Shown piece after piece: positions 1-62,594 of a stretch of 62,594 nucleotides of DNA. The translations under genes were made by a program, and so were the position numbers. Within the stretch, counting starts at the first letter, position 1. Every line of letters starts with the position of its first letter. Origin of the DNA: Methylophaga sp. (GTDB lineage: Bacteria; Pseudomonadota; Gammaproteobacteria; Nitrosococcales; Methylophagaceae); the NCBI GenBank assembly GCA_024636315.1, contig JAGXHJ010000033.1:1-62594 (forward strand), read 5' to 3'. The notes beneath the pieces were generated by a model. That model was not told the origin of the DNA and made no database searches. It saw nothing but the letters and a program-made list of their open reading frames with translations.

Positions 1-135
1 TGCTCGATCTGAGTGATATTTTTTAATTGGTCATTGATGGTTTCAATAATAAAGCGCCGTGATAACATCGCTCTATCCCACGCAGAAAGGAGTTTTGCTT
101 TCATGTTCTTTTTGACATTGGTGACAAGTTCGACA
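1..135 (-). pseudogene. IS982-family transposase fragment
   Basis: The reverse strand reads without a stop through a stretch containing KKNMKAKLLSAWDRAM and then IIETINDQLKNITQIEH. This matches the C-terminal part of IS982-type transposases, where a K(K/R)NMK segment is followed by the IETxNDxLKNxxQIEHxRHRS block. The fragment runs off the left edge of the window, so its C-terminus is not visible. Going upstream the frame loses family resemblance near position 135 and meets a TAA near 186, so the N-terminal half with the first catalytic acidic residues is missing. It cannot encode an active enzyme from this window. Family assignment is by motif memory only. Confidence 0.6.
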
Positions 136-158
136 CCTTTAAAAAAATCAAAGGTGTC
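132..158. repeat. Perfect 9-bp inverted repeat at the edge of the IS fragment
   Basis: Arms GACACCTTT (132-140) and AAAGGTGTC (150-158) surround an A-rich 9-base loop. It sits where the transposase similarity ends. It could be an old intrinsic terminator or a palindrome at the IS junction; no T-run follows on the plus strand. Confidence 0.5.
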
Positions 159-190
159 AGACTCGATTGATTTAGTCCAACTTTAATTAG

Positions 191-226
191 ATACCACCCT
201 CTCAGTTGAAAGGGTGGTATTTTTTT
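191..226 (+). terminator. Rho-independent terminator
   Basis: A perfect 10-bp stem (ATACCACCCT, 191-200; AGGGTGGTAT, 211-220) with a 10-base loop is followed on the plus strand by a run of six Ts. The orientation suits a plus-strand transcript entering from the left. It may also help end the minus-strand kinase transcript, whose stop codon is at 232-234, although the T-run is poor on that strand. Confidence 0.75.
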
Positions 227-231
227 GCGGA

Positions 232-1164
232 TTATAATTTTCTATTAAATGACTGCTCAAATCGTTCTGCAAATTCTTCAGCAGTAAAACTATGATTTTG
301 CGTACCATGATGTTCGATTTTAATGGCACCTAATAGCGATGCAATCCGGCCAGTAGTTTCCCAATCTTTACCATGCATGATGCCGTGGATTAAACCGGCA
401 CGATAGGCGTCGCCACAACCCGTCGGATCGGCGAGTTTTGAGGTTTTTGCTGATGGAATGTCTAAGCGTTTACCATCAGTATAAATATGAGAACCTTCAC
501 CGCCACGAGTGATGCTGCGTGCTTCAACCTGTTCGGCAATTTCATGTGGTGATAAGCCAGTACGATCTTGGAACAGTTGAGCTTCATAATCATTTAAGGT
601 GATGTAGGTGGCTTGTTGGGTAAAACGCATTAAATCTTCACCATTAAACATCGGTAAACCTTGACCTGGATCGAAGATAAATGGAATACCTGCTTCATGG
701 AGTTGTTGAGCGTGTTGGATCATACCATCGCGGCCGTCAGGCGAGACAATGGCCAAAGTGATGTCTTTTGCTTCACTGATCTTTGTTTCATGAGCTAGGT
801 TCATTGCGCCGGGATGAAACGCAGTGATTTGGTTATCATTCATGTCGGTCGTGATAAAGGCTTGAGCAGTGTAATTACCTTTTTTAACATGAACATGACG
901 ACGACTTATTTGATGTTGGTCCATCCATGTTGCATAACTAGTAAAGTCGCTACCCACGGTGCCCATTGGTACCGGCTCATCTCCCAGCAATTTTAAGTTA
1001 TAGGCGATGTTACCTGCGCAGCCACCAAATTCACGACGCAACTCTGGCACTAAAAATGCCACATTCAACATATGTACTTTGTTGGGCATGATGTGGTTTT
1101 GAAATTGGTCTGGAAACACCATAATGGTGTCGTAGGCGAATGAGCCACAAATGAGTGCTGACAT
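232..1164 (-). CDS. PfkB-family carbohydrate (ribokinase/adenosine kinase-like) kinase
   Basis: Predicted cytoplasmic ATP-dependent sugar or nucleoside kinase of 310 residues. It opens with the PfkB strand ALICGSFAYDTI, has the GG motif region EFGGCAGNIAYNLKLLG that contacts substrate and lid, and ends with the second PfkB signature DPTGCGDAYRAGLIHG, which carries the anion-hole glycines and the catalytic Asp. The frame is open upstream to 1227, but the start at 1162-1164 is preferred: AAGGAT lies at a suitable distance upstream, the protein then begins as family members do, and it avoids overlapping rnd. It follows rnd by 4 bases, so the two are probably co-transcribed. The substrate cannot be told from sequence; adenosine, ribose or another sugar are all possible. 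Confidence 0.88.
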   Translation of the reverse strand: MSALICGSFAYDTIMVFPDQFQNHIMPNKVHMLNVAFLVPELRREFGGCAGNIAYNLKLLGDEPVPMGTVGSDFTSYATWMDQHQISRRHVHVKKGNYTAQAFITTDMNDNQITAFHPGAMNLAHETKISEAKDITLAIVSPDGRDGMIQHAQQLHEAGIPFIFDPGQGLPMFNGEDLMRFTQQATYITLNDYEAQLFQDRTGLSPHEIAEQVEARSITRGGEGSHIYTDGKRLDIPSAKTSKLADPTGCGDAYRAGLIHGIMHGKDWETTGRIASLLGAIKIEHHGTQNHSFTAEEFAERFEQSFNRKL

Positions 1165-1168
1165 AAGG

Positions 1169-2320
1169 TTATCCTTTTTCTTGGGTGTTAAGTTGGTTTT
1201 GGTCGGTACTAATAGTAAGTTCACCATTTAAAAATGCGTGTAAATGATGACCAACTATTTCATTACGCCAACCTTGTAATAACGGTATATCTGTTTCGCC
1301 TGCCACCATCTTCTCTACATCTTTACGCGAGGCAACTGCGGTGGGGGCAATTTCTTGTTCAATGCAATATTTTCTGAGCAGTGACATTAGAGCATCAACA
1401 ATTGAATCTTGTTGCGGAGTGAGCGGTTGAGCTTTTTTAACGGTGGGCCATTGCTCTTTTGGCAATGCTTTAGCTAAGACTATTTCATTTAGCAGCTCTT
1501 TACCGTGGCGGTTAATTGTATTGCTTTCTAATCCACGAATTAAGTTGAATTTGTCTAATGTCTCGGGTGCTAACTTAGCTAAGTCTAATAATACATCATC
1601 TTTTAATATCCAGCGACGAGGGCGGTTTGATGCCACTGCACGTTGTTCACGCCATGCGGCAAGGCGTTGCAATATGGCTAATTGAACACCTTTTAAGCGA
1701 CCGAAGCCTTTTACTTTACGCCACATTGTTTCGGGTTTGACTAGATAAGTATCGATGCTAGTCAAAACAGCAAAATCTTCATCGAGCCAGTGTGTACGTT
1801 TTTTATCGGTCAATTGTTGACGAAGTAGTTTGTAGACATCACGTAAGTAACGGACATCGTCTGCGGCGTAGTCAATCTGATCAGGATCTAAGGGGCGTTT
1901 AGTCCAATCGGTACGTGAATGTGCTTTATCTAAGTCGACATCGATACACAGTTTGACGAGATTGCCATAACCTATTTGATCGCCATAACCTAATACTGTG
2001 GCAGCAAGTTGAGTATCAAAGACATTGGTCGGCAGTTCATCTCGGATTAAATATAAAAGTTCGAGATCTTGACGTGCAGCATGAAAGACAACCGCGATAT
2101 CAGGATTATAGATGAGGTCTAAAATCGGTGTTAAATCAGTTATGGCAATAGGGTCAATGCAAGCGATAGCATTTTCGGTAGCAACTTGAATCAGACATAA
2201 TTGCGGTGAGTAGGTCTTTTCTCGCAAGAATTCAGTATCAACTGTCATCCAGGTGGTGTGAGCAATTTGTTGGCAAAAGCTACTGAGTTCTTCGGCGGTA
2301 TCGATGTATTGAACTGTCAT
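1169..2320 (-). CDS. rnd: Ribonuclease D
   Basis: 3'-5' exoribonuclease that trims tRNA and other small RNA 3' ends. Length is 383 residues, close to the usual 370-375. The DEDDy exonuclease domain fills roughly residues 1-200: D28 and E30 lie in VDTEF, a second Asp in the HAARQDLELL segment, and the last motif is YAADDVRYLRDVY. An HRDC nucleic-acid binding domain follows at about 210-290 (LQRLAAWREQRAVASNRPRRW). It lies 100 bases after the glutaredoxin-like gene and 4 bases before the sugar kinase, all on the minus strand. No irregularities seen. Confidence 0.95.
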   Translation of the reverse strand: MTVQYIDTAEELSSFCQQIAHTTWMTVDTEFLREKTYSPQLCLIQVATENAIACIDPIAITDLTPILDLIYNPDIAVVFHAARQDLELLYLIRDELPTNVFDTQLAATVLGYGDQIGYGNLVKLCIDVDLDKAHSRTDWTKRPLDPDQIDYAADDVRYLRDVYKLLRQQLTDKKRTHWLDEDFAVLTSIDTYLVKPETMWRKVKGFGRLKGVQLAILQRLAAWREQRAVASNRPRRWILKDDVLLDLAKLAPETLDKFNLIRGLESNTINRHGKELLNEIVLAKALPKEQWPTVKKAQPLTPQQDSIVDALMSLLRKYCIEQEIAPTAVASRKDVEKMVAGETDIPLLQGWRNEIVGHHLHAFLNGELTISTDQNQLNTQEKG

Positions 2321-2420
2321 TGTTAAGAAAATCTTGCTGAAAATAAAAGGGACAGTATAACGGCTTTAATAAATGCTGACCTTTGCTAGAAAATATTTTT
2401 GCTGTGATTAGAGTGAAATA

Positions 2421-2660
2421 TTACTGTTGCGTAAGCTTTCTTTCGATGTCGTGTTGGTCAAAAGGCCAGCCGATATCTGTATTATCAGCAAATTGTACTA
2501 CTGGAATACGGATACCATAACGCTCAACAAGGTCATCATCATCGCCAATTTCAGTAGGGATTATGGTGAGTTGATATTGGCTGGCTAAATCCTGCAAGAT
2601 GGCATCAGCTAGTTCACAAAGATGACAACCTGTAGTGGTATAAAGAATCAGCGTGTTCAT
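2421..2660 (-). CDS. Glutaredoxin-like protein (DUF836 type)
   Basis: Small 79-residue thioredoxin-fold protein. The N-terminal strand LILYTTTGCHLCELA carries a CxxC redox pair (CHLC) at the start of helix 1, and the segment RIPVVQF supplies the cis-proline expected of the fold. Proteins of this type in gammaproteobacteria are annotated as glutaredoxin family or DUF836. The start codon overlaps the moaB stop by 4 bases, indicating translational coupling. A general thiol-disulfide role is inferred; the substrate is unknown. Confidence 0.85.
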   Translation of the reverse strand: MNTLILYTTTGCHLCELADAILQDLASQYQLTIIPTEIGDDDDLVERYGIRIPVVQFADNTDIGWPFDQHDIERKLTQQ

Positions 2661-3172
2661 TTTTCTAATAAACGGGGAATAAGATCAATAAAGTTACAGG
2701 GCCGATGGCGAGCATCGAGTTGTTCTCTGAGAATATCATTCCAGCCCGTTTTACATGCACCGCTAGAACCGGGTAGGCAGAAAATGAAAGTACCGTTAGC
2801 TACGCCACCGATTGCCCTAGATTGGATGGTTGATGTTTTAATAGTTTGAAAAGATATCTGGCGAAACAATTCACCAAAGCCAGCAATTTCTTTATCCAGC
2901 AATACCTGTACTGCTTCAGGTGTACCGTCTCGACCAGTCAAGCCTGTACCACCTGTGGTAATGACTGCATGAACATCTGGATCTGCAATCCACTGTGAAA
3001 TAATTGCACGAATCTGATAGGTGTCATCTGCAACAATTTGTTGCGCGGCAAGATGATGACCAGCGCTTAATAAGCCTTCGCGAAGAACTTTACCCGATGT
3101 GTCGTTATCTAAGGTACGGGTGTCGGACACAGTGAGTAAGGCAATGTTTATTGGGATGAAGCTACGTTCCAT
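2657..3172 (-). CDS. moaB: Molybdenum cofactor biosynthesis protein B
   Basis: Member of the MoaB/MogA family, which acts on molybdopterin during molybdenum cofactor assembly. At 171 residues it matches E. coli MoaB (170). The family signature is visible: LLTVSDTRTLDNDTSGKVL near the N-terminus, the pterin-binding TTGGTGLTGRDGTPEAV motif in the middle, and FCLPGSSGACKTGW later. It is the first gene of a minus-strand group (moaB, glutaredoxin-like, rnd, kinase) and is divergent from the OmpA-like gene. No other Mo-cofactor genes are in the window. Confidence 0.93.
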   Translation of the reverse strand: MERSFIPINIALLTVSDTRTLDNDTSGKVLREGLLSAGHHLAAQQIVADDTYQIRAIISQWIADPDVHAVITTGGTGLTGRDGTPEAVQVLLDKEIAGFGELFRQISFQTIKTSTIQSRAIGGVANGTFIFCLPGSSGACKTGWNDILREQLDARHRPCNFIDLIPRLLEK

Positions 3173-3257
3173 AATATATAACTCAGCAATATAAGTAGGT
3201 GTAGCAGTATAATCGGGCTATGTCTTATGGTCTATTATTTAACAAAGGATATTAGTT

Positions 3258-3947
3258 ATGAATAAATTATTATTAGTTGCAGCAATAAGTGTCAGTTTGG
3301 CTGGTTGTGCTGCCAATGACCCAAATCAAAAAGCTAAAACAGGCGCGGCTGTGGGTGCCGTTGCTGGCGCCTTATTAGGTCATTCAATTAAAAACGATAA
3401 AGGCGGTTTACTTATCGGTACCGCTGTAGGCGCACTAGCGGGTGCAGGTGTTGGCCATTATATGGATAATCAACAACAAGAGATGGAAGCCGCACTAGCA
3501 TCTGAACAAGCGGCGCATAATATAGAAGTGCAACGCTTACAAGATGAAAGTTTGAAGATCGATGTATCGAGTGAAATATCCTTCGATTTTGGTAGTGCAG
3601 CATTAAAATCGTCGTTCATGCCGACTTTGATGAAAGTGTCTGATATTTTAAAACGATATCCAAATACGGTTGTTCATGTGGTCGGTCATACGGACAGTGT
3701 CGGTTCAGATAGCTATAATATGCAACTTTCACAACAACGCGCCGCATCAGTGGTCAATTATTTTGCTTCTCGTGGAATTCCTTCGGATCGTCTTGTAACT
3801 GTAGGTCGAGGTGAAGCGGAACCGAGAGCAACTAACGATACCGAAGCCGGTCGTCAATTAAATCGTCGAGTAGAAATATATGTCAAACCCATCATCGAAG
3901 GGCAAGAATCAAAAGCATTCCAAACACCGCAAAGTAGCCAGTACTAG
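3258..3947 (+). CDS. OmpA-family lipoprotein with glycine-zipper segment
   Basis: Predicted outer-membrane lipoprotein that binds peptidoglycan. A signal peptide ends in the lipobox LAGC with Cys17 as the lipidated residue. Residues about 29-70 are Gly/Ala rich and look like a glycine-zipper segment that could insert in the membrane. The C-terminal OmpA domain (about 105-210) carries VVGHTDSVGSDSYNMQLSQQRA and NRRVEIYV, the usual diaminopimelate-binding loop and end. Length is 229 residues, as in YiaD-like proteins. RBS AAAGGAT lies just before the ATG. Its last 68 bases overlap the start of rlmB in another frame. Confidence 0.9.
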   Translation: MNKLLLVAAISVSLAGCAANDPNQKAKTGAAVGAVAGALLGHSIKNDKGGLLIGTAVGALAGAGVGHYMDNQQQEMEAALASEQAAHNIEVQRLQDESLKIDVSSEISFDFGSAALKSSFMPTLMKVSDILKRYPNTVVHVVGHTDSVGSDSYNMQLSQQRAASVVNYFASRGIPSDRLVTVGRGEAEPRATNDTEAGRQLNRRVEIYVKPIIEGQESKAFQTPQSSQY

Positions 3948-4713
3948 TAACGACCGTAGTAACAGCAATTCACAACGCAATGATCTGATCTTTGGTTTGC
4001 ATGCAATTCAGGCGGCGCTTGAAATGCCTGTAACGCGTGTAACCGAAGTTTGGTTGTCGGAAGATCGCCATGATGATCGGATTGCTGCGATCGTTGAAGC
4101 AGCTAAACCGCACGATATTTCAATTCACAAAGTGGATAGTGATCAGTTAGACGAGATGGCACCAGATGCTAGGCACCAAGGTGGTGTCGCACGCTGTACG
4201 CCACTACGTGATTTGGATGAAACAGATCTAGATAAAATACTGGATGACCTTAAAGGTAACCCTTTTTTATTGGTATTAGATGGCGTACAAGATCCTCATA
4301 ATTTAGGTGCTTGTATGAGATCAGCTGAAGCTGCTGGTGCTCATGCTGTTATTGCACCTAAAGATCGTGCTTCTAGTTTAACGAGTACTGCGTTGAAAGT
4401 ATCAAGTGGTGCCGCTGAGCGATTACCCTTTATACAAGTGACTAATTTAGCGCGGGTTTTGCGCGATTTGCAACAACGTGGCATTTGGGTTGTAGGTACA
4501 TCGGGTGAAAGTGACGTGACACTTTATCAGGCTGACTTGAAGGGTCCTTTAGCTATTGTATTGGGTGCTGAGGGCCGCGGTATTAGACGTTTGACTCGTG
4601 AGTGTTGCGATCATGTCATGTATATCCCTATGCAAGGTGGAGCGGAAAGCTTGAATGTTTCAGTGGCGGCGGGTGTTTGTTTATTTGAAGCATTTCGACA
4701 ACGTAACTTGTGA
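3880..4713 (+). CDS. rlmB: 23S rRNA (guanosine-2'-O-)-methyltransferase RlmB
   Basis: SPOUT methyltransferase that methylates the ribose of G2251 in 23S rRNA. The substrate-binding domain begins at LIFGLHAIQAALE and the SPOUT knot shows the three usual motifs: NLGACMRSAEAAG, LGAEGRGIRRL and SLNVSVAAGVCLFE. The length of 277 exceeds the usual 243-250 because of an N-terminal extension of about 35 residues rich in Ser, Asn, Lys and Arg. The start at 3880 is forced: no ATG, GTG or TTG occurs between the upstream gene's stop and the conserved domain. GAGTAGAAATAT precedes it, a modest RBS. Translation probably couples to the OmpA-like gene. Confidence 0.92.
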   Translation: MSNPSSKGKNQKHSKHRKVASTSNDRSNSNSQRNDLIFGLHAIQAALEMPVTRVTEVWLSEDRHDDRIAAIVEAAKPHDISIHKVDSDQLDEMAPDARHQGGVARCTPLRDLDETDLDKILDDLKGNPFLLVLDGVQDPHNLGACMRSAEAAGAHAVIAPKDRASSLTSTALKVSSGAAERLPFIQVTNLARVLRDLQQRGIWVVGTSGESDVTLYQADLKGPLAIVLGAEGRGIRRLTRECCDHVMYIPMQGGAESLNVSVAAGVCLFEAFRQRNL

Positions 4714-4743
4714 TTATGTAACAACATAACGTAAAATTGTCGA

Positions 4744-4772
4744 TTGCCTTTGATGTAGTTAAACATCGGCAA
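4744..4772 (+). promoter_or_regulatory. Candidate rpsF leader hairpin
   Basis: In the 108-base gap before rpsF, TTGCC/GGCAA and GATGT/ACATC stack into a 10-bp stem with a 3-T bulge and a 6-base loop. Many bacteria control rpsF operons through an mRNA leader bound by the S6:S18 complex, so this is a candidate for that element. I could not confirm the conserved CCG feature in the expected place. It is not followed by a T-run, so it is unlikely to be an rlmB terminator. Confidence 0.3.
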
Positions 4773-4821
4773 AACTCCTTGCCTCGATAAAGTGGGGCTG
4801 TATAAACCGTGAGGAGCTCTT

Positions 4822-5175
4822 ATGAGACATTACGAAATCGTGTTTCTGGTCCACCCTGATCAGAGTGAACAAGTACCTGCAATGGTTGAAAAATACCAGC
4901 AGATCCTAACAAGCAATGGTGGTGTTGTGCATCGCTTCGAAGACTGGGGTCGCCGTCAATTGGCTTACCCAATCAATAAAATTCATAAAGCACACTACAT
5001 TCTAATGAATGTGGAATGTGGAATTGAACAATTGAATGAAGTTACTACTGCTTTCCGTTTCAATGACGCTGTTATTCGTAATCTTGTCGTATCTACTGAT
5101 GGAGCGGTTACTGAACCTTCTCCAATGATGCGTAAAGATGAAGAAGAAAAACCGCGTAGACGCGATAACGCTTAA
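4822..5175 (+). CDS. rpsF: 30S ribosomal protein S6
   Basis: Small-subunit ribosomal protein that pairs with S18 on the platform. The N-terminus [18 protein letters not shown] and the segment [14 protein letters not shown] are characteristic. It is 117 residues, slightly shorter than E. coli S6, with a charged C-terminal tail ([13 protein letters not shown]). The RBS GAGGAG lies 6 bases before the ATG. It is the first gene of the rpsF-rpsR-DUF2232-rplI group, 17 bases before rpsR. No priB lies between rpsF and rpsR, unlike E. coli. Confidence 0.98.
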
Positions 5176-5192
5176 AACCCAAGGAGCATACA

Positions 5193-5420
5193 ATGGCACG
5201 TTTTTTTAGACGTAGAAGATTTTGTCGCTTCACCGCTGAAGGTGTTAAGCAAATCGATTATAAAGATGTAACTTTATTGAAAAATTACATCACGGAAACA
5301 GGAAAAATTGTTCCTAGTCGTATTACAGGTACTAAAGCACGTTACCAACGTCAGCTTTCAACATGTGTGAAACGTGCGCGTTTCCTAGCGTTGATTCCTT
5401 ACTGTGACATGCATAAGTAA
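5193..5420 (+). CDS. rpsR: 30S ribosomal protein S18
   Basis: 75-residue S18, the binding partner of S6. It opens [13 protein letters not shown] and contains [19 protein letters not shown] and [14 protein letters not shown], nearly the same as E. coli S18. RBS AAGGAG precedes the start. Between the two ribosomal genes rpsR and rplI lies a membrane protein gene. Nothing unusual. Confidence 0.98.
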
Positions 5421-5467
5421 AAACGTATTGTTATCCGAAACATCGAATCGAAATAAAGCGTAAGAAA

Positions 5468-6385
5468 ATGTTGCAGAGTCTTGCACAATTTACAATGCAA
5501 GGTCGCTGGCAAGCTGCTGGTGTTATTGCATTACTTTCGGTTGCCGCTTTGATGTTACCGCCCTTTAGTTATTTAGCGAGTGGGGTTATTGTCCTATTTA
5601 CTTTACGTATGGGGCCAAAAGAAGGAATGAAGGTCGTTGTAGCAACCACAGCTTTATTTACATTATTAGCTGTGCTGTTACTAGATAAGATCTTTATCTC
5701 TGGATTGTTTTTAATATCAAGTTGGTTGCCTATATTCGGCGCTAGTTGGGTATTGGGTTATACACGGTCGTTGGCTATGAGTTTATTAGCTACGACAGGC
5801 TTAGGCATCGTGGTCGTATTGGGTACTTATTTAGTCTTACCAGACCCCGTTTTGTGGTGGCAACAGTTAATTGCGCCACTTGCAGAAACCTTAGCTCAGC
5901 AGCCAGGTTGGCAGTTTGATCAAGCACAAACGCAAGCGATAGTATTGAATTTATCAGGCATGATGACCGGTTTAATGGCCGCAGGTTTGAGTCTCAATAT
6001 CATGTTGGGTTTGTTGATTGGGCGGTCATGGCAAGCTAAGTTGTATAATCCTGGTGGTTTTGCAAGTGAGTTTCAACAGCTTAAACTTGGCAAGTCTGTA
6101 GCAATATTGACCATCGTCATGATGGTAGTGACGGCATTGCCTTTGGGTGATAGTGTAGCAATATTGCGAGCATGTTTGCCCGTGCTGTTGGTTGTGTTTA
6201 CTTTGCAAGGATTGTCAGTGGTACATGCCATTGTCAAACAACAACAAAGACAGTCATTTTGGTTGGTAGCCGTATATGTGTTACTGCTTGTGATGATGCC
6301 ACAGATGGCGGTGTTACTCACGATAATAGGTGTTTTGGAACAGTGGTTTAATTTTCGTCGACTTCCAGTAGGAAGCGACGAGTGA
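5468..6385 (+). CDS. DUF2232-type integral membrane protein
   Basis: 305-residue hydrophobic protein with about eight predicted membrane segments. An early pair falls at about 18-36 and 36-60, others at about 63-110, 120-140, 165-190, 215-235, 240-260 and 270-290. It resembles the YybS/DUF2232 family of multi-pass proteins, often found near rplI and dnaB. It sits between rpsR and rplI with gaps of about 40-50 bases and probably shares their transcript. Biochemical function is not established for the family; a transport-like role would be a guess. The start at 5468 follows a weak GTAAGAAA sequence. Confidence 0.75.
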   Translation: MLQSLAQFTMQGRWQAAGVIALLSVAALMLPPFSYLASGVIVLFTLRMGPKEGMKVVVATTALFTLLAVLLLDKIFISGLFLISSWLPIFGASWVLGYTRSLAMSLLATTGLGIVVVLGTYLVLPDPVLWWQQLIAPLAETLAQQPGWQFDQAQTQAIVLNLSGMMTGLMAAGLSLNIMLGLLIGRSWQAKLYNPGGFASEFQQLKLGKSVAILTIVMMVVTALPLGDSVAILRACLPVLLVVFTLQGLSVVHAIVKQQQRQSFWLVAVYVLLLVMMPQMAVLLTIIGVLEQWFNFRRLPVGSDE

Positions 6386-6425
6386 CTTTAAAGAGCAGTG
6401 TTTCACTGCGAATGAGGGTAGAACG

Positions 6426-6977
6426 ATGCAAGTAATTTTGCTAGAAAAAATGCAGAAGCTTGGAAACCTAGGTGATGAAGTTTCAGTTAAAGCTGGCTTT
6501 GGACGTAATTTCTTAGTACCTAAAGGTAAAGCTTTATCTGCAAACAAACGCAACAGAGAAATCTTTGAAGCGCGTCGTGCAGATCTTGAAGCAGCCGCAG
6601 CTAAATTGCAGGGTGAAGCTGAAGTACGTAAAGCTAAACTGGTTAAAGCTGGTGATGTAAACATCATGGCTAATGCTGGTATTGAAGGTAAGTTGTTTGG
6701 TTCAGTTGGCGCATCTGATATTACTGATGTATTGAATGCTGCTGGTGCTGATATTGACCGTAATGAAGTACGCCTTCCTGAAGGTCCATTACGTCACACA
6801 GGTGAATACGATATTACTATTCAACTGCATGCTGATGTAATTGCTATCATTAAAGTAAATGTTACATCTGAAGCTCAATTGCAAGCGCAAGCTGAAGCTG
6901 AAGAAAACAGTAAAGCAAGAGCTAAAGCGTTGGAAGAAGCTGAAGCAATTGCAAAAGCACAAGAAAACGAAGCGTAA
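6426..6977 (+). CDS. rplI: 50S ribosomal protein L9 with extended C-terminus
   Basis: Large-subunit ribosomal protein at the base of the L1 stalk. The N-terminal domain MQVILLEKMQKLGNLGDEV and the segment GRNFLVPKGKAL are diagnostic, followed by the long connecting helix and the C-terminal domain ending near residue 148. The protein continues to 183 residues, about 35 more than usual. This tail is made of Ala, Glu, Gln and Lys and looks helical or coiled-coil. A terminator-like hairpin follows about 20 bases after the stop. The core assignment is certain; the tail is the unusual part. Confidence 0.97.
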   Translation: MQVILLEKMQKLGNLGDEVSVKAGFGRNFLVPKGKALSANKRNREIFEARRADLEAAAAKLQGEAEVRKAKLVKAGDVNIMANAGIEGKLFGSVGASDITDVLNAAGADIDRNEVRLPEGPLRHTGEYDITIQLHADVIAIIKVNVTSEAQLQAQAEAEENSKARAKALEEAEAIAKAQENEA

Positions 6978-6997
6978 AAAGTAAGAAAGTAAAATCA

Positions 6998-7024
6998 ATG
7001 GAGTCGAGTTAATCTCGACTCCAT
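6998..7024 (+). terminator. Hairpin terminator after rplI
   Basis: A perfect 11-bp inverted repeat, ATGGAGTCGAG (6998-7008) and CTCGACTCCAT (7014-7024), with a 5-base loop. Only a weak T-rich stretch (ACCTAATTTTAG) follows, so it may end or attenuate the ribosomal operon before dnaB. Confidence 0.6.
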
Positions 7025-7077
7025 TACCTAATTTTAGTTAGACCATGATTTAAGTGGTTTAGCTGTCTAAAAATAAT

Positions 7078-8508
7078 GTGGGTAAACACGACTGGGTGAC
7101 TGCTGTGGATGATGATTTAAACTATCCTGAATCCTATACGGATATGGCGACACAAGCACTCAAGATCCCGCCTAACTCCATCGAAGCCGAGCAATCTGTG
7201 CTGGGTGGCCTGATGCTTGATAACAGTAGCTGGGAGAAAGTGGCCGACTTATTAGTCGACCATGATTTCTATCGCCGGGATCATCAGCTGATTTTTCGTG
7301 GTATTGCTGCATTATTTGAAAAATCCCACCCTGTCGACGTTATCACTTTAGCTGAATGGCATGATACCCGTGGTGAACTTGAGCAGGTCGGTCAATTAGC
7401 TTATCTGGGCATGTTAGCTCGAAATACGCCGAGTGCGGCTAATATTGTGGCTTATGCGTCTATTGTCCGTGAGCGTTCCATACTCCGCCAACTTATCGCT
7501 ATTGGCACTACGATTTCTAATGATGCGTTTAATCCTGAAGGTCGCAGTAGTGAACAAATGCTAGACCAGGCTGAACGTCAAGTATTTGAAATTGCAGAAA
7601 AAGGTGCAAAACGAAGTGGCGGTTTTATTCAGGTTAAAGAAGTGCTGAGTAAAGTGGTTGATCGGATTGATACTTTATTTGAAAATGATAGCCCGATAAC
7701 GGGCCTTTCTACTGGATTCACCGATTTTGACATGCAAACATCTGGTTTACAGCCTGCCGACTTAGTTATCGTCGCTGGCCGACCATCCATGGGTAAAACA
7801 ACCTTTGCGATGAACTTGGCTGAGAATGCCGCGATAAAAAGCAAACAACCCGTTGCGGTATTTAGTATGGAGATGCCTGCAGATGCTCTTGCAATGCGGA
7901 TGTTGTCATCACTCGGTCAAATTGATCAACACCGTCTGCGTACTGGTCGTTTAAATGATGATGATTGGCCACGCTTAACTTCTGCTATTGCGTTGTTGAA
8001 TGAAGCCCCTTTATTTATTGACGATACGCCGGCATTGTCTGTAACTGAACTACGAGCACGGGCCCGACGTTTGAAACGTGAACATGGCCTTAGCTTAATC
8101 GTGATCGATTATATTCAGTTGATGCAAGGTAGTGGTAAGGCGGGTGAAAATAGGACTACCGAGGTATCAGAGATATCTCGATCACTTAAAGCGTTAGCAA
8201 AAGAACTCGAAGTACCTGTTATTGCATTATCTCAGTTAAATCGAAGTCTAGAGCAACGCCCAAATAAACGCCCAATCATGTCAGATTTACGTGAATCAGG
8301 TGCGATTGAGCAAGATGCGGATTTAATTGTCTTTATTTATCGTGATGAAGTCTATAACGAGGATTCAACCGATAAAGGTAAGGCTGAGATCATTATCGGT
8401 AAACAGCGTAATGGCCCTATCGGTACGGTGGCATTGACCTTCCAAGGTAAATACACCCGTTTTGAGAATTTTGCTTTTCAAAACTATGATGATTATGGTG
8501 AGCATTAA
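7078..8508 (+). CDS. dnaB: Replicative DNA helicase DnaB
   Basis: Hexameric 5'-3' helicase of the replication fork. The N-terminal primase-binding domain starts at IPPNSIEAEQSVLGGLMLDN. The RecA-like domain carries Walker A (GRPSMGKTTFAMN), the Walker B strand LIVIDYIQLM and the DnaB segment SDLRESGAIEQDAD. Length from the GTG at 7078 is 476 residues, close to E. coli (471). An alternative ATG at 7144 would give 454 residues; neither has a strong RBS, and the longer form better matches the usual length. The dciA-like gene at 35738 may encode its loader. alr follows after 2 bases. Confidence 0.95.
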   Translation: MGKHDWVTAVDDDLNYPESYTDMATQALKIPPNSIEAEQSVLGGLMLDNSSWEKVADLLVDHDFYRRDHQLIFRGIAALFEKSHPVDVITLAEWHDTRGELEQVGQLAYLGMLARNTPSAANIVAYASIVRERSILRQLIAIGTTISNDAFNPEGRSSEQMLDQAERQVFEIAEKGAKRSGGFIQVKEVLSKVVDRIDTLFENDSPITGLSTGFTDFDMQTSGLQPADLVIVAGRPSMGKTTFAMNLAENAAIKSKQPVAVFSMEMPADALAMRMLSSLGQIDQHRLRTGRLNDDDWPRLTSAIALLNEAPLFIDDTPALSVTELRARARRLKREHGLSLIVIDYIQLMQGSGKAGENRTTEVSEISRSLKALAKELEVPVIALSQLNRSLEQRPNKRPIMSDLRESGAIEQDADLIVFIYRDEVYNEDSTDKGKAEIIIGKQRNGPIGTVALTFQGKYTRFENFAFQNYDDYGEH

Positions 8509-8510
8509 TT

Positions 8511-9599
8511 GTGTCGTCCTACCCTGTAGCCCATATCAATTTAGCCGCGCTACAGCATAATTTTGAGCGTGTAAAACAACTGGCTCCAAATAGTAAAATT
8601 ATGTCGGCTATAAAAGCTGATGCCTATGGTCATGGTGCAATCCAAGTTGCACAAGCACTTCACGACAGCGATGCCTTTGCAGTTGCTAGATTATCTGAAG
8701 GTCTGCTATTACGCGCAGCGGGTATTCAACAAGCGATAGTTATTCTTGAAGGCGTGAATTGTGTTGCCGACTTACAGTCCGCCGCCGAGAATGATTTATC
8801 GATAGTCTTTCATCATGCCTCTCAACTGCAATTAGTCAGCACAGCACAACTCTCTAGACCCTTAAGCTTTTGTTGGTTGATGGTAGAAACCGGAATGCAT
8901 CGCTTGGGATTGAGCACTGATCTGATTGATCATGCTTTGCAAGTTTTAACCACTAGCTCGAATATAACAGGCGAGGTTGGTTTGATGAGTCATTTTGCCA
9001 ATTCGGACTTGGTGGGTGATCCAAGAAATCAACAGCAATTAGACAAGCTAATGGAATGTGCTGACCAGTATGGTTTAAAAACCAGTATGGCTAATTCAGC
9101 AGCTATATTTTCATTTTCAGCAAGTCATGGTGATTGGGTGCGTCCAGGATTAATGCTTTACGGTGCCACACCTTTTGAAGACAGAACTGCACAAGATTTA
9201 GATCTAAAACCAGTGATGCAGTTAACCTCAGAACTAATCGCTATACAACCACTACACGTGGGCGATAACGTTGGCTATGGAGGCAGTTGGGTCGCAGAAA
9301 AACCAGGCCGAATAGGTATTGTCAGTATTGGCTATGGCGATGGCTATAGTCGGCATCTGTCAAATGTTGGCTCGGTATTGATTAATAATCATAGAGTACC
9401 GATAGTAGGCAGAGTTTCGATGGATATGATTGCTATTGATATATCAAATTTAAGTGATGTCACTGTCGGTGATGCAGTTATTATGTGGGGCAGTGAATTA
9501 TTGACTGTCGATGATATGGCACAGCAAGCCAATACCATTTCCTACGAATTGTTGTGTCAATTAAACGAACGTGTAAAAAGAGAGTATCACCATGGCTAA
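8511..9599 (+). CDS. alr: Alanine racemase
   Basis: PLP enzyme that converts L-alanine to D-alanine for peptidoglycan. The PLP lysine is Lys35 in SAIKADAYGHGA, and the second catalytic base is Tyr256 in NVGYGGSW. The domain order (TIM barrel, then a C-terminal beta domain with GRVSMDMIAID) is complete, and 362 residues is normal. It starts at GTG 8511, two bases after dnaB, and overlaps radA by 8 bases. A dnaB-alr-radA order is common in gammaproteobacteria. It feeds the Ddl and MurF steps encoded in the dcw cluster. Confidence 0.96.
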   Translation: MSSYPVAHINLAALQHNFERVKQLAPNSKIMSAIKADAYGHGAIQVAQALHDSDAFAVARLSEGLLLRAAGIQQAIVILEGVNCVADLQSAAENDLSIVFHHASQLQLVSTAQLSRPLSFCWLMVETGMHRLGLSTDLIDHALQVLTTSSNITGEVGLMSHFANSDLVGDPRNQQQLDKLMECADQYGLKTSMANSAAIFSFSASHGDWVRPGLMLYGATPFEDRTAQDLDLKPVMQLTSELIAIQPLHVGDNVGYGGSWVAEKPGRIGIVSIGYGDGYSRHLSNVGSVLINNHRVPIVGRVSMDMIAIDISNLSDVTVGDAVIMWGSELLTVDDMAQQANTISYELLCQLNERVKREYHHG

Positions 9600-10980
9600 A
9601 CCTAAGCGCGTCTATGTTTGTAAAGAATGCGGTGGGCAGACGCCGCAATGGGGTGGACGTTGTGCTGAATGTGGCGCATGGAATAGTTTGGAAGAAGAAA
9701 TTCAAGCACCTGCATCAGCGACCAGCCAATCTACGATAAGTCGCCATACCGGTTATGCTGGTGAACAAAAAAATCAGGTTCAATCCTTAAGCGAAGTGAC
9801 GTCAGAGCAAGCCGTTCGTTGGACGACGGGTTTAGATGAGCTCGACCGTGTTTTAGGTGGAGGTTTGGTCACTGGCTCGGTAGTGCTGATTGGGGGTGAT
9901 CCAGGCATCGGAAAGTCGACTTTATTATTGCAAGCGATGGCGATAATGGCTAAAACCAGTGGTGTTAGCCCTCTATATATTAGTGGTGAAGAGTCACTGC
10001 AACAGATTCGTTTGCGCGCTGAACGTTTACAATTGGAAAATGCCCCAGTTGATTTGATGGCTGAAACTCATGCCGAACAGATGATTGCCACAGCACATGC
10101 TCGAAAACCACAAGTGATGGTTATTGATTCCATTCAGACCGTTTTTACTGAGCTTTTACAATCAGCTCCAGGCACCGTTGCTCAAGTGCGAGAAAGTGCC
10201 GCGCAATTAGTTCGTTTTGCTAAGTCTAGTGGTACAACACTGATTTTAGTAGGCCACGTTACTAAACAAGGAGCTCTAGCTGGGCCACGTGTATTAGAAC
10301 ATATGGTCGATACTGTATTGTATTTTGAGGGCGATACATCCAGCCGATTCAGAATATTAAGAGCAGTAAAAAATCGTTTTGGCGCGATCAATGAATTAGG
10401 TGTGTTCGCGATGACGGAGCTCGGTTTAAAAGAGGTGAGTAATCCGTCCGCTATCTTCTTATCACGAGGCGAAGCAGCGCTTGCTGGCAGTGTGGTGACG
10501 GTGATCAGAGAGGGGAGCCGTCCAATGCTGGTAGAGGTACAGGCACTGGTTGATGATAGCCCCTTGGGTAACCCGCGCAGAGTCTCAGTAGGGCTGGATC
10601 AGAATCGTTTAGCAATGTTACTCGCCATATTACATCGGCACGGCGGTATTACCTGCAATGATCAAGATGTGTTCATTAATGTGGTCGGTGGGGTGAAACT
10701 CAGTGAAACGGGTGCCGATCTAGCAGTATTAGCCGCCGTTTTATCTAGTCTACGAAATAAAGCCGTACCACAAGATTGGGTATTATTTGGTGAAGTGGGT
10801 TTGACGGGGGAGATCAGGCCTGTGCAGGCAGGTGAAGAGCGTATTCATGACGCGGCGAAACATGGCTTTAGCCATGCGATTGTGCCCGTTGCCAACGCGC
10901 CACGCAAACCAATTAAAGGCATTAAGGTGACGGCGGTGAAACATCTCTCCGATGCAATTTCAGCGCTATTGGATCAATGA
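9592..10980 (+). CDS. radA: DNA repair protein RadA
   Basis: RecA-related ATPase that promotes branch migration during recombination. An N-terminal C4 zinc finger (CKECG and CAECG) is followed by Walker A GGDPGIGKSTLLLQ, the RadA-specific motif KNRFG, and a C-terminal Lon-protease-like domain ending GEIRPVQAGEERI. At 462 residues it equals the family norm. It overlaps alr by 8 bases. Its last 15 bases overlap the 3' end of the convergent PilZ gene. Confidence 0.97.
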   Translation: MAKPKRVYVCKECGGQTPQWGGRCAECGAWNSLEEEIQAPASATSQSTISRHTGYAGEQKNQVQSLSEVTSEQAVRWTTGLDELDRVLGGGLVTGSVVLIGGDPGIGKSTLLLQAMAIMAKTSGVSPLYISGEESLQQIRLRAERLQLENAPVDLMAETHAEQMIATAHARKPQVMVIDSIQTVFTELLQSAPGTVAQVRESAAQLVRFAKSSGTTLILVGHVTKQGALAGPRVLEHMVDTVLYFEGDTSSRFRILRAVKNRFGAINELGVFAMTELGLKEVSNPSAIFLSRGEAALAGSVVTVIREGSRPMLVEVQALVDDSPLGNPRRVSVGLDQNRLAMLLAILHRHGGITCNDQDVFINVVGGVKLSETGADLAVLAAVLSSLRNKAVPQDWVLFGEVGLTGEIRPVQAGEERIHDAAKHGFSHAIVPVANAPRKPIKGIKVTAVKHLSDAISALLDQ

Positions 10981-11343
10981 TGCCAGTTCGCGGTGAAGCA
11001 AGGCTTCATCGCCTAAATTAAGTTCGATTAGTCGTTTTAAATGGCTAATACTTTCTAAATCTATATTTTTGCAAATAAAACCAATAGTTCCGTCATCTAT
11101 ATGGGCTACTGCCGCTGACATTTTAATGACGAGTTGTGCATTTTCAAGTACTAAGTCAATTTTATAGTTATCAGTAAGTTGTCCTCGCCAGCCATCAGGT
11201 TTGACAATTAAAATACCATTTAGCGACACATCCAACACTTCACAATTCAGGTGTAATTCGCCTTTATCTGCATGTAGATGTGCTTGGGCGTGAAATGGAA
11301 TGCGACTAAAATTACGACGCTCATCAATGGTAATATTTGCCAT
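10966..11343 (-). CDS. PilZ-domain protein
   Basis: 125-residue single-domain protein with the c-di-GMP binding signature of PilZ: an arginine pair in ERRNFSRIPF near the N-terminus and DVSLNGILI (the D/NxSxxG motif) about 30 residues later. It lacks other domains, so it is probably a cytoplasmic c-di-GMP receptor acting through a partner. The gene is convergent with radA, overlapping its 3' end by 15 bases, and divergent from hemJ. Which process it controls cannot be told from context. Confidence 0.85.
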   Translation of the reverse strand: MANITIDERRNFSRIPFHAQAHLHADKGELHLNCEVLDVSLNGILIVKPDGWRGQLTDNYKIDLVLENAQLVIKMSAAVAHIDDGTIGFICKNIDLESISHLKRLIELNLGDEALLHRELASLIQ

Positions 11344-11401
11344 GTTGATCTCCGTGATAGATTAAACTGATATTACTATTTTAGACTAAAAGGGATAAGC
11401 C

Positions 11402-11827
11402 ATGTTGTGGGTTAAAGCGTTCCATATTATTTTTGTAATAACCTGGTTTGCTGCGCTTTTTTATCTGCCAAGATTATTCGTTTATCATGCCATGTGTGAA
11501 GACAAAGCAGGTAGTGAACGTTTTAAAATTATGGAGCGGAAACTCTATCGTGGCATTATGACACCAAGTGCCGTGTTAACGGTGTTATTTGGATTATGGT
11601 TGTTAAGTTTTTATTCTCTTGAGCAACTTATGGCCATGCATTGGTTGCACGCCAAACTGACATTAGTTGTACTGCTACTGGTCTATCATGGCTATTGTGG
11701 TCATTTACTTCGTCTATTTAGTCAAGATGAAAACCAGCGTAGCCATGTCTTTTATCGATGGTTTAATGAATTGCCAGTGATGATATTGCTTGCTGTGGTC
11801 ATTTTAGTCGTGGTGAAGCCGTTCTAA
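11402..11827 (+). CDS. hemJ: Protoporphyrinogen IX oxidase HemJ (UPF0093)
   Basis: Membrane protein for the penultimate haem synthesis step. 141 residues with four membrane helices. Family features visible are WVKAFHIIFVITWFAALFYLPRL at the N-terminus, with the conserved histidine, and the later W-x-H-x-K segment (MHWLHAKLTL). It stands alone between the PilZ gene and a convergent lipoprotein gene, with a hairpin terminator just after the stop. RBS AAGGGATAAGCC precedes the ATG. Confidence 0.9.
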   Translation: MLWVKAFHIIFVITWFAALFYLPRLFVYHAMCEDKAGSERFKIMERKLYRGIMTPSAVLTVLFGLWLLSFYSLEQLMAMHWLHAKLTLVVLLLVYHGYCGHLLRLFSQDENQRSHVFYRWFNELPVMILLAVVILVVVKPF

Positions 11828-11840
11828 TTTAAGTTAAATA

Positions 11841-11869
11841 CCTCGCTCTTTCTTAATGAGAGAGCGAGG
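11841..11869. terminator. Terminator between hemJ and dolP
   Basis: Inverted repeat CCTCGCTCTTTC (11841-11852) with GAGAGAGCGAGG (11858-11869), 12 pairs with one mismatch and a 5-base loop, in the gap between two convergent genes. The following T-run is weak on either strand. Confidence 0.6.
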
Positions 11870-11880
11870 TTGCTAAACTA

Positions 11881-12456
11881 TTAATCGGTATATTCAAATA
11901 TTTTAATCACCCGTTGCACGCCGGCTGATTGGGTAACAATATCGACGACTCTGTCAGCTTCAGCATGACTTACTAAACCCATTAGATACACAATGCCGTG
12001 TTCGGTGACTACTTTTATAAAAAACGGGTCGATGTATTTATCGGCGGTTAGTTTTGCTTTTATTTTTGACGTAATCCATGCATCACTGCTACGAGATGGT
12101 AATGAACTTGGTGCGGCAATAAGTAATTCGTTATGTATACGACGAACGTTAGCGATGGTCTGTACTTCTTTTGTCACTTGTTGTTTAAGACTTTCATTGG
12201 GTGTTTCACCCGTAATTAATACTACACCGTTATAACTAGTGGCATTAATATGACTTTGGTCGTAGATTTTCTTGTTACTAAACAAGATACTCGACACTTT
12301 TATCTCAATGGATTGATCATCAAGTACGGTACCTGCGGAACGACGGTCATGTACAACGGCCGCGCCAGTGGCCGCGCCAGTCACGACGGCAGCTGCACAA
12401 CCCTGCAACAGCACGACGGGAATAATTAACAATAAGAGTGATTTCATTTTGGGCAT
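11881..12456 (-). CDS. dolP: BON-domain outer-membrane lipoprotein DolP/YraP
   Basis: Division- and outer-membrane-associated lipoprotein. A signal peptide ends in lipobox LQGC with Cys20. Two BON domains follow, at about 45-115 (VKVSSILFSNKKI, YNGVVLITGETPN) and 120-190 (WITSKIKAKL, EHGIVYLMGLVSHAEAD). The length of 191 residues equals E. coli YraP. It follows lpoA and yraN on the minus strand, as in E. coli, but no diaA gene lies between yraN and dolP. In E. coli dolP is sigma-E dependent; I did not identify such a promoter here. Confidence 0.93.
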   Translation of the reverse strand: MPKMKSLLLLIIPVVLLQGCAAAVVTGAATGAAVVHDRRSAGTVLDDQSIEIKVSSILFSNKKIYDQSHINATSYNGVVLITGETPNESLKQQVTKEVQTIANVRRIHNELLIAAPSSLPSRSSDAWITSKIKAKLTADKYIDPFFIKVVTEHGIVYLMGLVSHAEADRVVDIVTQSAGVQRVIKIFEYTD

Positions 12457-12518
12457 GTTTATTTCCTGTTAAGTGGAAGGGTTTATTATCACCTGTGTGA
12501 GACAGGCTTAGTTATTAT

Positions 12519-12881
12519 TTAGTTGCTATGAAAGGCATCTTTAACCCATATTATGTCATGAGTCTGTTGTGTCGGCGAGATTGCGATGACATCGAAGCGA
12601 TAGCCTGAAAATGCTTGCGTATTATGTAATAAATAATGTTCAGCAGTGATTATTATTTTTGCTTGTTTTTTATAATTAACGCTTTCTAATGCACTGCCGA
12701 AGCGATCATTTTTACGATAACGGACTTCGATAAAAACCAGCGTATTTTGATCTTGCATAATTAAATCAATTTCACCGCGTCGACAATGATAATTTTTCTC
12801 GATAAGTTTGAGTTTATTCTGTTGTAAAAATTGGCAGGCCAATAACTCAGCTTGTTGGCCTATAGTGAGTGCCGAATTCAT
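12519..12881 (-). CDS. YraN-family endonuclease-like protein (UPF0102)
   Basis: 120-residue protein with the restriction-endonuclease fold of the YraN family: GQQAELLACQFLQQNKL, then EKNYHCRRGEIDLIMQDQNTLVFIEVRYR, which gives the E-I-D...E-V-(R/K) catalytic-like set, then RFGSALESVNYKKQ. The nuclease activity is assumed from the fold; its cellular role is unclear. The start codon overlaps the lpoA stop by one base (TAATG), so the two are translationally coupled. Confidence 0.9.
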   Translation of the reverse strand: MNSALTIGQQAELLACQFLQQNKLKLIEKNYHCRRGEIDLIMQDQNTLVFIEVRYRKNDRFGSALESVNYKKQAKIIITAEHYLLHNTQAFSGYRFDVIAISPTQQTHDIIWVKDAFHSN

Positions 12882-14764
12882 TAAGGTAGTGTCGTTAGTG
12901 GCTCAGCTAAAGGTAAAAGATCGAGAAGCCCATGATTAAATTTAGCCCATCTAGGTTTACGTGTTACTTGTCCAGATGAGTTTATCAATAGTACGCCAGT
13001 TGCGCCATTAAAGCTTAACTCAGGAGAATGGCTTAATTTATTAAGTTCGGGAATCAAGTGATAAGCATCAGCGCCTAACGCATATAGTCGAACAAACTCT
13101 TCAAAACGTTGAGGTGAATCGTTACGTAATGCGATATAAGTCGGGTCAGATTGCGCTATATTATTAAATACCCAAGGCATGTCACTGATAATAAGGTTGT
13201 TAAGATCTATGTTTTGTTGGCTATTGTCATAACCCTCATAGACATGGGAGGTGGCAATAATGGGCAGTTGGCCTGAGCGATGAAATTTAAGTTGTGGCAC
13301 CAGCTGTCGAGCCTTTAAAGGCTTGGCAACAAGGAAAATAAAATCAATATCTTGCCGACGACGGGCTACAAATTCTATTGAAGTACCGAGGCGTTGTCTT
13401 AGTGCCGCGTAACGCTGTTCGCTGGCTTGTAAGCCAAGTAAAGGTTTAAGGGTCGTGGCAAAATCATTTTGGTTTGGATTGTAATTGGCTTGATTGAGTA
13501 AGACCCCACCATTTTGTAACCACTGACTATTAAATGCGGCTGCAATACGAGCCCCCCATTCGTTATTTGGCGCTAAGACCAGTGCCCGATGGTAATTTTT
13601 CTGGGTGGCATAATCCGCTACCGCCACAGCTTCATCTTCTGGGGCTAAGCCAAATTGGAACAGATTTTGTCTGTTGCTATCATTGGCTAATCGATTAAGC
13701 GCAAGTACCGGAATAGGTAAGTTATCGGCATCCGCTAAGATTTGAACGGATTCTTTGTCTAGCGGCCCAATAACTAGACTTGCATGTTGCTCAATAGCGC
13801 GCTGATATTCTTGCAATACATTACTTAATCCGGTCTGTTTATCTGTGTCTACGGCAAAAAAGTGTAATCGGGCATTAGATCTGCTATTAAAATGGGCGGC
13901 AAGAATGCCGCGTTTGATAGCCTCGGCCGATGCCTGATAAGGGCCTGTTTCGGGCAGTAAAATGGCAATGTCAGTAATATCTTTAAGCTGTGTTGTACCA
14001 AGGTCTATGCTTTGTTCATAAAGCTCTGGAGCGGTAGGGTGGTTAGGATAATTACGTTTCCAGTCTTCCAAGGCGACCTTGAATGTCTCAGGGTTTGCGC
14101 TATAGGTTTTCACCAAGTATGCGAGTGCATACCAGCCACTATCAACAGCTGGCGGTATGCCTGGGTTAAATAAATCTAATGCCTGTGGGGTCAGTGACAT
14201 CAGCGCTGCCCAAAGCAATTGTTGATTTTGAGTTCGCTCTGAATCAGTAAGTAAGGGGTCAAGCATAATATGGCTGTTGGCTTTTTCTAGCCAGTTTTGA
14301 GTTAGTGCGTAAGCCTGTATTTTGAGTTCAAGCGCCTGTTGTTTTTGTGTTGGTTCTGTATAGGTTAAATCAAAAGGCGAAAGCGCCGCTAAAGCTTCCG
14401 TTGGCTGAGAATTGATTAAAGCAATATTAGCTTTAAGAATCGCGGCATCTAATTGCTGTGTTGGATCCAGAACAGCGGGGTTAACATTCGCTAGAGTAGT
14501 TGTAACTTGTTCTAATTGGGTGAGTTGCCAAAATGCCGTTGCTGCACGTAAATTGAACTGGGATTTTTGGGGTTCGCCTACTGCCTTCGCTAAATCAAGA
14601 TATAGTTGTGACGCGGATAAATAGTCGCCTGATTGCTCGGCGGTTTGCGCGGCAATTACCGCGGTATTATCTGGTCGATTAGCGAGCGGTGATATTGCCT
14701 GTTGGCATGCCGTCACGTTGAGAGCGATGATTATCAATAAGCTTAAATAGAATCGTTGTGTCAT
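12881..14764 (-). CDS. lpoA: Penicillin-binding protein activator LpoA
   Basis: Outer-membrane lipoprotein that stimulates the class A synthase PBP1A. The N-terminal TPR-like half is followed by a periplasmic-binding-protein-like half (from about TDIAILLPETGPYQASAEAIKRG). The start at 14762-14764 gives a proper signal peptide with Cys20 in NVTAC; the frame is open upstream to 14809, but those 15 residues would precede the signal peptide. This gives 627 residues, near the usual 600-680. It is divergent from rsmI, exactly the yraL/yraM arrangement of E. coli. Confidence 0.92.
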   Translation of the reverse strand: MTQRFYLSLLIIIALNVTACQQAISPLANRPDNTAVIAAQTAEQSGDYLSASQLYLDLAKAVGEPQKSQFNLRAATAFWQLTQLEQVTTTLANVNPAVLDPTQQLDAAILKANIALINSQPTEALAALSPFDLTYTEPTQKQQALELKIQAYALTQNWLEKANSHIMLDPLLTDSERTQNQQLLWAALMSLTPQALDLFNPGIPPAVDSGWYALAYLVKTYSANPETFKVALEDWKRNYPNHPTAPELYEQSIDLGTTQLKDITDIAILLPETGPYQASAEAIKRGILAAHFNSRSNARLHFFAVDTDKQTGLSNVLQEYQRAIEQHASLVIGPLDKESVQILADADNLPIPVLALNRLANDSNRQNLFQFGLAPEDEAVAVADYATQKNYHRALVLAPNNEWGARIAAAFNSQWLQNGGVLLNQANYNPNQNDFATTLKPLLGLQASEQRYAALRQRLGTSIEFVARRRQDIDFIFLVAKPLKARQLVPQLKFHRSGQLPIIATSHVYEGYDNSQQNIDLNNLIISDMPWVFNNIAQSDPTYIALRNDSPQRFEEFVRLYALGADAYHLIPELNKLSHSPELSFNGATGVLLINSSGQVTRKPRWAKFNHGLLDLLPLAEPLTTLP

Positions 14765-14857
14765 GGCCGTCGCATCAGGAATGATAAATATAGAGAAACA
14801 TAGTATCAACTCACGTATATTACGACCAGAACTGAGTAATTATATAAGGTGTTCTTT

Positions 14858-15709
14858 GTGTCAGAAAATGAAATAGCGTGTTTGTATATCGTCGCCACCC
14901 CGATTGGCAACCTAGCAGATATGTCACAACGGGCAATTGAAATATTGCAATCTGTTGATGTAATAGCTGCAGAAGATACCCGCCATAGTGGTTTTTTATT
15001 GCAACATTTTGCGATAAAAACACCGAGTGTTTCCTTGCATGATCATAATGAACAACAACGCAGCGAAACCTTATTAACGCGATTACAGCAAGGTGAATCC
15101 ATCGCTTTAATTAGTGATGCTGGCACGCCATTGATCAGCGACCCTGGTTATAAATTGGTATCGCTAGTACGTGAACACGGTATTCCCGTTATACCTATTC
15201 CGGGGAGTTGCGCGGTGATAGCGGCGCTTTCGGCCTCCGGTTTACCATCAGATAGATTTAGCTTTGAAGGTTTTTTGCCATCAAAACAAGGCGCACGACT
15301 GCAAACATTAGAAAAATTGGCTGCTGATACTCGTACCTTAATTTTTTATGACAGCCCGCGCAGATTACAATCAACATTAATCGATATGGTCACTATATTT
15401 GGTGAAGAGCGCCGCGTCTGCTTAGCGCGTGAACTGACCAAGTTGCATGAAACAATCAACACTAAACCTTTAGCCGGACTGTTGGATTGGGTTAGTAATG
15501 ATCCTAATCAACAGCGTGGAGAATGTGTTTTACTTGTAGAAGGGGCTAAACAGCATCAAGATGCCAGCGAAGTTGAAGTCAATCGTGTCTTGAATTTATT
15601 GCTCAAAGAGTTGCCGGTTAAAAAAGCAGCCGCCATCACATCAGCATTATTAGGTATCAGTAAAAACAATGCTTATGACATGGCACTTAAACTTCAGCAC
15701 AAAGACTAG
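14858..15709 (+). CDS. rsmI: 16S rRNA (cytidine-2'-O-)-methyltransferase RsmI
   Basis: Methylates the ribose of C1402 in 16S rRNA. The tetrapyrrole-methylase fold shows YIVATPIGNLADMS, AAEDTRHSG, LISDAGTPLISDPGY and PGSCAVIAALSASGLP. Two GTG codons are possible; the one at 14858 (283 residues) is preferred over 14849 because AAGG lies 8 bases upstream. It pairs functionally with RsmH, encoded downstream, which methylates N4 of the same cytidine. It lies 22 bases upstream of rnpB. Confidence 0.95.
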   Translation: MSENEIACLYIVATPIGNLADMSQRAIEILQSVDVIAAEDTRHSGFLLQHFAIKTPSVSLHDHNEQQRSETLLTRLQQGESIALISDAGTPLISDPGYKLVSLVREHGIPVIPIPGSCAVIAALSASGLPSDRFSFEGFLPSKQGARLQTLEKLAADTRTLIFYDSPRRLQSTLIDMVTIFGEERRVCLARELTKLHETINTKPLAGLLDWVSNDPNQQRGECVLLVEGAKQHQDASEVEVNRVLNLLLKELPVKKAAAITSALLGISKNNAYDMALKLQHKD

Positions 15710-15717
15710 TTGTCAGG

Positions 15718-15723
15718 TATGAT
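15718..15723 (+). promoter_or_regulatory. Probable -10 box for rnpB
   Basis: TATGAT ends 8 bases before the predicted 5' end of the RNase P RNA at 15732, the right distance for a sigma-70 -10 element. No good -35 sequence is seen at 17 bases, and the region overlaps the 3' end of rsmI. Confidence 0.45.
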
Positions 15724-15731
15724 CCTCCGCT

Positions 15732-16095
15732 GAGATGGTCAGACAATCGCGCTTTTAGCTAGACTAATTGTGAGGAAAGTCCGGGCTCCAATGGGCAGGG
15801 TGCCAGATAACTTCTGGGAGGCGCAAGCCTACGGCAAGTGCAACAGAAAATACACCGCCTGATTATTTTCGGATAGTTCGGTAAGGTTGAAATGGTGCGG
15901 TAAGAGCGCACCGCGCGACTGGTAACAGGCGTGGCAAGGTAAACCCCACCTGGAGCAAGACCAAATAGAAGAGCAGTTTGCTTAGGCAAACAGGTACGGC
16001 CCGTATCGTTCTTGGGTAGGTTGCTTGAGGCAAGTAGTGATGCTTGTCCCAGATGAATGATTGTCCTCGACAGAACCCGGCTTATCGACCATCTC
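15732..16095 (+). ncRNA. rnpB: RNase P RNA, bacterial type A
   Basis: Catalytic RNA of RNase P, which matures tRNA 5' ends. Conserved blocks are easily read: GAGGAAAGTCCGGGCTCC, GGGCAGGGTGCCAG, GTGCAACAGAAA, GGTGCGGTAAGAGCGCACCG, GGAGCAAGACCAAATAG, GGTACGGCCCGTA and GACAGAACCCGGCTTATCG. Helix P1 is formed by GAGATGGTC (15732-15740) and GACCATCTC (16087-16095), which fixes both ends at 364 nt. A T-rich run right after P1 (AATTTTTTATTTT) gives the terminator. It lies between rsmI and the dcw cluster. Confidence 0.97.
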
Positions 16096-16126
16096 AATTT
16101 TTTATTTTAAGTTTAAATACAGTGGG

Positions 16127-16911
16127 TTACATTTCTTTCCGAGAGGTTTTACACTCATAGTACACACGCTGGCACACAGTCATCATCCTTATATAGTTCT
16201 TCGGAAGCAAACTTATTACTTTCGAATGCGGCTGCCTGCACACATTTTTTAACTCATCTTGGCTATAGCCAAGATTTCGGCATGCGCCACGATTAACATT
16301 AAGAAACGAATAGTCATCGGCAGAAAATATAAAAATCTCTGTCAAAGAATTTTCAAAGATATTTCCATAGCGAACTTCTATTTTATCGGCACTATCTTTA
16401 TAAAAATTTAAGCGAGGTAAAAGTATTGCCAGCACCAGCATCAAAAAGACAGACGGGCTGACCATAACGATGAGTGTATCGCTGTTAATACCAGTAAAGG
16501 TTTTATGTGCGTTACTAGCCGCGAAGTTAACTGCTGACATGGCGGTGTAATGCATACCAGACGTAGCGCTACCCATTGCTAACGCACTAAGAAATTGTCT
16601 TTTATTGAACAGAAAAGTGCTACCTTGTCTAAGCCTTCCCCCTTGCAGCGTTAACGCCACGGTTGCTAAGGCGACTGCACCGATAATGGAAAGATCGAAT
16701 AAACCACTGTCATGGGTCATGGTTGCATTCAAACGGACAGTAGCCATTCCCATATAGTGCATGAGTCCAATACCCGAACCTAACAACACACCACTTAGCA
16801 ATAAATGTTTTAACGATCTATGCAAAGGATTAAAACTCACCAAAATACAATAGGTAGAATCAATGCTAGATTCATTTAGATAACGAAGCTGAGACTTCCA
16901 GTAAAAACCCT
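16127..16911 (-). pseudogene. Decayed MHYT-domain sensor gene
   Basis: The frame contains two of the three internal motifs of the MHYT membrane sensor domain (GIGLMHYMGMATVR and SATSGMHYTAMSAVNF) with intervening membrane helices, followed by the start of a PAS-like domain (GNIFENSLTEIFIFSADDY). The first MHYT repeat and its helices are missing: upstream of the TTG at 16843 the frame continues only to a TAA near 16912, with no ATG or GTG start giving a sensible N-terminus. After the PAS opening the sequence loses family resemblance and stops at 16127. No GGDEF or EAL domain follows. It is best read as a fragment of an MHYT-PAS signalling protein truncated at both ends, lying between rnpB and mraZ. 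Confidence 0.7.
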
Positions 16912-17216
16912 TTTAAAGCTTTTACCTGTTTAAATACTGTAGATAAGTTGAGAACAACTATTTCCACCATCCGGTTTCTAGATATCATCCGCGAGTAATG
17001 TTTTTTATCTCTAGGTTCTTTAGCTTGTTTAGGCAATATTACAAGTTTATTTCGGCATTAAAAATAGCTCCGACATCTAGAATCTACATTAACTTACGAT
17101 GCCAGTTTAATGATACAAAAGTAGTCCTTAGTTTTTCGCTATTTAGTATATCCCCCACTCTTACAAAACGCCGCTAAGTCATTGTGTGTAAAAGAGGATT
17201 TGGGACATTATCCTGC
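16912..17216. other. Non-coding stretch before the dcw promoter
   Basis: AT-rich sequence with stops in all frames and no recognisable RNA gene. It may hold worn remains of the 5' part of the MHYT gene, but I could not find the missing first MHYT motif in any reverse frame. Confidence 0.5.
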
Positions 17217-17245
17217 TTGACACACCCATTGTTCACTCCTATAGT
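17217..17245 (+). promoter_or_regulatory. Sigma-70 promoter of the dcw cluster
   Basis: TTGACA at 17217-17222 and TATAGT at 17240-17245 are separated by exactly 17 bases, a near-consensus promoter. The expected start of transcription is near 17252, about 50 bases before mraZ and just in front of the MraZ boxes. Confidence 0.85.
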
Positions 17246-17253
17246 GTCTTTAA

Positions 17254-17278
17254 GTGGGTAATTGTGGATCAAAGTGGA
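17254..17278 (+). promoter_or_regulatory. MraZ operator: three GTGG(G/A) boxes at 10-bp spacing
   Basis: GTGGG at 17254, GTGGA at 17264 and GTGGA at 17274 form a direct repeat with one-helical-turn spacing. In E. coli MraZ represses its own operon by binding repeated TGGGN/GTGGG boxes at the same spacing between promoter and gene. Placement just past the predicted transcription start suggests direct repression by roadblock or promoter occlusion. Confidence 0.85.
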
Positions 17279-17300
17279 TCAACTAACTTGAGGATGACCA

Positions 17301-17753
17301 GTGTTTCGAGGCGTAGCAACATTTAATCTAGATGCAAAAGGACGGATGGCCATTCCAGCCAAGTTCCGTAAGCATCTTGACGTGTGTTGTGAAGGACGTC
17401 TTGTCGTGACAATTGATCATTCTGACCATTGTTTACAGTTATATCCTTTGCCTGAATGGGAAGGGGTTGAGCAAAAGTTATCTGAATTGCCGAGTTTAAA
17501 TCCTCAAGTACGTCGTTTGAAACGAATGTTGTTGGGCTATGCCACTGAATGTGAAATGGATAGCAATGGTCGTATTTTACTGCCTGCTAAGTTACGAGAG
17601 TTTGCCGGTTTGAATAAAAGTATGGTGATGATTGGCCAAGGTAATAAGTTTGAATTGTGGGATGAACAGACGTGGAATGCACTAATGGATGAGTGTTTAG
17701 AAGAAAATTTTGACGGTATTCTACCTGTTGAATTAGAAAGTCTCTCAATTTAA
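17301..17753 (+). CDS. mraZ: Transcriptional regulator MraZ
   Basis: DNA-binding autorepressor of the dcw cluster, acting as a ring of subunits. Both halves of the duplicated SpoVT/AbrB-like fold are seen with their DxxxR motifs: LDAKGRMAIPAKFR near residue 10 and MDSNGRILLPAKLR near residue 90. Length 150 is standard. It is first in the cluster, preceded by a strong promoter and three boxes it probably binds. RBS is TGAGGATGACC. rsmH follows after 9 bases. Confidence 0.97.
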   Translation: MFRGVATFNLDAKGRMAIPAKFRKHLDVCCEGRLVVTIDHSDHCLQLYPLPEWEGVEQKLSELPSLNPQVRRLKRMLLGYATECEMDSNGRILLPAKLREFAGLNKSMVMIGQGNKFELWDEQTWNALMDECLEENFDGILPVELESLSI

Positions 17754-17762
17754 GGCGCACTT

Positions 17763-18701
17763 ATGACGGTTAGTCGTTCGGAACATCTACCGGTTTTATT
17801 AAATGAGGCTGTAGCAGCTTTAGCAATTAAAGCTGATGGCATTTATGTCGATGGTACCTTTGGTCGTGGCGGTCATGCCCGTCAAATATTGACGCATTTA
17901 TCTGCTGATGGACAATTACTCGGTTTAGATAAAGATCCAGCGGCTATTGCTGTAGGACAACATTTGGCACTTCACGATCCACGTTTTAGTATTGAGCAAT
18001 GTTCATTTGCTGAGTTAGCTACAGCGGTACAAACTCGTGGGTGGCAAGGCAAAATCAATGGCATTTTGTTAGATATTGGTGTGTCTTCACCACAGCTTGA
18101 TGAAGCTGAACGAGGGTTTAGCTTTCAAAAAGATGGACCATTAGATATGCGAATGAACCCTGATGTAGGGATCAGTGCCGCAGAGTGGTTAGCAACCGCT
18201 GAAATGGAAGATATTGCCTATGTGATTAAAACCTATGGTGAAGAAAAATTTGGAACACGCATTGCTCGTGCGATAGTTGAAACTCGAGATACATCGCCGA
18301 TCACTACGACAAAGCAGTTGGCAGATTTAGCCGATAAGGCCAGCCCTTTTCGTGAAAAACACAAACATCCCGCAACGCGAACTTTCCAAGCAATACGTAT
18401 TTATATCAATAATGAATTAGGTGATTTGACTACAGGTTTGGAGCAGGCATTAGATGTACTTGCTGTCGGTGGGCGATTAGCTGTAATTAGTTTCCATTCA
18501 TTGGAAGATCGCATCGTTAAACGTTATTTCCGTGAACAAGCAAAAGGTGATGATTTACCGTCATATTTCCCTATACGCGCTGATGAGCTTAATCCGCGCG
18601 TTAAATTGGTCGGCAAAGCTATCAAAGCGGGCAAGGATGAGTTAGCCGTTAACCCTCGTGCACGAAGTGCTGTCTTGCGTATAGTCGAGAAACTGATGTG
18701 A
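17763..18701 (+). CDS. rsmH: 16S rRNA (cytosine(1402)-N(4))-methyltransferase RsmH
   Basis: S-adenosylmethionine enzyme that methylates N4 of C1402 in the ribosomal P site, complementing RsmI. Motifs: [10 protein letters not shown] at the N-terminus, SAM-binding [46 protein letters not shown] and the late [17 protein letters not shown]. 312 residues is normal. It overlaps ftsL by 4 bases. Confidence 0.97.
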
Positions 18702-18991
18702 TGATGCTTGATAAATTAGAGCCATTACGAATTGAATTGCCATTATTGGTGATTGTTATAGCGGTAATTATTACCGCCGTAGGTGTCGTTTATAGCAAAC
18801 ATCTTGGTCGTATAGAGTTCGTAGCACTACAAAAGTTAGAGCAAAGACGTGATCATCTCAACGAGGAATGGGGTCGTTTACTGTTGGAACAAAGCACTTG
18901 GGCAAGCCCTGCCAGAATTGAGCAACAAGCGGAGCTCCGTTTAGAAATGGTTGCTCCAACAGCTGATATGACGGTGGTTATTAAACCATGA
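18698..18991 (+). CDS. ftsL: Cell division protein FtsL
   Basis: 97-residue bitopic divisome protein that forms a complex with FtsB and FtsQ and activates FtsWI. One membrane helix at about 13-32 ([19 protein letters not shown]) is followed by a periplasmic coiled-coil ([19 protein letters not shown]) and a short tail ([13 protein letters not shown]). FtsL diverges strongly in sequence; position between rsmH and ftsI, length and topology support the call. Overlaps both neighbours by 4 bases. Confidence 0.93.
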
Positions 18992-20694
18992 GTAGTAGAG
19001 CTAACATAGTTACTCAGGTTGGCTCTTGGCGATTAAATCTGGTTCGCCTAGTCTTTATCTGTTTAGTACTTGGCCTCGCTTGGCGTTTGGCCGATATTCA
19101 AGTGTTAAATTCTGAGTTTTTACGTGGACAGGGCGATGCACGCCATCTTCGTGATGTTACTGTCTCGGCTCATCGCGGCATGATACTAGACAGGCATGAC
19201 GAACCATTGGCGATAAGTACGCCGGTTGATTCGGTATGGGTTAATCCGCAAGACATATCTATTGATGATACTAAGTTATCAGAACTTGCTGAGTTGTTAG
19301 CGATCCATATCAGTGCCGTTAAGAAAAAAATTGTAGCCAATAAATCACGTGAGTTTATCTATTTAAAAAGGCGTATATCACCTGAGCTAGCGGATAAAGT
19401 GAAACAGCTCAATATTACTGGTGTGGCGTTACAGCGAGAATATAAACGTTATTATCCTGCCGGTGAAGTTACTGCCCACTTGATTGGATTTACCAATGTG
19501 GATGATAAGGGCCAGGAAGGACTAGAGTTAACTCATGACGAGACTTTAAAGGGTGTGCCAGGTTTAAAACGAATGATGCGTGATCGATATGGCCGTTACG
19601 TAGGTGGTGGCGAGCAACTGAAGGCTAGTAAGCCAGGAGAAGATATTCGATTAAGTATCGATTTACGCCTGCAATATTTAAGTTATCAAGCTCTTAAAGC
19701 TGCCGTTAATAAATACCACGCGCATTCAGGTTCTGCCGTTATTTTAGATATAGAAACAGGTGAAGTATTGGCGATGGTCAATCAGCCCGCTTTTAATCCG
19801 AATAATCGCCGTGGACTAAGTGCCAGTGATTATCGTAATCGTGCCGTTATTGATTTGTTTGAACCAGGTTCAACAGTGAAACCCTTTACGGTCGCGACTG
19901 GCCTGAAATCAGGAAAATTCACAGAAGATTCAATAATTAATACCAATCCAGGCTACTTTAATGCTGGTGGACATACCATACAAGATCACCATAATTTAGG
20001 TGAAATAAACTTGGCGACGTTGATTCAAAAATCTAGCAATGTGGGTGCAAGTAAAGTCGCCTTGGCTTTAGAGCCTGAAGAATTATGGCAAGGCTTTTCA
20101 TCGTTTGGCTTAGGTCAGCCAACGGGCGCTTATTTCCCTGGTGAAGCAATGGGAAGCTTACCTGACCTGCAAACATGGGGCGCGTTTGATCGAGCAACCT
20201 TAGCATTTGGTTATGGCCTAGCAACATCAACTTTACAGTTGGCTCGTGCTTATATGGTACTTGCCAATGGCGGCATTCTACGACCAGTGAGTTTAATGAA
20301 AACGGATAATTTACCCGATGGACGTCGGGTTTTTTCAAGTGACACCATTAAACATATACTGGGAATGATGGAAAGAGTTGCTTTACCTGGTGGTACTGCC
20401 GAAAAGGCGGCCGTGGAAAATTATAGAGTTGCAGGTAAAACTGGCACCGCTAAAAAAGCATCGAGAGGCGGCTATTCAGATGCAAAATATGTATCAGTAT
20501 TTGCTGGAGTGATTCCAGCTAGTAAGCCAAGGTTAGCAATGGTAGTGATGATTGATGAACCTCAAGGTCGCGTTTATTACGGTGGATTAGTCGCCGCGCC
20601 AGTATTTTCAGCCGTGATGACGAGTGCGATGCGCTTGCTCAATATTGACCCAGATAATTTACCTGAGTCACGCATGTTGGTGGCGCAACAATGA
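18988..20694 (+). CDS. ftsI: Septal peptidoglycan transpeptidase FtsI (PBP3)
   Basis: Class B penicillin-binding protein that crosslinks septal peptidoglycan with FtsW. One N-terminal membrane helix (about 15-35), a pedestal domain, then the transpeptidase with the three active-site motifs: S295-x-x-K in PGSTVKPF, SSN at 349-351, and KTGT starting at K484. The length of 568 fits E. coli (588). No missing catalytic residues. Start overlaps ftsL and stop overlaps murE by 4 bases each. Confidence 0.97.
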   Translation: MSSRANIVTQVGSWRLNLVRLVFICLVLGLAWRLADIQVLNSEFLRGQGDARHLRDVTVSAHRGMILDRHDEPLAISTPVDSVWVNPQDISIDDTKLSELAELLAIHISAVKKKIVANKSREFIYLKRRISPELADKVKQLNITGVALQREYKRYYPAGEVTAHLIGFTNVDDKGQEGLELTHDETLKGVPGLKRMMRDRYGRYVGGGEQLKASKPGEDIRLSIDLRLQYLSYQALKAAVNKYHAHSGSAVILDIETGEVLAMVNQPAFNPNNRRGLSASDYRNRAVIDLFEPGSTVKPFTVATGLKSGKFTEDSIINTNPGYFNAGGHTIQDHHNLGEINLATLIQKSSNVGASKVALALEPEELWQGFSSFGLGQPTGAYFPGEAMGSLPDLQTWGAFDRATLAFGYGLATSTLQLARAYMVLANGGILRPVSLMKTDNLPDGRRVFSSDTIKHILGMMERVALPGGTAEKAAVENYRVAGKTGTAKKASRGGYSDAKYVSVFAGVIPASKPRLAMVVMIDEPQGRVYYGGLVAAPVFSAVMTSAMRLLNIDPDNLPESRMLVAQQ

Positions 20695-22238
20695 TGGTCA
20701 CCAATAAACAGTCTTTATCAATGCTGTTAGCAGGCATGATGACAGATCCGTCTGTGCTTGGCGAACTAACCGTAACGGGATTGACTTTAGATAGCCGACA
20801 AGTACAACACGGCAATTTATTTATCTCGTTGTCAGCAAATAAAGAGCAACGCACCTTATATATAGAGCAAGCACTTACATTAGGCGCGATAGTTATCTTA
20901 TTTGATGCTAGTCATGTGCTATCTGAACAAGAAACTGTGGCTTTAGCTGAAGGAAATGTTGAAGCCTATCCTATTAAAAAATTGGCAGATAAAGTAGGTG
21001 AAATTGCTGCTCGTTTTTATGGTCATCCTTCATTAGCGATGACCGTAATTGCAGTGACCGGCACTAACGGTAAAACCTCAGTGAGTCAGTTTATTGCTCA
21101 AAGTTTAGAATTTTTAGGACTTCCTTGTGGCGTTATTGGCACATTAGGGATTGGTAGACTTAATGATTTACAGTCTAGTGGTATGACCACGCCGGACCCT
21201 ATTAGCTTGCAAGCTGCACTAGCAGATTTTTGTCAGCAAACAATAAAATATGCAGTAATAGAGGCATCATCACATGCGCTTGAGCAAGGTCGATTGAATA
21301 GCGTAGATGTTGATGTGGCAGTGCTGACAAATTTAAGTCGCGATCATCTAGATTATCATCAGGACATGGTTAGTTATGCCGCTGCAAAACAGCGTTTGTT
21401 TGAGATGGCTAACCTTAAAACAGCCGTGATAAATAGCGATGATGGCTTTGGAAAGTCATTACTGACACGTTTGGCGGCAAACAATGGTCTCACTGTGATG
21501 AGTTATAGCAGTAAAGGCCAAGACGCTGTGTCACTACAAGCTCAAGCTATAGACGCAACAAGTGATGGCGTAAATTTTAAATTGGTCAGAGAATCGTCTT
21601 CAGGACATATAGACAGTAGTTTATTAGGTCGATTTAATGTCGATAACCTATTGGCTACAGCCGCAAGTTTATTGGCGATAAATGTGCCATTCGATGATGT
21701 GACAAAAGCCTTGGCGCAATGTCATTCGGTTGAAGGTCGTATGCAATGTTATGGCGGTAATCAACAGCCGCATCTGGTAATTGATTTTGCACATACGCCA
21801 GATGCATTAGAGCAGGCATTAAAATCATTACGAGTTCACCTAACAAATAATGGCCAATTATGGTGTGTCTTTGGCTGTGGTGGCGATCGTGATGTGGGTA
21901 AGCGGGCAGTGATGGGGCAGATAGCTGAACTTTATGCCGATAATATCGTATTGACCGATGATAACCCACGAAGTGAAACGCCTGCGGCCATAGTGCACGA
22001 TATTTTATCGGGCATTAAAGAACAGCAAAAAGTGCATATTGAGCATGATCGTAAGCTAGCGATTACTTACGTGATAACTCATGCAAATGAAGCCGATATG
22101 GTGTTACTTGCAGGTAAAGGACATGAACAATATCAAGAAATCGCTGGCGTAAAACATCCGTTTAGCGATGCTGTAGTTGTTAAACAAGTTTTACTTGCCG
22201 CCAATGATGCCACTCAATCATTACTGAGGTCTAAATAG
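20691..22238 (+). CDS. murE: UDP-MurNAc-L-Ala-D-Glu:meso-diaminopimelate ligase
   Basis: Adds meso-diaminopimelate to the growing stem peptide. The ATP loop VTGTNGKTSVSQF is present, and the DNPR motif at 424-427 is the signature for meso-DAP rather than lysine, as expected of a Gram-negative wall. The Mur ligase domain order is complete in 515 residues. ATGATGG at the start overlaps the ftsI stop. murF begins on the last base of murE. Confidence 0.97.
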   Translation: MMVTNKQSLSMLLAGMMTDPSVLGELTVTGLTLDSRQVQHGNLFISLSANKEQRTLYIEQALTLGAIVILFDASHVLSEQETVALAEGNVEAYPIKKLADKVGEIAARFYGHPSLAMTVIAVTGTNGKTSVSQFIAQSLEFLGLPCGVIGTLGIGRLNDLQSSGMTTPDPISLQAALADFCQQTIKYAVIEASSHALEQGRLNSVDVDVAVLTNLSRDHLDYHQDMVSYAAAKQRLFEMANLKTAVINSDDGFGKSLLTRLAANNGLTVMSYSSKGQDAVSLQAQAIDATSDGVNFKLVRESSSGHIDSSLLGRFNVDNLLATAASLLAINVPFDDVTKALAQCHSVEGRMQCYGGNQQPHLVIDFAHTPDALEQALKSLRVHLTNNGQLWCVFGCGGDRDVGKRAVMGQIAELYADNIVLTDDNPRSETPAAIVHDILSGIKEQQKVHIEHDRKLAITYVITHANEADMVLLAGKGHEQYQEIAGVKHPFSDAVVVKQVLLAANDATQSLLRSK

Positions 22239-23593
22239 TGAGTCTTCCATTATATTTATCTGAAATTGCAGCGGTTTTAGGCTGTGATAAACCGGTTGTC
22301 GATGTAGTGATAACAGGTACTGCAATTGATAGCCGAAAAGTGCTACTAGGATCTTTATTTGTTGCGATTGAGGGTGAGCATGTTAATGGCCATGATTATA
22401 TTGCTGCCGCCAGACAGGCAGGAGCCAGTGCTGCACTTGTGTCAGTAAGACAACATGATCCTTTACCACAATTAGTGGTGGGTGATGTGGTGCAAGCATT
22501 TGGTGTTATAGCAAAATTTTGGCGTCAACAAAGTGATGCAAAGGTTGTTGCTGTAACCGGAAGTAATGGCAAAACCACAGTCAAAGAAATGATTGCCGCA
22601 ATACTGCGTCAATGTGGTGCTGTTATCGCCACACAAGGTAATTTAAACAATGAACTGGGTGTACCACTAACTTTAACTCGTTTAAGTGCCTCGACTGATT
22701 ATGCAGTAATAGAAATGGGAGCGAATCACCGAGGTGAGATTTCGCGACTAGTTGAGATGGCTCAACCACAGTTTTCAGCTATAAATAATGTAGCCGCAGC
22801 TCACTTAGAAGGTTTTGGTGATTTGATGGGCGTAGCAAAAGCAAAAGCAGAGATATTCCTCGGTCTAGCAGATGATGGGGTGGGCGTATTCAATGCGGAT
22901 ATGGATTTTGTTAACGAGTGGAAGCAAGTGCTTGCTAACAGAAAAGGTATAAGTTTTGCCTTGGCTAATGATGCTGATATCACAGCAAAAGACTTACAGC
23001 TTGATACCGGTTCGAGTCATTTCATGGTCGAGCTTTCAGGTGAATTTCACTATATCAATGTGCCATTGCCAGGAATACATAATGTAGCCAATGCACTTGC
23101 TGCTATAGCTATTACTCATGCGATGGGTATTCCTGCTCAGGCGATGGTTAAGGGTTTAGTAACCATGGCTGCAGTGCCTCATAGATTGCAATTACGCAAA
23201 GGGCTTAATCAATCGCAATTAATTGATGATAGTTACAACGCAAATCCTGGTTCATACAAGCAGGCCTTAGCGACGTTAGCGACATTTTCCGGTGAACATT
23301 GGTTAGTGTTAGGCGACTTTGGTGAATTGGGTGCAGATAGTGAACGCTTACATACTCAAATGGGCATCGATGCGAGGAAAGCAGGTGTCGAGCGATTATG
23401 GACAGTGGGTGTGCAAAGTGAAAATGCTTGTGAGACTTTCGGTGATGGCGCTCAACATTTCGACGATGTAGAAGCGCTTGAAGCAATGCTTAAACAAACC
23501 ATCACAAAAGATGTGACTTGTTTAATTAAGGGCTCACGCTTTATGAAGTTAGATAAGCTGGCAGATTCGCTAGCGGAAGAGGGTAAAGCCTGA
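22238..23593 (+). CDS. murF: UDP-MurNAc-tripeptide:D-Ala-D-Ala ligase
   Basis: Attaches D-Ala-D-Ala to finish the UDP-MurNAc pentapeptide. ATP loop [13 protein letters not shown], the [12 protein letters not shown] segment and [10 protein letters not shown] (substrate region) are typical. 451 residues. Start is GTG at 22238, sharing one base with the murE stop. Its dipeptide substrate comes from Ddl and Alr, both encoded in this window. Confidence 0.97.
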
Positions 23594-24675
23594 TGTTGTT
23601 ATCTCTGAGTGAATATCTAAGTCAGTACTATAGCGGTTTTAATGTATTTCAATATTTGACCTTACGTGCCATTTTAGGGGTCATAACCGCATTAGGCATC
23701 GCCTTAATTGTTGGGCCTACAATGATCCGACATTTAAGCTTTAAACAGATCGGCCAAGTCGTCCGTGATGATGGCCCCGAATCCCATTTGAGCAAAAGTG
23801 GTACGCCAACGATGGGAGGGGCATTGATCCTAGTGGCAATTGCGGTGAGTACATTGCTGTGGGCTAATTTAGGAAGTCGCTACGTTTGGGTTGCCCTGAT
23901 TGTGACCTTAGCTTTTGGTGTGATTGGTTTTGTTGACGATTACATTAAATTGGTTCGCCAAGATACCAGAGGTTTATTGAGTCGCTATAAATATTTATGG
24001 CAATCAGTTGTTGGCGGTGGCGCGGCCATTTTTTTATATATGACAGCAATTGGACCAGTAGAAACACAATTGATCGTGCCATTTTTTAAAGATGTTGTGA
24101 TACCGCTAGGTGGTTGGTATATGTTGCTGACTTATTTGGTGATTGTGGGTAGTAGTAATGCAGTAAATCTTACCGACGGTTTAGATGGCTTAGCGATAAT
24201 GCCAACGGTTATGGTCGCCGCCGCTTTAGGTTTATTTAGTTATGTGACAGGTCACGCAGAATTTGCTCGTTACCTTTCAATTCCCTATATACCGGGTGTC
24301 GGCGAGTTAACAGTGTTTTGTGCCACGATGGTCGGCGCTGGTTTGGGCTTCCTTTGGTTTAATACTTATCCTGCTCAGGTTTTTATGGGTGATATCGGTG
24401 CCTTAGCATTAGGTGCTGCTTTAGGTACGGTCTCAGTGCTGATTCATCAAGAATTGGTGTTATTGATTATGGGCGGCGTATTTGTTGTCGAGACCTTATC
24501 CGTCATTGTACAAGTGGGATCATATAAATTACGTGGTAAACGTGTCTTTTTAATGGCACCGATTCATCATCACTATGAATTAAAAGGTTGGCCTGAGCCA
24601 CGTATTATTGTGCGTTTCTGGATTATTACCGTATTTCTAGTATTAATCGGCCTAGCGAGTTTGAAAATACGATGA
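23593..24675 (+). CDS. mraY: Phospho-MurNAc-pentapeptide translocase MraY
   Basis: Inner-membrane enzyme that makes lipid I on undecaprenyl phosphate. The 360-residue, ten-helix protein has the key polar motifs: [18 protein letters not shown] (Asp pair), [23 protein letters not shown], and [15 protein letters not shown]. It lies between murF and murD with one-base and four-base overlaps. Confidence 0.98.
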
Positions 24676-26033
24676 ACCTTATGCCTAATCAATCTACGCA
24701 TAGTCCGTCCTACCTGATTATTGGTCTTGGTCAAACAGGTTTGTCATGCGTGCGATTCTTGGTCAAGCAGGGTTATACCGTAGCAGTTATGGATACACGT
24801 GAACAACCACCAGGATTAGCCACATTACAGACGGAATACCCTGAAGTAATCGTCCATGTGGGTGGTTTAGATAGCCAATGGTTGCTCAAAGCAGATGTGA
24901 TTGTTATCAGCCCAGGTGTTGATCCACGTCTCCCAGAAATTAAATCTGCAAGGGAAGCGGGAATAAAGTTAGTAGGAGATATTGAATTATTTGCTCGTTA
25001 TGCTAACGCACCGATAGTAGCCATTACGGGTTCAAATGGTAAAAGTACAGTTACTACATTATTAGCTGAAATGGTCAAACACGCAGGACAAACGATGCGT
25101 GTCGGTGGCAATTTAGGAACTCCAGCGCTAGACCTTATTTGTGAGCCGGCGCCGAATTTCTATATCGTTGAATTATCGAGCTTTCAGTTAGAAACCGTAA
25201 CGTCATTGAATGCTTTTGCCGCTACTGTGCTTAATGTCAGCCCTGATCATCTTGACCGTTATGACAGCGTGCAAGACTATCAAACAGCTAAAGCACAGAT
25301 ATTTAATGGTGATGGTGTCATGGTAATTAATCGTGATGACATTATTGTGAAGGAGTTAGTACGCCTAGGACGCAACCAAATTGGCTTTAGTTTAGAAGCT
25401 AGTGAAGGTGTTGATTTTGGTGTTATCAATCAAAATGGTAAGCAGTGGCTAGCAGAAGGTAATCAAGCATTAATTGCCGTTGAAGATTTAAAAATTGTCG
25501 GCAAACATAATATTGCTAATGCACTGGCTGCTTTAGCTTTAGGTTCAGCAATGGGCTTATCAATGACAGGCATGCTAACGGCGTTACAGCAGTATTCAGG
25601 ATTGCCACATCGCTGTCGCTTGGTAGCTGAAAGTAAAAATATTCGCTGGTTTAATGATTCCAAAGCTACCAATGTCGGTGCAAGTATTGCCGCGATGGAA
25701 GGTTTAGAGGCTAGCGGAAAAATTATACTTATTGCCGGCGGTGAGGGCAAAGATCAAGATTTTTCACCTTTAACGGCAACCTTAAAACAGCATGTACGTG
25801 CAGTTATATTAATAGGTAGAGATGGCAAGTTAATCGCAGATGTAGTGCCGAAAGGTGTCGAGACCTATTATGCAACAACAATGCTGGATGCCGTTATGCA
25901 AGCTCGAGTGATAGCTCTAGCAGGCGATAGTGTGTTGTTATCGCCTGCTTGTGCCAGCTTTGATATGTTTAGTGGTTATGCTGAACGCGGCAATGTATTT
26001 GAATCAGCGGTTAGGGTGGTTGCATATGAATGA
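24672..26033 (+). CDS. murD: UDP-MurNAc-L-Ala:D-glutamate ligase
   Basis: Adds D-glutamate to UDP-MurNAc-L-alanine. It has the N-terminal UMP-binding Rossmann segment ([12 protein letters not shown]), the ATP loop [24 protein letters not shown], and the C-terminal signature [16 protein letters not shown]. 453 residues. An internal ATG at 24681 could also serve, but the outer ATG overlaps the mraY stop by 4 bases, as elsewhere in this cluster. It overlaps ftsW by 8 bases. Confidence 0.97.
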
Positions 26034-27162
26034 TGATGCAATGATATTAGATCGCCGTTTATTATTTGCGACAATGGCCTTATTAATAATTGGTTTGGTG
26101 ATGGTTGGATCGGCCTCGATAAGTATGGCCGCCAGTAAATTAGACCAACCGTTTTATTATTTTACGCGCCAGTTTTTATTTGCAATAGTCGGACTTGCTG
26201 CCGGTTGGCTAATTTATTCGGTGCGCCTGTCAACATGGCAGAGATATGCGCCTCATTTATTAATCTTTGGGACTGTTTTATTAGTATTGGTATTAATTCC
26301 TGGCGTAGGCCGTTTAGTTAATGGTAGTCGACGTTGGTTGCCATTGGGGCCGGTCAATATTCAAGTTGCAGAAATTATTAAGTTATTAGCTATTATCTAC
26401 ATAGCTGATTATTTACAGCGCCATTACGGGCAATTAAAAACCTCATTCTTTAAGATATTTGCGCCCTTGTTTTTACTGGTGGTGGCCGCGGGATTGTTAT
26501 TGTCTCAGCCCGATCTAGGTTCAGTCGTGGTGATTTTATCAACGGTGTTAGCCATGTTGTTTTTAGGCGGAGCACGTTTAGATGTTTTTGCGGCGTTAAT
26601 AACAGCGCTAGGTGCGGGGTTCTGGCTGATGATATGGATTGAACCATATCGAATGGAACGCCTACAAAGCTTTATGAATCCTTGGGCTGATCCTTTCGAT
26701 AGTGGATTCCAATTAACGCAAGCATTGATCGCTTTTGGACGTGGCGATTGGTTTGGTGTTGGCCTTGGCAGTAGTATGCAGAAACTGTTTTATTTACCAG
26801 AAGCCCATACCGACTTTTTATACTCAATTCTTGCTGAAGAATTAGGCTTAGTAGGCGCGATGAGTGTGATTGTTTTATTCTTCATATTTGTCTGGCGGGC
26901 ATTAGTTATTGGTCGTGCAGCAGAGTTAGCAGGACAAGTATTTGCCGCCCAACTGGCCTATGGTATCGGTATCTGGATCGGTATACAGGCTTGCATCAAT
27001 ATGGGCGTAAACATGGGCGCACTACCGACGAAGGGTTTGACCTTACCGCTGATGAGTTATGGCGGCAGTAGCTTGGTGATTGCCTGCATTGCAATAGGGT
27101 TATTATTCCGAGTTGACTTAGAAACACGTCACCCAGAAAAAGCAGCTGCGAGGTTACGTTGA
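26026..27162 (+). CDS. ftsW: Septal peptidoglycan polymerase FtsW (SEDS family)
   Basis: SEDS glycosyltransferase working with FtsI. About ten membrane helices; visible family features are VGSASISMA near the N-terminus, NGSRRWLPLGPVNIQVAEIIKL, SQPDLGSVVV, and the C-terminal GALPTKGLTLPLMSYGGSSL. The frame is open from 25930, but the ATG at 26026 is chosen: AGGGTGGT precedes it, and the extra upstream residues only translate the murD C-terminus in another frame. This gives 378 residues. It shares 8 bases with murD and 4 with murG. Confidence 0.96.
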   Translation: MNDDAMILDRRLLFATMALLIIGLVMVGSASISMAASKLDQPFYYFTRQFLFAIVGLAAGWLIYSVRLSTWQRYAPHLLIFGTVLLVLVLIPGVGRLVNGSRRWLPLGPVNIQVAEIIKLLAIIYIADYLQRHYGQLKTSFFKIFAPLFLLVVAAGLLLSQPDLGSVVVILSTVLAMLFLGGARLDVFAALITALGAGFWLMIWIEPYRMERLQSFMNPWADPFDSGFQLTQALIAFGRGDWFGVGLGSSMQKLFYLPEAHTDFLYSILAEELGLVGAMSVIVLFFIFVWRALVIGRAAELAGQVFAAQLAYGIGIWIGIQACINMGVNMGALPTKGLTLPLMSYGGSSLVIACIAIGLLFRVDLETRHPEKAAARLR

Positions 27163-28244
27163 TGACTAGACGCATATTAATTATGGCTGGCGGAACTGGT
27201 GGACATGTTTTTCCGGCTTTAGCAGTTGCAGATGAATTGCACGCACAACAGTGTGACGTTTTTTGGATGGGTACTGAAAATGGTATTGAGGCGAAGTTAG
27301 TGCCTGCGGCAGGTTATCCATTGACGTTTATCCATGTCAATGGTTTACGTGGTAATGGTTTGATGGGCTGGTTATTGGCTCCGTTTAAGGTATTGAAAGC
27401 GGTATACGAAGCGATAAAAGCAATTAAAAAACTCAAGCCAGACGTAGTGTTAGGAATGGGCGGTTTTGCTTCTGGCCCAGGGGGGCTCGCTGCATGGTTA
27501 TTAAAAACACCAGTAGTCATACATGAACAGAATGCGATTCCAGGAATGACAAATCGTTTGTTATCGAATATTGCGAAGCAAGTATTAGAAGGATTTAGAC
27601 AAAGTTTTGACACCTCTCGTGGTGCAGTTTGGGTCGGTAATCCGGTCCGAGCAAGCATAGAGTCTATTGAGCAACCCGATAGCAGATTTGCCAACAGAAC
27701 AGGGGCAATACGATTGTTAGTACTTGGCGGTAGTTTAGGGGCAAAAGCCTTGAACAATGTAGTGCCACAAACAATGGCACTTACTAATGAATCAAACTTG
27801 TTTGAAATAAAACATCAATCAGGTGAACGGCATTTAAGCGAATGCCAACAAAATTATCAAGGTGCAACGATTAAAGCTGAAGTTACTGCGTTTATAGATG
27901 ATATGACAAGTGCTTATGCGTGGGCTGATTTAGTGATTTGTCGTGCCGGTGCGTTAACCATTGCTGAATTGGCCGCTAGTGGAGTGGGAGCAATATTAGT
28001 TCCTTACCCATATGCTGTGGATGATCATCAAACCCATAATGCTTTGGCGTTAGTGAACTCAGGTGCGGCAATGTTAATACAAGAAGATACGCTGACGGCT
28101 GAATTATTACTAAAACAGCTCAGTACTTTTGTTGGTAATCGTGAGAAATTATTAGAAATGGCAAATGCCGCTCGTAGCCAAGCTAAATTAGGTACAGCGA
28201 AAGTAGTTGCGGATATTTGTTTGAAAGAGGTGGCACATGCATAA
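27159..28244 (+). CDS. murG: Lipid I N-acetylglucosaminyltransferase MurG
   Basis: Peripheral inner-membrane GT-B enzyme that adds GlcNAc to lipid I to make lipid II. The N-terminal glycine loop [17 protein letters not shown], the loop [16 protein letters not shown], the [15 protein letters not shown] segment, and the UDP-GlcNAc site [15 protein letters not shown] are all present in 361 residues. It overlaps murC by 8 bases. Confidence 0.97.
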
Positions 28245-29655
28245 ATTAACGTCAGCAATGCAAAGTCGCGTTAAACATATCCATTTCATCGGCATCGGTG
28301 GTGTGGGCATGGGCGGCATCGCCGAAGTATTACTGAATTTGGGGTATGAAGTTACAGGTTCAGATTTAGCTAATAATGCTCTGATCGACCATTTGCGTGA
28401 CTTAGGCGCGACAGTGATGATTGGTCATGATCCAATCTATTTAGAAGGTGCTGAAGTGGTGGTGGTTACCACGGCAGTGGGTGAAAACAATGTAGAGTTA
28501 CAAGCGGCTAGAGAGCAACGAATTCCAATTGTGCCACGCGCAGAAATGTTGGCAGAATTGATGCGATTTAGTTATGGCATTGCAATCGCTGGTACCCATG
28601 GCAAAACGACTACAACAAGTTTAGTTGCAGCCTTGTTAAGCGAAGGTGATTTAGATCCGACTTTCGTTATCGGTGGCCGGTTGAATAGTGCGGGTACTAA
28701 TGCAAAATTAGGCAGTGGTCGTTATTTGGTGGCGGAAGCCGATGAAAGCGATGCGTCATTTTTATTTTTACAACCAATGATTTCGGTAGTGACTAATATT
28801 GATGAAGATCATATGGCTACTTATGACGGTGATTTTGAAAAGTTGAAAGCAACGTTTATAGAATTTCTACATCACTTACCTTTTTATGGTTTGGCTGTGA
28901 TGTGTATCGATGATCCTGTGGTACAAGAATTATTGATTGATGTGATTCGACCAGTAATGACCTATGGCACTGACGAGCGAGCAGACTTTCAAGTGGTGGC
29001 ATTACAGCAAGCACAAGGTCAAAGCCACTTTAGCGTGATCGACAAAAAATCTGGGCATACTTTCCCAATTACTTTGAATATGCCTGGTTTACACAATGCC
29101 TTGAATGCCACGGCAGCATTAGCTGTAGCAAGAAACTTGGGTGTATCAATTGAAGCATGCCAACGAGCATTACTTCAATTTACCGGTGTTAATCGTCGCT
29201 TTAATATTTTTGGCGAGATTACAACGCCAAGTGGAGAGGTGCTATTAATAGATGATTATGGTCATCACCCTACTGAAATTGCGGCCACGGTTGCAGCATT
29301 GAGAGCTGGCTGGCCGGATAGACGTGTTGTAGTAGTGTTCCAACCTCATCGATACAGCCGTACTCGTGACTTATTTGAAGACTTTGCTCATATATTGTCA
29401 ACGGTCGATGTGTTGGTGGTTATGGAAGTTTATGCCGCGGGTGAAACTAAAATAGCAGGAGCAGATGCGAAAAGTTTATGCCGAGCTATTCGTTTGCGTG
29501 GCCAAGTTGAACCCGTTTTTGTTGATAATAAGCAGGACTTGTTTGAAGTATTGCCTGGACTATTGAGTGATGGTGATGTGCTAATGACTCTAGGTGCCGG
29601 TGATATCGGAAGCATAGTTCGGGAATTACCTGCACTGTTGGAGACGGCTAGCTGA
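28237..29655 (+). CDS. murC: UDP-MurNAc:L-alanine ligase
   Basis: First amino-acid ligase of the stem peptide. Motifs: [20 protein letters not shown] loop [22 protein letters not shown], and [17 protein letters not shown]. 472 residues. The ATG at 28237 overlaps murG by 8 bases; an in-frame ATG at 28258 is an alternative that would remove seven residues. It is followed by murB with a one-base overlap. Confidence 0.97.
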
Positions 29656-30545
29656 TGACATCTGCATTCCAAAATCTGCAAGGTGATTTAAGGCTAAATG
29701 AACCTTTGGCTAAACACACTTCATGGCGTACTGGTGGCAATACTAATCAGTTTTATCGTCCTGAAGGTATCAAAGACCTTGCTGAGTTTTTATCTCAATT
29801 ACCCGAAGATGAACCATTGTTGTGGTTAGGCTTGGGTAGTAATTTACTGGTGCGTGATGGTGGCTTTGCTGGAACAGTTATTTCAACGTCGGGTACATTG
29901 CAGCAGTTATCGGTCGATGGCCAAACAGTCACTGCTGAAGTGGGAGTTTACTGTGCCAAACTCGCTAAACAAGCTGCGCGTGCAGGATTATCAGGCACGG
30001 CATTTTTAGCGGGAATTCCGGGTACTTTAGGCGGTGCCTTAGCAATGAATGCGGGTGCACATAATAGTGAAACATGGTCGATAGTGAGTGATGTCACTAC
30101 CATCGATCGGCATGGCGTTATACGTGTACGTAATCCTGAAGATTTTAAAATAAGTTATCGCCATGTTGAATTACCAGCAGAAGAATGGTTTGTTTCTGCC
30201 ACCTTAAATTTAGCTATGGGCGATGCAGTAGCAGAAGCGGAAGAAATTAAAGCCTTATTAAAACGACGTAATATCAGCCAACCAACTAATCAACCTTGTG
30301 CAGGATCGGTATTTAGGAATCCAGAAGGTGATTTTGCGGGTCGATTAATTGAACTTTGCGGTCTAAAAGGCTTAACCGTAGGCGGTGCAAGCGTATCTGA
30401 GAAACACGCTAATTTTATAGTCAATGATGGCAGTGCCTCAGCGGCAGATATTGAAGCACTGATCTTATTAGTACAGCAAAAAGTAGAACAGATGCAGGAT
30501 GTGAAGCTAGTGACAGAAGTTCATATTTTAGGTGAGGTTGCATAA
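29655..30545 (+). CDS. murB: UDP-N-acetylenolpyruvoylglucosamine reductase
   Basis: FAD enzyme that forms UDP-MurNAc. The 296-residue length and lack of the E. coli insertion make it a short-form (type II-like) MurB. Motifs: LGLGSNLLVRDGGFAGTVI in the FAD domain, AGIPGTLGGALAMNAGAHN, and the catalytic-serine region PCAGSVFRNP with the C-terminal EKHANFIVN. It lies between murC and ddl, a common order outside the Enterobacteriaceae. Confidence 0.97.
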   Translation: MTSAFQNLQGDLRLNEPLAKHTSWRTGGNTNQFYRPEGIKDLAEFLSQLPEDEPLLWLGLGSNLLVRDGGFAGTVISTSGTLQQLSVDGQTVTAEVGVYCAKLAKQAARAGLSGTAFLAGIPGTLGGALAMNAGAHNSETWSIVSDVTTIDRHGVIRVRNPEDFKISYRHVELPAEEWFVSATLNLAMGDAVAEAEEIKALLKRRNISQPTNQPCAGSVFRNPEGDFAGRLIELCGLKGLTVGGASVSEKHANFIVNDGSASAADIEALILLVQQKVEQMQDVKLVTEVHILGEVA

Positions 30546-31480
30546 TGGGTTTTGTTAAATCAGCTACTGAGTTTGGACGAGTTGCCGTGTTGATGGGTGG
30601 ACGTTCTGCTGAGCGTGAGATTTCCCTAAAAAGTGGACACGCTGTATTGGCGGCTTTAGTTGAGCAGGGTATTGATGCCCATAAAGTTGATGTCGGTTTT
30701 GATGTCAGCGAACAACTACGAGCAGGAAAATTTGACCGTGCCTTTGTGATCTTGCATGGCCGAGGTGGTGAAGATGGAGAGATTCAAGGCTTATTGCAAT
30801 CAATAGCGATGCCATACACCGGTAGTGATATTACGGGTGCCGTGTTGTCGATGAACAAAATGTTGAGTAAACAAGTTTGGCTTCAACAAGGCTTACCAAC
30901 TGCTGACTACCAACAAGTAACTGCAGATAGTGATATTGATGCATTAATTGACACATTAGGTCTGCCACTGATCATTAAACCGGTAAATGAAGGTTCAAGT
31001 ATCGGTATGAGCAAGGTGAAATCTGCTGTCGATTTAAAGGCTGCCATTAAGTTAGCGACACAATTTGATGCTGAGGTTATTGCGGAGCGGTGGATTGTCG
31101 GCCAAGAGTTTACTGTAGCCATATTAGGCGATGACGCCTTACCGGTTATCGAGCTTAAAACACCACATGAATTTTATGACTTTGATGCTAAATATCAAGC
31201 CAATACCACTCAGTATTTATGTCCTTGCAATTTGAGTGAACAAGATGAACTGCAGTGCCAACAAATAGCATTACAAGCCTTTAAAGCCTTACGGATGTCA
31301 GGTTGGGGTCGAGTTGATTTCATGCGAGATGAGTCCGGTCAATTCTATTTATTGGAAGCGAATAGTATTCCGGGTATGACCGATCATAGTTTAGTACCCA
31401 TGGCTACAAAACAAGCAGGCTTAAGCTTTGCTGACTTGGTGTGGAAAATTTTGGAAAATAGCATGGGAGGACGGAGGTAA
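30545..31480 (+). CDS. ddl: D-alanine--D-alanine ligase
   Basis: ATP-grasp enzyme that joins two D-alanines for MurF. It has MGGRSAEREISLKSG at the N-terminus, LHGRGGEDGEIQG, KPVNEGSSIGMSKV, and the metal-binding end LLEANSIPGMTDHSLVPMA. 311 residues is typical of DdlB. One-base overlaps join it to murB and ftsQ. Confidence 0.97.
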   Translation: MGFVKSATEFGRVAVLMGGRSAEREISLKSGHAVLAALVEQGIDAHKVDVGFDVSEQLRAGKFDRAFVILHGRGGEDGEIQGLLQSIAMPYTGSDITGAVLSMNKMLSKQVWLQQGLPTADYQQVTADSDIDALIDTLGLPLIIKPVNEGSSIGMSKVKSAVDLKAAIKLATQFDAEVIAERWIVGQEFTVAILGDDALPVIELKTPHEFYDFDAKYQANTTQYLCPCNLSEQDELQCQQIALQAFKALRMSGWGRVDFMRDESGQFYLLEANSIPGMTDHSLVPMATKQAGLSFADLVWKILENSMGGRR

Positions 31481-32268
31481 TGGCTAAGAAAATTACCCGT
31501 GGAGCAACACGAATCCCTGTTCGTAAAGAGCGTCAAGCTATTGAGTGGAAAAATTGGTTTCGTCATGGAGTGATATTCACGCTTGTCGTCGGGGTTATAG
31601 GTTGCGGCGCTTATTTAGAGCAAGTTGAGACATTACCTGTTTTTCCTATATTGCATGTCACGGTTGATGGTGAATTTAGCCATATTGATAAACAAGCTTT
31701 AGTCGAAGCTGTAACACCCTTCGCAATCGGAGGCTTTATGAGCGTCGATGTGGCGAGATTACGCGAAGCTGGTGAAGCCGTACCATGGGTAAAAGAGATA
31801 CAAGTAAAGAGAGTTTGGCCGGATAGTTTGCATTTGGTTGTAGAAGAGCAAGAAGCTATTGCGCTATGGGGCGATGATGCATTAGTGAATAATAAAGGGA
31901 ATTTATTTTTTCCTGCAAAGGCTAGCTTTCCAGATGGATTAGTGCAGTTAAAAGGGCCAAAAGGCAGTAGCCGTATGGTTGCAAAACAATTTTATGAGGT
32001 GTCGCGACTGGTCTCAACATTGGGACTAAGCGTGCAGGAAATTGAAATGAATGAAAGAAGGGCGTGGACAATTAAATTGAGTAATGGGGTGAGTGTAATG
32101 TTAGGACGCACTGACAGTGAGCAACGCTTGCAACGTTTTGCCACTACTTTTAAAGCTGTATTGCAACCTTATCAAAAGGATATTACTGCTGTGGATATGA
32201 GGTATACCAATGGCCTTACTGTGGCGTGGGTTGCAGGGCAAAAACATGATTTTAATGGAACAATATGA
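31480..32268 (+). CDS. ftsQ: Cell division protein FtsQ
   Basis: Bitopic divisome protein that recruits FtsBL. A basic cytoplasmic N-terminus is followed by one membrane helix at about 30-47 (HGVIFTLVVGVIGCGAYL), a POTRA domain (FPILHVTVDGEFSHIDKQAL), and the FtsQ beta domain with VKRVWPDSLHLVVEEQEAIALWG. 262 residues. Its stop overlaps the ftsA start by 4 bases. Confidence 0.96.
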   Translation: MAKKITRGATRIPVRKERQAIEWKNWFRHGVIFTLVVGVIGCGAYLEQVETLPVFPILHVTVDGEFSHIDKQALVEAVTPFAIGGFMSVDVARLREAGEAVPWVKEIQVKRVWPDSLHLVVEEQEAIALWGDDALVNNKGNLFFPAKASFPDGLVQLKGPKGSSRMVAKQFYEVSRLVSTLGLSVQEIEMNERRAWTIKLSNGVSVMLGRTDSEQRLQRFATTFKAVLQPYQKDITAVDMRYTNGLTVAWVAGQKHDFNGTI

Positions 32269-33518
32269 TGTCTAAAAGAAATGAAAGAGAACTGATTGTT
32301 GGCCTAGACATTGGTACATCAAAAGTCGTGGCAATTGTGGCGGCGCCCAATTTAGATGCGGGACCTAGTGACAATGCTTTAGATATTATAGGCATTGGCT
32401 CGCACCCTGCCCGCGGGATGAAAAAAGGCGTGGTAGTCAATATTGAATCAACAGTACAGTCGATCCAACGTGCAATTGAAGAAGCTGAATTGATGGCTGG
32501 CTGCCAGATTCACTCCGTGTACGCAGGTATTGCAGGGAGTCATATCCGTAGTTTGAATTCACATGGCACCGTTGCGATACGTGATAAAGAGGTTACACAA
32601 GGTGACATTGATCGTGTTTTAGATGCCGCTAAGGCGGTACATTTTCCTGGTGATCAACAGTTACTACATGTTTTACCTCAGGAATACATCATCGATAACC
32701 AAGAAGGCATTCGTGAGCCAATTGGGATGTCGGGCGTACGGTTAGAAGCAAAAGTACACTTGATCACAGGTGCAGTAAGTGCGGCACAAAATATTACCAA
32801 ATGTATAGAGCGTTGCGGCTTGAGTGTTGACGGCATTATTTTGGAGCAAATGGCTTCAAGCTACTCAGTACTCGAGCAAGACGAAAAAGAATTAGGTGTG
32901 TGTTTAGTCGATATAGGTGGCGGCACAACTGATATTGCTGTCTTTCTTGATGGTGCAATTCGACATACCGCGGTAATACCGATTGCGGGCGATCAAGTGA
33001 CTAATGATATTGCTGTGGCATTACGTACGCCAACCCAATATGCCGAAGAGATAAAAATGAAATATGCCTGTGCCTTACGCCAGTTGGCACGTGAAGATGA
33101 AACGATTGAGGTACCGAGTGTTGGCGATAGACCACCACGTCAGTTGTCGAGACAAACATTGGCGGAAGTTGTTGAACCTCGTTACGAAGAACTATTGATG
33201 TTAGTACAAGCAGAATTGCGTCGCAGTGGTTTCGAACCGTTGCTTGCCGCAGGGGTAGTGTTAACCGGTGGAAGTTCGAAGATGGAGGGTGTCGTTGAAT
33301 TAGCAGAAGAAGTATTTCATTTACCTGTGAGATTAGGTTTGCCACAGCATGTAGGTGGATTAGTGGAAGTCATCCGTAACCCGATCCATTCCACTGGCGT
33401 TGGGCTATTGTTATTCGGCTATCAAGATGGTGCGAAAGTACGAAGTGAAGTAAATACAGGTGATGGTTTTAAGTCCATGCTCGCGAAAATGAAAAGCTGG
33501 TTCCAAGGTAATTTCTAA
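32265..33518 (+). CDS. ftsA: Cell division protein FtsA
   Basis: Actin-like ATPase that tethers FtsZ to the membrane. The phosphate-1 loop VGLDIGTSKVVAIV, the phosphate-2 region VDIGGGTTDIAVF and the adenosine loop LTGGSSKMEGV are present, and a C-terminal amphipathic helix (FKSMLAKMKSWFQGNF) provides the membrane anchor. 417 residues. It lies 58 bases upstream of ftsZ. Confidence 0.98.
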   Translation: MMSKRNERELIVGLDIGTSKVVAIVAAPNLDAGPSDNALDIIGIGSHPARGMKKGVVVNIESTVQSIQRAIEEAELMAGCQIHSVYAGIAGSHIRSLNSHGTVAIRDKEVTQGDIDRVLDAAKAVHFPGDQQLLHVLPQEYIIDNQEGIREPIGMSGVRLEAKVHLITGAVSAAQNITKCIERCGLSVDGIILEQMASSYSVLEQDEKELGVCLVDIGGGTTDIAVFLDGAIRHTAVIPIAGDQVTNDIAVALRTPTQYAEEIKMKYACALRQLAREDETIEVPSVGDRPPRQLSRQTLAEVVEPRYEELLMLVQAELRRSGFEPLLAAGVVLTGGSSKMEGVVELAEEVFHLPVRLGLPQHVGGLVEVIRNPIHSTGVGLLLFGYQDGAKVRSEVNTGDGFKSMLAKMKSWFQGNF

Positions 33519-33576
33519 AACAACCGTAATAAACAAAATACATAGATAAAATTAGTTAAATCTGGGGAGAAATAAA

Positions 33577-34734
33577 ATGACATTTGAATTAATAGATACA
33601 TTTACACAAACGGCAGTGATTAAAGTTATCGGTGTTGGTGGCGGTGGTGGTAATGCACTTGAACATATGGTGGCAAATCAAATCGAAGGCGTTGATTTTA
33701 TTTGTGCGAATACCGATGCACAAGCATTACGTAAGAGTTCAGCCACAACGCAATTGCAATTAGGAACTGACATTACTAAAGGCTTGGGTGCAGGCGCAAA
33801 TCCTGATGTCGGTCGGCAAGCAGCGTTAGAAGATCGTGAACGGATTATGGAAGTGATCAGAGGTTCTGACATGGTATTTATCACCGCAGGGATGGGGGGT
33901 GGTACAGGTACTGGTGCAGCCCCAGTTGTTGCACAAGTTGCCAAAGAAATGGGGATTTTGACGGTAGCGGTAGTTACTAAGCCGTTCCCATTTGAAGGTA
34001 ATAAACGTTTAAAAATTGCTGAAGCCGGTCTTGCTGAATTAACGCAACATGTTGATTCTTTAATTACCATTCCAAACGAAAAGTTATTAGCTGTATTAGG
34101 CCGTGACATGACATTGTTGGGTGCCTTTAAAGCCGCTAATGATGTGTTGTTAGGTGCAGTACAAGGCATTGCAGAGTTGATCACTCGTGAAGGTATGATT
34201 AATGTCGATTTCGCTGACGTACGTACTGTAATGTCAGAAATGGGTATGGCTATGATGGGTACGGGTCAGGCATCAGGTGAAAATCGTGCTAAAGAAGCCG
34301 CTCGATTAGCGGTATCAAGCCCATTACTAGAAGATGTTGATTTATCAGGTGCTAGAGGCGTATTAGTTAATATAACGGGTGGTCTTGATATGAGTATCGG
34401 AGAATTTGATGATGTCGGTAATATCATTAAAGAGTTTGCCTCAGCAGATGCTACCGTGGTTGTTGGGACAGTTATTGACCCTGAAATGACTGATGAAATC
34501 CGCGTTACGGTTGTTGCAACTGGATTAGGTGGTGTCAAACTGGCTAAGAGTGAAGTACCAGTAGTCGCTACTGCGCCGCAAATCGAGATTGTTAAAAAAT
34601 CTATGGATATTAATTACGATGAACCAACCGTTCTTCGTAATAACAAGCCAGAACAGAAGAAAGAGTTTGATAATGGCGATGTGAACATGGATTATTTAGA
34701 TATTCCCGCATTTCTACGTCGTCAAGCTGATTAG
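33577..34734 (+). CDS. ftsZ: Cell division protein FtsZ
   Basis: Tubulin-like GTPase forming the division ring. The G-box [14 protein letters not shown], the N-terminal [17 protein letters not shown], the T7 loop [14 protein letters not shown], and the C-terminal conserved peptide [12 protein letters not shown], which binds FtsA and other partners, are intact. The linker before the tail is short. 385 residues. RBS GGGGAGAAATAAA precedes the ATG. Confidence 0.99.
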
Positions 34735-34815
34735 CTTAGTTAGCTTGTAATTAGCGAGAGTAGATCAGCCTATGGTATTATATTGAGATCTATAAAGTTT
34801 TATGAGGATTAAACC

Positions 34816-35733
34816 GTGATCAAGCAACGAACATTGAAAAATGTGATTCGTGCGACCGGTGTTGGGTTGCATAGTGGCGATACGGTCTACCTGACCTTAC
34901 GCCCTGCTGCGCCAAATACAGGTATTATTTTCCGTCGGGTTGATCTTGATCCTGTTGTTGAGATTGAGGCTAAAGCAGTCAATGTAGGTGAAACTGCTTT
35001 ATCAACCACGCTTGTACAGCATGGTCAGCGCGTTTCTACAGTCGAACATTTGTTATCTGCATTTGCTGGTCTTGGCATTGATAACGCCTATATTGAGCTA
35101 AATGCACCTGAAGTGCCAATCATGGATGGTAGCGCGGGACCTTTTGTGTTTTTAGTACAGTCTGCAGGTATCGAAGAGCAAAATGCCCCTAAGCAATTTA
35201 TTCGGATCAAAAAAACCGTCATATTAGAAGACGGAGATAAATGGGCTAAGTTTGAACCTTTCGAAGGATTCAAAGTGTCGTTTTCGATTGATTTTGAACA
35301 TCCCGCATTTAAGGGGCGTCCACAGACAGTTGATGTTGATTTCTCATCCACATCATTTGTTCGTGAAGTGAGTCGAGCGCGAACGTTTGGGTTTATGAAA
35401 GATATTGAAAAATTACGTGAAAATAATCTTGCCCTAGGTGGAAGTCTAGATAACGCGATTGTGGTTGATGATTATCGCGTGATGAATGAAGATGGTTTAC
35501 GTTATGAAGATGAGTTTGTTCGTCATAAAGTGTTGGATGCCATTGGTGACTTATACTTGCTTGGTCACAGCTTGATCGGCTCATTTAGCGGACATAAATC
35601 CGGCCATGAAGTTAATAATAAGTTATTACGAAAGTTATTAGCAGATGATGATTCTTGGGAATTGGTTAGCTTTGAAGAAGAAAAAGATGCACCGATTATG
35701 TTCAGTCGTCCTGCGGCGTCGGTCGTAAGCTAA
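34816..35733 (+). CDS. lpxC: UDP-3-O-acyl-N-acetylglucosamine deacetylase LpxC
   Basis: Zinc enzyme for the committed step of lipid A synthesis. It has MIKQRTLKN and [17 protein letters not shown] at the N-terminus, the metal histidine in [20 protein letters not shown], and the second zinc region [14 protein letters not shown] with the catalytic His in [10 protein letters not shown]. 305 residues is standard. Its presence shows a lipid A-containing outer membrane. GTG start at 34816 with AGGATTAAACC upstream; 81 bases after ftsZ. The convergent dciA gene ends 4 bases beyond its stop. Confidence 0.98.
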
Positions 35734-35737
35734 AATT

Positions 35738-36181
35738 TTAGGATTTAGTACAACGTTGTGCTAATTTCTGTAATGACGTTTTTAATGGCCCATCATCTAA
35801 ACTGTCTGCTGTTTGACTTAAGGATGTAGCCGCATTACTAGGTAGTGAAATAGGATTGGCATTCTTAGGTTGAATGGCCTGAAAAGAAGGTTTAACTTTA
35901 ACTTCCAATTTGGTCACGTTTTGCGATGTGTGCTCAGAGATTGCTTTGCACAAGGTATTAGCCTGAAAGCGAAGTAAACTTGCATAACTAGCATTGTCAG
36001 TATGGATAATGATTGTCTGATTGTTGATATTTGCCAGCTGGCAATGTGCAGAAAATTGAGGTGGCATTACTTGTTGCAGAATGAAGTTAAGATGGTTAAG
36101 CTTCTGTGCACGTTGGGCGATGTTATAGAGCTGACTATTTTGTTTGCAAACAAGACTCACTTTTTCAGGTTTATTGGTCAT
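35738..36181 (-). CDS. dciA: DciA-like DUF721 protein (probable DnaB loader)
   Basis: 147-residue DUF721 protein. The conserved module is LNHLNFILQQVMPPQFSAHCQLANINNQTIIIHTDNASYASLLRF, followed by a basic Pro/Ser-rich tail. DUF721 proteins of this kind (DciA) load the replicative helicase in bacteria that lack DnaC or DnaI; no dnaC is seen beside dnaB here. It is convergent with lpxC (4-base gap) and divergent from the M23 gene, the usual gammaproteobacterial location between lpxC and secA. Role inferred from family and place. Confidence 0.85.
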   Translation of the reverse strand: MTNKPEKVSLVCKQNSQLYNIAQRAQKLNHLNFILQQVMPPQFSAHCQLANINNQTIIIHTDNASYASLLRFQANTLCKAISEHTSQNVTKLEVKVKPSFQAIQPKNANPISLPSNAATSLSQTADSLDDGPLKTSLQKLAQRCTKS

Positions 36182-36213
36182 GAATACAGTTACTACTCAG
36201 GTTAAAGGATACT

Positions 36214-37110
36214 ATGCAGATTATCATTATATCGCCTAATAATACTAGTCACCGACATTGGCAGGTCTCGCCTAAAAATTTATTTATGTTTGCAGGGTTT
36301 AGTGTACTGCTTTTAATGGCAAGTTTCTTTTTTATAAATCAACAGTTCAGTCTATCTTCCCGCTCCGCCCTCGCCGTAGTAACTCCCCATATTCCATCAC
36401 GTGATGAGCCTAGTATTGCCCAACAAAAAGAAACGGGCTTACAAGACTATTATGCGAAACGTTTAGGCCAGTTGCAGGCTGAGTCAATTAGACTGACTGC
36501 ATTAACAGAAAAACTTGCTGAAATAGCCGGCGTTGATGTCAGTGAATTTCAATTGAATACGGTACCTGCTCAGGGCGGTATCGATGAAAATGGCGAATCT
36601 CTAACGCCCGAACTGTTCAAAATAGAGATGTCACAACTTACAAGCCGTTTTGACGAGCAAAATAAGCAATTAGCCACCATTCAAAATTTATTTTTAACGC
36701 GCGATAGTATTACTTCTGCTATCCCACAAGGTCGTCCTATTGCTGGTGGCTGGTTATCATCATCGTATGGTTACCGTATTGATCCCTTTAACGGTAAAAA
36801 AACCTTTCATTCTGGAATCGACTTTGCAGCAAAAGAAGGTACCGACGTCATCGCCGTGGCCGATGGTATAGTCAGTTATATCGGAGAACGTAGAGGCTAT
36901 GGTGAGCTTATTGAGTTAGATCATGGTAATGGTTATGTTACGAGATACGCTCATAATGAAAAAATAATAGTTAAAACGGGCGACAGAATTAAGAAGGGTG
37001 AGGCGATAGCGTTGTTAGGCTCAACGGGTCGTTCAACTGGACCACACGTACACTTTGAGGTGTTACGAGAAGGTACAAAAATAGATCCCTATAAATTTGT
37101 CAATCGTTAA
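36214..37110 (+). CDS. M23 family metallopeptidase (LytM domain), membrane anchored
   Basis: Predicted peptidoglycan endopeptidase or activator in the periplasm. One membrane helix near residues 25-43, a short coiled-coil region (about 80-160), then a LytM domain. The zinc ligands appear intact: HSGIDFA (HxxxD) and HVHFE (HxH), so it is probably catalytically active rather than an EnvC-like degenerate regulator. 298 residues. The gene lies between dciA and secA, where many gammaproteobacteria carry such an enzyme. RBS AAAGGAT. Confidence 0.9.
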   Translation: MQIIIISPNNTSHRHWQVSPKNLFMFAGFSVLLLMASFFFINQQFSLSSRSALAVVTPHIPSRDEPSIAQQKETGLQDYYAKRLGQLQAESIRLTALTEKLAEIAGVDVSEFQLNTVPAQGGIDENGESLTPELFKIEMSQLTSRFDEQNKQLATIQNLFLTRDSITSAIPQGRPIAGGWLSSSYGYRIDPFNGKKTFHSGIDFAAKEGTDVIAVADGIVSYIGERRGYGELIELDHGNGYVTRYAHNEKIIVKTGDRIKKGEAIALLGSTGRSTGPHVHFEVLREGTKIDPYKFVNR

Positions 37111-37156
37111 AGCTTGAATTTTTCTAACGCACTCCCCATCTCCAATAAATAGACTT

Positions 37157-37185
37157 TAGACCTTATGCGATGTGCGCGTTATAAT
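37157..37185 (+). promoter_or_regulatory. Candidate sigma-70 promoter of secA
   Basis: TATAAT at 37180-37185 is a consensus -10 box about 65 bases before secA. The -35 is weak (TAGACC or TTAGAC at 17-18 bases). No secM-like arrest peptide gene is seen in the 140-base leader. Confidence 0.5.
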
Positions 37186-37250
37186 TACGCGATTTCATGA
37201 TTATACATTTCGGACAGTAACCTCCGCTCAAATACAGGTAGTAACAAGCA

Positions 37251-39965
37251 ATGGTAAGCAAGTTTTTCAGCAAAATCTTCGGCAGTCGTAATGAACGTTT
37301 TCTTAAAGGGCTGGGCAAGATTGTTGGGCAGGTTAATCAGCATGAAGCTGAGATTGAAAAACTGAATGATGAAGCGTTACAAGCAAAGACTATAGAGTTT
37401 CGCCAACGTATAGCTGATGGGCAGAGCATCGATGAGTTATTACCAGAAGCATTTGCTGTTGTCCGAGAAGCAGGCATACGTGTCTTGGGAATGCGTCACT
37501 TTGATGTGCAATTGATCGGTGGCATGGTGCTCAACGATGGCAAAATTGCTGAAATGAAGACTGGTGAAGGTAAAACGCTAGTAGCTACTCTAACGGTATA
37601 TTTAAATGCTCTAGAAGGTGAAGGAGTCCACGTTGTTACTGTCAATGATTACCTTGCCCAGCGTGACTCGGCATGGATGAGTCAACTGTATAGTTTCTTA
37701 GGTTTAACGACAGGCGTTATTGTTTCAGGTTTAGCACCCAATGAACGCCGTGCCGCATATGCCTGCGACATCACTTATGGTACAAATAACGAATTTGGCT
37801 TTGACTACCTTCGCGACAATATGGCGTTCAGTCTAGAAGAAAAAGTACAACGCTCATTACATTTTGCTGTTATCGATGAGGTCGATTCAATCTTAATTGA
37901 TGAGGCGCGAACACCACTTATTATTTCTGGTCCTGCTGAAAATAGCGCTGAACTATATCAACAAGTAGATACCTTAATCCCAAATTTGACCCAACAAATT
38001 GGTGAGGAAGAGGAAATTGAGGTCGAAGGTGATTACACTCTTGATGAAAAAGCAAAACAGGTTCATTTCACTGAAGCTGGCCATGAAAAGATCGAAACAC
38101 TTTTAACGGAAATAGGCTTATTAGACCCGATGGCAAGTTTATATGATGCGGCTAATATCGGTCTTATGCATCATGTAAGCGCGGCTTTACGGGCTCATGT
38201 TTTATTTTCACGCGATGTTGATTACATCGTGCAAAATAATGAAATAGTGATTGTTGATGAATTTACTGGCCGTACAATGCCGGGACGCCGCTGGTCTGAA
38301 GGTTTGCACCAAGCCGTAGAAGCGAAAGAAGGCGTGGAAATTCAAAATGAAAACCAAACATTAGCGTCTATTACTTTCCAAAACTATTTCCGCCTATACC
38401 GTAAACTATCAGGTATGACGGGTACTGCAGATACCGAAGCTTTTGAATTGCAATCAATTTATGGCTTGGAAGTTATTGTAATTCCAACACATAAACCGAT
38501 GCAGCGTAAAGATGCCGCCGATCAGATATTTTTGACGACCAAAGAAAAATACGAAGCTATTGTTGAAGATGTCAAACGTTGTATTGAGCGTAAACAACCG
38601 GTGTTAATAGGTACTTCATCAATTGAAAGTTCTGAATATCTAGATGGACTATTGAATAAAGCTAAAATTAAACATGCAGTATTGAATGCTAAGTTTCACG
38701 AAAAAGAAGCCCAGATAATTGCTCAAGCAGGCAGTTTAGGTACGGTGACTATCGCAACTAATATGGCTGGGCGTGGTACTGATATTGTATTGGGTGGTAG
38801 CTTAGAAGCGGATTATGATGCGCTAGGTGAAAATATTAGCGATGCAGAAAAAGCCAAGGTTAAAGAGGCATGGCAACTACGCCATGATGCTGTTGTTGCC
38901 GCTGGTGGTTTGCATATTATTGGTTCTGAACGTCATGAGTCGCGTCGGATTGATAATCAGTTGCGTGGTCGTTCTGGTCGTCAAGGCGATGCAGGATCAA
39001 GCCGTTTTTACCTATCGCTAGAAGATAACTTAATGCGAATTTTTGCCTCGGAACGTATGGCTGGTCTGATGCAGAAGCTGGGCATGGAAGAGGGTGAAGC
39101 GATTGAACATCCTTGGGTATCTCGTGCTATTGAAAATGCACAGCGTAAAGTAGAAGGACATAACTTCGATATTCGTAAACAATTACTTGAATTTGATGAT
39201 GTGGCCAATGATCAGCGTAAAGTCGTTTACGAACAACGTAATGAATTAATGGCCGCAGATGATGTATCTGAAACTGTTATTTCAATGCGTGAGACTGTAC
39301 TGACAGCTGTTATCAGCGAATATGTCGCGCCAAATAGCATTGATGAACAGTGGAATATTGCTGGGCTTGAAAACACGTTACGTGAAGACTTTGCATTGGA
39401 CTTAGACATCGCCAATTGGTTAGAGCAGGATAATGACTTGCATGAAGAAAGCTTGCGTCAACGCATTATTGAAGAAGCTGAAGCGGCGTGTCAGGCAAAA
39501 GAACAAACAACGGGTGCCGAGTTGATGCGTCATTTTGAAAAAGCCATCATGTTGCAAACTCTAGATAATCAGTGGAAAGAACATTTGGCACAAATGGATT
39601 ATTTACGTCAGGGTATTAATCTACGTGGTTATGCTCAGAAAGATCCAAAACAAGAATTTAAACGCGAAGCCTTTCAATTATTCACAAGCATGTTAGATAG
39701 CATTAAACACGAAGTTATTGCATTGATTTCACGAGTACAAGTACGGGCGCCTGAAGACGTTGAAGCCGTTGAAGAGCAACGTCGTCAAGCTGTAGAAGTG
39801 GAATATCAACATGAGCAAGCCGCAAGCTTGACCAATGATGATGATAACCAACCACCAGCAGCTGAAGCACCTTACCTTCGTGACGGTTCAAAAGTTGGCC
39901 GTAATGACCCTTGTCCTTGTGGTTCAGGGAAAAAATTTAAACAGTGTCATGGCGCTATTAGCTAA
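37251..39965 (+). CDS. secA: Preprotein translocase ATPase SecA
   Basis: ATPase motor that pushes unfolded proteins through SecYEG. 904 residues, same as E. coli (901). Walker [18 protein letters not shown]-like [21 protein letters not shown], the NBD2 motif [35 protein letters not shown], and the C-terminal zinc-binding tail with three Cys and one His ([14 protein letters not shown]) are intact. The argJ start codon overlaps its stop by one base, so the two may be co-translated. Confidence 0.99.
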
Positions 39966-41191
39966 TGCCAGTCAATCTTATTTCGCCAGAAAAAGATGAT
40001 TTATTGCCTATAGCAGGCATTAAATTGGGTGTGGCCAGCGCTGGAATAAAAACAGTTGGTCGAGTTGATCTAGTATTAATCGAGTTAATTGCAGGCACCA
40101 CAAGCTCGACAATCTTTACTAAAAATGCGTTTTGTGCCGCCCCGGTGACGTTGGCTAAGCGCCATCAAAGCGAAGCGTCACCACGTTATTTGTTGATAAA
40201 CTCAGGTAATGCCAATGCCGGCACAGGCGAGCAGGGCATGCAAGCGGCCCAAACATGTTGCCAAGCAGTCGCTGAGTTATCAAAGCTAAATAGTAATACT
40301 GTCTTGCCATTTTCAACGGGTGTGATTGGTCAGCAATTACCTGTAGAAAAAATAAAAACAGCATTGCCAGATGCCTACCAAAATTTAGCAACTGACAATT
40401 GGTATGCTGCCGCGCATGCCATCATGACGACAGATACCATCGCTAAGGCACTATCCAAACAACTTGAGATTGATGGGCAAACGATTACGGTTACCGGAAT
40501 CGCGAAAGGCTCAGGTATGATTCGCCCAGATATGGCAACAATGCTGTCTTATATTGCGACTGATGCTGCGATTGCCCAAGTAGTACTAGATGCTATGTTG
40601 CTGAAAGCCGCTGATCAATCATTTAATAGAATATCAGTTGATGGTGATACCTCTACCAACGATGCCTGCGTCTTAATGGCTACTGGCCAAGCTACCAATG
40701 CGGTCATTACTGATTTTAACTCAGCTAATGCACAAACCATATATCAAGTGATCGCAGAAGTGAGTCAGCATCTTGCCCACGCGGTAGTGCGTGATGGCGA
40801 AGGGGCAACAAAATTTATCGAAATCGAAGTCGAACAAGGCCAAGATAGAGAAGAATGTCGGCAAGTAGCGTATACAATTGCCCATTCACCTTTAGTCAAA
40901 ACAGCCTTATTTGCCTCTGACCCAAATTGGGGGCGAATTTTAGCTGCGGTGGGTCGCAGTGGTATTAGCGATTTTGATTTATCTAAAGTTGCAATATATC
41001 TAGGCAAGGTTTGCATCGTTGATGGCGGTGAACCAGCAGCTGATTATACTGAAGAGCAAGGCCAGCAAGTGACAAGCCAAGACGAAATTTTGATACGAGT
41101 TATACTCGGTCGGGGTGATGCGTCTGATACAGTTTGGACCTGTGATTTTTCTTATGACTACGTGAAAATAAACGCCGAGTATCGTAGTTAA
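39965..41191 (+). CDS. argJ: Glutamate N-acetyltransferase / amino-acid acetyltransferase ArgJ
   Basis: Transfers acetyl groups from N-acetylornithine to glutamate in the recycling arginine pathway. The proenzyme cleaves itself before Thr192 in DMATMLSY, and the N-terminal INSGNANAGTGEQG and the C-terminal FASDPNWGRILAAVGRSG motifs are conserved. 408 residues. Start overlaps the secA stop (TAATG). Whether it is bifunctional cannot be told from sequence. Confidence 0.97.
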   Translation: MPVNLISPEKDDLLPIAGIKLGVASAGIKTVGRVDLVLIELIAGTTSSTIFTKNAFCAAPVTLAKRHQSEASPRYLLINSGNANAGTGEQGMQAAQTCCQAVAELSKLNSNTVLPFSTGVIGQQLPVEKIKTALPDAYQNLATDNWYAAAHAIMTTDTIAKALSKQLEIDGQTITVTGIAKGSGMIRPDMATMLSYIATDAAIAQVVLDAMLLKAADQSFNRISVDGDTSTNDACVLMATGQATNAVITDFNSANAQTIYQVIAEVSQHLAHAVVRDGEGATKFIEIEVEQGQDREECRQVAYTIAHSPLVKTALFASDPNWGRILAAVGRSGISDFDLSKVAIYLGKVCIVDGGEPAADYTEEQGQQVTSQDEILIRVILGRGDASDTVWTCDFSYDYVKINAEYRS

Positions 41192-41200
41192 ATCTCACTG

Positions 41201-42253
41201 ATGACTGATAATACAATAACAACCTTAGGACAATTTCTGCACCGAAGCGGGGCCCAATATCGGGTATTCGATATGGGACGACGTGTTGTTAAAATATCTG
41301 TTGGAGAGTTTGTCGGGTTTGAACAAGCCAAATTACCATATCCATACCCACTGAATAAACAAGCCCTATTTGGAGTTGTGTTTTGGAATTCTGAACATGC
41401 TGATAAACAGTATGTTTGGTTTTTGAAATTGCCTTTAGACGAGCAGGGTTTGCTGATCCAAGCCGCAAGAGATGAATTTTTAGTGATGCTGTTAGACCGT
41501 GTCGGCGAATGCATGCTGGCAGCAGATGACGGCAAACAGATTGAAGGCGCTTTAAAAGATAGTCCGTACACCTTTGTGCCTCAAGAGCAAAAAATGGCAG
41601 TCTTTAATGCCCACGTTACCAAATGTCTTAATATGCCAGCATCACCATTTTACGATGCCGCCTTGGCTTATTTTACCGGTGTAACTGACAAAAATGACTG
41701 GCAATCATTAGCTATGCAAGGAATCGCTGATATAGCTATCAGATTAGCCAATGATGGCGAAGAAACTATAGATTTGATTGCGACTCTTCCCAACTTGCCC
41801 GAAGTGCCATGGAATGTATTTAGTACATTTTTAGAACACGCAGAGCCCGTTGCAGGAATTGTTGAAGTGTTAGCACAGCGCTTGAATATGGAGCTACAGG
41901 AAAAACAGCCTGATATTAATCAAATTTGTGCTTGTTTACGCGCCGCTTCAAATAGCCCTGCGCGAGGCCTAGTTGATTCGATGGTCAAGCGTGTATTAAA
42001 ACATTCGTGTAGCCGGAACATTGAGGTTTTAGCGACAATTAGTGGACGAATCTGGCGTGTATTAGAACAAGACGTCATTTGCCAGATGTTTCTGGAACAA
42101 TTGGCGCGTAATGATGCCGGTCAAGAAGGATTTAATCAGCTAGTAGTCGATGTTTTGTATTTGCCAAGAATGCGTCCACATATTATGCAGGCCTTACGCG
42201 CACCACAACGTTCAAAAGAACTAAGTATCGCTGTCGGCAAATTATTCAGTTAA
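41201..42253 (+). CDS. DUF3549 family protein
   Basis: 350-residue soluble protein with no signal peptide or membrane helix. N-terminus TTLGQFLHRSGAQYRVFDMGRRVVKIS and the segment FGVVFWNSEHADKQYVWFLKLPLDEQGLL match gammaproteobacterial DUF3549 proteins. The rest is mostly helical. The family has no assigned function. It starts 9 bases after argJ and ends 9 bases before the convergent marC-like gene. Confidence 0.8.
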   Translation: MTDNTITTLGQFLHRSGAQYRVFDMGRRVVKISVGEFVGFEQAKLPYPYPLNKQALFGVVFWNSEHADKQYVWFLKLPLDEQGLLIQAARDEFLVMLLDRVGECMLAADDGKQIEGALKDSPYTFVPQEQKMAVFNAHVTKCLNMPASPFYDAALAYFTGVTDKNDWQSLAMQGIADIAIRLANDGEETIDLIATLPNLPEVPWNVFSTFLEHAEPVAGIVEVLAQRLNMELQEKQPDINQICACLRAASNSPARGLVDSMVKRVLKHSCSRNIEVLATISGRIWRVLEQDVICQMFLEQLARNDAGQEGFNQLVVDVLYLPRMRPHIMQALRAPQRSKELSIAVGKLFS

Positions 42254-42262
42254 TTCATCAAT

Positions 42263-42895
42263 TCATGAATTAAGCACAGGAAATAAACCTTTCAAGCCGT
42301 TAGCAATAAACTCGATGGCAATGGCCGCTAAAATTAAGCCCATAATTCTTGTTGAAATATTAATGCCAACTGCACTAATGTGTTTAGCAATAAAGGGCAT
42401 TACTTTAAATATTAACCACAACACTACGCCAAGTATAATGATATCGGTAGCTAGTAAACCGTAGTGAACTACCCCCGATCCTTTAGATGCATTAATGATC
42501 ACCGTACCGATTGCACCTGGTCCTGCTAATAAGGGCATAGCCAAGGGCACAACCGCGATTGATTCACTGTCATGCTGTTCTACAGTATTCCTATTTTGCT
42601 TGATTGTGCCATGTGAAGTGTTCAGCATTGATATGGCCATTAGCAAAATCAGAATGCCACCACCGACACGAAATGAATCAATACTAATACCAAAAACATT
42701 AAGTACGAATTCGCCAAAAAACAGCGTGATAAGTAAAATTAAGGTGGTAGCTATAACAACAATCTGGCCAATTTTAACCCGTTGTGTAACCGTGGCATCG
42801 GCAGTCAGTGTCAAAAAAACGGGGATTATGCCTATAGGGTTGGATATAGCAAGTATCGCAATTAAGAATTTAGTATATTCGGTAATGTCGAGCAT
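42263..42895 (-). CDS. MarC-family integral membrane protein (UPF0056)
   Basis: 210-residue protein with six membrane helices typical of the MarC/YhgN family. Family features: FLIAILAISNPIGIIPVFL, GGGILILLMAISML, PLAMPLLAGPGAIGTVI, and GINISTRIMGLILAAIAIEFIANGL. Function is unsettled; despite the name it is not shown to cause antibiotic resistance. It lies 32 bases downstream of def on the same strand. Confidence 0.88.
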   Translation of the reverse strand: MLDITEYTKFLIAILAISNPIGIIPVFLTLTADATVTQRVKIGQIVVIATTLILLITLFFGEFVLNVFGISIDSFRVGGGILILLMAISMLNTSHGTIKQNRNTVEQHDSESIAVVPLAMPLLAGPGAIGTVIINASKGSGVVHYGLLATDIIILGVVLWLIFKVMPFIAKHISAVGINISTRIMGLILAAIAIEFIANGLKGLFPVLNS

Positions 42896-42927
42896 ATCTC
42901 TCTCTTAGTGTTGTTTATAAATGAGCA

Positions 42928-43461
42928 TTAGTTGTTTGTGAACTGTTTCAGCCATTCTTTTTCCATCATGATCTCGTGGGTGCTTTCAACGCGGTCAATA
43001 TAAACGATACCGTCTAGGTGATCTAATTCATGCTGGAACACACGAGCAATAAAGCCTGTGTATTCTACTTCAATGTGCTCATTAGACCGAGATGTATATT
43101 GAACTTTAATTGCCTGATGACGAGGGACTAAACCTCTTATCCCAGGTAAGCTTAAACAGCCTTCCCAGCCTTTTTCAACTTCATCAGAACGCCAGATTAT
43201 TTCAGGATTAATAACAAAAGTTGGTGCCATTTCCGGCGCGAGTGGGTAACGTGAATTGGGCCGTGAACACATAATGAATAATCGTTGGTTGATATCAACT
43301 TGTGGTGCGGCAATGCCCACACCATTTTTAGCAATGACAAATGCTAATAACTCATCGAGCAAATGTTGGGTTTCGGTAGACAATATCTCAGTAACCGGCT
43401 CAGCTTGACGGCGAAGATGAGGGTGACCTAATTGAATTAATTCAAAGTCTGTATGATTCAT
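42928..43461 (-). CDS. def: Peptide deformylase
   Basis: Metalloenzyme that removes the formyl group from nascent proteins at the ribosome exit. The three motifs are present: GVGIAAPQV, EGCLSLPGIRG and the metal-binding QHELDHLDG. 177 residues. It is not beside fmt, where def usually lies in gammaproteobacteria, and may be a second paralogue. Its start overlaps the stop of an oxygenase gene by one base (TAATG), so translation is likely coupled to that gene. Confidence 0.95.
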   Translation of the reverse strand: MNHTDFELIQLGHPHLRRQAEPVTEILSTETQHLLDELLAFVIAKNGVGIAAPQVDINQRLFIMCSRPNSRYPLAPEMAPTFVINPEIIWRSDEVEKGWEGCLSLPGIRGLVPRHQAIKVQYTSRSNEHIEVEYTGFIARVFQHELDHLDGIVYIDRVESTHEIMMEKEWLKQFTNN

Positions 43462-44426
43462 TAGTATGCATTCTCCAATGAATCATTGATATGAAACCAG
43501 CCAGAAATACTGTAACGATCGCGATTTGCCCTAAGAACTTGGTGTGGGAATTGGTCACTGAGAAAAACGATAAATTTACCGTATTCAGGAAGTATTTGTT
43601 CGATAACCTCCTCAGTTTCAGGATGATAGATAACAAGCTCACCACCATCAGCAGTTTGCCAATCAGGGTTAAGATATAACAAGGTCGTTAGTATGCGATT
43701 AGATTGGCCTTTAAATGCATCTACATGGCGTTGGTAGTAAGCACCAGGAGCGTAATGAGCATAGTGCGCTTCGTATTTAAATAAGCCCATATATAAGCGT
43801 TGATTGAGCTCTGTACGCAAATTGGACATCCAATCAAGGTAACTAGCATCAATACCATTATCGACCGTCAGCCAGCGAGTCTCATCACTACGAATTTCTT
43901 GATTTAGTTGAAATGCTTGTTTACGACCAACACCTGCTACATTAAAGTCAGCAGTAGTAAGTTGAGTGACTCGCTGGGAGAGGGAGACCATCATTGTTTC
44001 AGGCAGTAGCTGAGGTGCAATGTAATAACCCTTGTCGACAAGTGCATCGGCAATTTGGTCATATATATCAATAACGACTAGAGGCGAAATAGTGACAGCA
44101 TCGTTTTCAATAGTCGTAACTACGCAATATGCGTTGTCGATAAGTGCTTCGTCAATCTGCTTAGATAGATCAGCAACTACGGTCGGTGAAATATTGACCG
44201 AGTCCTCATCAATAGTCGCCATAATGCAATAAGGCTTATCAGTCAGGTTGTCATCATGCTGGTCAGTTGTATCTGCATCTGTGAGCGACGAAATATTGAC
44301 CGAATCATTTTCAATAGTGGCCATAATACAAAATGCCTTGTCGACAAAAGCATTGTCATCTTGGTTATAGATATCAATAACCACAACGGGTGTACTATTT
44401 TCCAAATTATTTTCATGAACAGTCAT
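43461..44426 (-). CDS. 2OG-Fe(II) oxygenase (prolyl-hydroxylase-like) with repeated N-terminus
   Basis: 321 residues. The C-terminal ~200 form a 2-oxoglutarate/Fe(II) dioxygenase of the PHD/SM-20 type. Iron ligands H234, D236 (QRHVDAF) and H295 (FPHQVL) and the 2OG-binding R304 (DRYSISGWF) are all present, as is the LNPDW...GGELVIY segment. Related bacterial enzymes hydroxylate prolines, for example of EF-Tu in Pseudomonas; the target here is unknown. The family's usual opening (QIADALVDKGYYI) begins only near residue 124, preceded by about three 34-residue copies of the same unit. The stop overlaps def. The repeat is continuous in frame and could be expressed, but its function is unknown. 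Confidence 0.85.
   Translation of the reverse strand: MTVHENNLENSTPVVVIDIYNQDDNAFVDKAFCIMATIENDSVNISSLTDADTTDQHDDNLTDKPYCIMATIDEDSVNISPTVVADLSKQIDEALIDNAYCVVTTIENDAVTISPLVVIDIYDQIADALVDKGYYIAPQLLPETMMVSLSQRVTQLTTADFNVAGVGRKQAFQLNQEIRSDETRWLTVDNGIDASYLDWMSNLRTELNQRLYMGLFKYEAHYAHYAPGAYYQRHVDAFKGQSNRILTTLLYLNPDWQTADGGELVIYHPETEEVIEQILPEYGKFIVFLSDQFPHQVLRANRDRYSISGWFHINDSLENAY
44016..44393 (-). repeat. Tandem 102-bp repeats encoding the oxygenase N-terminus
   Basis: Residues 12-137 of the oxygenase hold about 3.5 copies of a 34-residue unit. Landmarks recur at exact 34 spacing: D29-K30, D63-K64, D97-N98, D131-K132; and S46, S80, S114 at the end of ENDSVNIS-like segments. Copies have diverged in sequence (for example CIMATIENDSVNIS, CIMATIDEDSVNIS, CVVTTIENDAVTIS) but keep length, so selection or recent amplification is possible. 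Confidence 0.9.
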
Positions 44427-44627
44427 AACACGATACCGATAGGCACTAAAAGGTTGATTGCTATATTTTGTTCCATTTTAGTGAAAATTTCTTCATTATT
44501 ATCAGGCTTAGTGATGACCACAGTACCAAGGGGTATTGCGGGCAAGCTCGATAATCACTAAAGCTTAAGCAGGCAACGCTTTATCGTTATTTTAGAAGAC
44601 ATGATGAACTAATAAAAGGTTGCTGTA

Positions 44628-45857
44628 TTAACCAAAAAACCAATAAGCAACTACGATAGCGGCGAGGATGCCAGCAACGTCAGCGGCAATGCCACATGCC
44701 GCCGCATGACGAATATTTTTAATGCCTACGGAACCAAAATATACCGCTAATACATAAAATGTAGTTTCAGTGCTTCCTTGCACAATAGAGGCGAGTCGAC
44801 CAGCAAAGGAATCAGCACCGTAAACATGCATGGTATCGACCATCATGGCACGAGCACCACTGCCGCTAAAGGGTTTCATTAAGGCCGTTGGCATCGCATC
44901 AATAAAACGGTCATCTAAATTTAACGATAAAACGAGATGGCGTAATCCACTGGCTAATAAGTCGAGGGCACCACTGGCACGAAATACACCGATAGCAACC
45001 AACATGGCAACGAGATAGGGAATGATCTTAATAGCGGTTTCGAAACCTTCTTTAGCACCATCGATAAAAGCGTCATAAGCATCCACTCTTTTGAAGACGG
45101 CACCAGCTATAAATAACATAACTAATGAAAATAGAATGATATTACTGATCAATGCTGATTGTGCCAGCATGTCAGCTTGGGTCAGGTTGGCGAAATAAGA
45201 TAATAGGCCAGCTATTAATAGGGTAAACCCGCCTAGATAACTGATAATAACTTTATCAATCAGATTAATTTTTTGTACCCACGATACAGTGAGCAAGCCA
45301 ATTATGGTAGATGTATAAGTTGCGATTAGAATCGGAATAAAAACATCGGTTGGATTAGCGGCGCCCAATTGGGCACGATAGGTGAAAATGGTGACAGGGA
45401 ATAACGTAACCGCTGAGGTGTTAATGACCAAAAATAGGATTTGGGCGTTGCTAGCGGTATCTTTGTCTGGGTTGATAGATTGTAGCTCTTTCATCGCTTT
45501 GATACCTAGCGGTGTTGCGGCGTTGTCCAGCCCTAAGGCATTGGCGGCAATATTCATCACCATCGCACCTAAAGCAGGGTGATTCTTAGGTACTTCGGGC
45601 ATTAACTTAGCAAATAGCGGGGTTAAACCACGAGTAAGTAAATCAATAAAACCACTGCGTTCGCCGATTCGCATAATGCCTAACCATAAAGCCAATATGC
45701 CCGTGAGCCCAAGCGAAATTTCAAAAGCATTTTTTGACAGACTGAACATGGCTGTCATCATTTGATCAAATATCTGAGTATCACCAAACACAAATAACTT
45801 TATCAATGCAACGATAAAGGCGATAGTAAAAAAAGCGATCCAGATGATATTAAGCAT
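44628..45857 (-). CDS. Nucleoside-recognition (Gate) domain membrane protein, SpmA/SpmB-like
   Basis: 409-residue integral membrane protein with about ten helices and two Gate domains, resembling a fusion of the spore maturation proteins SpmA and SpmB. Typical segments: EISLGLTGILALWLGIMRIGE, NIAANALGLDNAATPLGIKAM, NTSAVTLFPVTI in the first half, and GFETAIKIIPYLVAMLVAIGVF, PFSGSGARAMMVDTM, GSTETTFYVLAVYFGSVGI in the second. Spore formation is not implied; such proteins are common in Gram-negatives, where the substrate is unknown. It lies downstream of deaD beyond a strong terminator. Confidence 0.85.
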   Translation of the reverse strand: MLNIIWIAFFTIAFIVALIKLFVFGDTQIFDQMMTAMFSLSKNAFEISLGLTGILALWLGIMRIGERSGFIDLLTRGLTPLFAKLMPEVPKNHPALGAMVMNIAANALGLDNAATPLGIKAMKELQSINPDKDTASNAQILFLVINTSAVTLFPVTIFTYRAQLGAANPTDVFIPILIATYTSTIIGLLTVSWVQKINLIDKVIISYLGGFTLLIAGLLSYFANLTQADMLAQSALISNIILFSLVMLFIAGAVFKRVDAYDAFIDGAKEGFETAIKIIPYLVAMLVAIGVFRASGALDLLASGLRHLVLSLNLDDRFIDAMPTALMKPFSGSGARAMMVDTMHVYGADSFAGRLASIVQGSTETTFYVLAVYFGSVGIKNIRHAAACGIAADVAGILAAIVVAYWFFG

Positions 45858-45882
45858 TGTTTATTATTACATAGCCAGCAAC

Positions 45883-45912
45883 AAAAAAGGACGCTAGTTA
45901 GCGTCCTTTTTT
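45883..45912. terminator. Strong bidirectional terminator after deaD
   Basis: Perfect 12-bp arms AAAAAAGGACGC (45883-45894) and GCGTCCTTTTTT (45901-45912) with a 6-base loop, A-run on one side and T-run on the other. It follows the deaD stop by 22 bases on the minus strand. Confidence 0.9.
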
Positions 45913-45934
45913 GGGATTACTAATGAGCTATTAA

Positions 45935-47722
45935 TTAGCCCCTAGATGGTCGTTTTGCACTGTCACGTGGACGCATACGTGGTTTGCCAGTTCTTCTTGG
46001 TTTACGATCACGGCTCGCGTGTTCGAAATCACCTTTTGCAGGACTGATATTCAATTGTTTGTTGTTGACCCAAACTTTGCCTAATTGTTGGAACAAATCT
46101 TTTGGCATACCTTCTGGCAGATCGATAACACTATGATCATCAAGAATGGTAATTCGACCAATATCTTTACTGTCGATTCCAGCTTCATTAGCAATGGCAC
46201 CGACTAAATTTTTAGCCTCAACACCATCTGATTTACCGACTTCTACACGGTAGCTGTCCATCCCTTGTTCTGCTCTATTGTCAGATGATTGGCCAGTTCT
46301 ACGAGGAGAGCGTTCACTACGATCATTATTTCGAGGGCGATCATCTCTATCTCTAGATGGACGGTCTTCACGAGCGGGACGTTCTTGAACATGTTTAACA
46401 GGTTTCAGTGGACGGCTTTTTTGTACTAAATAAGCCAGTGCAGCTGCAACTTCTGTTGGATCTGAATCATGCTCTTGTTGATAGCTACTGATAACTTGTT
46501 CGAAAAAGCTTAAATCTTGCGATTCAATTGTTTCGCTAAGTTGTTGCTTGAATTCCATTACACGTTTATCAGCAACATCTTCAGTGCTCGGTAACTGCAT
46601 CAATGTAATCGATTGGCGTGTTGCTTTTTCGATGGCAAATAACATGCGTTTTTCGCGAGGTGCAACAAACAAAATTGCCTCACCTTTACGACCAGCACGG
46701 CCTGTACGGCCAATACGATGTACATAAGATTCAGTATCGTAAGGAATGTCGTAGTTAACAACGTGGCTCATGCGTTCGATATCTAAACCACGGGCTGCAA
46801 CATCAGTAGCCACTAAGATATCTAACTTACCTTTTTTAACGCGTTCAATCGCTTTTTCGCGAGCCGCTTGATTCATATCACCGTTTAAAGGTGAGCATGA
46901 ATATCCACGTGCTTCTAATTTTTCTGCCAACTCGGTAGTTGAATTTTTTGTGCGAACGAAAATGATCATCGCATCAAATGTTTCAACTTCTAGGATACGG
47001 GTTAAGGCATCAAGTTTGTGCATACCCGTTACTTGCCAGTAACGTTGGTTGATGGTGTCAACGGTTGATGTTAAAGATTTAATCTTAATTTCAACTGGAT
47101 CTTTTAAGTAGCGAGTGGCAACACGATGAATAGCGCTAGGCATAGTTGCTGAAAACAAAGCAACCTGACGTGTATCTGGCGTTTCTTTTAAGATCGTTTC
47201 AACATCATCAATAAAGCCCATACGTAACATTTCATCGGCTTCATCTAATACTAATACTTTTAGCTCACCAAGTTTTAATGTTCCACGACGAATATGGTCT
47301 AAAACACGACCAGGCGTGCCAACAATAACTTGTGGGTGACGCTCTAATTGGCGTAATTGAATGCCCATGCTTTGGCCGCCATAGATAGGCAGCACGTGTA
47401 GACCTTTCATGTGACGAGCATAGCTTTGTATAGCTTCAGCTACTTGAATTGCCAATTCACGTGTTGGTGCTAATACCAACATTTGAGGCATTTTAGTTTT
47501 AGGATCAATACGACCTAATAATGGTAATGCAAAGGCAGCTGTTTTACCGGTACCAGTTTGCGCTTGACCTAATAGGTCGCGACCTGCAAGTAACGGTGGA
47601 ATGCTTTGTGCCTGAATTGGTGATGGTGTTTCATAGCCAGCTTCTTGTACGGCTTTGAGAATAGGACTTGCCAAGCCTAATTCTAAGAATGTAGGTGTAG
47701 TTGGTTGTTGTTCTGTGGACAT
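45935..47722 (-). CDS. deaD: DEAD-box RNA helicase DeaD/CsdA
   Basis: Cold-shock RNA helicase acting in ribosome assembly and mRNA turnover. RecA domain 1 has Q-motif FLELGLASPILKAV, AQTGTGKTAAFALP, VLDEADEMLRMGF and SAT; domain 2 has HRIGRTGRAGRKGEA. An Arg/Asp-rich linker (about 455-500) leads to a DbpA-type RNA-binding domain (YRVEVGKSDGVEAKNLVGAIANE) and a basic tail. 595 residues, near E. coli's 629. A perfect hairpin lies in the leader just before the RBS. It is transcribed away from the FNT gene and ends at a strong terminator. Confidence 0.96.
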   Translation of the reverse strand: MSTEQQPTTPTFLELGLASPILKAVQEAGYETPSPIQAQSIPPLLAGRDLLGQAQTGTGKTAAFALPLLGRIDPKTKMPQMLVLAPTRELAIQVAEAIQSYARHMKGLHVLPIYGGQSMGIQLRQLERHPQVIVGTPGRVLDHIRRGTLKLGELKVLVLDEADEMLRMGFIDDVETILKETPDTRQVALFSATMPSAIHRVATRYLKDPVEIKIKSLTSTVDTINQRYWQVTGMHKLDALTRILEVETFDAMIIFVRTKNSTTELAEKLEARGYSCSPLNGDMNQAAREKAIERVKKGKLDILVATDVAARGLDIERMSHVVNYDIPYDTESYVHRIGRTGRAGRKGEAILFVAPREKRMLFAIEKATRQSITLMQLPSTEDVADKRVMEFKQQLSETIESQDLSFFEQVISSYQQEHDSDPTEVAAALAYLVQKSRPLKPVKHVQERPAREDRPSRDRDDRPRNNDRSERSPRRTGQSSDNRAEQGMDSYRVEVGKSDGVEAKNLVGAIANEAGIDSKDIGRITILDDHSVIDLPEGMPKDLFQQLGKVWVNNKQLNISPAKGDFEHASRDRKPRRTGKPRMRPRDSAKRPSRG

Positions 47723-47739
47723 GTATAAACCTGTGAAAG

Positions 47740-47763
47740 ATCAGTTTTAAAAGTAAAACTGAT
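47740..47763 (-). promoter_or_regulatory. Leader hairpin upstream of deaD
   Basis: ATCAGTTTTA and TAAAACTGAT form a perfect 10-bp stem with a 4-base loop, ending 17 bases before the deaD ATG and next to its AGG ribosome site. No T-run follows on the minus strand, so it is not a standard terminator. An AU-rich stem there could respond to temperature or be opened by DeaD itself; this is inference. Confidence 0.5.
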
Positions 47764-47920
47764 AGGGGGGAGAAAGCAATCTTGCAATTATACCCTAGTA
47801 TAGATATAAAATACAGTTAAATCAGTCTGTTAAATATTTTTCATACAATCTTCCACAAGCCTTAATAATTAAGGCAAAATGAACACCTGAAGAATTTAAA
47901 TATTAAGAGCAATTACGAAT

Positions 47921-48751
47921 ATGGACCACTATTTAGTAGATGCCTACACACCGAAAGAAATTGCAGCGAGAATTGAAAATTCAGGGATAACTAAAAGCAC
48001 AGGTGATCCGCTACGAGTGTTTGCTTTAGCTATCTTGGCCGGTGCATTTATTGCTTTGGGAGCAATATTTTTCACTATAGTCACCTATGATAGTAGTGGC
48101 GTTGCAGCGGGCTTAATGCGTCTCATTGGCGGACTGGCATTTTGTTTGGGCCTAATATTAGTCGTGATTGCTGGCGCTGAATTATTCACTGGCAATAATC
48201 TGATAGTGATGGCTTATGTGGATGGTAAGGTCACGTTGAAACAGTTAATGCATAATTGGCTCATTGTTTATTTCGGCAATTTCATCGGCGCGTTAGGTGT
48301 CGTGGGCTTAATATATTTCAGTGGCCATTGGAATATTGACAATGGGGCTGTCGGTGCTAAAGTGATTGCCATAGCAAATGCAAAAGTTAATCTGACGTGG
48401 ATGGAAGCGTTCACGCGAGGAATATTGTGTAATATTCTAGTGTGTTTGGCCATATGGTTGTGTTTTGCTGGCCGAACTGTAGTTGATAAAGTGTTGGCTA
48501 TCTTATTTCCAATCACCGCCTTCGTGGCAATGGGCTTTGAGCATTCCGTCGCCAATATGTATTTCATTTCTGCGGGTTTGGTCGCTAAACAACAACCAGA
48601 ATTTTCATCGTTAATGAGCACAATGAATGTCGATAATCTGACAACAATCAACTTTCTATATAATAATTTATTGCCAGTTACCTTAGGCAATATAGTAGGG
48701 GGCAGTGTTTTTGTAGGGCTGTTTTATTGGTTTATCTATTTAAGAGACTAG
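47921..48751 (+). CDS. Formate/nitrite transporter (FNT) family channel
   Basis: 276-residue pentameric-type channel with six membrane helices. FNT features: AFIALGAIFFTIV in helix 1, GLAFCLGLILVVIAGAELFTGNN (helix 2 and the NLIVM loop), NWLIVYFGNFIGAL, the cytoplasmic-side CNILVCLAIWL, and EHSVANMYF with the conserved His. The sequence does not show whether formate, nitrite or another small anion is carried. The dodecin gene follows after 9 bases, and the two probably form one transcript ending in a clear terminator. Confidence 0.9.
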   Translation: MDHYLVDAYTPKEIAARIENSGITKSTGDPLRVFALAILAGAFIALGAIFFTIVTYDSSGVAAGLMRLIGGLAFCLGLILVVIAGAELFTGNNLIVMAYVDGKVTLKQLMHNWLIVYFGNFIGALGVVGLIYFSGHWNIDNGAVGAKVIAIANAKVNLTWMEAFTRGILCNILVCLAIWLCFAGRTVVDKVLAILFPITAFVAMGFEHSVANMYFISAGLVAKQQPEFSSLMSTMNVDNLTTINFLYNNLLPVTLGNIVGGSVFVGLFYWFIYLRD

Positions 48752-48760
48752 GAGAGAGAA

Positions 48761-48970
48761 ATGACTGAACATACATATAAACTTATTGAATTAACCGGAA
48801 GCTCGGCGGAAAGTTCAGATCAAGCGATTCAAAATGCCATCGCTAAAGCGGCACAGACCGTTAAAAATATGCACTGGTTTGAGGTATTAGAAACCCGAGG
48901 TTATATCGAAAATGGTGGCGTGCATTATTGGCAGGTAACCATTAAGGTCGGCTTTAGAATTGAAGATTGA
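48761..48970 (+). CDS. Dodecin (flavin-storage protein)
   Basis: 69-residue protein matching dodecin: YKLIELTGSSAESSDQAIQNAIAKAAQTV, the flavin-stacking Trp in MHWFEVLETRGYIENG, and the closing HYWQVTIKVGFRIE. Dodecins form dodecamers that bind flavins. RBS AGGAGAGAGAA precedes the ATG. Linked to the FNT gene. Confidence 0.95.
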   Translation: MTEHTYKLIELTGSSAESSDQAIQNAIAKAAQTVKNMHWFEVLETRGYIENGGVHYWQVTIKVGFRIED

Positions 48971-48974
48971 GCAT

Positions 48975-49010
48975 AAACAAACACCCGATCGGTAGATCGG
49001 GTGTTTGTTT
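48975..49010 (+). terminator. Terminator after dodecin
   Basis: AAACAAACACCCGATC (48975-48990) and GATCGGGTGTTTGTTT (48995-49010) form a perfect 16-bp stem with a 4-base loop. It lies between the dodecin gene and a convergent minus-strand gene and may serve both. Confidence 0.9.
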
Positions 49011-49036
49011 AACGTATAGACAGCTTAAGTCGCGAT

Positions 49037-49375
49037 TTAAGCTGATTTAGCAAATTGATGCACCCAAACGCGATGACTTGGATCCCACTCCATACCCGCA
49101 TGCATCCTTAATATAAGTGCTTTATACATTTCCATATTGGGGTAACCTTCAGCCTGAGCTTCAGCATCACCCATGTCGCCTAAGGTTTTACGTTCAAGGC
49201 CGGTAACCGTAAATTCTACGCCTTCTAATTCGAAGGTTTCACCTGGATACGCATAAATTCCATTACGGCGTTGTTCTGTTTTAGTGCCCGCTAATGCCGC
49301 TTTGACTAACTTAGCGTGTGTGACCAAACGGTCAATTTCGCAGGTTTTTGCAGGATAATCTGGATGTGTTGTCAT
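49037..49375 (-). CDS. Small ASCH/PUA-like protein
   Basis: 112-residue soluble protein. It resembles ASCH-domain proteins: a helix with VTHAKLVKAALAGTKTEQRRNG, where a K-T-x-x-R-R pattern is typical of the family, then YPGETFELEGVEFTVTGLE, which forms the beta core. ASCH proteins bind RNA or modified nucleosides; YqfB hydrolyses N4-acetylcytidine, but identity to it is low. The start at 49375 is chosen because upstream residues to 49480 look like chance coding. Convergent with dodecin. Confidence 0.65.
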   Translation of the reverse strand: MTTHPDYPAKTCEIDRLVTHAKLVKAALAGTKTEQRRNGIYAYPGETFELEGVEFTVTGLERKTLGDMGDAEAQAEGYPNMEMYKALILRMHAGMEWDPSHRVWVHQFAKSA

Positions 49376-49661
49376 ATTATTTCGCTTTATTTTGATATAG
49401 CTAAGTTTTGCGCCTTCTAATGTTAAATTAAACATTAGTCCTTTTATTACTAAATACCAAACCGATGATAGGCGCACCAATATTAAGGGTGTTGACTACC
49501 ATGAAATTGAAGCTAGTTGAACCATCAGTTCCCAGTTTTTCAGCCATCACCGCTCTGAAATTATTCTAGTCCATCAGTCCCCTGAGAATACGACCACGAT
49601 GAATTTGATTGTGCGCGGAACTGAAAGCTGAATTTAACAGTGACAGTACTATAAAATGATA
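49376..49661. other. Region without a recognised gene
   Basis: About 290 bases between the ASCH-like gene and ybiT. A 39-codon reverse reading frame at 49428-49547 (MAEKLGTDGSTSFN...) gives a plausible-looking peptide but has no good RBS and no family match. Two similar reverse-strand stretches, each translating to FRA...GTDG with a stop between, suggest a decayed duplicated segment. No RNA gene recognised. Confidence 0.4.
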
Positions 49662-49699
49662 GCTATATGGTGCTCGTCAGATGACGAGCACCATATAGC
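49662..49699 (-). terminator. Terminator after ybiT
   Basis: Perfect 18-bp arms, GCTATATGGTGCTCGTCA (49662-49679) and TGACGAGCACCATATAGC (49682-49699), with a 2-base centre. It lies 14 bases beyond the ybiT stop. The T-rich flank on the minus strand (ATCATTTTATAG) is moderate. Confidence 0.8.
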
Positions 49700-49713
49700 G
49701 TATTTTATTCGGT

Positions 49714-51309
49714 TTATTTGAAGCCTTGGCTTATCAAGTAATCTTCATAAGTACCACGGAAATCAACGATGCCGTTTTCAGTCATATCCAATACACGTGT
49801 AGCGAGCGAGGATACAAACTCACGATCATGGCTGACAAAGAACAGGGTGCCTTCATATTGCGTTAAAGCCATGTTGACTGATTCAATCGATTCCATATCC
49901 ATGTGATTGGTCGGTTCATCCATAATCAAAATATTTGGTTTTTGTAATAGTAATTTACCAAACATCATTCGGCCTTTTTCACCACCAGATAAAACCTTAG
50001 CTTTTTTATCAATTGATGTGCCTGAAAATAATAAACGACCCAATGTGGCCCGAATAACTTGCTCATCATCTGATGGCTGACCCCATTGTTGCATCCATTG
50101 AAACAACGTTAGATTATTATCAAATAGCGCTTCATGATCTTGTGCGTAATAGCCTATGTTGGCATTTTCAGACCATTTCACTGCGCCTGATTTAGGTGCT
50201 AATTCACCGGCTAAAGTCTTAACTAGCGTTGTTTTACCGATACCATTGGGACCGATGATTGCAATCCGTTCACCCACTTCAACCATAAATTTTAAATCTT
50301 TGAATAATGGCTTTTCATCGTTATAACTTTGCGTAATGCTTTGTAGTTCTAAGGCATTACGAAATAATTTTTTATCTTGGTCAAAACGAATAAATGGATT
50401 CACACGACTTGATGGTTTGATGTCATCAAGTTGAATTTTATCAATTTGTTTAGCACGAGAGGTAGCTTGTTTTGCTTTAGAAGCATTTGCTGAGAAGCGG
50501 CGAACAAAGTCTTGTAGCTCAACAATTTGTGCTTTTTTCTTAGCGTTGTCAGACAATTGTTGTTCGCGTGCTTGAATAGATGCCAACATGTATTCGTCAT
50601 AGTTACCAGGATAAACACGAAGTTCACCAAAATCCATATCAGCCATATGTGTACATACACTGTTTAAGAAATGACGATCATGCGAGATGATAATCATGGT
50701 GCCGCTACGCTGATTGATCATGCTTTCTAACCAACGAATCGTATTGATATCCAGATGGTTAGTAGGCTCATCGAGTAGCAATATATCAGGATCGGCAAAT
50801 AACACTTGTGCCAATAGAATACGTAATTTCCAACCTGGTGCTATTTCGCTCATTGGACCGTAATGTTGGTCTGTACCGATACCGACACCTAACAATAATT
50901 CACCAGCGCGAGATTCAGCTGTATAACCATCTAATTCAGCGTATTCGCCTTCAAGATGGGCTACTTTTATCCCGTCTTCTTCGGTCATTTCTGGCAAACT
51001 GTAAATGCGATCACGTTCATGATGAACTTCCCACAATGCTTTATCGCCCATAATAACTACGTCAATAACACGCTGGTTTTCATAAGCGAATTGATCTTGT
51101 TCAAGCACCGCATACGTTTCATGAGGATCGTAACTAACGTTGCCTGCTGTCGGCTCTAGCTTTTTCGAGATGATTTTCATGAAAGTGGATTTACCACAGC
51201 CATTCGCACCGATTAGACCGTAGCGATTGCCTTCGCCGAATTTAACCGAGACATTTTCAAATAACGGCTTTGCGCCGAATTGCATGGTGATGTTTGCAGT
51301 AGTAAGCAA
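49714..51309 (-). CDS. ybiT: ABC-F ATPase YbiT
   Basis: Ribosome-associated ABC-F ATPase with two nucleotide-binding domains and no membrane part. Walker [14 protein letters not shown] and [13 protein letters not shown], Walker [12 protein letters not shown] and [11 protein letters not shown]. The first signature is [12 protein letters not shown] rather than LSGGxxxR, a trait shared with E. coli YbiT, as is [13 protein letters not shown]. The TTG at 51307-51309 is preferred to the ATG at 51351: AGGA lies 8 bases upstream, and the protein then begins with [12 protein letters not shown] (TTG read as Met), aligning with E. coli YbiT, and is 531 residues (E. coli 530). Confidence 0.93.
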
Positions 51310-51362
51310 GATGGTGTTCCTGTTATATGGGAGCTTTGAAAAACTCACCATTATACATGAAC

Positions 51363-51620
51363 TTACTGAGTTTCGATAAGAGTAATCTTTGCTTTTCGTG
51401 ACATTTTTTTGATTGCCGCTTCACGTTTTGACGCGCTACTACGGTCAGGGTGCGGTTCTTGATAAACTATCTGCTTAGCTGCACTGGTATGAAAAAAACG
51501 CGCGCCACCTTGTTTCGTTTGGTGTTCTGTCAATCGTCGCGCTAAATCAGTGGTAATGCCGGTATAAAAGTGACCATTTTCTGCTTCAACAATATAAACA
51601 AACCAAGCACTTAGACTCAT
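51363..51620 (-). CDS. GIY-YIG nuclease-domain protein (YhbQ-like)
   Basis: 85-residue single-domain protein with the GIY-YIG fold: [30 protein letters not shown], then [27 protein letters not shown] with the conserved Glu in KREAAIK. Proteins like E. coli YhbQ and UPF0213 are of this size; the nuclease role is assumed from fold. Starts 4 bases inside the msrB end, so is coupled to it. Confidence 0.9.
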
Positions 51621-52018
51621 TCTTCTTTTTTAATAAAATTTAAAGCCACAGAATTAATGCAATAACGTAAACCCGTTGGTGCAGGGCCATCATCAAAAAT
51701 ATGTCCAAGATGAGCATCGCAATGGCGGCAACGAACTTCAGTACGATCCATGCCAAGAGAGTGATCACCATGATGGCTGACTACCCCGTGTTCAATTTGA
51801 GACGAAAAACTTGGCCAGCCGCAACCCGAGTCAAATTTATCGCTAGACGAAAATAGTGCTTGTTGGCAACACACACATAAGTAGTCACCGTTTTCGTGAT
51901 GAGATACATATTCACCGGAAAATGGTGGTTCAGTACCTGCCTGACGAGTAACTCGATACTGCTCATCGTTCAATAATTCGCGCCATTGCGAGTCGGTTTT
52001 ATCTAATTTTGAGGTCAT
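51617..52018 (-). CDS. msrB: Peptide methionine (R)-S-oxide reductase MsrB
   Basis: Repairs R-methionine sulfoxide in proteins. Zinc-binding pairs CVCC and CRHC, the GCGWPSF block, HLGHIFDDGPAPTGLRYC and the catalytic Cys in RYCINSVAL are all seen. 133 residues. Overlaps the GIY-YIG gene by 4 bases. No msrA nearby. Confidence 0.96.
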   Translation of the reverse strand: MTSKLDKTDSQWRELLNDEQYRVTRQAGTEPPFSGEYVSHHENGDYLCVCCQQALFSSSDKFDSGCGWPSFSSQIEHGVVSHHGDHSLGMDRTEVRCRHCDAHLGHIFDDGPAPTGLRYCINSVALNFIKKEE

Positions 52019-52309
52019 AAATTCTGCTCTAGCTAGAAGAAATTTGATTATGCCTTGTTGTGAACCGAGTCACAACAGTTAGGTTTACAGCTTACATTTA
52101 TGCTGGTTTATGCCGTCATTATGAATATAGTTCCAAAACAAATGCACCATTTGGTTGCGCAAGATTTTCTTGCACTGAAATGGCTCACAAGAGAGTGATA
52201 TTTCGATACATTATAATCGTGTTACTAGGGAATTGTACTTCGGTGAACTTTGGCTTTAGCGGCGATACATTCGTATGAACAATATATTTTTGAGAACCAT
52301 TGTCGCATT
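52019..52309. other. Intergenic region without a recognised gene
   Basis: 291 bases. The plus-strand frame at 52060-52278 has no family resemblance or convincing RBS. Two GCACC/TGCACT-type half sites (about 52142-52185) vaguely recall NtrC sites of glnA promoters, but no sigma-54 promoter or matching gene is present. Confidence 0.4.
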
Positions 52310-53629
52310 TTAATATTGCTGTTTAACCCTACGTCTCATGTGTAAAAATTGTACACTTGCCGTCATCCAGCTAGCGATTGCTATAGACCACCAAACACCA
52401 TAAATATCGGTACCGATGATAGTTAGAGCAATAGTGATAAAGCTGAGGGGAAGCAACAGTTGTCGAACAATGTTGAAGTACATTGGAATCTCGGGCTGTT
52501 TCATACCTTGCAAAACGGCGCCAGATACAAAGGCGAGGACATAAGCTGGCAAAATAATGGCCTCAACACGCAAATAACCAACACCAACGTCAATCACCGC
52601 AGGATTGTCAGCAAATAAAGCAATAAGAGGGCGGGCAAAAGTAAAAAGCAAGATGCCGCCAAAGATCATTAGCCCCGTGCCTATGGTGATTGAATCCAAG
52701 GCCACTTTTTCCATTCGTTGATAGTGTTTAGCGCCAAAATTAACACTCACTAACGAAAGTACAGCAATATTAATACCGATAGTAGGTAGCAATACGAGCT
52801 GTTCTATACGAAGTGCAATCCCTAACCCTGCCACGGCATCTTCACCAAATCGAGTGACCGCAGCTGTCACAATAATTGAGCCTAATGCGATCAAAAACAT
52901 ATTGCCGCTAGCAGGTAATGACTGTCTGATTAGGGCACTATAATGGGCTAGATTAGGCGATAAATTCGTTACTTTGAGGCAGTTCCCAAGATTGCTTTGT
53001 CGCACTTTGATCGTTAAATAGATTGCACTACCTAGTTGGGTTAAAGCGGTAGCTACAGCTAAACCATAAACACCCCATCCAAATCCGAACATCAGCAGTG
53101 GGTCAAGTGCAATATTAGCTAAAAAGGCGACCATTAAGCTATTACGAAAACTAGTGGTATCGCCTAGTGTATTTAGTATCCCGTTAGTCGCCATACCATG
53201 TGCTAGAAAAGCCAATGTAGGCAAAATGATAGAAAGATAATTTAGGGCCTCGCCAGCATAATCACCTTCAGCGCCCATTATTGCGAATAGCTTGGGTGCA
53301 GACAATAAGACCAATAATCCAATACTAAAGGCACAGAGCCAAGCAAATGACAGTGCACTACCGGCTATTTGTTCTGCTTCTTGTTGTCTAGCGGCGCCTA
53401 GTGAATTACCGACTAAAGCACTGGTACCTTGACCAACACCAATTGAGATCGCAAGACCCATAAAATAAATCGGTGCTGCCAGAGAAATACCTGCCAAGGC
53501 CGTTGATGACAACATGCCCGCGTAGTAGTTATCAACCACGTAATACATGGTGTTGAAAAACATGCCGACACTTGCTGGAATGGCAATCTTTCTAAGCAAA
53601 TGAGGGATGGGGTCATGGATGAGGTCCAA
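52310..53629 (-). CDS. MATE-family multidrug/Na+ exporter
   Basis: 439-residue transporter with twelve membrane helices in two bundles. N-terminal HLLRKIAIPASVGMFFNTMYYVVDNYYAG, ISIGVGQGTSALVGNSLGA and the matching second-bundle segment IGINIAVLSLVSVNFGAKHYQRM are typical of MATE proteins of the NorM/DinF group. Substrate unknown. A Fur-like sequence lies about 55 bases upstream, so iron regulation is possible. Divergent from ung. Confidence 0.9.
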   Translation of the reverse strand: MDLIHDPIPHLLRKIAIPASVGMFFNTMYYVVDNYYAGMLSSTALAGISLAAPIYFMGLAISIGVGQGTSALVGNSLGAARQQEAEQIAGSALSFAWLCAFSIGLLVLLSAPKLFAIMGAEGDYAGEALNYLSIILPTLAFLAHGMATNGILNTLGDTTSFRNSLMVAFLANIALDPLLMFGFGWGVYGLAVATALTQLGSAIYLTIKVRQSNLGNCLKVTNLSPNLAHYSALIRQSLPASGNMFLIALGSIIVTAAVTRFGEDAVAGLGIALRIEQLVLLPTIGINIAVLSLVSVNFGAKHYQRMEKVALDSITIGTGLMIFGGILLFTFARPLIALFADNPAVIDVGVGYLRVEAIILPAYVLAFVSGAVLQGMKQPEIPMYFNIVRQLLLPLSFITIALTIIGTDIYGVWWSIAIASWMTASVQFLHMRRRVKQQY

Positions 53630-53680
53630 ATTGACTCCTTAATAAGGCAATTGGCTAGGTAAAAATTATCCTAAGGATAC

Positions 53681-53699
53681 TACGATCACTATCATTATC
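53681..53699 (-). promoter_or_regulatory. Fur-box-like sequence
   Basis: On the minus strand the site reads GATAATGATAGTGATCGTA, matching the 19-bp Fur consensus at 14 positions, including the first ten. It lies in the 157-base gap between the divergent MATE and ung genes. No siderophore gene is adjacent, so the target is uncertain. Confidence 0.35.
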
Positions 53700-53786
53700 A
53701 CTTTTGGGACAATATGAATGGAGATTAATTTCTCATCACAAAACTGATATTATTCTAAATCTTAGATAATTTACGAGACTTAATAC

Positions 53787-54491
53787 ATGGCTTTGCAAAA
53801 AGCGCCCAGCTGGCAGGATGCGTTAAACGCAGAATTTGAAGCAGCCTATATGCAGGATTTATTAGGTCTCTTGGCTTTAGAAACGCAGCAAGGAAAAGCT
53901 ATTTATCCCCAGAGCTCTGATTGGTTTCATGCACTAGAGGCGACACCATTAGATAAAGTGAAAGTTGTGATCTTGGGCCAAGATCCCTATCACCAATCGG
54001 GGCAGGCGCATGGACTATGCTTTTCTGTGCAAGCTGGTGTCAAAGTGCCACCTTCTTTGACCAATATATATAAAGAGTTGCAGACTGATTTGGGTATTGC
54101 TCCTGCAAAACATGGTTATTTAGAAAGTTGGGCAGGGCAAGGTGTGTTGTTATTGAATGCCGTATTAACAGTTGAAGATTCCAATGCTAATGCTCATCAA
54201 GGTAAAGGCTGGGAACAGTTTACCGACAAGATAATTAATGTTGTTAATGAACGGTGCGATCACGTGGTGTTTATGTTGTGGGGTAGTTATGCTCAGAAAA
54301 AAGGTCTAATGATAGATGCCAGCCGCCATTTAGTATTAAAAGCCCCGCATCCTTCACCATTATCAGCGTATCGTGGTTTTTTTGGTTGTCGACATTTTAG
54401 TCAGGCAAATAGCTACCTTGTCGAGCATGGTCGGCAGGCTATTGATTGGCAATTGCCAAACATGACCTATAGTCAAGGCTCATTACTTTAA
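53787..54491 (+). CDS. ung: Uracil-DNA glycosylase
   Basis: Excises uracil from DNA to begin base excision repair. Catalytic Asp66 lies in [18 protein letters not shown], and the His loop is [21 protein letters not shown]. 234 residues, family 1 UNG size. Followed after about 64 bases by the yheS gene on the same strand. Confidence 0.98.
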
Positions 54492-54555
54492 AATGGACAG
54501 CTAACCGTATTTGTTGTTCAGCAATGATAGCCTTCTCCCTGATACAATGCGCGCC

Positions 54556-56442
54556 ATGATAAAACTAAATCAACTTTCTATTCGTCGTGGCGCAAGGCTA
54601 TTATTTGAGTCTGCTAACCTGACGATTCATCCAGGACAAAACGTCGGGCTTACCGGTGCAAATGGCACGGGAAAATCGAGTTTATTTGCCTTATTTCGCA
54701 ATCAATTACATGCAGATCATGGCAGTGCCTCGATTCCAGCTGGATGGGTGATCGCACATGTGGCACAAGAAACGCCTGCTGTTGATATTCCTGCAATTGA
54801 ATATGTGTTGCAAGGCGATGAAGAATATATGCGTCTGCAAGATCAATTATGGGTGGCAGAAGCTGCACATGATGGCCATCATCAGAGTGAATTACACGAT
54901 AATTTAGCGGCAATTGATGGTTACACTGCGCGCAGTCGTGCTGGACGGTTGATGCATGGCTTAGGTTTTACTGCCGAACAAGAACTCTCGCCTGTCACAT
55001 CATTTTCGGGCGGTTGGCGGATGCGTTTAAATTTGGCGCAGGCGCTGATGTGTCGCTCCGATTTATTATTGCTTGATGAACCGACTAACCATTTGGATTT
55101 AGAAGCTGTTTATTGGTTGGAAGAATGGTTACGTAGTTATCAAGGCACCTTGGTGTTGATTTCGCATGATCGTGATTTTCTAGATCGTGTAGTGACCCAA
55201 ATTGTTCATATTGAACACCAAAAAATAAAAGCTTATACAGGTAATTATTCTGCTTTTGAATTAGCTCGGACAGAACATTTGGCTCATCAACAGTCTGCGC
55301 ACAATAAACAGCAACGTGAAATTGCCCATATTCGAAGTTTTGTAACCCGCTTTAAGGCGCAAGCAACCAAAGCCAAACAAGCACAGAGTAGGATTAAAGC
55401 ACTTGAACGAATGGAGTTAATTGCGCCAGCGCATGTTGATTCGCCATTTCATTTTCAATTTTACCCGCCGACACGTTTAGTCGCACCTTTATTAACTTTA
55501 GATAAAGTGGCAGTAGGGTATAATGATAAACCATTGATCTCGGGAGTGAATTTGTCTCTCGCTCCGGGCGACCGAATTGGTTTGTTAGGGCCCAATGGCG
55601 CGGGAAAATCAACACTGATAAAATTGATCGCCGGCGTATTGCCTGCTTTGATGGGAAAACGCAAAGAAGCGAAAGATATTAAGATCGCCTATTTTGCTCA
55701 ACATCAATTAGAACAGCTGACATTGGATGAAAGTCCATTACAGCATTTACAAGCCTTAGATCCGCTACGACCTGAATCAGAGTTACGGAATCATCTAGGG
55801 GGCTTTGGTTTCCAAGGTGATGATGCACTTGCTCCGGTTGGCCCATTTTCAGGCGGTGAGAAAGCGCGCTTAGTTTTAGCTTTATTGGTCTACCAAAAAC
55901 CAGCGTTATTATTGCTCGATGAACCGACGAATCATCTCGATTTAGATATGCGTTTGGCATTAACAATGGCTTTGCAGGATTTTGAAGGTGCTTTGGTTGT
56001 TGTCTCACATGATCGGCATTTATTACGCACAGTAGCGAATGATTTATGGTTAGTGTCGGATGGTCACGCCAAGATCTTTGACGGTGATATTGATGATTAT
56101 CGACAGTGGTTAATGGACAAAGATAAACCCGCTAAGACGGCAGTAGAAAATAGTAATACGGCCAATAAAAAAGATGACCGACGCAATGCGGCTGAGGCAC
56201 GTAAAAAACTACAACCGTTGCGGAACACGGTTAAAAAAGCCGAACATAAAATGGACGCCTTACAAACTAAGTTGAATGATATCGAGTTGCAATTAGCCGA
56301 TAACAGTCTCTACGAAAGTACGGCAAAAGATAAATTAAAAGCTTTGATAGTCCAACAGGGCAGTTTAAAAACAGAATTAGAAACAGTAGAAATGGACTGG
56401 TTAGCAGCCAGTGAAGAATTAGAATTAGCAGGGCAAGAATAA
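54556..56442 (+). CDS. yheS: ABC-F ATPase YheS
   Basis: Ribosome-associated ABC-F protein, 628 residues. First domain: IKLNQLSIRRGARLLFESANLTI, Walker A GANGTGKSSLFAL, signature FSGGWRMRLNLAQAL, Walker [13 protein letters not shown]. Second: [41 protein letters not shown] linker helix pair joins them, and a charged C-terminal coiled coil (about 560-628) follows. The ATG at 54556 matches the family N-terminus; the frame is open to 54511, and 54547 is also possible. It lies directly upstream of uup. Confidence 0.93.
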   Translation: MIKLNQLSIRRGARLLFESANLTIHPGQNVGLTGANGTGKSSLFALFRNQLHADHGSASIPAGWVIAHVAQETPAVDIPAIEYVLQGDEEYMRLQDQLWVAEAAHDGHHQSELHDNLAAIDGYTARSRAGRLMHGLGFTAEQELSPVTSFSGGWRMRLNLAQALMCRSDLLLLDEPTNHLDLEAVYWLEEWLRSYQGTLVLISHDRDFLDRVVTQIVHIEHQKIKAYTGNYSAFELARTEHLAHQQSAHNKQQREIAHIRSFVTRFKAQATKAKQAQSRIKALERMELIAPAHVDSPFHFQFYPPTRLVAPLLTLDKVAVGYNDKPLISGVNLSLAPGDRIGLLGPNGAGKSTLIKLIAGVLPALMGKRKEAKDIKIAYFAQHQLEQLTLDESPLQHLQALDPLRPESELRNHLGGFGFQGDDALAPVGPFSGGEKARLVLALLVYQKPALLLLDEPTNHLDLDMRLALTMALQDFEGALVVVSHDRHLLRTVANDLWLVSDGHAKIFDGDIDDYRQWLMDKDKPAKTAVENSNTANKKDDRRNAAEARKKLQPLRNTVKKAEHKMDALQTKLNDIELQLADNSLYESTAKDKLKALIVQQGSLKTELETVEMDWLAASEELELAGQE

Positions 56443-56476
56443 AAACTTAGCTCAGGTATATTTAGAGGTAAAAACT

Positions 56477-58375
56477 TTGGCGTTATTGTCATTAAAACAA
56501 GTTACTGTCAGTTATGGCGGACCAAATTTATTAGATAAAGTTGATTTTCAACTCGATCAAGGCGAACGAGTGTGTCTAGTCGGCCGTAATGGTGCTGGCA
56601 AATCAACCCTAATGAAATTGATTGCAGGTGAAATCAAGCAAGATTCAGGTGAAATTAGAGGGCAGGGCTTAAAAATTGCTCGCCTAGAACAAGAAGTACC
56701 TGCGGGTACTTCAGGTAGTGTATTTGATGTGGTGGCACACGGTTTAGGTGATATTGCACCTATTCTAATCGCCTATCACGATGTCATTCATCGTCTTGCA
56801 ACCGATAGTTCAGACAAGATTTTGGCTGAACTTGAAAAGGTGCAACATAATTTAGAGGCGGTTGATGGTTGGACAGTAGAGCAACGTGTTGAAAGCGTTA
56901 TCTCTCGCTTATCATTAGATGGTGATGTTGATTTTGCTGGTTTATCAGGTGGGATGAAACGTCGTGTTTTACTTGCTCAGGCTTTGGTCAAACAACCAGA
57001 TATCCTGTTGCTCGATGAGCCGACTAACCATTTGGATATTTCATCCATTATGTGGTTGGAAGAATTTTTGAAAAGTTATGGTGGGACTTTATTATTTATC
57101 ACCCATGATCGAACATTCTTACAAGCTCTAGCTACACGAATTGTGCAATTAGATCGCGGCAATTTGGTTAGTTTCCCTGGCGACTATACTAATTTCTTAG
57201 AGCGCCGTGAGGCATTGTTGTCAGATGAAGCACAACAAAATGCTTTATTTGATAAAAAACTAGCACAAGAAGAAGTTTGGATCCGCCAAGGTGTAAAAGC
57301 GAGAAGAACGCGAAATGAAGGGCGTGTGCGTGCATTAGAACAATTACGACGCGAACGTGGTCAACGTCGCGAAGTGTTGGGCAATGTCAAAATGAAATTA
57401 CAAGACTCTGATCGCAGTGGCAAGTTAGTCTTTGAAGCAGAAAACTTAGGCCAAAGTTTCGATGGTCGAGTTTTATTCAAAGACTTTTCAACCTTTATTC
57501 AACGTGGCGATCGCATTGGTATTATTGGTGCAAATGGTTGTGGTAAAAGTACCATGTTATCCATTTTACTTGGGCGGGCTGAACCTGAAACAGGTACGGT
57601 TACCCGAGGTACTAAAATCGACGTCGCGTATTTTGATCAACTCCGTAGTCAGTTAGATGAAGAAAAAAGCGTAACGGAAAATGTTAGCCAAGGTAGTGAC
57701 TTTGTCGAAATTGCCGGTGTTCCAAAACATATCATTGGTTATTTACAAGACTTCTTGTTTACGCCAGAACGTGCCCGTACTCCCGTTAAAGCCTTATCAG
57801 GTGGGGAGCGTAATCGTCTGTTATTAGCAAAACTATTCACCCAGCCTGCTAATCTATTGGTAATGGATGAGCCGACTAATGATTTGGATGCTGAAACACT
57901 AGATTTATTAGAAGATTTATTGATGAACTACAAAGGCACCTTATTGCTAGTCAGCCATGATCGTAGTTTCTTGAATAATGTGGCTACAAGTACAATCGTG
58001 TTTGATGACGATGGCGTGGTACGTGAATATGTCGGTGGTTATGATGATTGGCAGCAACAGCGTCAACAGGATAAAGACTATGAAGCGCAAAAAAATAAAA
58101 CCGTCACTAAATTAGCTAAACCGGTAGAAAAGAAAGCAAATAAGAAATCCAATCTTACTTATCAAGAGCAACTTGATCTAGCTGCCTTTCCTAAAAAAAT
58201 CGAACAGCTGGATAAAAAACAAACTGAGCTCCACGATGTGATTGGCCAACCGGCGTTTTATAAACAATCAGAAGATAAGATTGCCGCCACGCAAGCAGAA
58301 TTAGCCAAGGTGACAGCAGAGTTAAATGCCATGTATGAAAAATGGGAAGTGATGGAAGCTAAACAAGACGGCTAA
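56477..58375 (+). CDS. uup: ABC-F ATPase Uup
   Basis: Branched-nucleic-acid- and ribosome-binding ABC-F protein. 632 residues (E. coli 635). Walker A GRNGAGKSTLMKL and [13 protein letters not shown], signatures LSGGMKRRVLLAQAL and LSGGERNRLLLAKL, Walker [13 protein letters not shown] and LVMDEPTNDLDA, then a long C-terminal coiled coil known to bind DNA in E. coli Uup (about 550-632). TTG start with AGAGGT 9 bases before it; 34 bases after yheS. Confidence 0.93.
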   Translation: MALLSLKQVTVSYGGPNLLDKVDFQLDQGERVCLVGRNGAGKSTLMKLIAGEIKQDSGEIRGQGLKIARLEQEVPAGTSGSVFDVVAHGLGDIAPILIAYHDVIHRLATDSSDKILAELEKVQHNLEAVDGWTVEQRVESVISRLSLDGDVDFAGLSGGMKRRVLLAQALVKQPDILLLDEPTNHLDISSIMWLEEFLKSYGGTLLFITHDRTFLQALATRIVQLDRGNLVSFPGDYTNFLERREALLSDEAQQNALFDKKLAQEEVWIRQGVKARRTRNEGRVRALEQLRRERGQRREVLGNVKMKLQDSDRSGKLVFEAENLGQSFDGRVLFKDFSTFIQRGDRIGIIGANGCGKSTMLSILLGRAEPETGTVTRGTKIDVAYFDQLRSQLDEEKSVTENVSQGSDFVEIAGVPKHIIGYLQDFLFTPERARTPVKALSGGERNRLLLAKLFTQPANLLVMDEPTNDLDAETLDLLEDLLMNYKGTLLLVSHDRSFLNNVATSTIVFDDDGVVREYVGGYDDWQQQRQQDKDYEAQKNKTVTKLAKPVEKKANKKSNLTYQEQLDLAAFPKKIEQLDKKQTELHDVIGQPAFYKQSEDKIAATQAELAKVTAELNAMYEKWEVMEAKQDG

Positions 58376-58431
58376 CTCACTTAAAGGATAACCAAGCAAT
58401 AATCACATTAGCGTACTTTTAGGAACGAAAT

Positions 58432-59790
58432 ATGATGGATATACTGGCATTGATGACCGATCTGATTAAACAGCTTAATAGTATTGTTTGGGGGCCATTG
58501 ATGTTAGTGCTGATCTTGGGCACCGGTTTGATGCTGATGATTGGGCTAAAAGGCATGCCTATTGCCAAATTAGCTTATGGTTTCAAAATGCTCTGGGCTG
58601 GACGTGAGACTAAAACTCAGAAAGGCGAGGGTGATATTGCACCTTTTAATGCCTTGATGACCTCGCTGTCAGCCACCATTGGTACGGGTAATATTGCTGG
58701 CGTAGCCACTGCGATATTCTTAGGTGGCCCAGGTGCGTTATTTTGGATGTGGATGACTGCTTTAGTCGGTATGGCGACTAAATATGCTGAAGCCGTGCTG
58801 GCGGTTCATTTTCGTGAAACCGATGAAAATGGCCATAAAGTCGGCGGCCCAATGTATTACATCAAAAATGGTCTAAGTAAACGCTTTGCTTGGTTAGGCA
58901 CTGCCTTTGCCATATTTGGTGCTATAGCTGGCTTTGGTATCGGTAATACAATTCAAGCAAATTCGGTAGCAGATGTTTTATCATCTAGTTTTGGTGTGCC
59001 ACCATTACTGACAGGATTAGTGATTGCTAGCTTAGTTGCTATGGTACTGATTGGCGGTATTAAACGTATCGCTCATGTTGCTGGAAGATTAGTACCTTTT
59101 ATGGCGATAACCTATGTCGTGGCGGGTATTGTGATTTTAGGCTTACATGTCAACATGATACCGGCTGCATTTGAATTGATTTTTACGCATGCCTTCACAC
59201 CGATTGCCGCCACCGGTGGTTTTGCTGGTGCGGCTGTTTGGGCGGCGATTCGTTTCGGTGTGGCACGCGGTGTTTTTTCTAATGAAGCTGGATTAGGTAG
59301 CGCGCCGATAGCCCATGCTGCCGCGACAACCAATAGCCCTGTACGACAAGGTACCATCGCCATGATCGGTACTTTCATTGATACTCTAATTATTTGTTCT
59401 ATTACTGGGCTAGTGATTATTGTGTCAGGTGTATGGACTAGTGGTGAAACAGGGGCAACCTTATCTTCACTGGCTTTTGAATCTGCCTTGCCGGGATTCG
59501 GCGGCTATATTGTGACCTTTGGCCTTAGTCTGTTTGCCTTTACCACCATCTTAGGCTGGAGTATTTATGGTGAAAAATGTGTGGAATATTTATTTGGTGT
59601 GCGGTCAATTATGCCATTCCGTATTTTATGGATAATAGCAGTGCCAATTGGTGCCGTGTCTAATCTATCATTCATTTGGCTGGTGGCTGATACATTAAAT
59701 GCATTGATGGCGTTACCGAATCTAATCGCTTTAATATTACTTAGCCCTGTAGTTTTCAAACTGACTAAAGAATATTTCGCTCAGAAGTAA
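58432..59790 (+). CDS. AGCS-family sodium:alanine/glycine symporter
   Basis: 452-residue membrane transporter with about ten or eleven helices, of the DagA/AgcS type. Family segments: FNALMTSLSATIGTGNIAGVATAIFLGGPGALFWMWM, KYAEAVLAVHFRE, GGPMYYIKNGL, RGVFSNEAGLGSAPIAHAAA, and GEKCVEYLFG near the end. The cargo is probably alanine or glycine with Na+. Two adjacent ATGs open it; no clear partner genes. Confidence 0.93.
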   Translation: MMDILALMTDLIKQLNSIVWGPLMLVLILGTGLMLMIGLKGMPIAKLAYGFKMLWAGRETKTQKGEGDIAPFNALMTSLSATIGTGNIAGVATAIFLGGPGALFWMWMTALVGMATKYAEAVLAVHFRETDENGHKVGGPMYYIKNGLSKRFAWLGTAFAIFGAIAGFGIGNTIQANSVADVLSSSFGVPPLLTGLVIASLVAMVLIGGIKRIAHVAGRLVPFMAITYVVAGIVILGLHVNMIPAAFELIFTHAFTPIAATGGFAGAAVWAAIRFGVARGVFSNEAGLGSAPIAHAAATTNSPVRQGTIAMIGTFIDTLIICSITGLVIIVSGVWTSGETGATLSSLAFESALPGFGGYIVTFGLSLFAFTTILGWSIYGEKCVEYLFGVRSIMPFRILWIIAVPIGAVSNLSFIWLVADTLNALMALPNLIALILLSPVVFKLTKEYFAQK

Positions 59791-60005
59791 GTCGATTTTC
59801 CCACTGATTATCAGCCTGAACTACTACCCGTGCAAGGCTCATATTTGGGAGGAAGTTGCCTACTATTGATGCTGAAGAGTAAGTAGTTAAATGAATGATT
59901 ATGTTTTCGAACGAAACCAAGAATTTTAACCTTTATGCACGCTCAATAAAATCAACGAAAAGCCAAGGTAAGGCGATGTGTTTTTATAAATAAGGAATGT
60001 TGAAA

Positions 60006-60356
60006 ATGTCCATGATATGCCACCGGAATATAGCTATTATATGTCTAGTCACGCTACCTTATCTTGTTTTTACTGATGAGGTAAAAGTCGATAATTTTAG
60101 GTGTGGAAATAAACTTATTCGATACAGCATGACAATCAACGATGTGCTAAAAGTATGTCCCAAGTCACAACACCCAAAACGACAATCAGAAAATAGCTTT
60201 GCTTATTACTATTTGTCTCAAGGTGGAAACGTGCAACATAGACAGTATTATCAATATAAGTGGTTTTTCGAAAGTCACGGAAAGTTCAGAAGATATGTAC
60301 ATTTTTATCATAATCAGGTTGTATTGATTACTGAAGATCATGATATCCGAGATTAA
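60006..60356 (+). CDS. Small secreted DUF2845-like protein
   Basis: 116 residues. An N-terminal hydrophobic signal (about residues 8-22) precedes a mature part that starts VKVDNFRCGNKLIRYSMTINDVLKVC, the pattern of DUF2845 periplasmic proteins (CG...V..G.....V...CG). Only one later cysteine pair is seen. The ATG at 60006 is preferred over 59997 because TAAGGA ends right against the earlier ATG. No operon partners. Function unknown. Confidence 0.6.
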   Translation: MSMICHRNIAIICLVTLPYLVFTDEVKVDNFRCGNKLIRYSMTINDVLKVCPKSQHPKRQSENSFAYYYLSQGGNVQHRQYYQYKWFFESHGKFRRYVHFYHNQVVLITEDHDIRD

Positions 60357-60405
60357 GTGAGGCTAGGAGCATGACTTAATTTTAGATGATAACTAGTTCC
60401 CAATA

Positions 60406-60438
60406 AAAACCCGCCTTGATTGCTCTTAGCGGGCTTAG
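60406..60438. terminator. Terminator between convergent genes
   Basis: Arms CCCGC (60410-60414) and GCGGG (60429-60433), with A-rich sequence on the left and TTAGTTTTC on the right, lie between two convergent genes and could end transcription from either side. Confidence 0.6.
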
Positions 60439-60488
60439 TTTTCTAATTGTTAATCTTTAATCAATATTGTCCTGTCCGAATTGATGGA

Positions 60489-61253
60489 TTATTCATCCAA
60501 AAGTGCATCACGTTTATCACTACCTTTACGTGGGCGAATCCACATTTCGTACATTGAAACTGTCCACATGAATGCAAAAGATAATGCCATAGCGCCACCA
60601 CCGATAATGACTAACCATGCGAAGTTCGGATTGAGTTTAGTTAACCACCATGATGAAATATCGATGATTAGAAATACATAGGGAGTCACGATTACAGCGG
60701 CTTTTAAATATCTAGGGACGCCAGCAGCTAAACTAAAGATAAGCCCGACAAACATAAAGATAAAGGCGATGCCAAATAAATGGATGTGAGATATGCGAGC
60801 TAATGATGAAAAACTAGCACCAGTATCGGTTTCAGCACGTTTAGCGATATTTTCAAATTTGGTCCAATCGGGTATGGCTATGCCTGCTGAAGCGTTATGG
60901 CAGGCGATGCAATTAGTATCAAAAATTTTACGAATTCCCGTGTCATTAAACGATTTTTCGTCACCACCTTTGTGTACCCAGTTAATTATTTTTAAACGGT
61001 CTGCTTCGGGAGCCATCAGTTTCATTGAACCATTAAGTTTAGCTTCGAGGACTGAGCCTGAGCGCTTGCCATAATAGCTGTAAACAATATCGTCTACCGA
61101 TAAGCCTAGTTCGCCATCAGCCATACCATGAGTGAATTGAATTTGTACAATGGCCATTAAATAACCAATAGCGACGACGATTAAATAACCGCTGAATAAA
61201 GCTTTAAGGGCAATACCTTGACTACAGAGATTAATTTTATGTTCTTCAGCCAT
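60489..61253 (-). CDS. Membrane protein with a c-type haem site
   Basis: 254 residues. A membrane helix at about 18-38 leads to a segment of about 110 residues carrying one CIACH motif (C115, C118, H119), which would hold covalent haem c in the periplasm. Three further helices follow at about 150-172, 180-200 and 207-232. Possible axial ligands are in SHIHLFG at the start of helix 2. I know of no named family with certainty; it may be an orphan cytochrome linked to respiration. No haem lyase genes nearby. Stands alone, with short non-coding flanks. Confidence 0.75.
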   Translation of the reverse strand: MAEEHKINLCSQGIALKALFSGYLIVVAIGYLMAIVQIQFTHGMADGELGLSVDDIVYSYYGKRSGSVLEAKLNGSMKLMAPEADRLKIINWVHKGGDEKSFNDTGIRKIFDTNCIACHNASAGIAIPDWTKFENIAKRAETDTGASFSSLARISHIHLFGIAFIFMFVGLIFSLAAGVPRYLKAAVIVTPYVFLIIDISSWWLTKLNPNFAWLVIIGGGAMALSFAFMWTVSMYEMWIRPRKGSDKRDALLDE

Positions 61254-61322
61254 TGTTAATTCCTAATGTTGTCCGTAAAAATGATTGGTCATAGTATTAC
61301 AGAACGGGGTTGATGAATAGAT

Positions 61323-61826
61323 TTATTCAGTTGCACGCTTATTCTGAGCATTGAGGGCTTGTTGATCTTTGAGACCATAAAAGCTACGTAGATGGATATC
61401 GCGTTGTGGAAATGGAATTTCCAGATTATGGCGAGCAAGAGCGGTATCGAGCTCCCATCTTTAGGTGGCTATTACGCGTCCTGGCAATTTAACAGCGGCG
61501 GGTGTTAGCCAGACAATCAGTTCAAAATTAAGACTACTATCGCCAAAGCCGGTCATCCAAACTTGGGCCTTATGTTTATCATTAGTACTTTTTAAAGTGT
61601 AATCAACGGCATCTGCCGCTTCTAAAGCCGCTAGTTTTACTTCGTCTTTATCTGAGCCATAAGCTACACCAAAGGGAATATGAACACGGCGGAATGATTC
61701 ATACATTGTCCAGTTTGTGACTTGACCATTAACAAAATCAGAGTTAGGTATAAAATATCGAAGTTATCGTTGGTCACAATATGGGTGCTACGGATATTAA
61801 AAGGATTTACTGCCACCAATCTATCT
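61323..61826 (-). pseudogene. Broken mechanosensitive channel (MscS-type) gene
   Basis: The translated remains cover the C-terminal half of a MscS-family channel: NIRSTHIVTNDNFDI, then IPNSDFVNGQVTNWT, RRVHIPFGVAYGSDKDEV, GFGDSSLNFELIVWL and EIPFPQRDIHL. Two lesions are visible. A one-base loss near 61750-61756 shifts the frame between NFDIL and IPNSDF. A TAA at 61461-61463 interrupts the frame where a Tyr is usual (VIAT-stop-RWELDTAL); the downstream sequence stays in frame to TAA at 61323-61325. The channel's membrane domain is absent upstream of about 61826. The gene is non-functional. Confidence 0.85.
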
Positions 61827-61944
61827 TAAATGCCTGAGGTGTCGGTACGTTGATGTGGTGGCTGCATGTGATGATTAAGCTACTTGTGAAAGCACATAAA
61901 AACAATAGAACAAGCCAGTTTATGGGTGGCATCAGAGCTTCCAT
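61807..61944 (-). CDS. Candidate small lipoprotein ORF
   Basis: A 45-codon frame beginning MEALMPPINW and then a hydrophobic run (LVLLFLCAFTSSLIITC) that ends at a Cys in a lipobox-like position (IITC), followed by a short polar tail. A second ATG at 61932 has GGAAG upstream. Ala or Gly is preferred before the Cys, and here it is Thr. It overlaps the mscS remains in another frame. It may be a real tiny lipoprotein or chance. Confidence 0.25.
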   Translation of the reverse strand: MEALMPPINWLVLLFLCAFTSSLIITCSHHINVPTPQAFKIDWWQ

Positions 61945-61959
61945 CTAAAGCAAGTAATA

Positions 61960-62594
61960 TTATTTTGAAGAAAAAACCTGTTTCAATAATTCTGTCGTTC
62001 TTGCGGCAGGATTTTCACGAATTTTTTTCTCTTCAGCCGCGATCATAGTGAATAGGCCATTTAACGCTTGTTCGGTCACATAGTCTGGCAAATCAAGATT
62101 AACATCTTTGCCCACTAGCGGTAATGTAGCGACTTTTCCGGTTAAGTCATTGTAGTATTTGGTGGTCCCGACTTGGTTTAAAGATGTATCAATAGCCGGT
62201 CTAAATAAGCCCGTTAATTGCTCTGTTGTTTGCGCTTTGAAGTATTCGGTCGCGGCATTATCTGGGCCTTGTAAAATGGCATTAGCGTCTTTAATACTCA
62301 TGTTCTTAATAGCGTTGACAATGATATTGGTTGCCTCTGGCGCTGCTTTTTCAGCTGCGTGATTCATACTTTGTTCAAACACATCGGCCTGACCACCTAA
62401 GCCAAACTTTCGCATTAAGCCACTGACTTGTTGTAGCTCTGGAGGCATAGCAATCGACGCACTACATGGAACGATGCGATAGCGAGTAAGTAGTGCAAGC
62501 CCTCCGTAGGGACTGGTAATAACAGCAGCTTTCGTAGCGCAGCGAAGAATAGTGCAGTTATTACATACTCGGCCCGTCAGTCGTTTGAGAGCCA
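61960..62594 (-). CDS. DUF4197 protein, N-terminus replaced and open at the window edge
   Basis: The C-terminal ~165 residues match DUF4197 (PPELQQVSGLMRKFGLGGQADVFEQSMNHAAEKAAPEA..., SIKDANAILQGPDNAATEYFKAQT). Family members are about 220-240 residues with a signal peptide and an N-terminal segment before the PPEL block. Here the frame upstream of about 62458 reads into a Cys-rich, unrelated stretch (GRVCNNCTILRCATKA, VITSPYGGLALLTRYR) and is open to the window end. Either it starts internally at the ATG at 62448 without a signal peptide, or it is a fused or disrupted gene. Confidence 0.6.
   Translation of the reverse strand, partial: ALKRLTGRVCNNCTILRCATKAAVITSPYGGLALLTRYRIVPCSASIAMPPELQQVSGLMRKFGLGGQADVFEQSMNHAAEKAAPEATNIIVNAIKNMSIKDANAILQGPDNAATEYFKAQTTEQLTGLFRPAIDTSLNQVGTTKYYNDLTGKVATLPLVGKDVNLDLPDYVTEQALNGLFTMIAAEEKKIRENPAARTTELLKQVFSSK
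62459..62590. repeat. Hairpin-rich element joined to the DUF4197 gene
   Basis: The stretch holds nested inverted repeats: CCCT/AGGG (62500-62503 and 62508-62511), TAATAAC/GTTATTA (62517-62523 and 62557-62563) and an inner CTTTCG/CGAAG pair. It is more GC-rich than its surroundings and begins where DUF4197 similarity stops. It resembles a short palindromic mobile or dispersed repeat, but only one copy is visible in this window. Confidence 0.4.

Follow-up and report, generated by a model that had tools for sequence, protein, structure and literature searches.

Here we describe a prolyl hydroxylase gene in the genus Methylophaga whose protein has probably been lengthened from within: the account that we favour is that of a PPHD-like enzyme with an ancestral quadrupling of its first 34 codons and a translated, acidic N-terminal tail. 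PPHD is a Pseudomonas prolyl hydroxylase whose target is EF-Tu, which it hydroxylates at Pro54 (PDB 4iw3 and 4j25; Scotti et al. 2014, as cited in PMC5701443). The gene lies on a stretch of 62,594 nucleotides from Methylophaga sp. (contig JAGXHJ010000033.1, positions 1 to 62,594, assembly GCA_024636315.1), which is referred to as the window. The reading frame proposed by a first-pass annotation of this DNA, 43461-44426 on the minus strand, was found as claimed, with an ATG start and 321 residues, and the features of the locus are as follows.

42928..43461, minus strand: peptide deformylase gene, immediately downstream, with an ATG that shares one base with the hydroxylase stop
43461..44426 (stop included), minus strand: hydroxylase coding sequence, 321 residues, ATG start (PF13640, 6.5e-23; 4iw3, 1.8e-35)
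43464..44018, minus strand: remainder of the putative prolyl hydroxylase, residues 137-321, 2OG-Fe(II) oxygenase domain (Pfam match at 221-312)
43515..43517, minus strand: R304, the expected 2OG-binding arginine (family and PPHD alignments)
43542..43544, minus strand: H295, third metal ligand (family and PPHD alignments)
43719..43727, minus strand: HxD metal-binding motif, H234 and D236 (family and PPHD alignments)
44019..44120, minus strand: unit 4, residues 103-136 (VTTIENDAVTISPLVVIDIYDQIADALVDKGYYI), the enzyme's own N-terminal segment (alignment with the single-copy homologue L043)
44121..44222, minus strand: unit 3, residues 69-102 (MATIDEDSVNISPTVVADLSKQIDEALIDNAYCV), opening with an in-frame ATG (self-comparison)
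44223..44324, minus strand: unit 2, residues 35-68 (MATIENDSVNISSLTDADTTDQHDDNLTDKPYCI), opening with an in-frame ATG; its helix part is the most diverged
44325..44426, minus strand: unit 1, residues 1-34 (MTVHENNLENSTPVVVIDIYNQDDNAFVDKAFCI); its start codon and that of L043 are homologous

The first-pass annotation had described 3.5 copies, at 34 residues each, of the family's first helix region. The period is borne out by self-comparison, in which the best self-match lag of the protein is 34 with a BLOSUM62 sum of 220, against a shuffle null (n=3000, best of all lags) with a mean of 1.3, a standard deviation of 8.5 and a maximum of 38. It is also the enzyme's own N-terminal segment that has been tandemly copied, but the unit comprises all of the first 34 codons, the start codon among them, and the count comes to four complete units in phase with that codon, three extra and the enzyme's own. 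Unit 4 is identical at 19 of 34 positions to the first 34 residues of L043 and is followed, from residue 137 onward, by enzyme sequence beginning APQLLPE. Identity between units is 32-53% at the protein level and 54-69% in DNA, and because the copies have diverged this far the 102-bp array went unreported by both a DNA repeat finder and TRF. Three features recur in nearly all units: Q22, D29 and aromatic character at position 32.

Downstream of the extra units the protein is, to judge from its sequence, a complete PPHD-like 2OG-Fe(II) prolyl hydroxylase of a known kind, otherwise ordinary, and one of the bacterial relatives of the prolyl hydroxylases that sense oxygen. PF13640 (2OG-FeII_Oxy_3) is matched at residues 221-312 (E = 6.5e-23, 82 bits against a gathering score cut-off of 27). 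Among solved structures PPHD comes out closest (4iw3/4j25, E = 1.8e-35), with the HIF prolyl hydroxylases after it and 9.7e-13 as the next best E-value; the earlier label 'prolyl-hydroxylase-like' was well chosen. The residues that had been listed as intact, H234, D236, H295 and R304, are indeed invariant in the genus and family alignment and line up with PPHD chain 4iw3, in which H124, D126 and H183 are the metal ligands (PMC6235002) and correspond to H234, D236 and H295. The alignment runs over the PPHD chain from query residue 125 to 312, and the extra 102 residues have no PPHD counterpart: the usual architecture of this type, which is not in itself a mark of function, places the catalytic domain directly at the N-terminus, whereas here, and in three species altogether, 102 further residues are present. 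HIF prolyl hydroxylases (EGLN1/PHD2, Trichoplax PHD) belong to the same superfamily, share the active-site set and also carry additional N-terminal parts (a MYND zinc finger, PMC6235002), but theirs is an unrelated zinc-finger domain rather than copies of the enzyme itself. No account of an array of this kind turned up in the part of the literature that was covered.

The EF-Tu target proline motif, DNAPEERERGITI, occurs in the array-bearing genome G006 and in G024, and also in G008 and G010, both without the hydroxylase. Since genomes lacking the enzyme have the motif too, and the window genome's own tuf gene is interrupted by a contig end, the substrate is not inferable from it; EF-Tu would be the candidate here by analogy with the family only. 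An extension of this analogy, that the units imitate switch I of EF-Tu and sit in the active site as a pseudosubstrate, takes its appeal from a superficial likeness, by eye, between DNAFVDKA in unit 1 and DNAPEERE in switch I. When the switch I region of the genus EF-Tu was matched to the array without gaps, it did no better than shuffles (for the three species, the fraction at or above the observed value was 0.62, 0.57 and 0.88), and we hold the idea to be extremely improbable. At the other end of the gene, the sequence TAATG at 43459-43463 has the hydroxylase stop and the deformylase start sharing one base, an overlap that suggests that the deformylase gene is translationally coupled to a possible EF-Tu hydroxylase.

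Among 29 genomes of the genus, the window genome (G000) included, the array is found in three: G000, G006 (apparently MAG-71) and G005 (apparently HyVt-379). All three species have four units in the same frame, with one extra residue in unit 2 of the G006 locus, L041. In a tree of the catalytic domain they group together with support of 94/94, and a single change accounts for the array in 90% of bootstrap trees; the single-copy G024, G020 and G001 join them in a larger, weakly resolved clade. The block of Gate-domain gene, hydroxylase, deformylase, MarC and DUF3549 is kept in most genus and family relatives and identifies most of the homologues there as one gene at an unchanged position. Single-copy orthologues (G024, G020, G001, G030, G034 and G035) share 56-66% identity over the matched part and the syntenic position beside the Gate-domain gene, and mostly that beside the peptide deformylase where the contig allows, but have one N-terminal unit only. 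The first-pass annotation had considered that close relatives might all begin normally near residue 115-124. Outside the three-species clade, the genus and family homologues do have a normal short N-terminus wherever it is readable, but in the two nearest relatives the array is present and in frame.

Of 274 genomes sampled across the class, 47 had a match, 46 of them besides the window, and 30 loci were read, the window's among them; no array was seen by eye in the 29 other loci. Long open upstream frames (e.g. L070, L071, L072 and L062) were rejected as arrays, being by eye unlike the enzyme N-terminus, and the longer match in G021 (query 62-314) proved to be tblastn extending into a stop-containing stretch in front of a true single-copy N-terminus. 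One locus of the same family, L030 (G031:C24:8716-9310), is matched by two overlapping segments, each in its own frame (query 209-316 and 117-214), likely reflecting a frameshift or a sequencing error. The hydroxylase was undetected in five genus genomes (G004, G008, G010, G026 and G027); because three of these (G008, G010 and G027) are about 99% complete, the enzyme seems to be dispensable in the genus.

The origin of the unit can be read from G024, which has the closest single-copy relative in which the leader is retained and whose protein L043 starts with MTANNLQAVDSSSIVPAYIYDQIADALADKGYCI, exactly 34 residues, and continues with FDSLLP at the same junction. Around the start codon, G024 and the window are identical at 36 of 60 positions (alignment score 12, null maximum -1). 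Because L043 has 34 residues before the junction and a homologous start region, the unit corresponds to the first 34 codons of the gene, ATG included. Between species, like-positioned units agree at 15-32 of 34 residues and different units at 7-18 of 34; since the like-positioned units are the closer ones, the array expanded before the three species diverged and has not been homogenised since. The earlier statement that this is no fresh slippage product therefore holds, the copies being diverged, constant in number and common to three species, and on these comparisons the array is old and lineage-specific. In our proposed account, the first 34 codons, with the start codon among them, would have been tandemly duplicated to four copies in an ancestor of these three species. 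Translation would still begin at the original ATG, unit 4 would provide the fold with its usual first helix and strand, as homology suggests, and units 1-3 would be translated as an extra N-terminal tail, strongly acidic and, as their pN/pS indicates, under relaxed purifying selection.

Whether the upstream units are translated at all bears on a reading in which the start has been misplaced, the true protein beginning at about residue 115 behind an untranslated array. Relatives outside the clade do begin about there. However, codons 70-144 of the window include no ATG, GTG or TTG, so that a start near residue 115, an outcome that the first-pass annotation had allowed for, is very unlikely and would need a rare codon, and M1 is the first start codon past the upstream in-frame stop. 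The frame is also open and under purifying selection in all three species, which leaves the misplaced start highly improbable. An open frame was kept in 0.08% of base-shuffled arrays, and the real array is open. By Nei-Gojobori counts with bootstrap limits, pN/pS of units 1-3 in the three species pairs is 0.28 (0.13-0.60), 0.34 (0.24-0.49) and 0.40 (0.28-0.58), compared with 0.13-0.16 for the catalytic part of the same three species; in comparisons with L042, synonymous sites approach saturation. Units 1-3 thus appear to be translated under relaxed purifying selection, for which these values are good evidence, if short of proof. Between the window and L041, pS in units 1 and 2 is 0.22 and 0.09 compared with 0.36 in the catalytic part (44223-44426; small numbers), and constraint on the start-proximal mRNA might lie behind the difference.

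Relaxed selection relative to the catalytic part would also be expected if the units were nearly neutral baggage of an old slippage or unequal crossover, in which in-frame loss is rare and frame breaks kill the downstream enzyme. In its favour, the array frame must stay open because the window offers no usable start downstream. Yet pN/pS lies below 1 in all three pairs, with bootstrap upper limits of 0.49-0.60, which would imply more constraint than the need for an open frame alone would give, and copy number is unchanged in the three species; we consider it quite unlikely that the array is baggage of this kind. Still less can be said for expression tuning, in which copied start codons would allow initiation at M1, M35 or M69 and yield several N-terminal forms. 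In-frame ATGs open units 1, 2 and 3 in both the window and L041, and AAGG stands, by eye, about 11 nt before M35, but unit 3 of L042 starts with TTG instead and the pN/pS of units 1-3 indicates selection on the protein, so we rate such tuning very unlikely.

The tail itself has a net charge of -18 over residues 1-102 in the window, and of -18 to -21 across the three species. It is most likely non-catalytic, and may affect solubility, stability or a weak contact of the enzyme; units 1-3 cannot all fill the single first helix and strand site used by unit 4. Set against a mere tail is the retention of three extra units over a near-saturated synonymous distance, and this, together with Q22, D29 and the aromatic residue at position 32, could point to a more specific role. 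A functional module, in which repeated helix and strand units bind the substrate, drive oligomerisation of the enzyme or trade places with the native first helix, would account for the purifying selection on units 1-3, the constant unit number, the retained residues and Cys33, which is present in 9 of 9 copies of units 1-3 across the three species; a low-confidence model also places helices in units 3 and 4. The same units, however, evolve faster than the catalytic part, the helix pattern is largely lost from unit 2, and homologues elsewhere do without the array. Structure prediction with AlphaFold was unusable as support, reaching a pLDDT of 34 for the full protein (4 sequences) and 40 for residues 1-142 (3 sequences), values too low to tell whether units 1-3 would fold. 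On balance we regard such a module as unlikely, and the stronger proposal, that the quadrupled helix-strand unit has become a new N-terminal functional domain controlling the enzyme through substrate choice, assembly or autoinhibition, as decidedly doubtful.

An acidic tail added to an otherwise ordinary enzyme therefore remains our preferred reading. It would make this locus a clean case of protein growth in which a gene's opening 34 codons were copied again and again. Close relatives still show the unduplicated state, three species share the same fourfold one, and whether an appendage of this sort has a function can be tested directly in this system. For the biology of prolyl hydroxylases, the array would matter only if it alters activity or substrate.

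Follow-up and report, generated by a model that had tools for sequence, protein, structure and literature searches.

The palindrome-associated transposable elements (PATEs) of Haloquadratum walsbyi are described as elements of non-coding length that lack terminal inverted repeats, carry palindromes near their ends, cause no target duplication, take their targeting oligonucleotide from outside the element and occur also as core-deleted copies (PMC3119063). The same source, outside its definition table, gives the end palindromes of PATEs as similar to those of an IS605-type transposon; it depicts the left and right hairpins of homogeneous PATEs as alike, and describes IS605-type transposons as moving without target duplication (PMC3119063). 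Some cyanobacteria and Salmonella are likewise named as carriers of PATEs (PMC4853749). For the IS200/IS605 group, subterminal hairpins recognised on single strands and cleavage sites beside a short sequence are reported (PMC6006769, PMC8266576), and RAYT cleavage is placed at CT or CA (PMC8266576). REP and REPIN sequences are given as 20-40 bp long (PMC3733652), and the RPEs of Rickettsia as in-frame palindromic insertions of about 150 bp (PMC10969869). The sequence at the right edge of the DNA considered here, the window (the whole stretch of 62,594 nt that was analysed), is probably one end of a single non-autonomous mobile element of the PATE type, some 248 nt in length.

The window spans the whole of contig C57 of the source genome, which comprises 2.36 Mb in 113 contigs at 88% completeness, so that its right edge is a contig end rather than an arbitrary cut. 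C57 ends inside the dispersed element: its last 31 nt are repeated exactly as the first 31 nt of a second contig, C38, which continues with element sequence up to nt 139 and then with the minus-strand N-terminal part of the same DUF4197 gene. The coordinates of all features are compiled in the table. The initial annotation had the DUF4197 similarity ending near 62458; the exact junction, 62454|62455, is set by an empty site in a close relative (G006). At this locus of G006 (L031) the C57 flank aligns to positions 1442-1992 with 94.0% identity and the C38 flank from position 1993 with 94.7%, i.e. on adjacent bases, and the insertion between AGCAAT|ATGAAT is thus a precise one without target duplication; in comparison with G006 no base was lost or duplicated. 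The right-edge sequence is also richer in G+C, as had been remarked, with 0.514 in 62455-62594 versus 0.418 in the gene part, the former value being reached by 1.7% of 140-nt windows. In an assembly this fragmented, with a contig ending inside a repeat, one may think of a chimeric contig end that joined an unrelated repeat to the gene. However, two separate contigs put the two ends of the element at exactly adjacent bases of the G006 gene, and the left junction has the C at position -4 that is found in other copies; assembly chimerism was rejected on the adjacency of both flanks in G006 and deserves very little credence.

Features of the interrupted DUF4197 locus and of the element (coordinates refer to the window unless contig C38 is named)
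Feature	Position	Strand	Basis
Downstream (C-terminal) part of interrupted DUF4197 gene	61960..62454	-	PF13852 match
Target-side CAAT directly 5' of the insertion, outside the element, C at -4	62451..62454	+	C at -4 in 20/21 left junctions; present in G006 empty site
Left 140 nt of dispersed palindromic element	62455..62594	+	Copies in source genome; C38 overlap; full-length copy C3:14575-14822
Left-end hairpin GCACTAC...GTAGTGC, 4 nt from left end	62459..62496	+	Helix 1 of consensus structure
Inner hairpin GTAATAAC...GTTATTAC, central branched domain; compensatory A-T/T-A change among copies	62516..62564	+	Copy comparison
Remainder of element (full length 248 nt)	C38 nt 32-139		Exact 31-nt overlap with C57
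N-terminal part of DUF4197 gene	C38 nt 140-406	-	DUF4197 profile match

The DUF4197 gene of G006 is uninterrupted, with an open frame of 264 aa, and joining the C57 and C38 flanks without the element yields a 264-aa open frame, equal in length to that of G006. PF13852 matches the open frame of the window from residue 46 only, at profile positions 39-198 of 199, and the N-terminal half on C38 (MTNTHKF...TNQLIH) occupies profile positions 2-39, the two half-genes meeting at position 39. By eye, this N-terminal half starts with an apparent signal peptide. Beyond 62594, where the missing signal peptide was to be looked for, this end of the gene is found past the element on C38, and the idea that the repeat had replaced it is to be abandoned. 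The upstream half extends over 104 codons to a stop inside the element, and the frame of the downstream half stays open through most of the element and meets two stops near its far end, before leaving it. The insert of 248 nt is no multiple of 3, each half-gene is read in a frame of its own and runs into stops, and the DUF4197 gene is thus split. The gene is likely to be inactivated, since its only likely products would be a short N-terminal piece and a C-terminal one devoid of the signal peptide. In the vicinity, the DUF4197 gene is adjoined by the remnant of an MscS-type channel (61461-61706, minus strand; PF21082), an 81-aa C-terminal fragment.

The frame does remain open to the end of the window, as first annotated, because the contig stops in the middle of the element; by itself this carries little weight, since 3,291 of 17,846 sampled 46-codon stretches of the window (18.4%) are free of stops. 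The open frame through these 140 nt, together with the existence of in-frame palindromic insertions in Rickettsia, had suggested an RPE-type insertion that gives a longer functional protein. Such a reading is at odds with an insert of 248 nt and with N- and C-terminal halves in different frames, each with stops; furthermore, among ten loci with both flanks (the left flank being shorter than 500 nt at two of them) a coding frame is broken well inside at the DUF4197 locus only. At the C46/C1 locus the junction lies 36 nt from the open end of a 510-aa frame, and at the C30 locus the frames amount to 100 and 75 aa only. Provided that the C57-C38 link is right, an in-frame fusion at the DUF4197 locus is refuted, and the RPE-type reading is most improbable.

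The surmise that the right edge belongs to a dispersed palindromic repeat with further copies in the genome was borne out by a search with a 155-nt query, which matched 22 places in the source genome, a few of them representing two pieces of one copy. With the full-length copy on C3 as a 248-nt query at least 17 matches were obtained, 13 of the 26 first-look candidates having been scored. A later query added one right-end copy on C63 (L208:870-1004); its first 113-119 nt are missing, which may reflect truncation or an effect of assembly, and the bases before it, ...TTCAAT, likewise have C at -4. Pairing of contig ends points to about 16 insertion loci in the source genome. Four of 58 other genomes gave matches, namely G006 and G021 (full-length and deleted copies), G001 (a short piece) and G013 (37 nt only), and a family-wide search returned the same four among 56 other genomes; clear copies reside in two congeneric genomes, G006 and G021. 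At the three testable corresponding places in G006 (C57/C38, C61 and C93) the element is absent. An exact 20-base pattern of the element occurred in a collection of genome contigs in one MAG, C14-03 (a gammaproteobacterium), on three contigs, in a scan from which own or near records may have been left out; the exact pattern was not found in viral contigs, and sequence searches did not find the element in phages or plasmids. A literature search, by topic and not by sequence, yielded no published record of this repeat.

On C4 of the source genome (L026:6429-6615) two partial copies of the element stand head to head, one apparently inserted in the other. On C56 (L025:1581-1633) the element is directly adjoined by a 53-nt dispersed repeat, which four of five relatives searched were also seen to match. 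On contig C28 of G006 (L104:3523-3879) a 90-nt terminal-only copy overlaps the end of a truncated 3'-5' exonuclease frame (RNase D-like, PF01612), possibly a second gene interrupted by this element family.

The left end of the element reads CGACGCAC and the right end CTCGCTGG (reverse complement CCAGCGAG). In the better copies the ends are sharply defined, with CGMCGCACTACATGGAACG on the left and CTCGCTGG or close variants on the right, and inspection by eye of 22 left-end and 18 right-end rows revealed no terminal inverted repeats. Full-length copies measure 248-250 nt and deleted forms 90-190 nt; they are non-coding and too short for a transposase. All but one of the 21 left junctions (20 of 21; binomial probability about 5e-13, for a position that was noticed in the table first and then counted) carry a cytosine at position -4, the lone exception being a decayed left-end-only copy in G021, and T is found at -1 in 12 of the 21. 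The right flanks displayed no preference comparable to this C at -4, and the right end CTGG itself also has C at -4. The 21 junctions leave aside the diverged G006 copies C1 and C9 with unclear ends, the 5'-truncated C63 and the right-end-only copies C38, C1, C109 and G001; C52b and C7 were counted as one junction because C7, by eye, appears to continue C52, and for C29 and G006b, which are decayed, the left boundary was placed by hand from the alignment.

The C61 locus provided a second exact empty site in G006, with no duplicated base, and C93 a third that differs by the length of a T-run only (5 vs 4 T). The C93 copy (L110:749-1030) has a terminator-like hairpin (GGGGCAG...CTGCCCC) immediately on one side and this T-run immediately on the other. 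Two further loci were without a usable empty site in G006: the two flanks of C56 match different contigs, and at C52a an unmatched stretch surrounds the element. Six core-deleted copies (C66, C56, C30, C29, G006b and G021b) have lost 58-158 nt and kept both end regions, with decayed ends in C29 and G006b; both arms of the left hairpin are retained in five of the six, C29 being without the 3' arm. The right flank of the C30 copy (L029, about 1550-1582) reads ...CGTCATTCCCGTGGAAA, which resembles a CGTC-tagged (dRS3-like) REP.

Inverted repeats had been recognised at the right edge from the start, and they are present at 62459-62465/62490-62496 and 62516-62523/62557-62564. The fold of nine near full-length copies comprises a hairpin at the left, a branched domain in the centre and, at the right, a long hairpin, which closes 2 nt from the end and whose outer helix is the weakest (87.8% of cells paired). 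Two-sided changes occur in 10 of 77 pairs, a number reached in none of 500 shuffles, and the same holds for the number of two-sided cells, the percentage paired and the covariation score; the fifth measure, further pair types, was not above shuffles (304 of 500 as high), and in all such comparisons one should recall that related sequences can beat shuffles without any structure. In slid controls two-sided changes were seen in 1-4 pairs, and the covariation term of RNAalifold was slightly unfavourable (+0.83 kcal/mol). The 140 nt of the window, folded alone, have z values of -1.10 as DNA and -1.04 as RNA, 29 of 200 shuffles being as good each time, and a repeat search of this stretch at default settings listed no inverted pair. 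Isolated folding being unremarkable, it is the comparison of copies that argues for the structure. The consensus fold is stronger on the plus strand (-58.8 kcal/mol) than on the minus strand (-41.8 kcal/mol). Single copies cover plus-strand z values from -2.6 to +1.1, one diverged copy folding no better than shuffles on either strand; seven of the nine copies have their lower z on the minus strand, and either strand may be the one that folds.

Compensatory changes among copies, a stronger plus-strand consensus and a copy placed between a terminator-like hairpin and a T-run would also suit a repeat kept as a structured RNA or as a regulatory element (terminator, mRNA stabiliser) instead of selfish DNA. 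On the other hand, single-stranded DNA folded for a transposase would leave the same covariation, the plus strand is not favoured when measured against shuffles, the repeat is absent at three testable places of G006, and one insertion breaks a gene. Rfam searches drew a blank for the element itself, with two sub-threshold hits beside the C52 copy, and a known RNA family was rejected for want of a match. A function as RNA or regulatory signal is accordingly regarded as improbable.

Turning to the mode of movement, the lack of terminal inverted repeats, the hairpins near the ends, the compensatory changes, the core-deleted copies and the C at -4 fit a PATE, and unlike hairpin ends, the lack of duplication and a preferred 5' base that recurs at the right end are marks of IS200/IS605-type single-strand transposition. 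The moving form would then be a folded single strand, with the replication fork as a possible site, and an IS200/IS605-like (HUH, Y1) transposase acting in trans would cut it after CNNN at the left end and after CTGG at the right. As no transposase gene with the ends of the element was found, this enzyme can only be inferred. Single-strand transposition leads one to expect a strand bias, and at 11 of 15 loci of the source genome the GC skew is positive on the strand of the element (one-sided binomial 0.059). The same sign was seen at five longer-flank copies in G006 and G021, so that 16 of 20 are obtained together (one-sided binomial about 0.006 by hand), a count in which two G006 copies share one measured stretch and GC skew serves, post hoc, as a proxy. 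Another two copies, whose flanks are 1.3-1.5 kb long, were oriented 1 to 1, and the orientation bias is weak altogether. The 15 loci do not include C109, which probably belongs to C3 or C59 as its right side. In the skew count the junction of C78 was placed some 37 nt too far to the right; this hardly affects the skew, and the left-junction count uses the flank from the alignment.

The source genome encodes two RAYT-like Y1 proteins (C74 and C56), one above and one just below the NCBIfam cut-off, and no copies of the element flank their genes. The proposal that these genes mobilise the element as their REP was rejected, the element not flanking them. Comparison of the element ends with 20 Y1 loci of the genus, some of them overlapping, gave a best E of 0.22, a sample next to which an unsampled or unassembled partner may exist; no autonomous element with these ends was found, and the examined part of the 8 kb locus around the left-end-only copy of G021 held ordinary genes only and no autonomous copy. 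A different palindrome, AACCCAACCTAATATTATGTAGGTTGGGTT, lies beside the RAYT gene on C74 (L120:539-691) and on contig C4 of G006 (L182), and the region holding the RAYT appears twice in G006, 2.9 kb apart.

That these ends were met at none of the Y1 loci compared also leaves room for another duplication-free enzyme, be it IS110-like and RNA-guided, a serine recombinase, or of the rolling-circle IS91/Helitron type. An IS110-family transposase gene is present on C56 of the same genome, and the right end, with CTGG after a small hairpin, is reminiscent of Helitrons, which start with TC and end in a hairpin and CTRR. IS110 elements, however, use an extended target matched by a guide RNA, whereas nearly identical copies of the element stand in unrelated targets that share only the C at -4, and the T of a Helitron-like start is target sequence in both exact empty sites. 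Such an enzyme in place of a Y1 transposase is an unlikely solution, if one to be kept in mind. Within the favoured single-strand reading, it is conceivable, and advanced here with much reserve, that in this lineage a system whose target is nearly free, its one constraint being a C three bases ahead of the cut (CNNN|), moves a large folded element of three domains, with an enzyme that does not travel along and maybe is no standard IS200/IS605 transposase.

The odd end of the DUF4197 gene is explained in this way as a mobile-element insertion, and the locus serves as a warning that false gene fusions arise where contigs end inside such repeats. Should the single-strand mechanism be borne out, the family would add to the PATE-like elements a case from bacteria in which empty sites are clean and the target is nearly free, and would be useful for finding the enzyme that moves it.

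In comparison with known systems, the element shares with the RPEs that it is a dispersed palindromic repeat inside a gene, but it is larger and not in frame, and the gene is broken. Like REP and REPIN sequences it is palindromic, non-coding and possibly mobilised by a Y1 enzyme; unlike them it has 248 nt, and the RAYT-like genes of its genome are not flanked by it. Subterminal hairpins and the lack of duplication are common to the element and to IS200/IS605 members such as IS608 and ISDra2; it differs in that it contains neither tnpA nor tnpB and no autonomous relative was found, and its target is much looser than the 4-5 nt sites of IS608 and ISDra2. The agreement with the PATEs includes the absence of terminal inverted repeats, palindromes near both ends, insertion without duplication, a length too short to code, a targeting sequence that lies outside the element and core-deleted copies. 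In contrast to the Haloquadratum PATEs, the host is a gammaproteobacterium, the likeness considered being one of traits; the left and right hairpins are dissimilar, the target consists of one conserved base, the structure is larger and branched, and no related IS605-type transposon was found among the 20 Y1 loci of the genus. It is for this missing link to an IS605-type transposon that the term PATE-like is preferred. Thus, the element is PATE-like and represents a new family.
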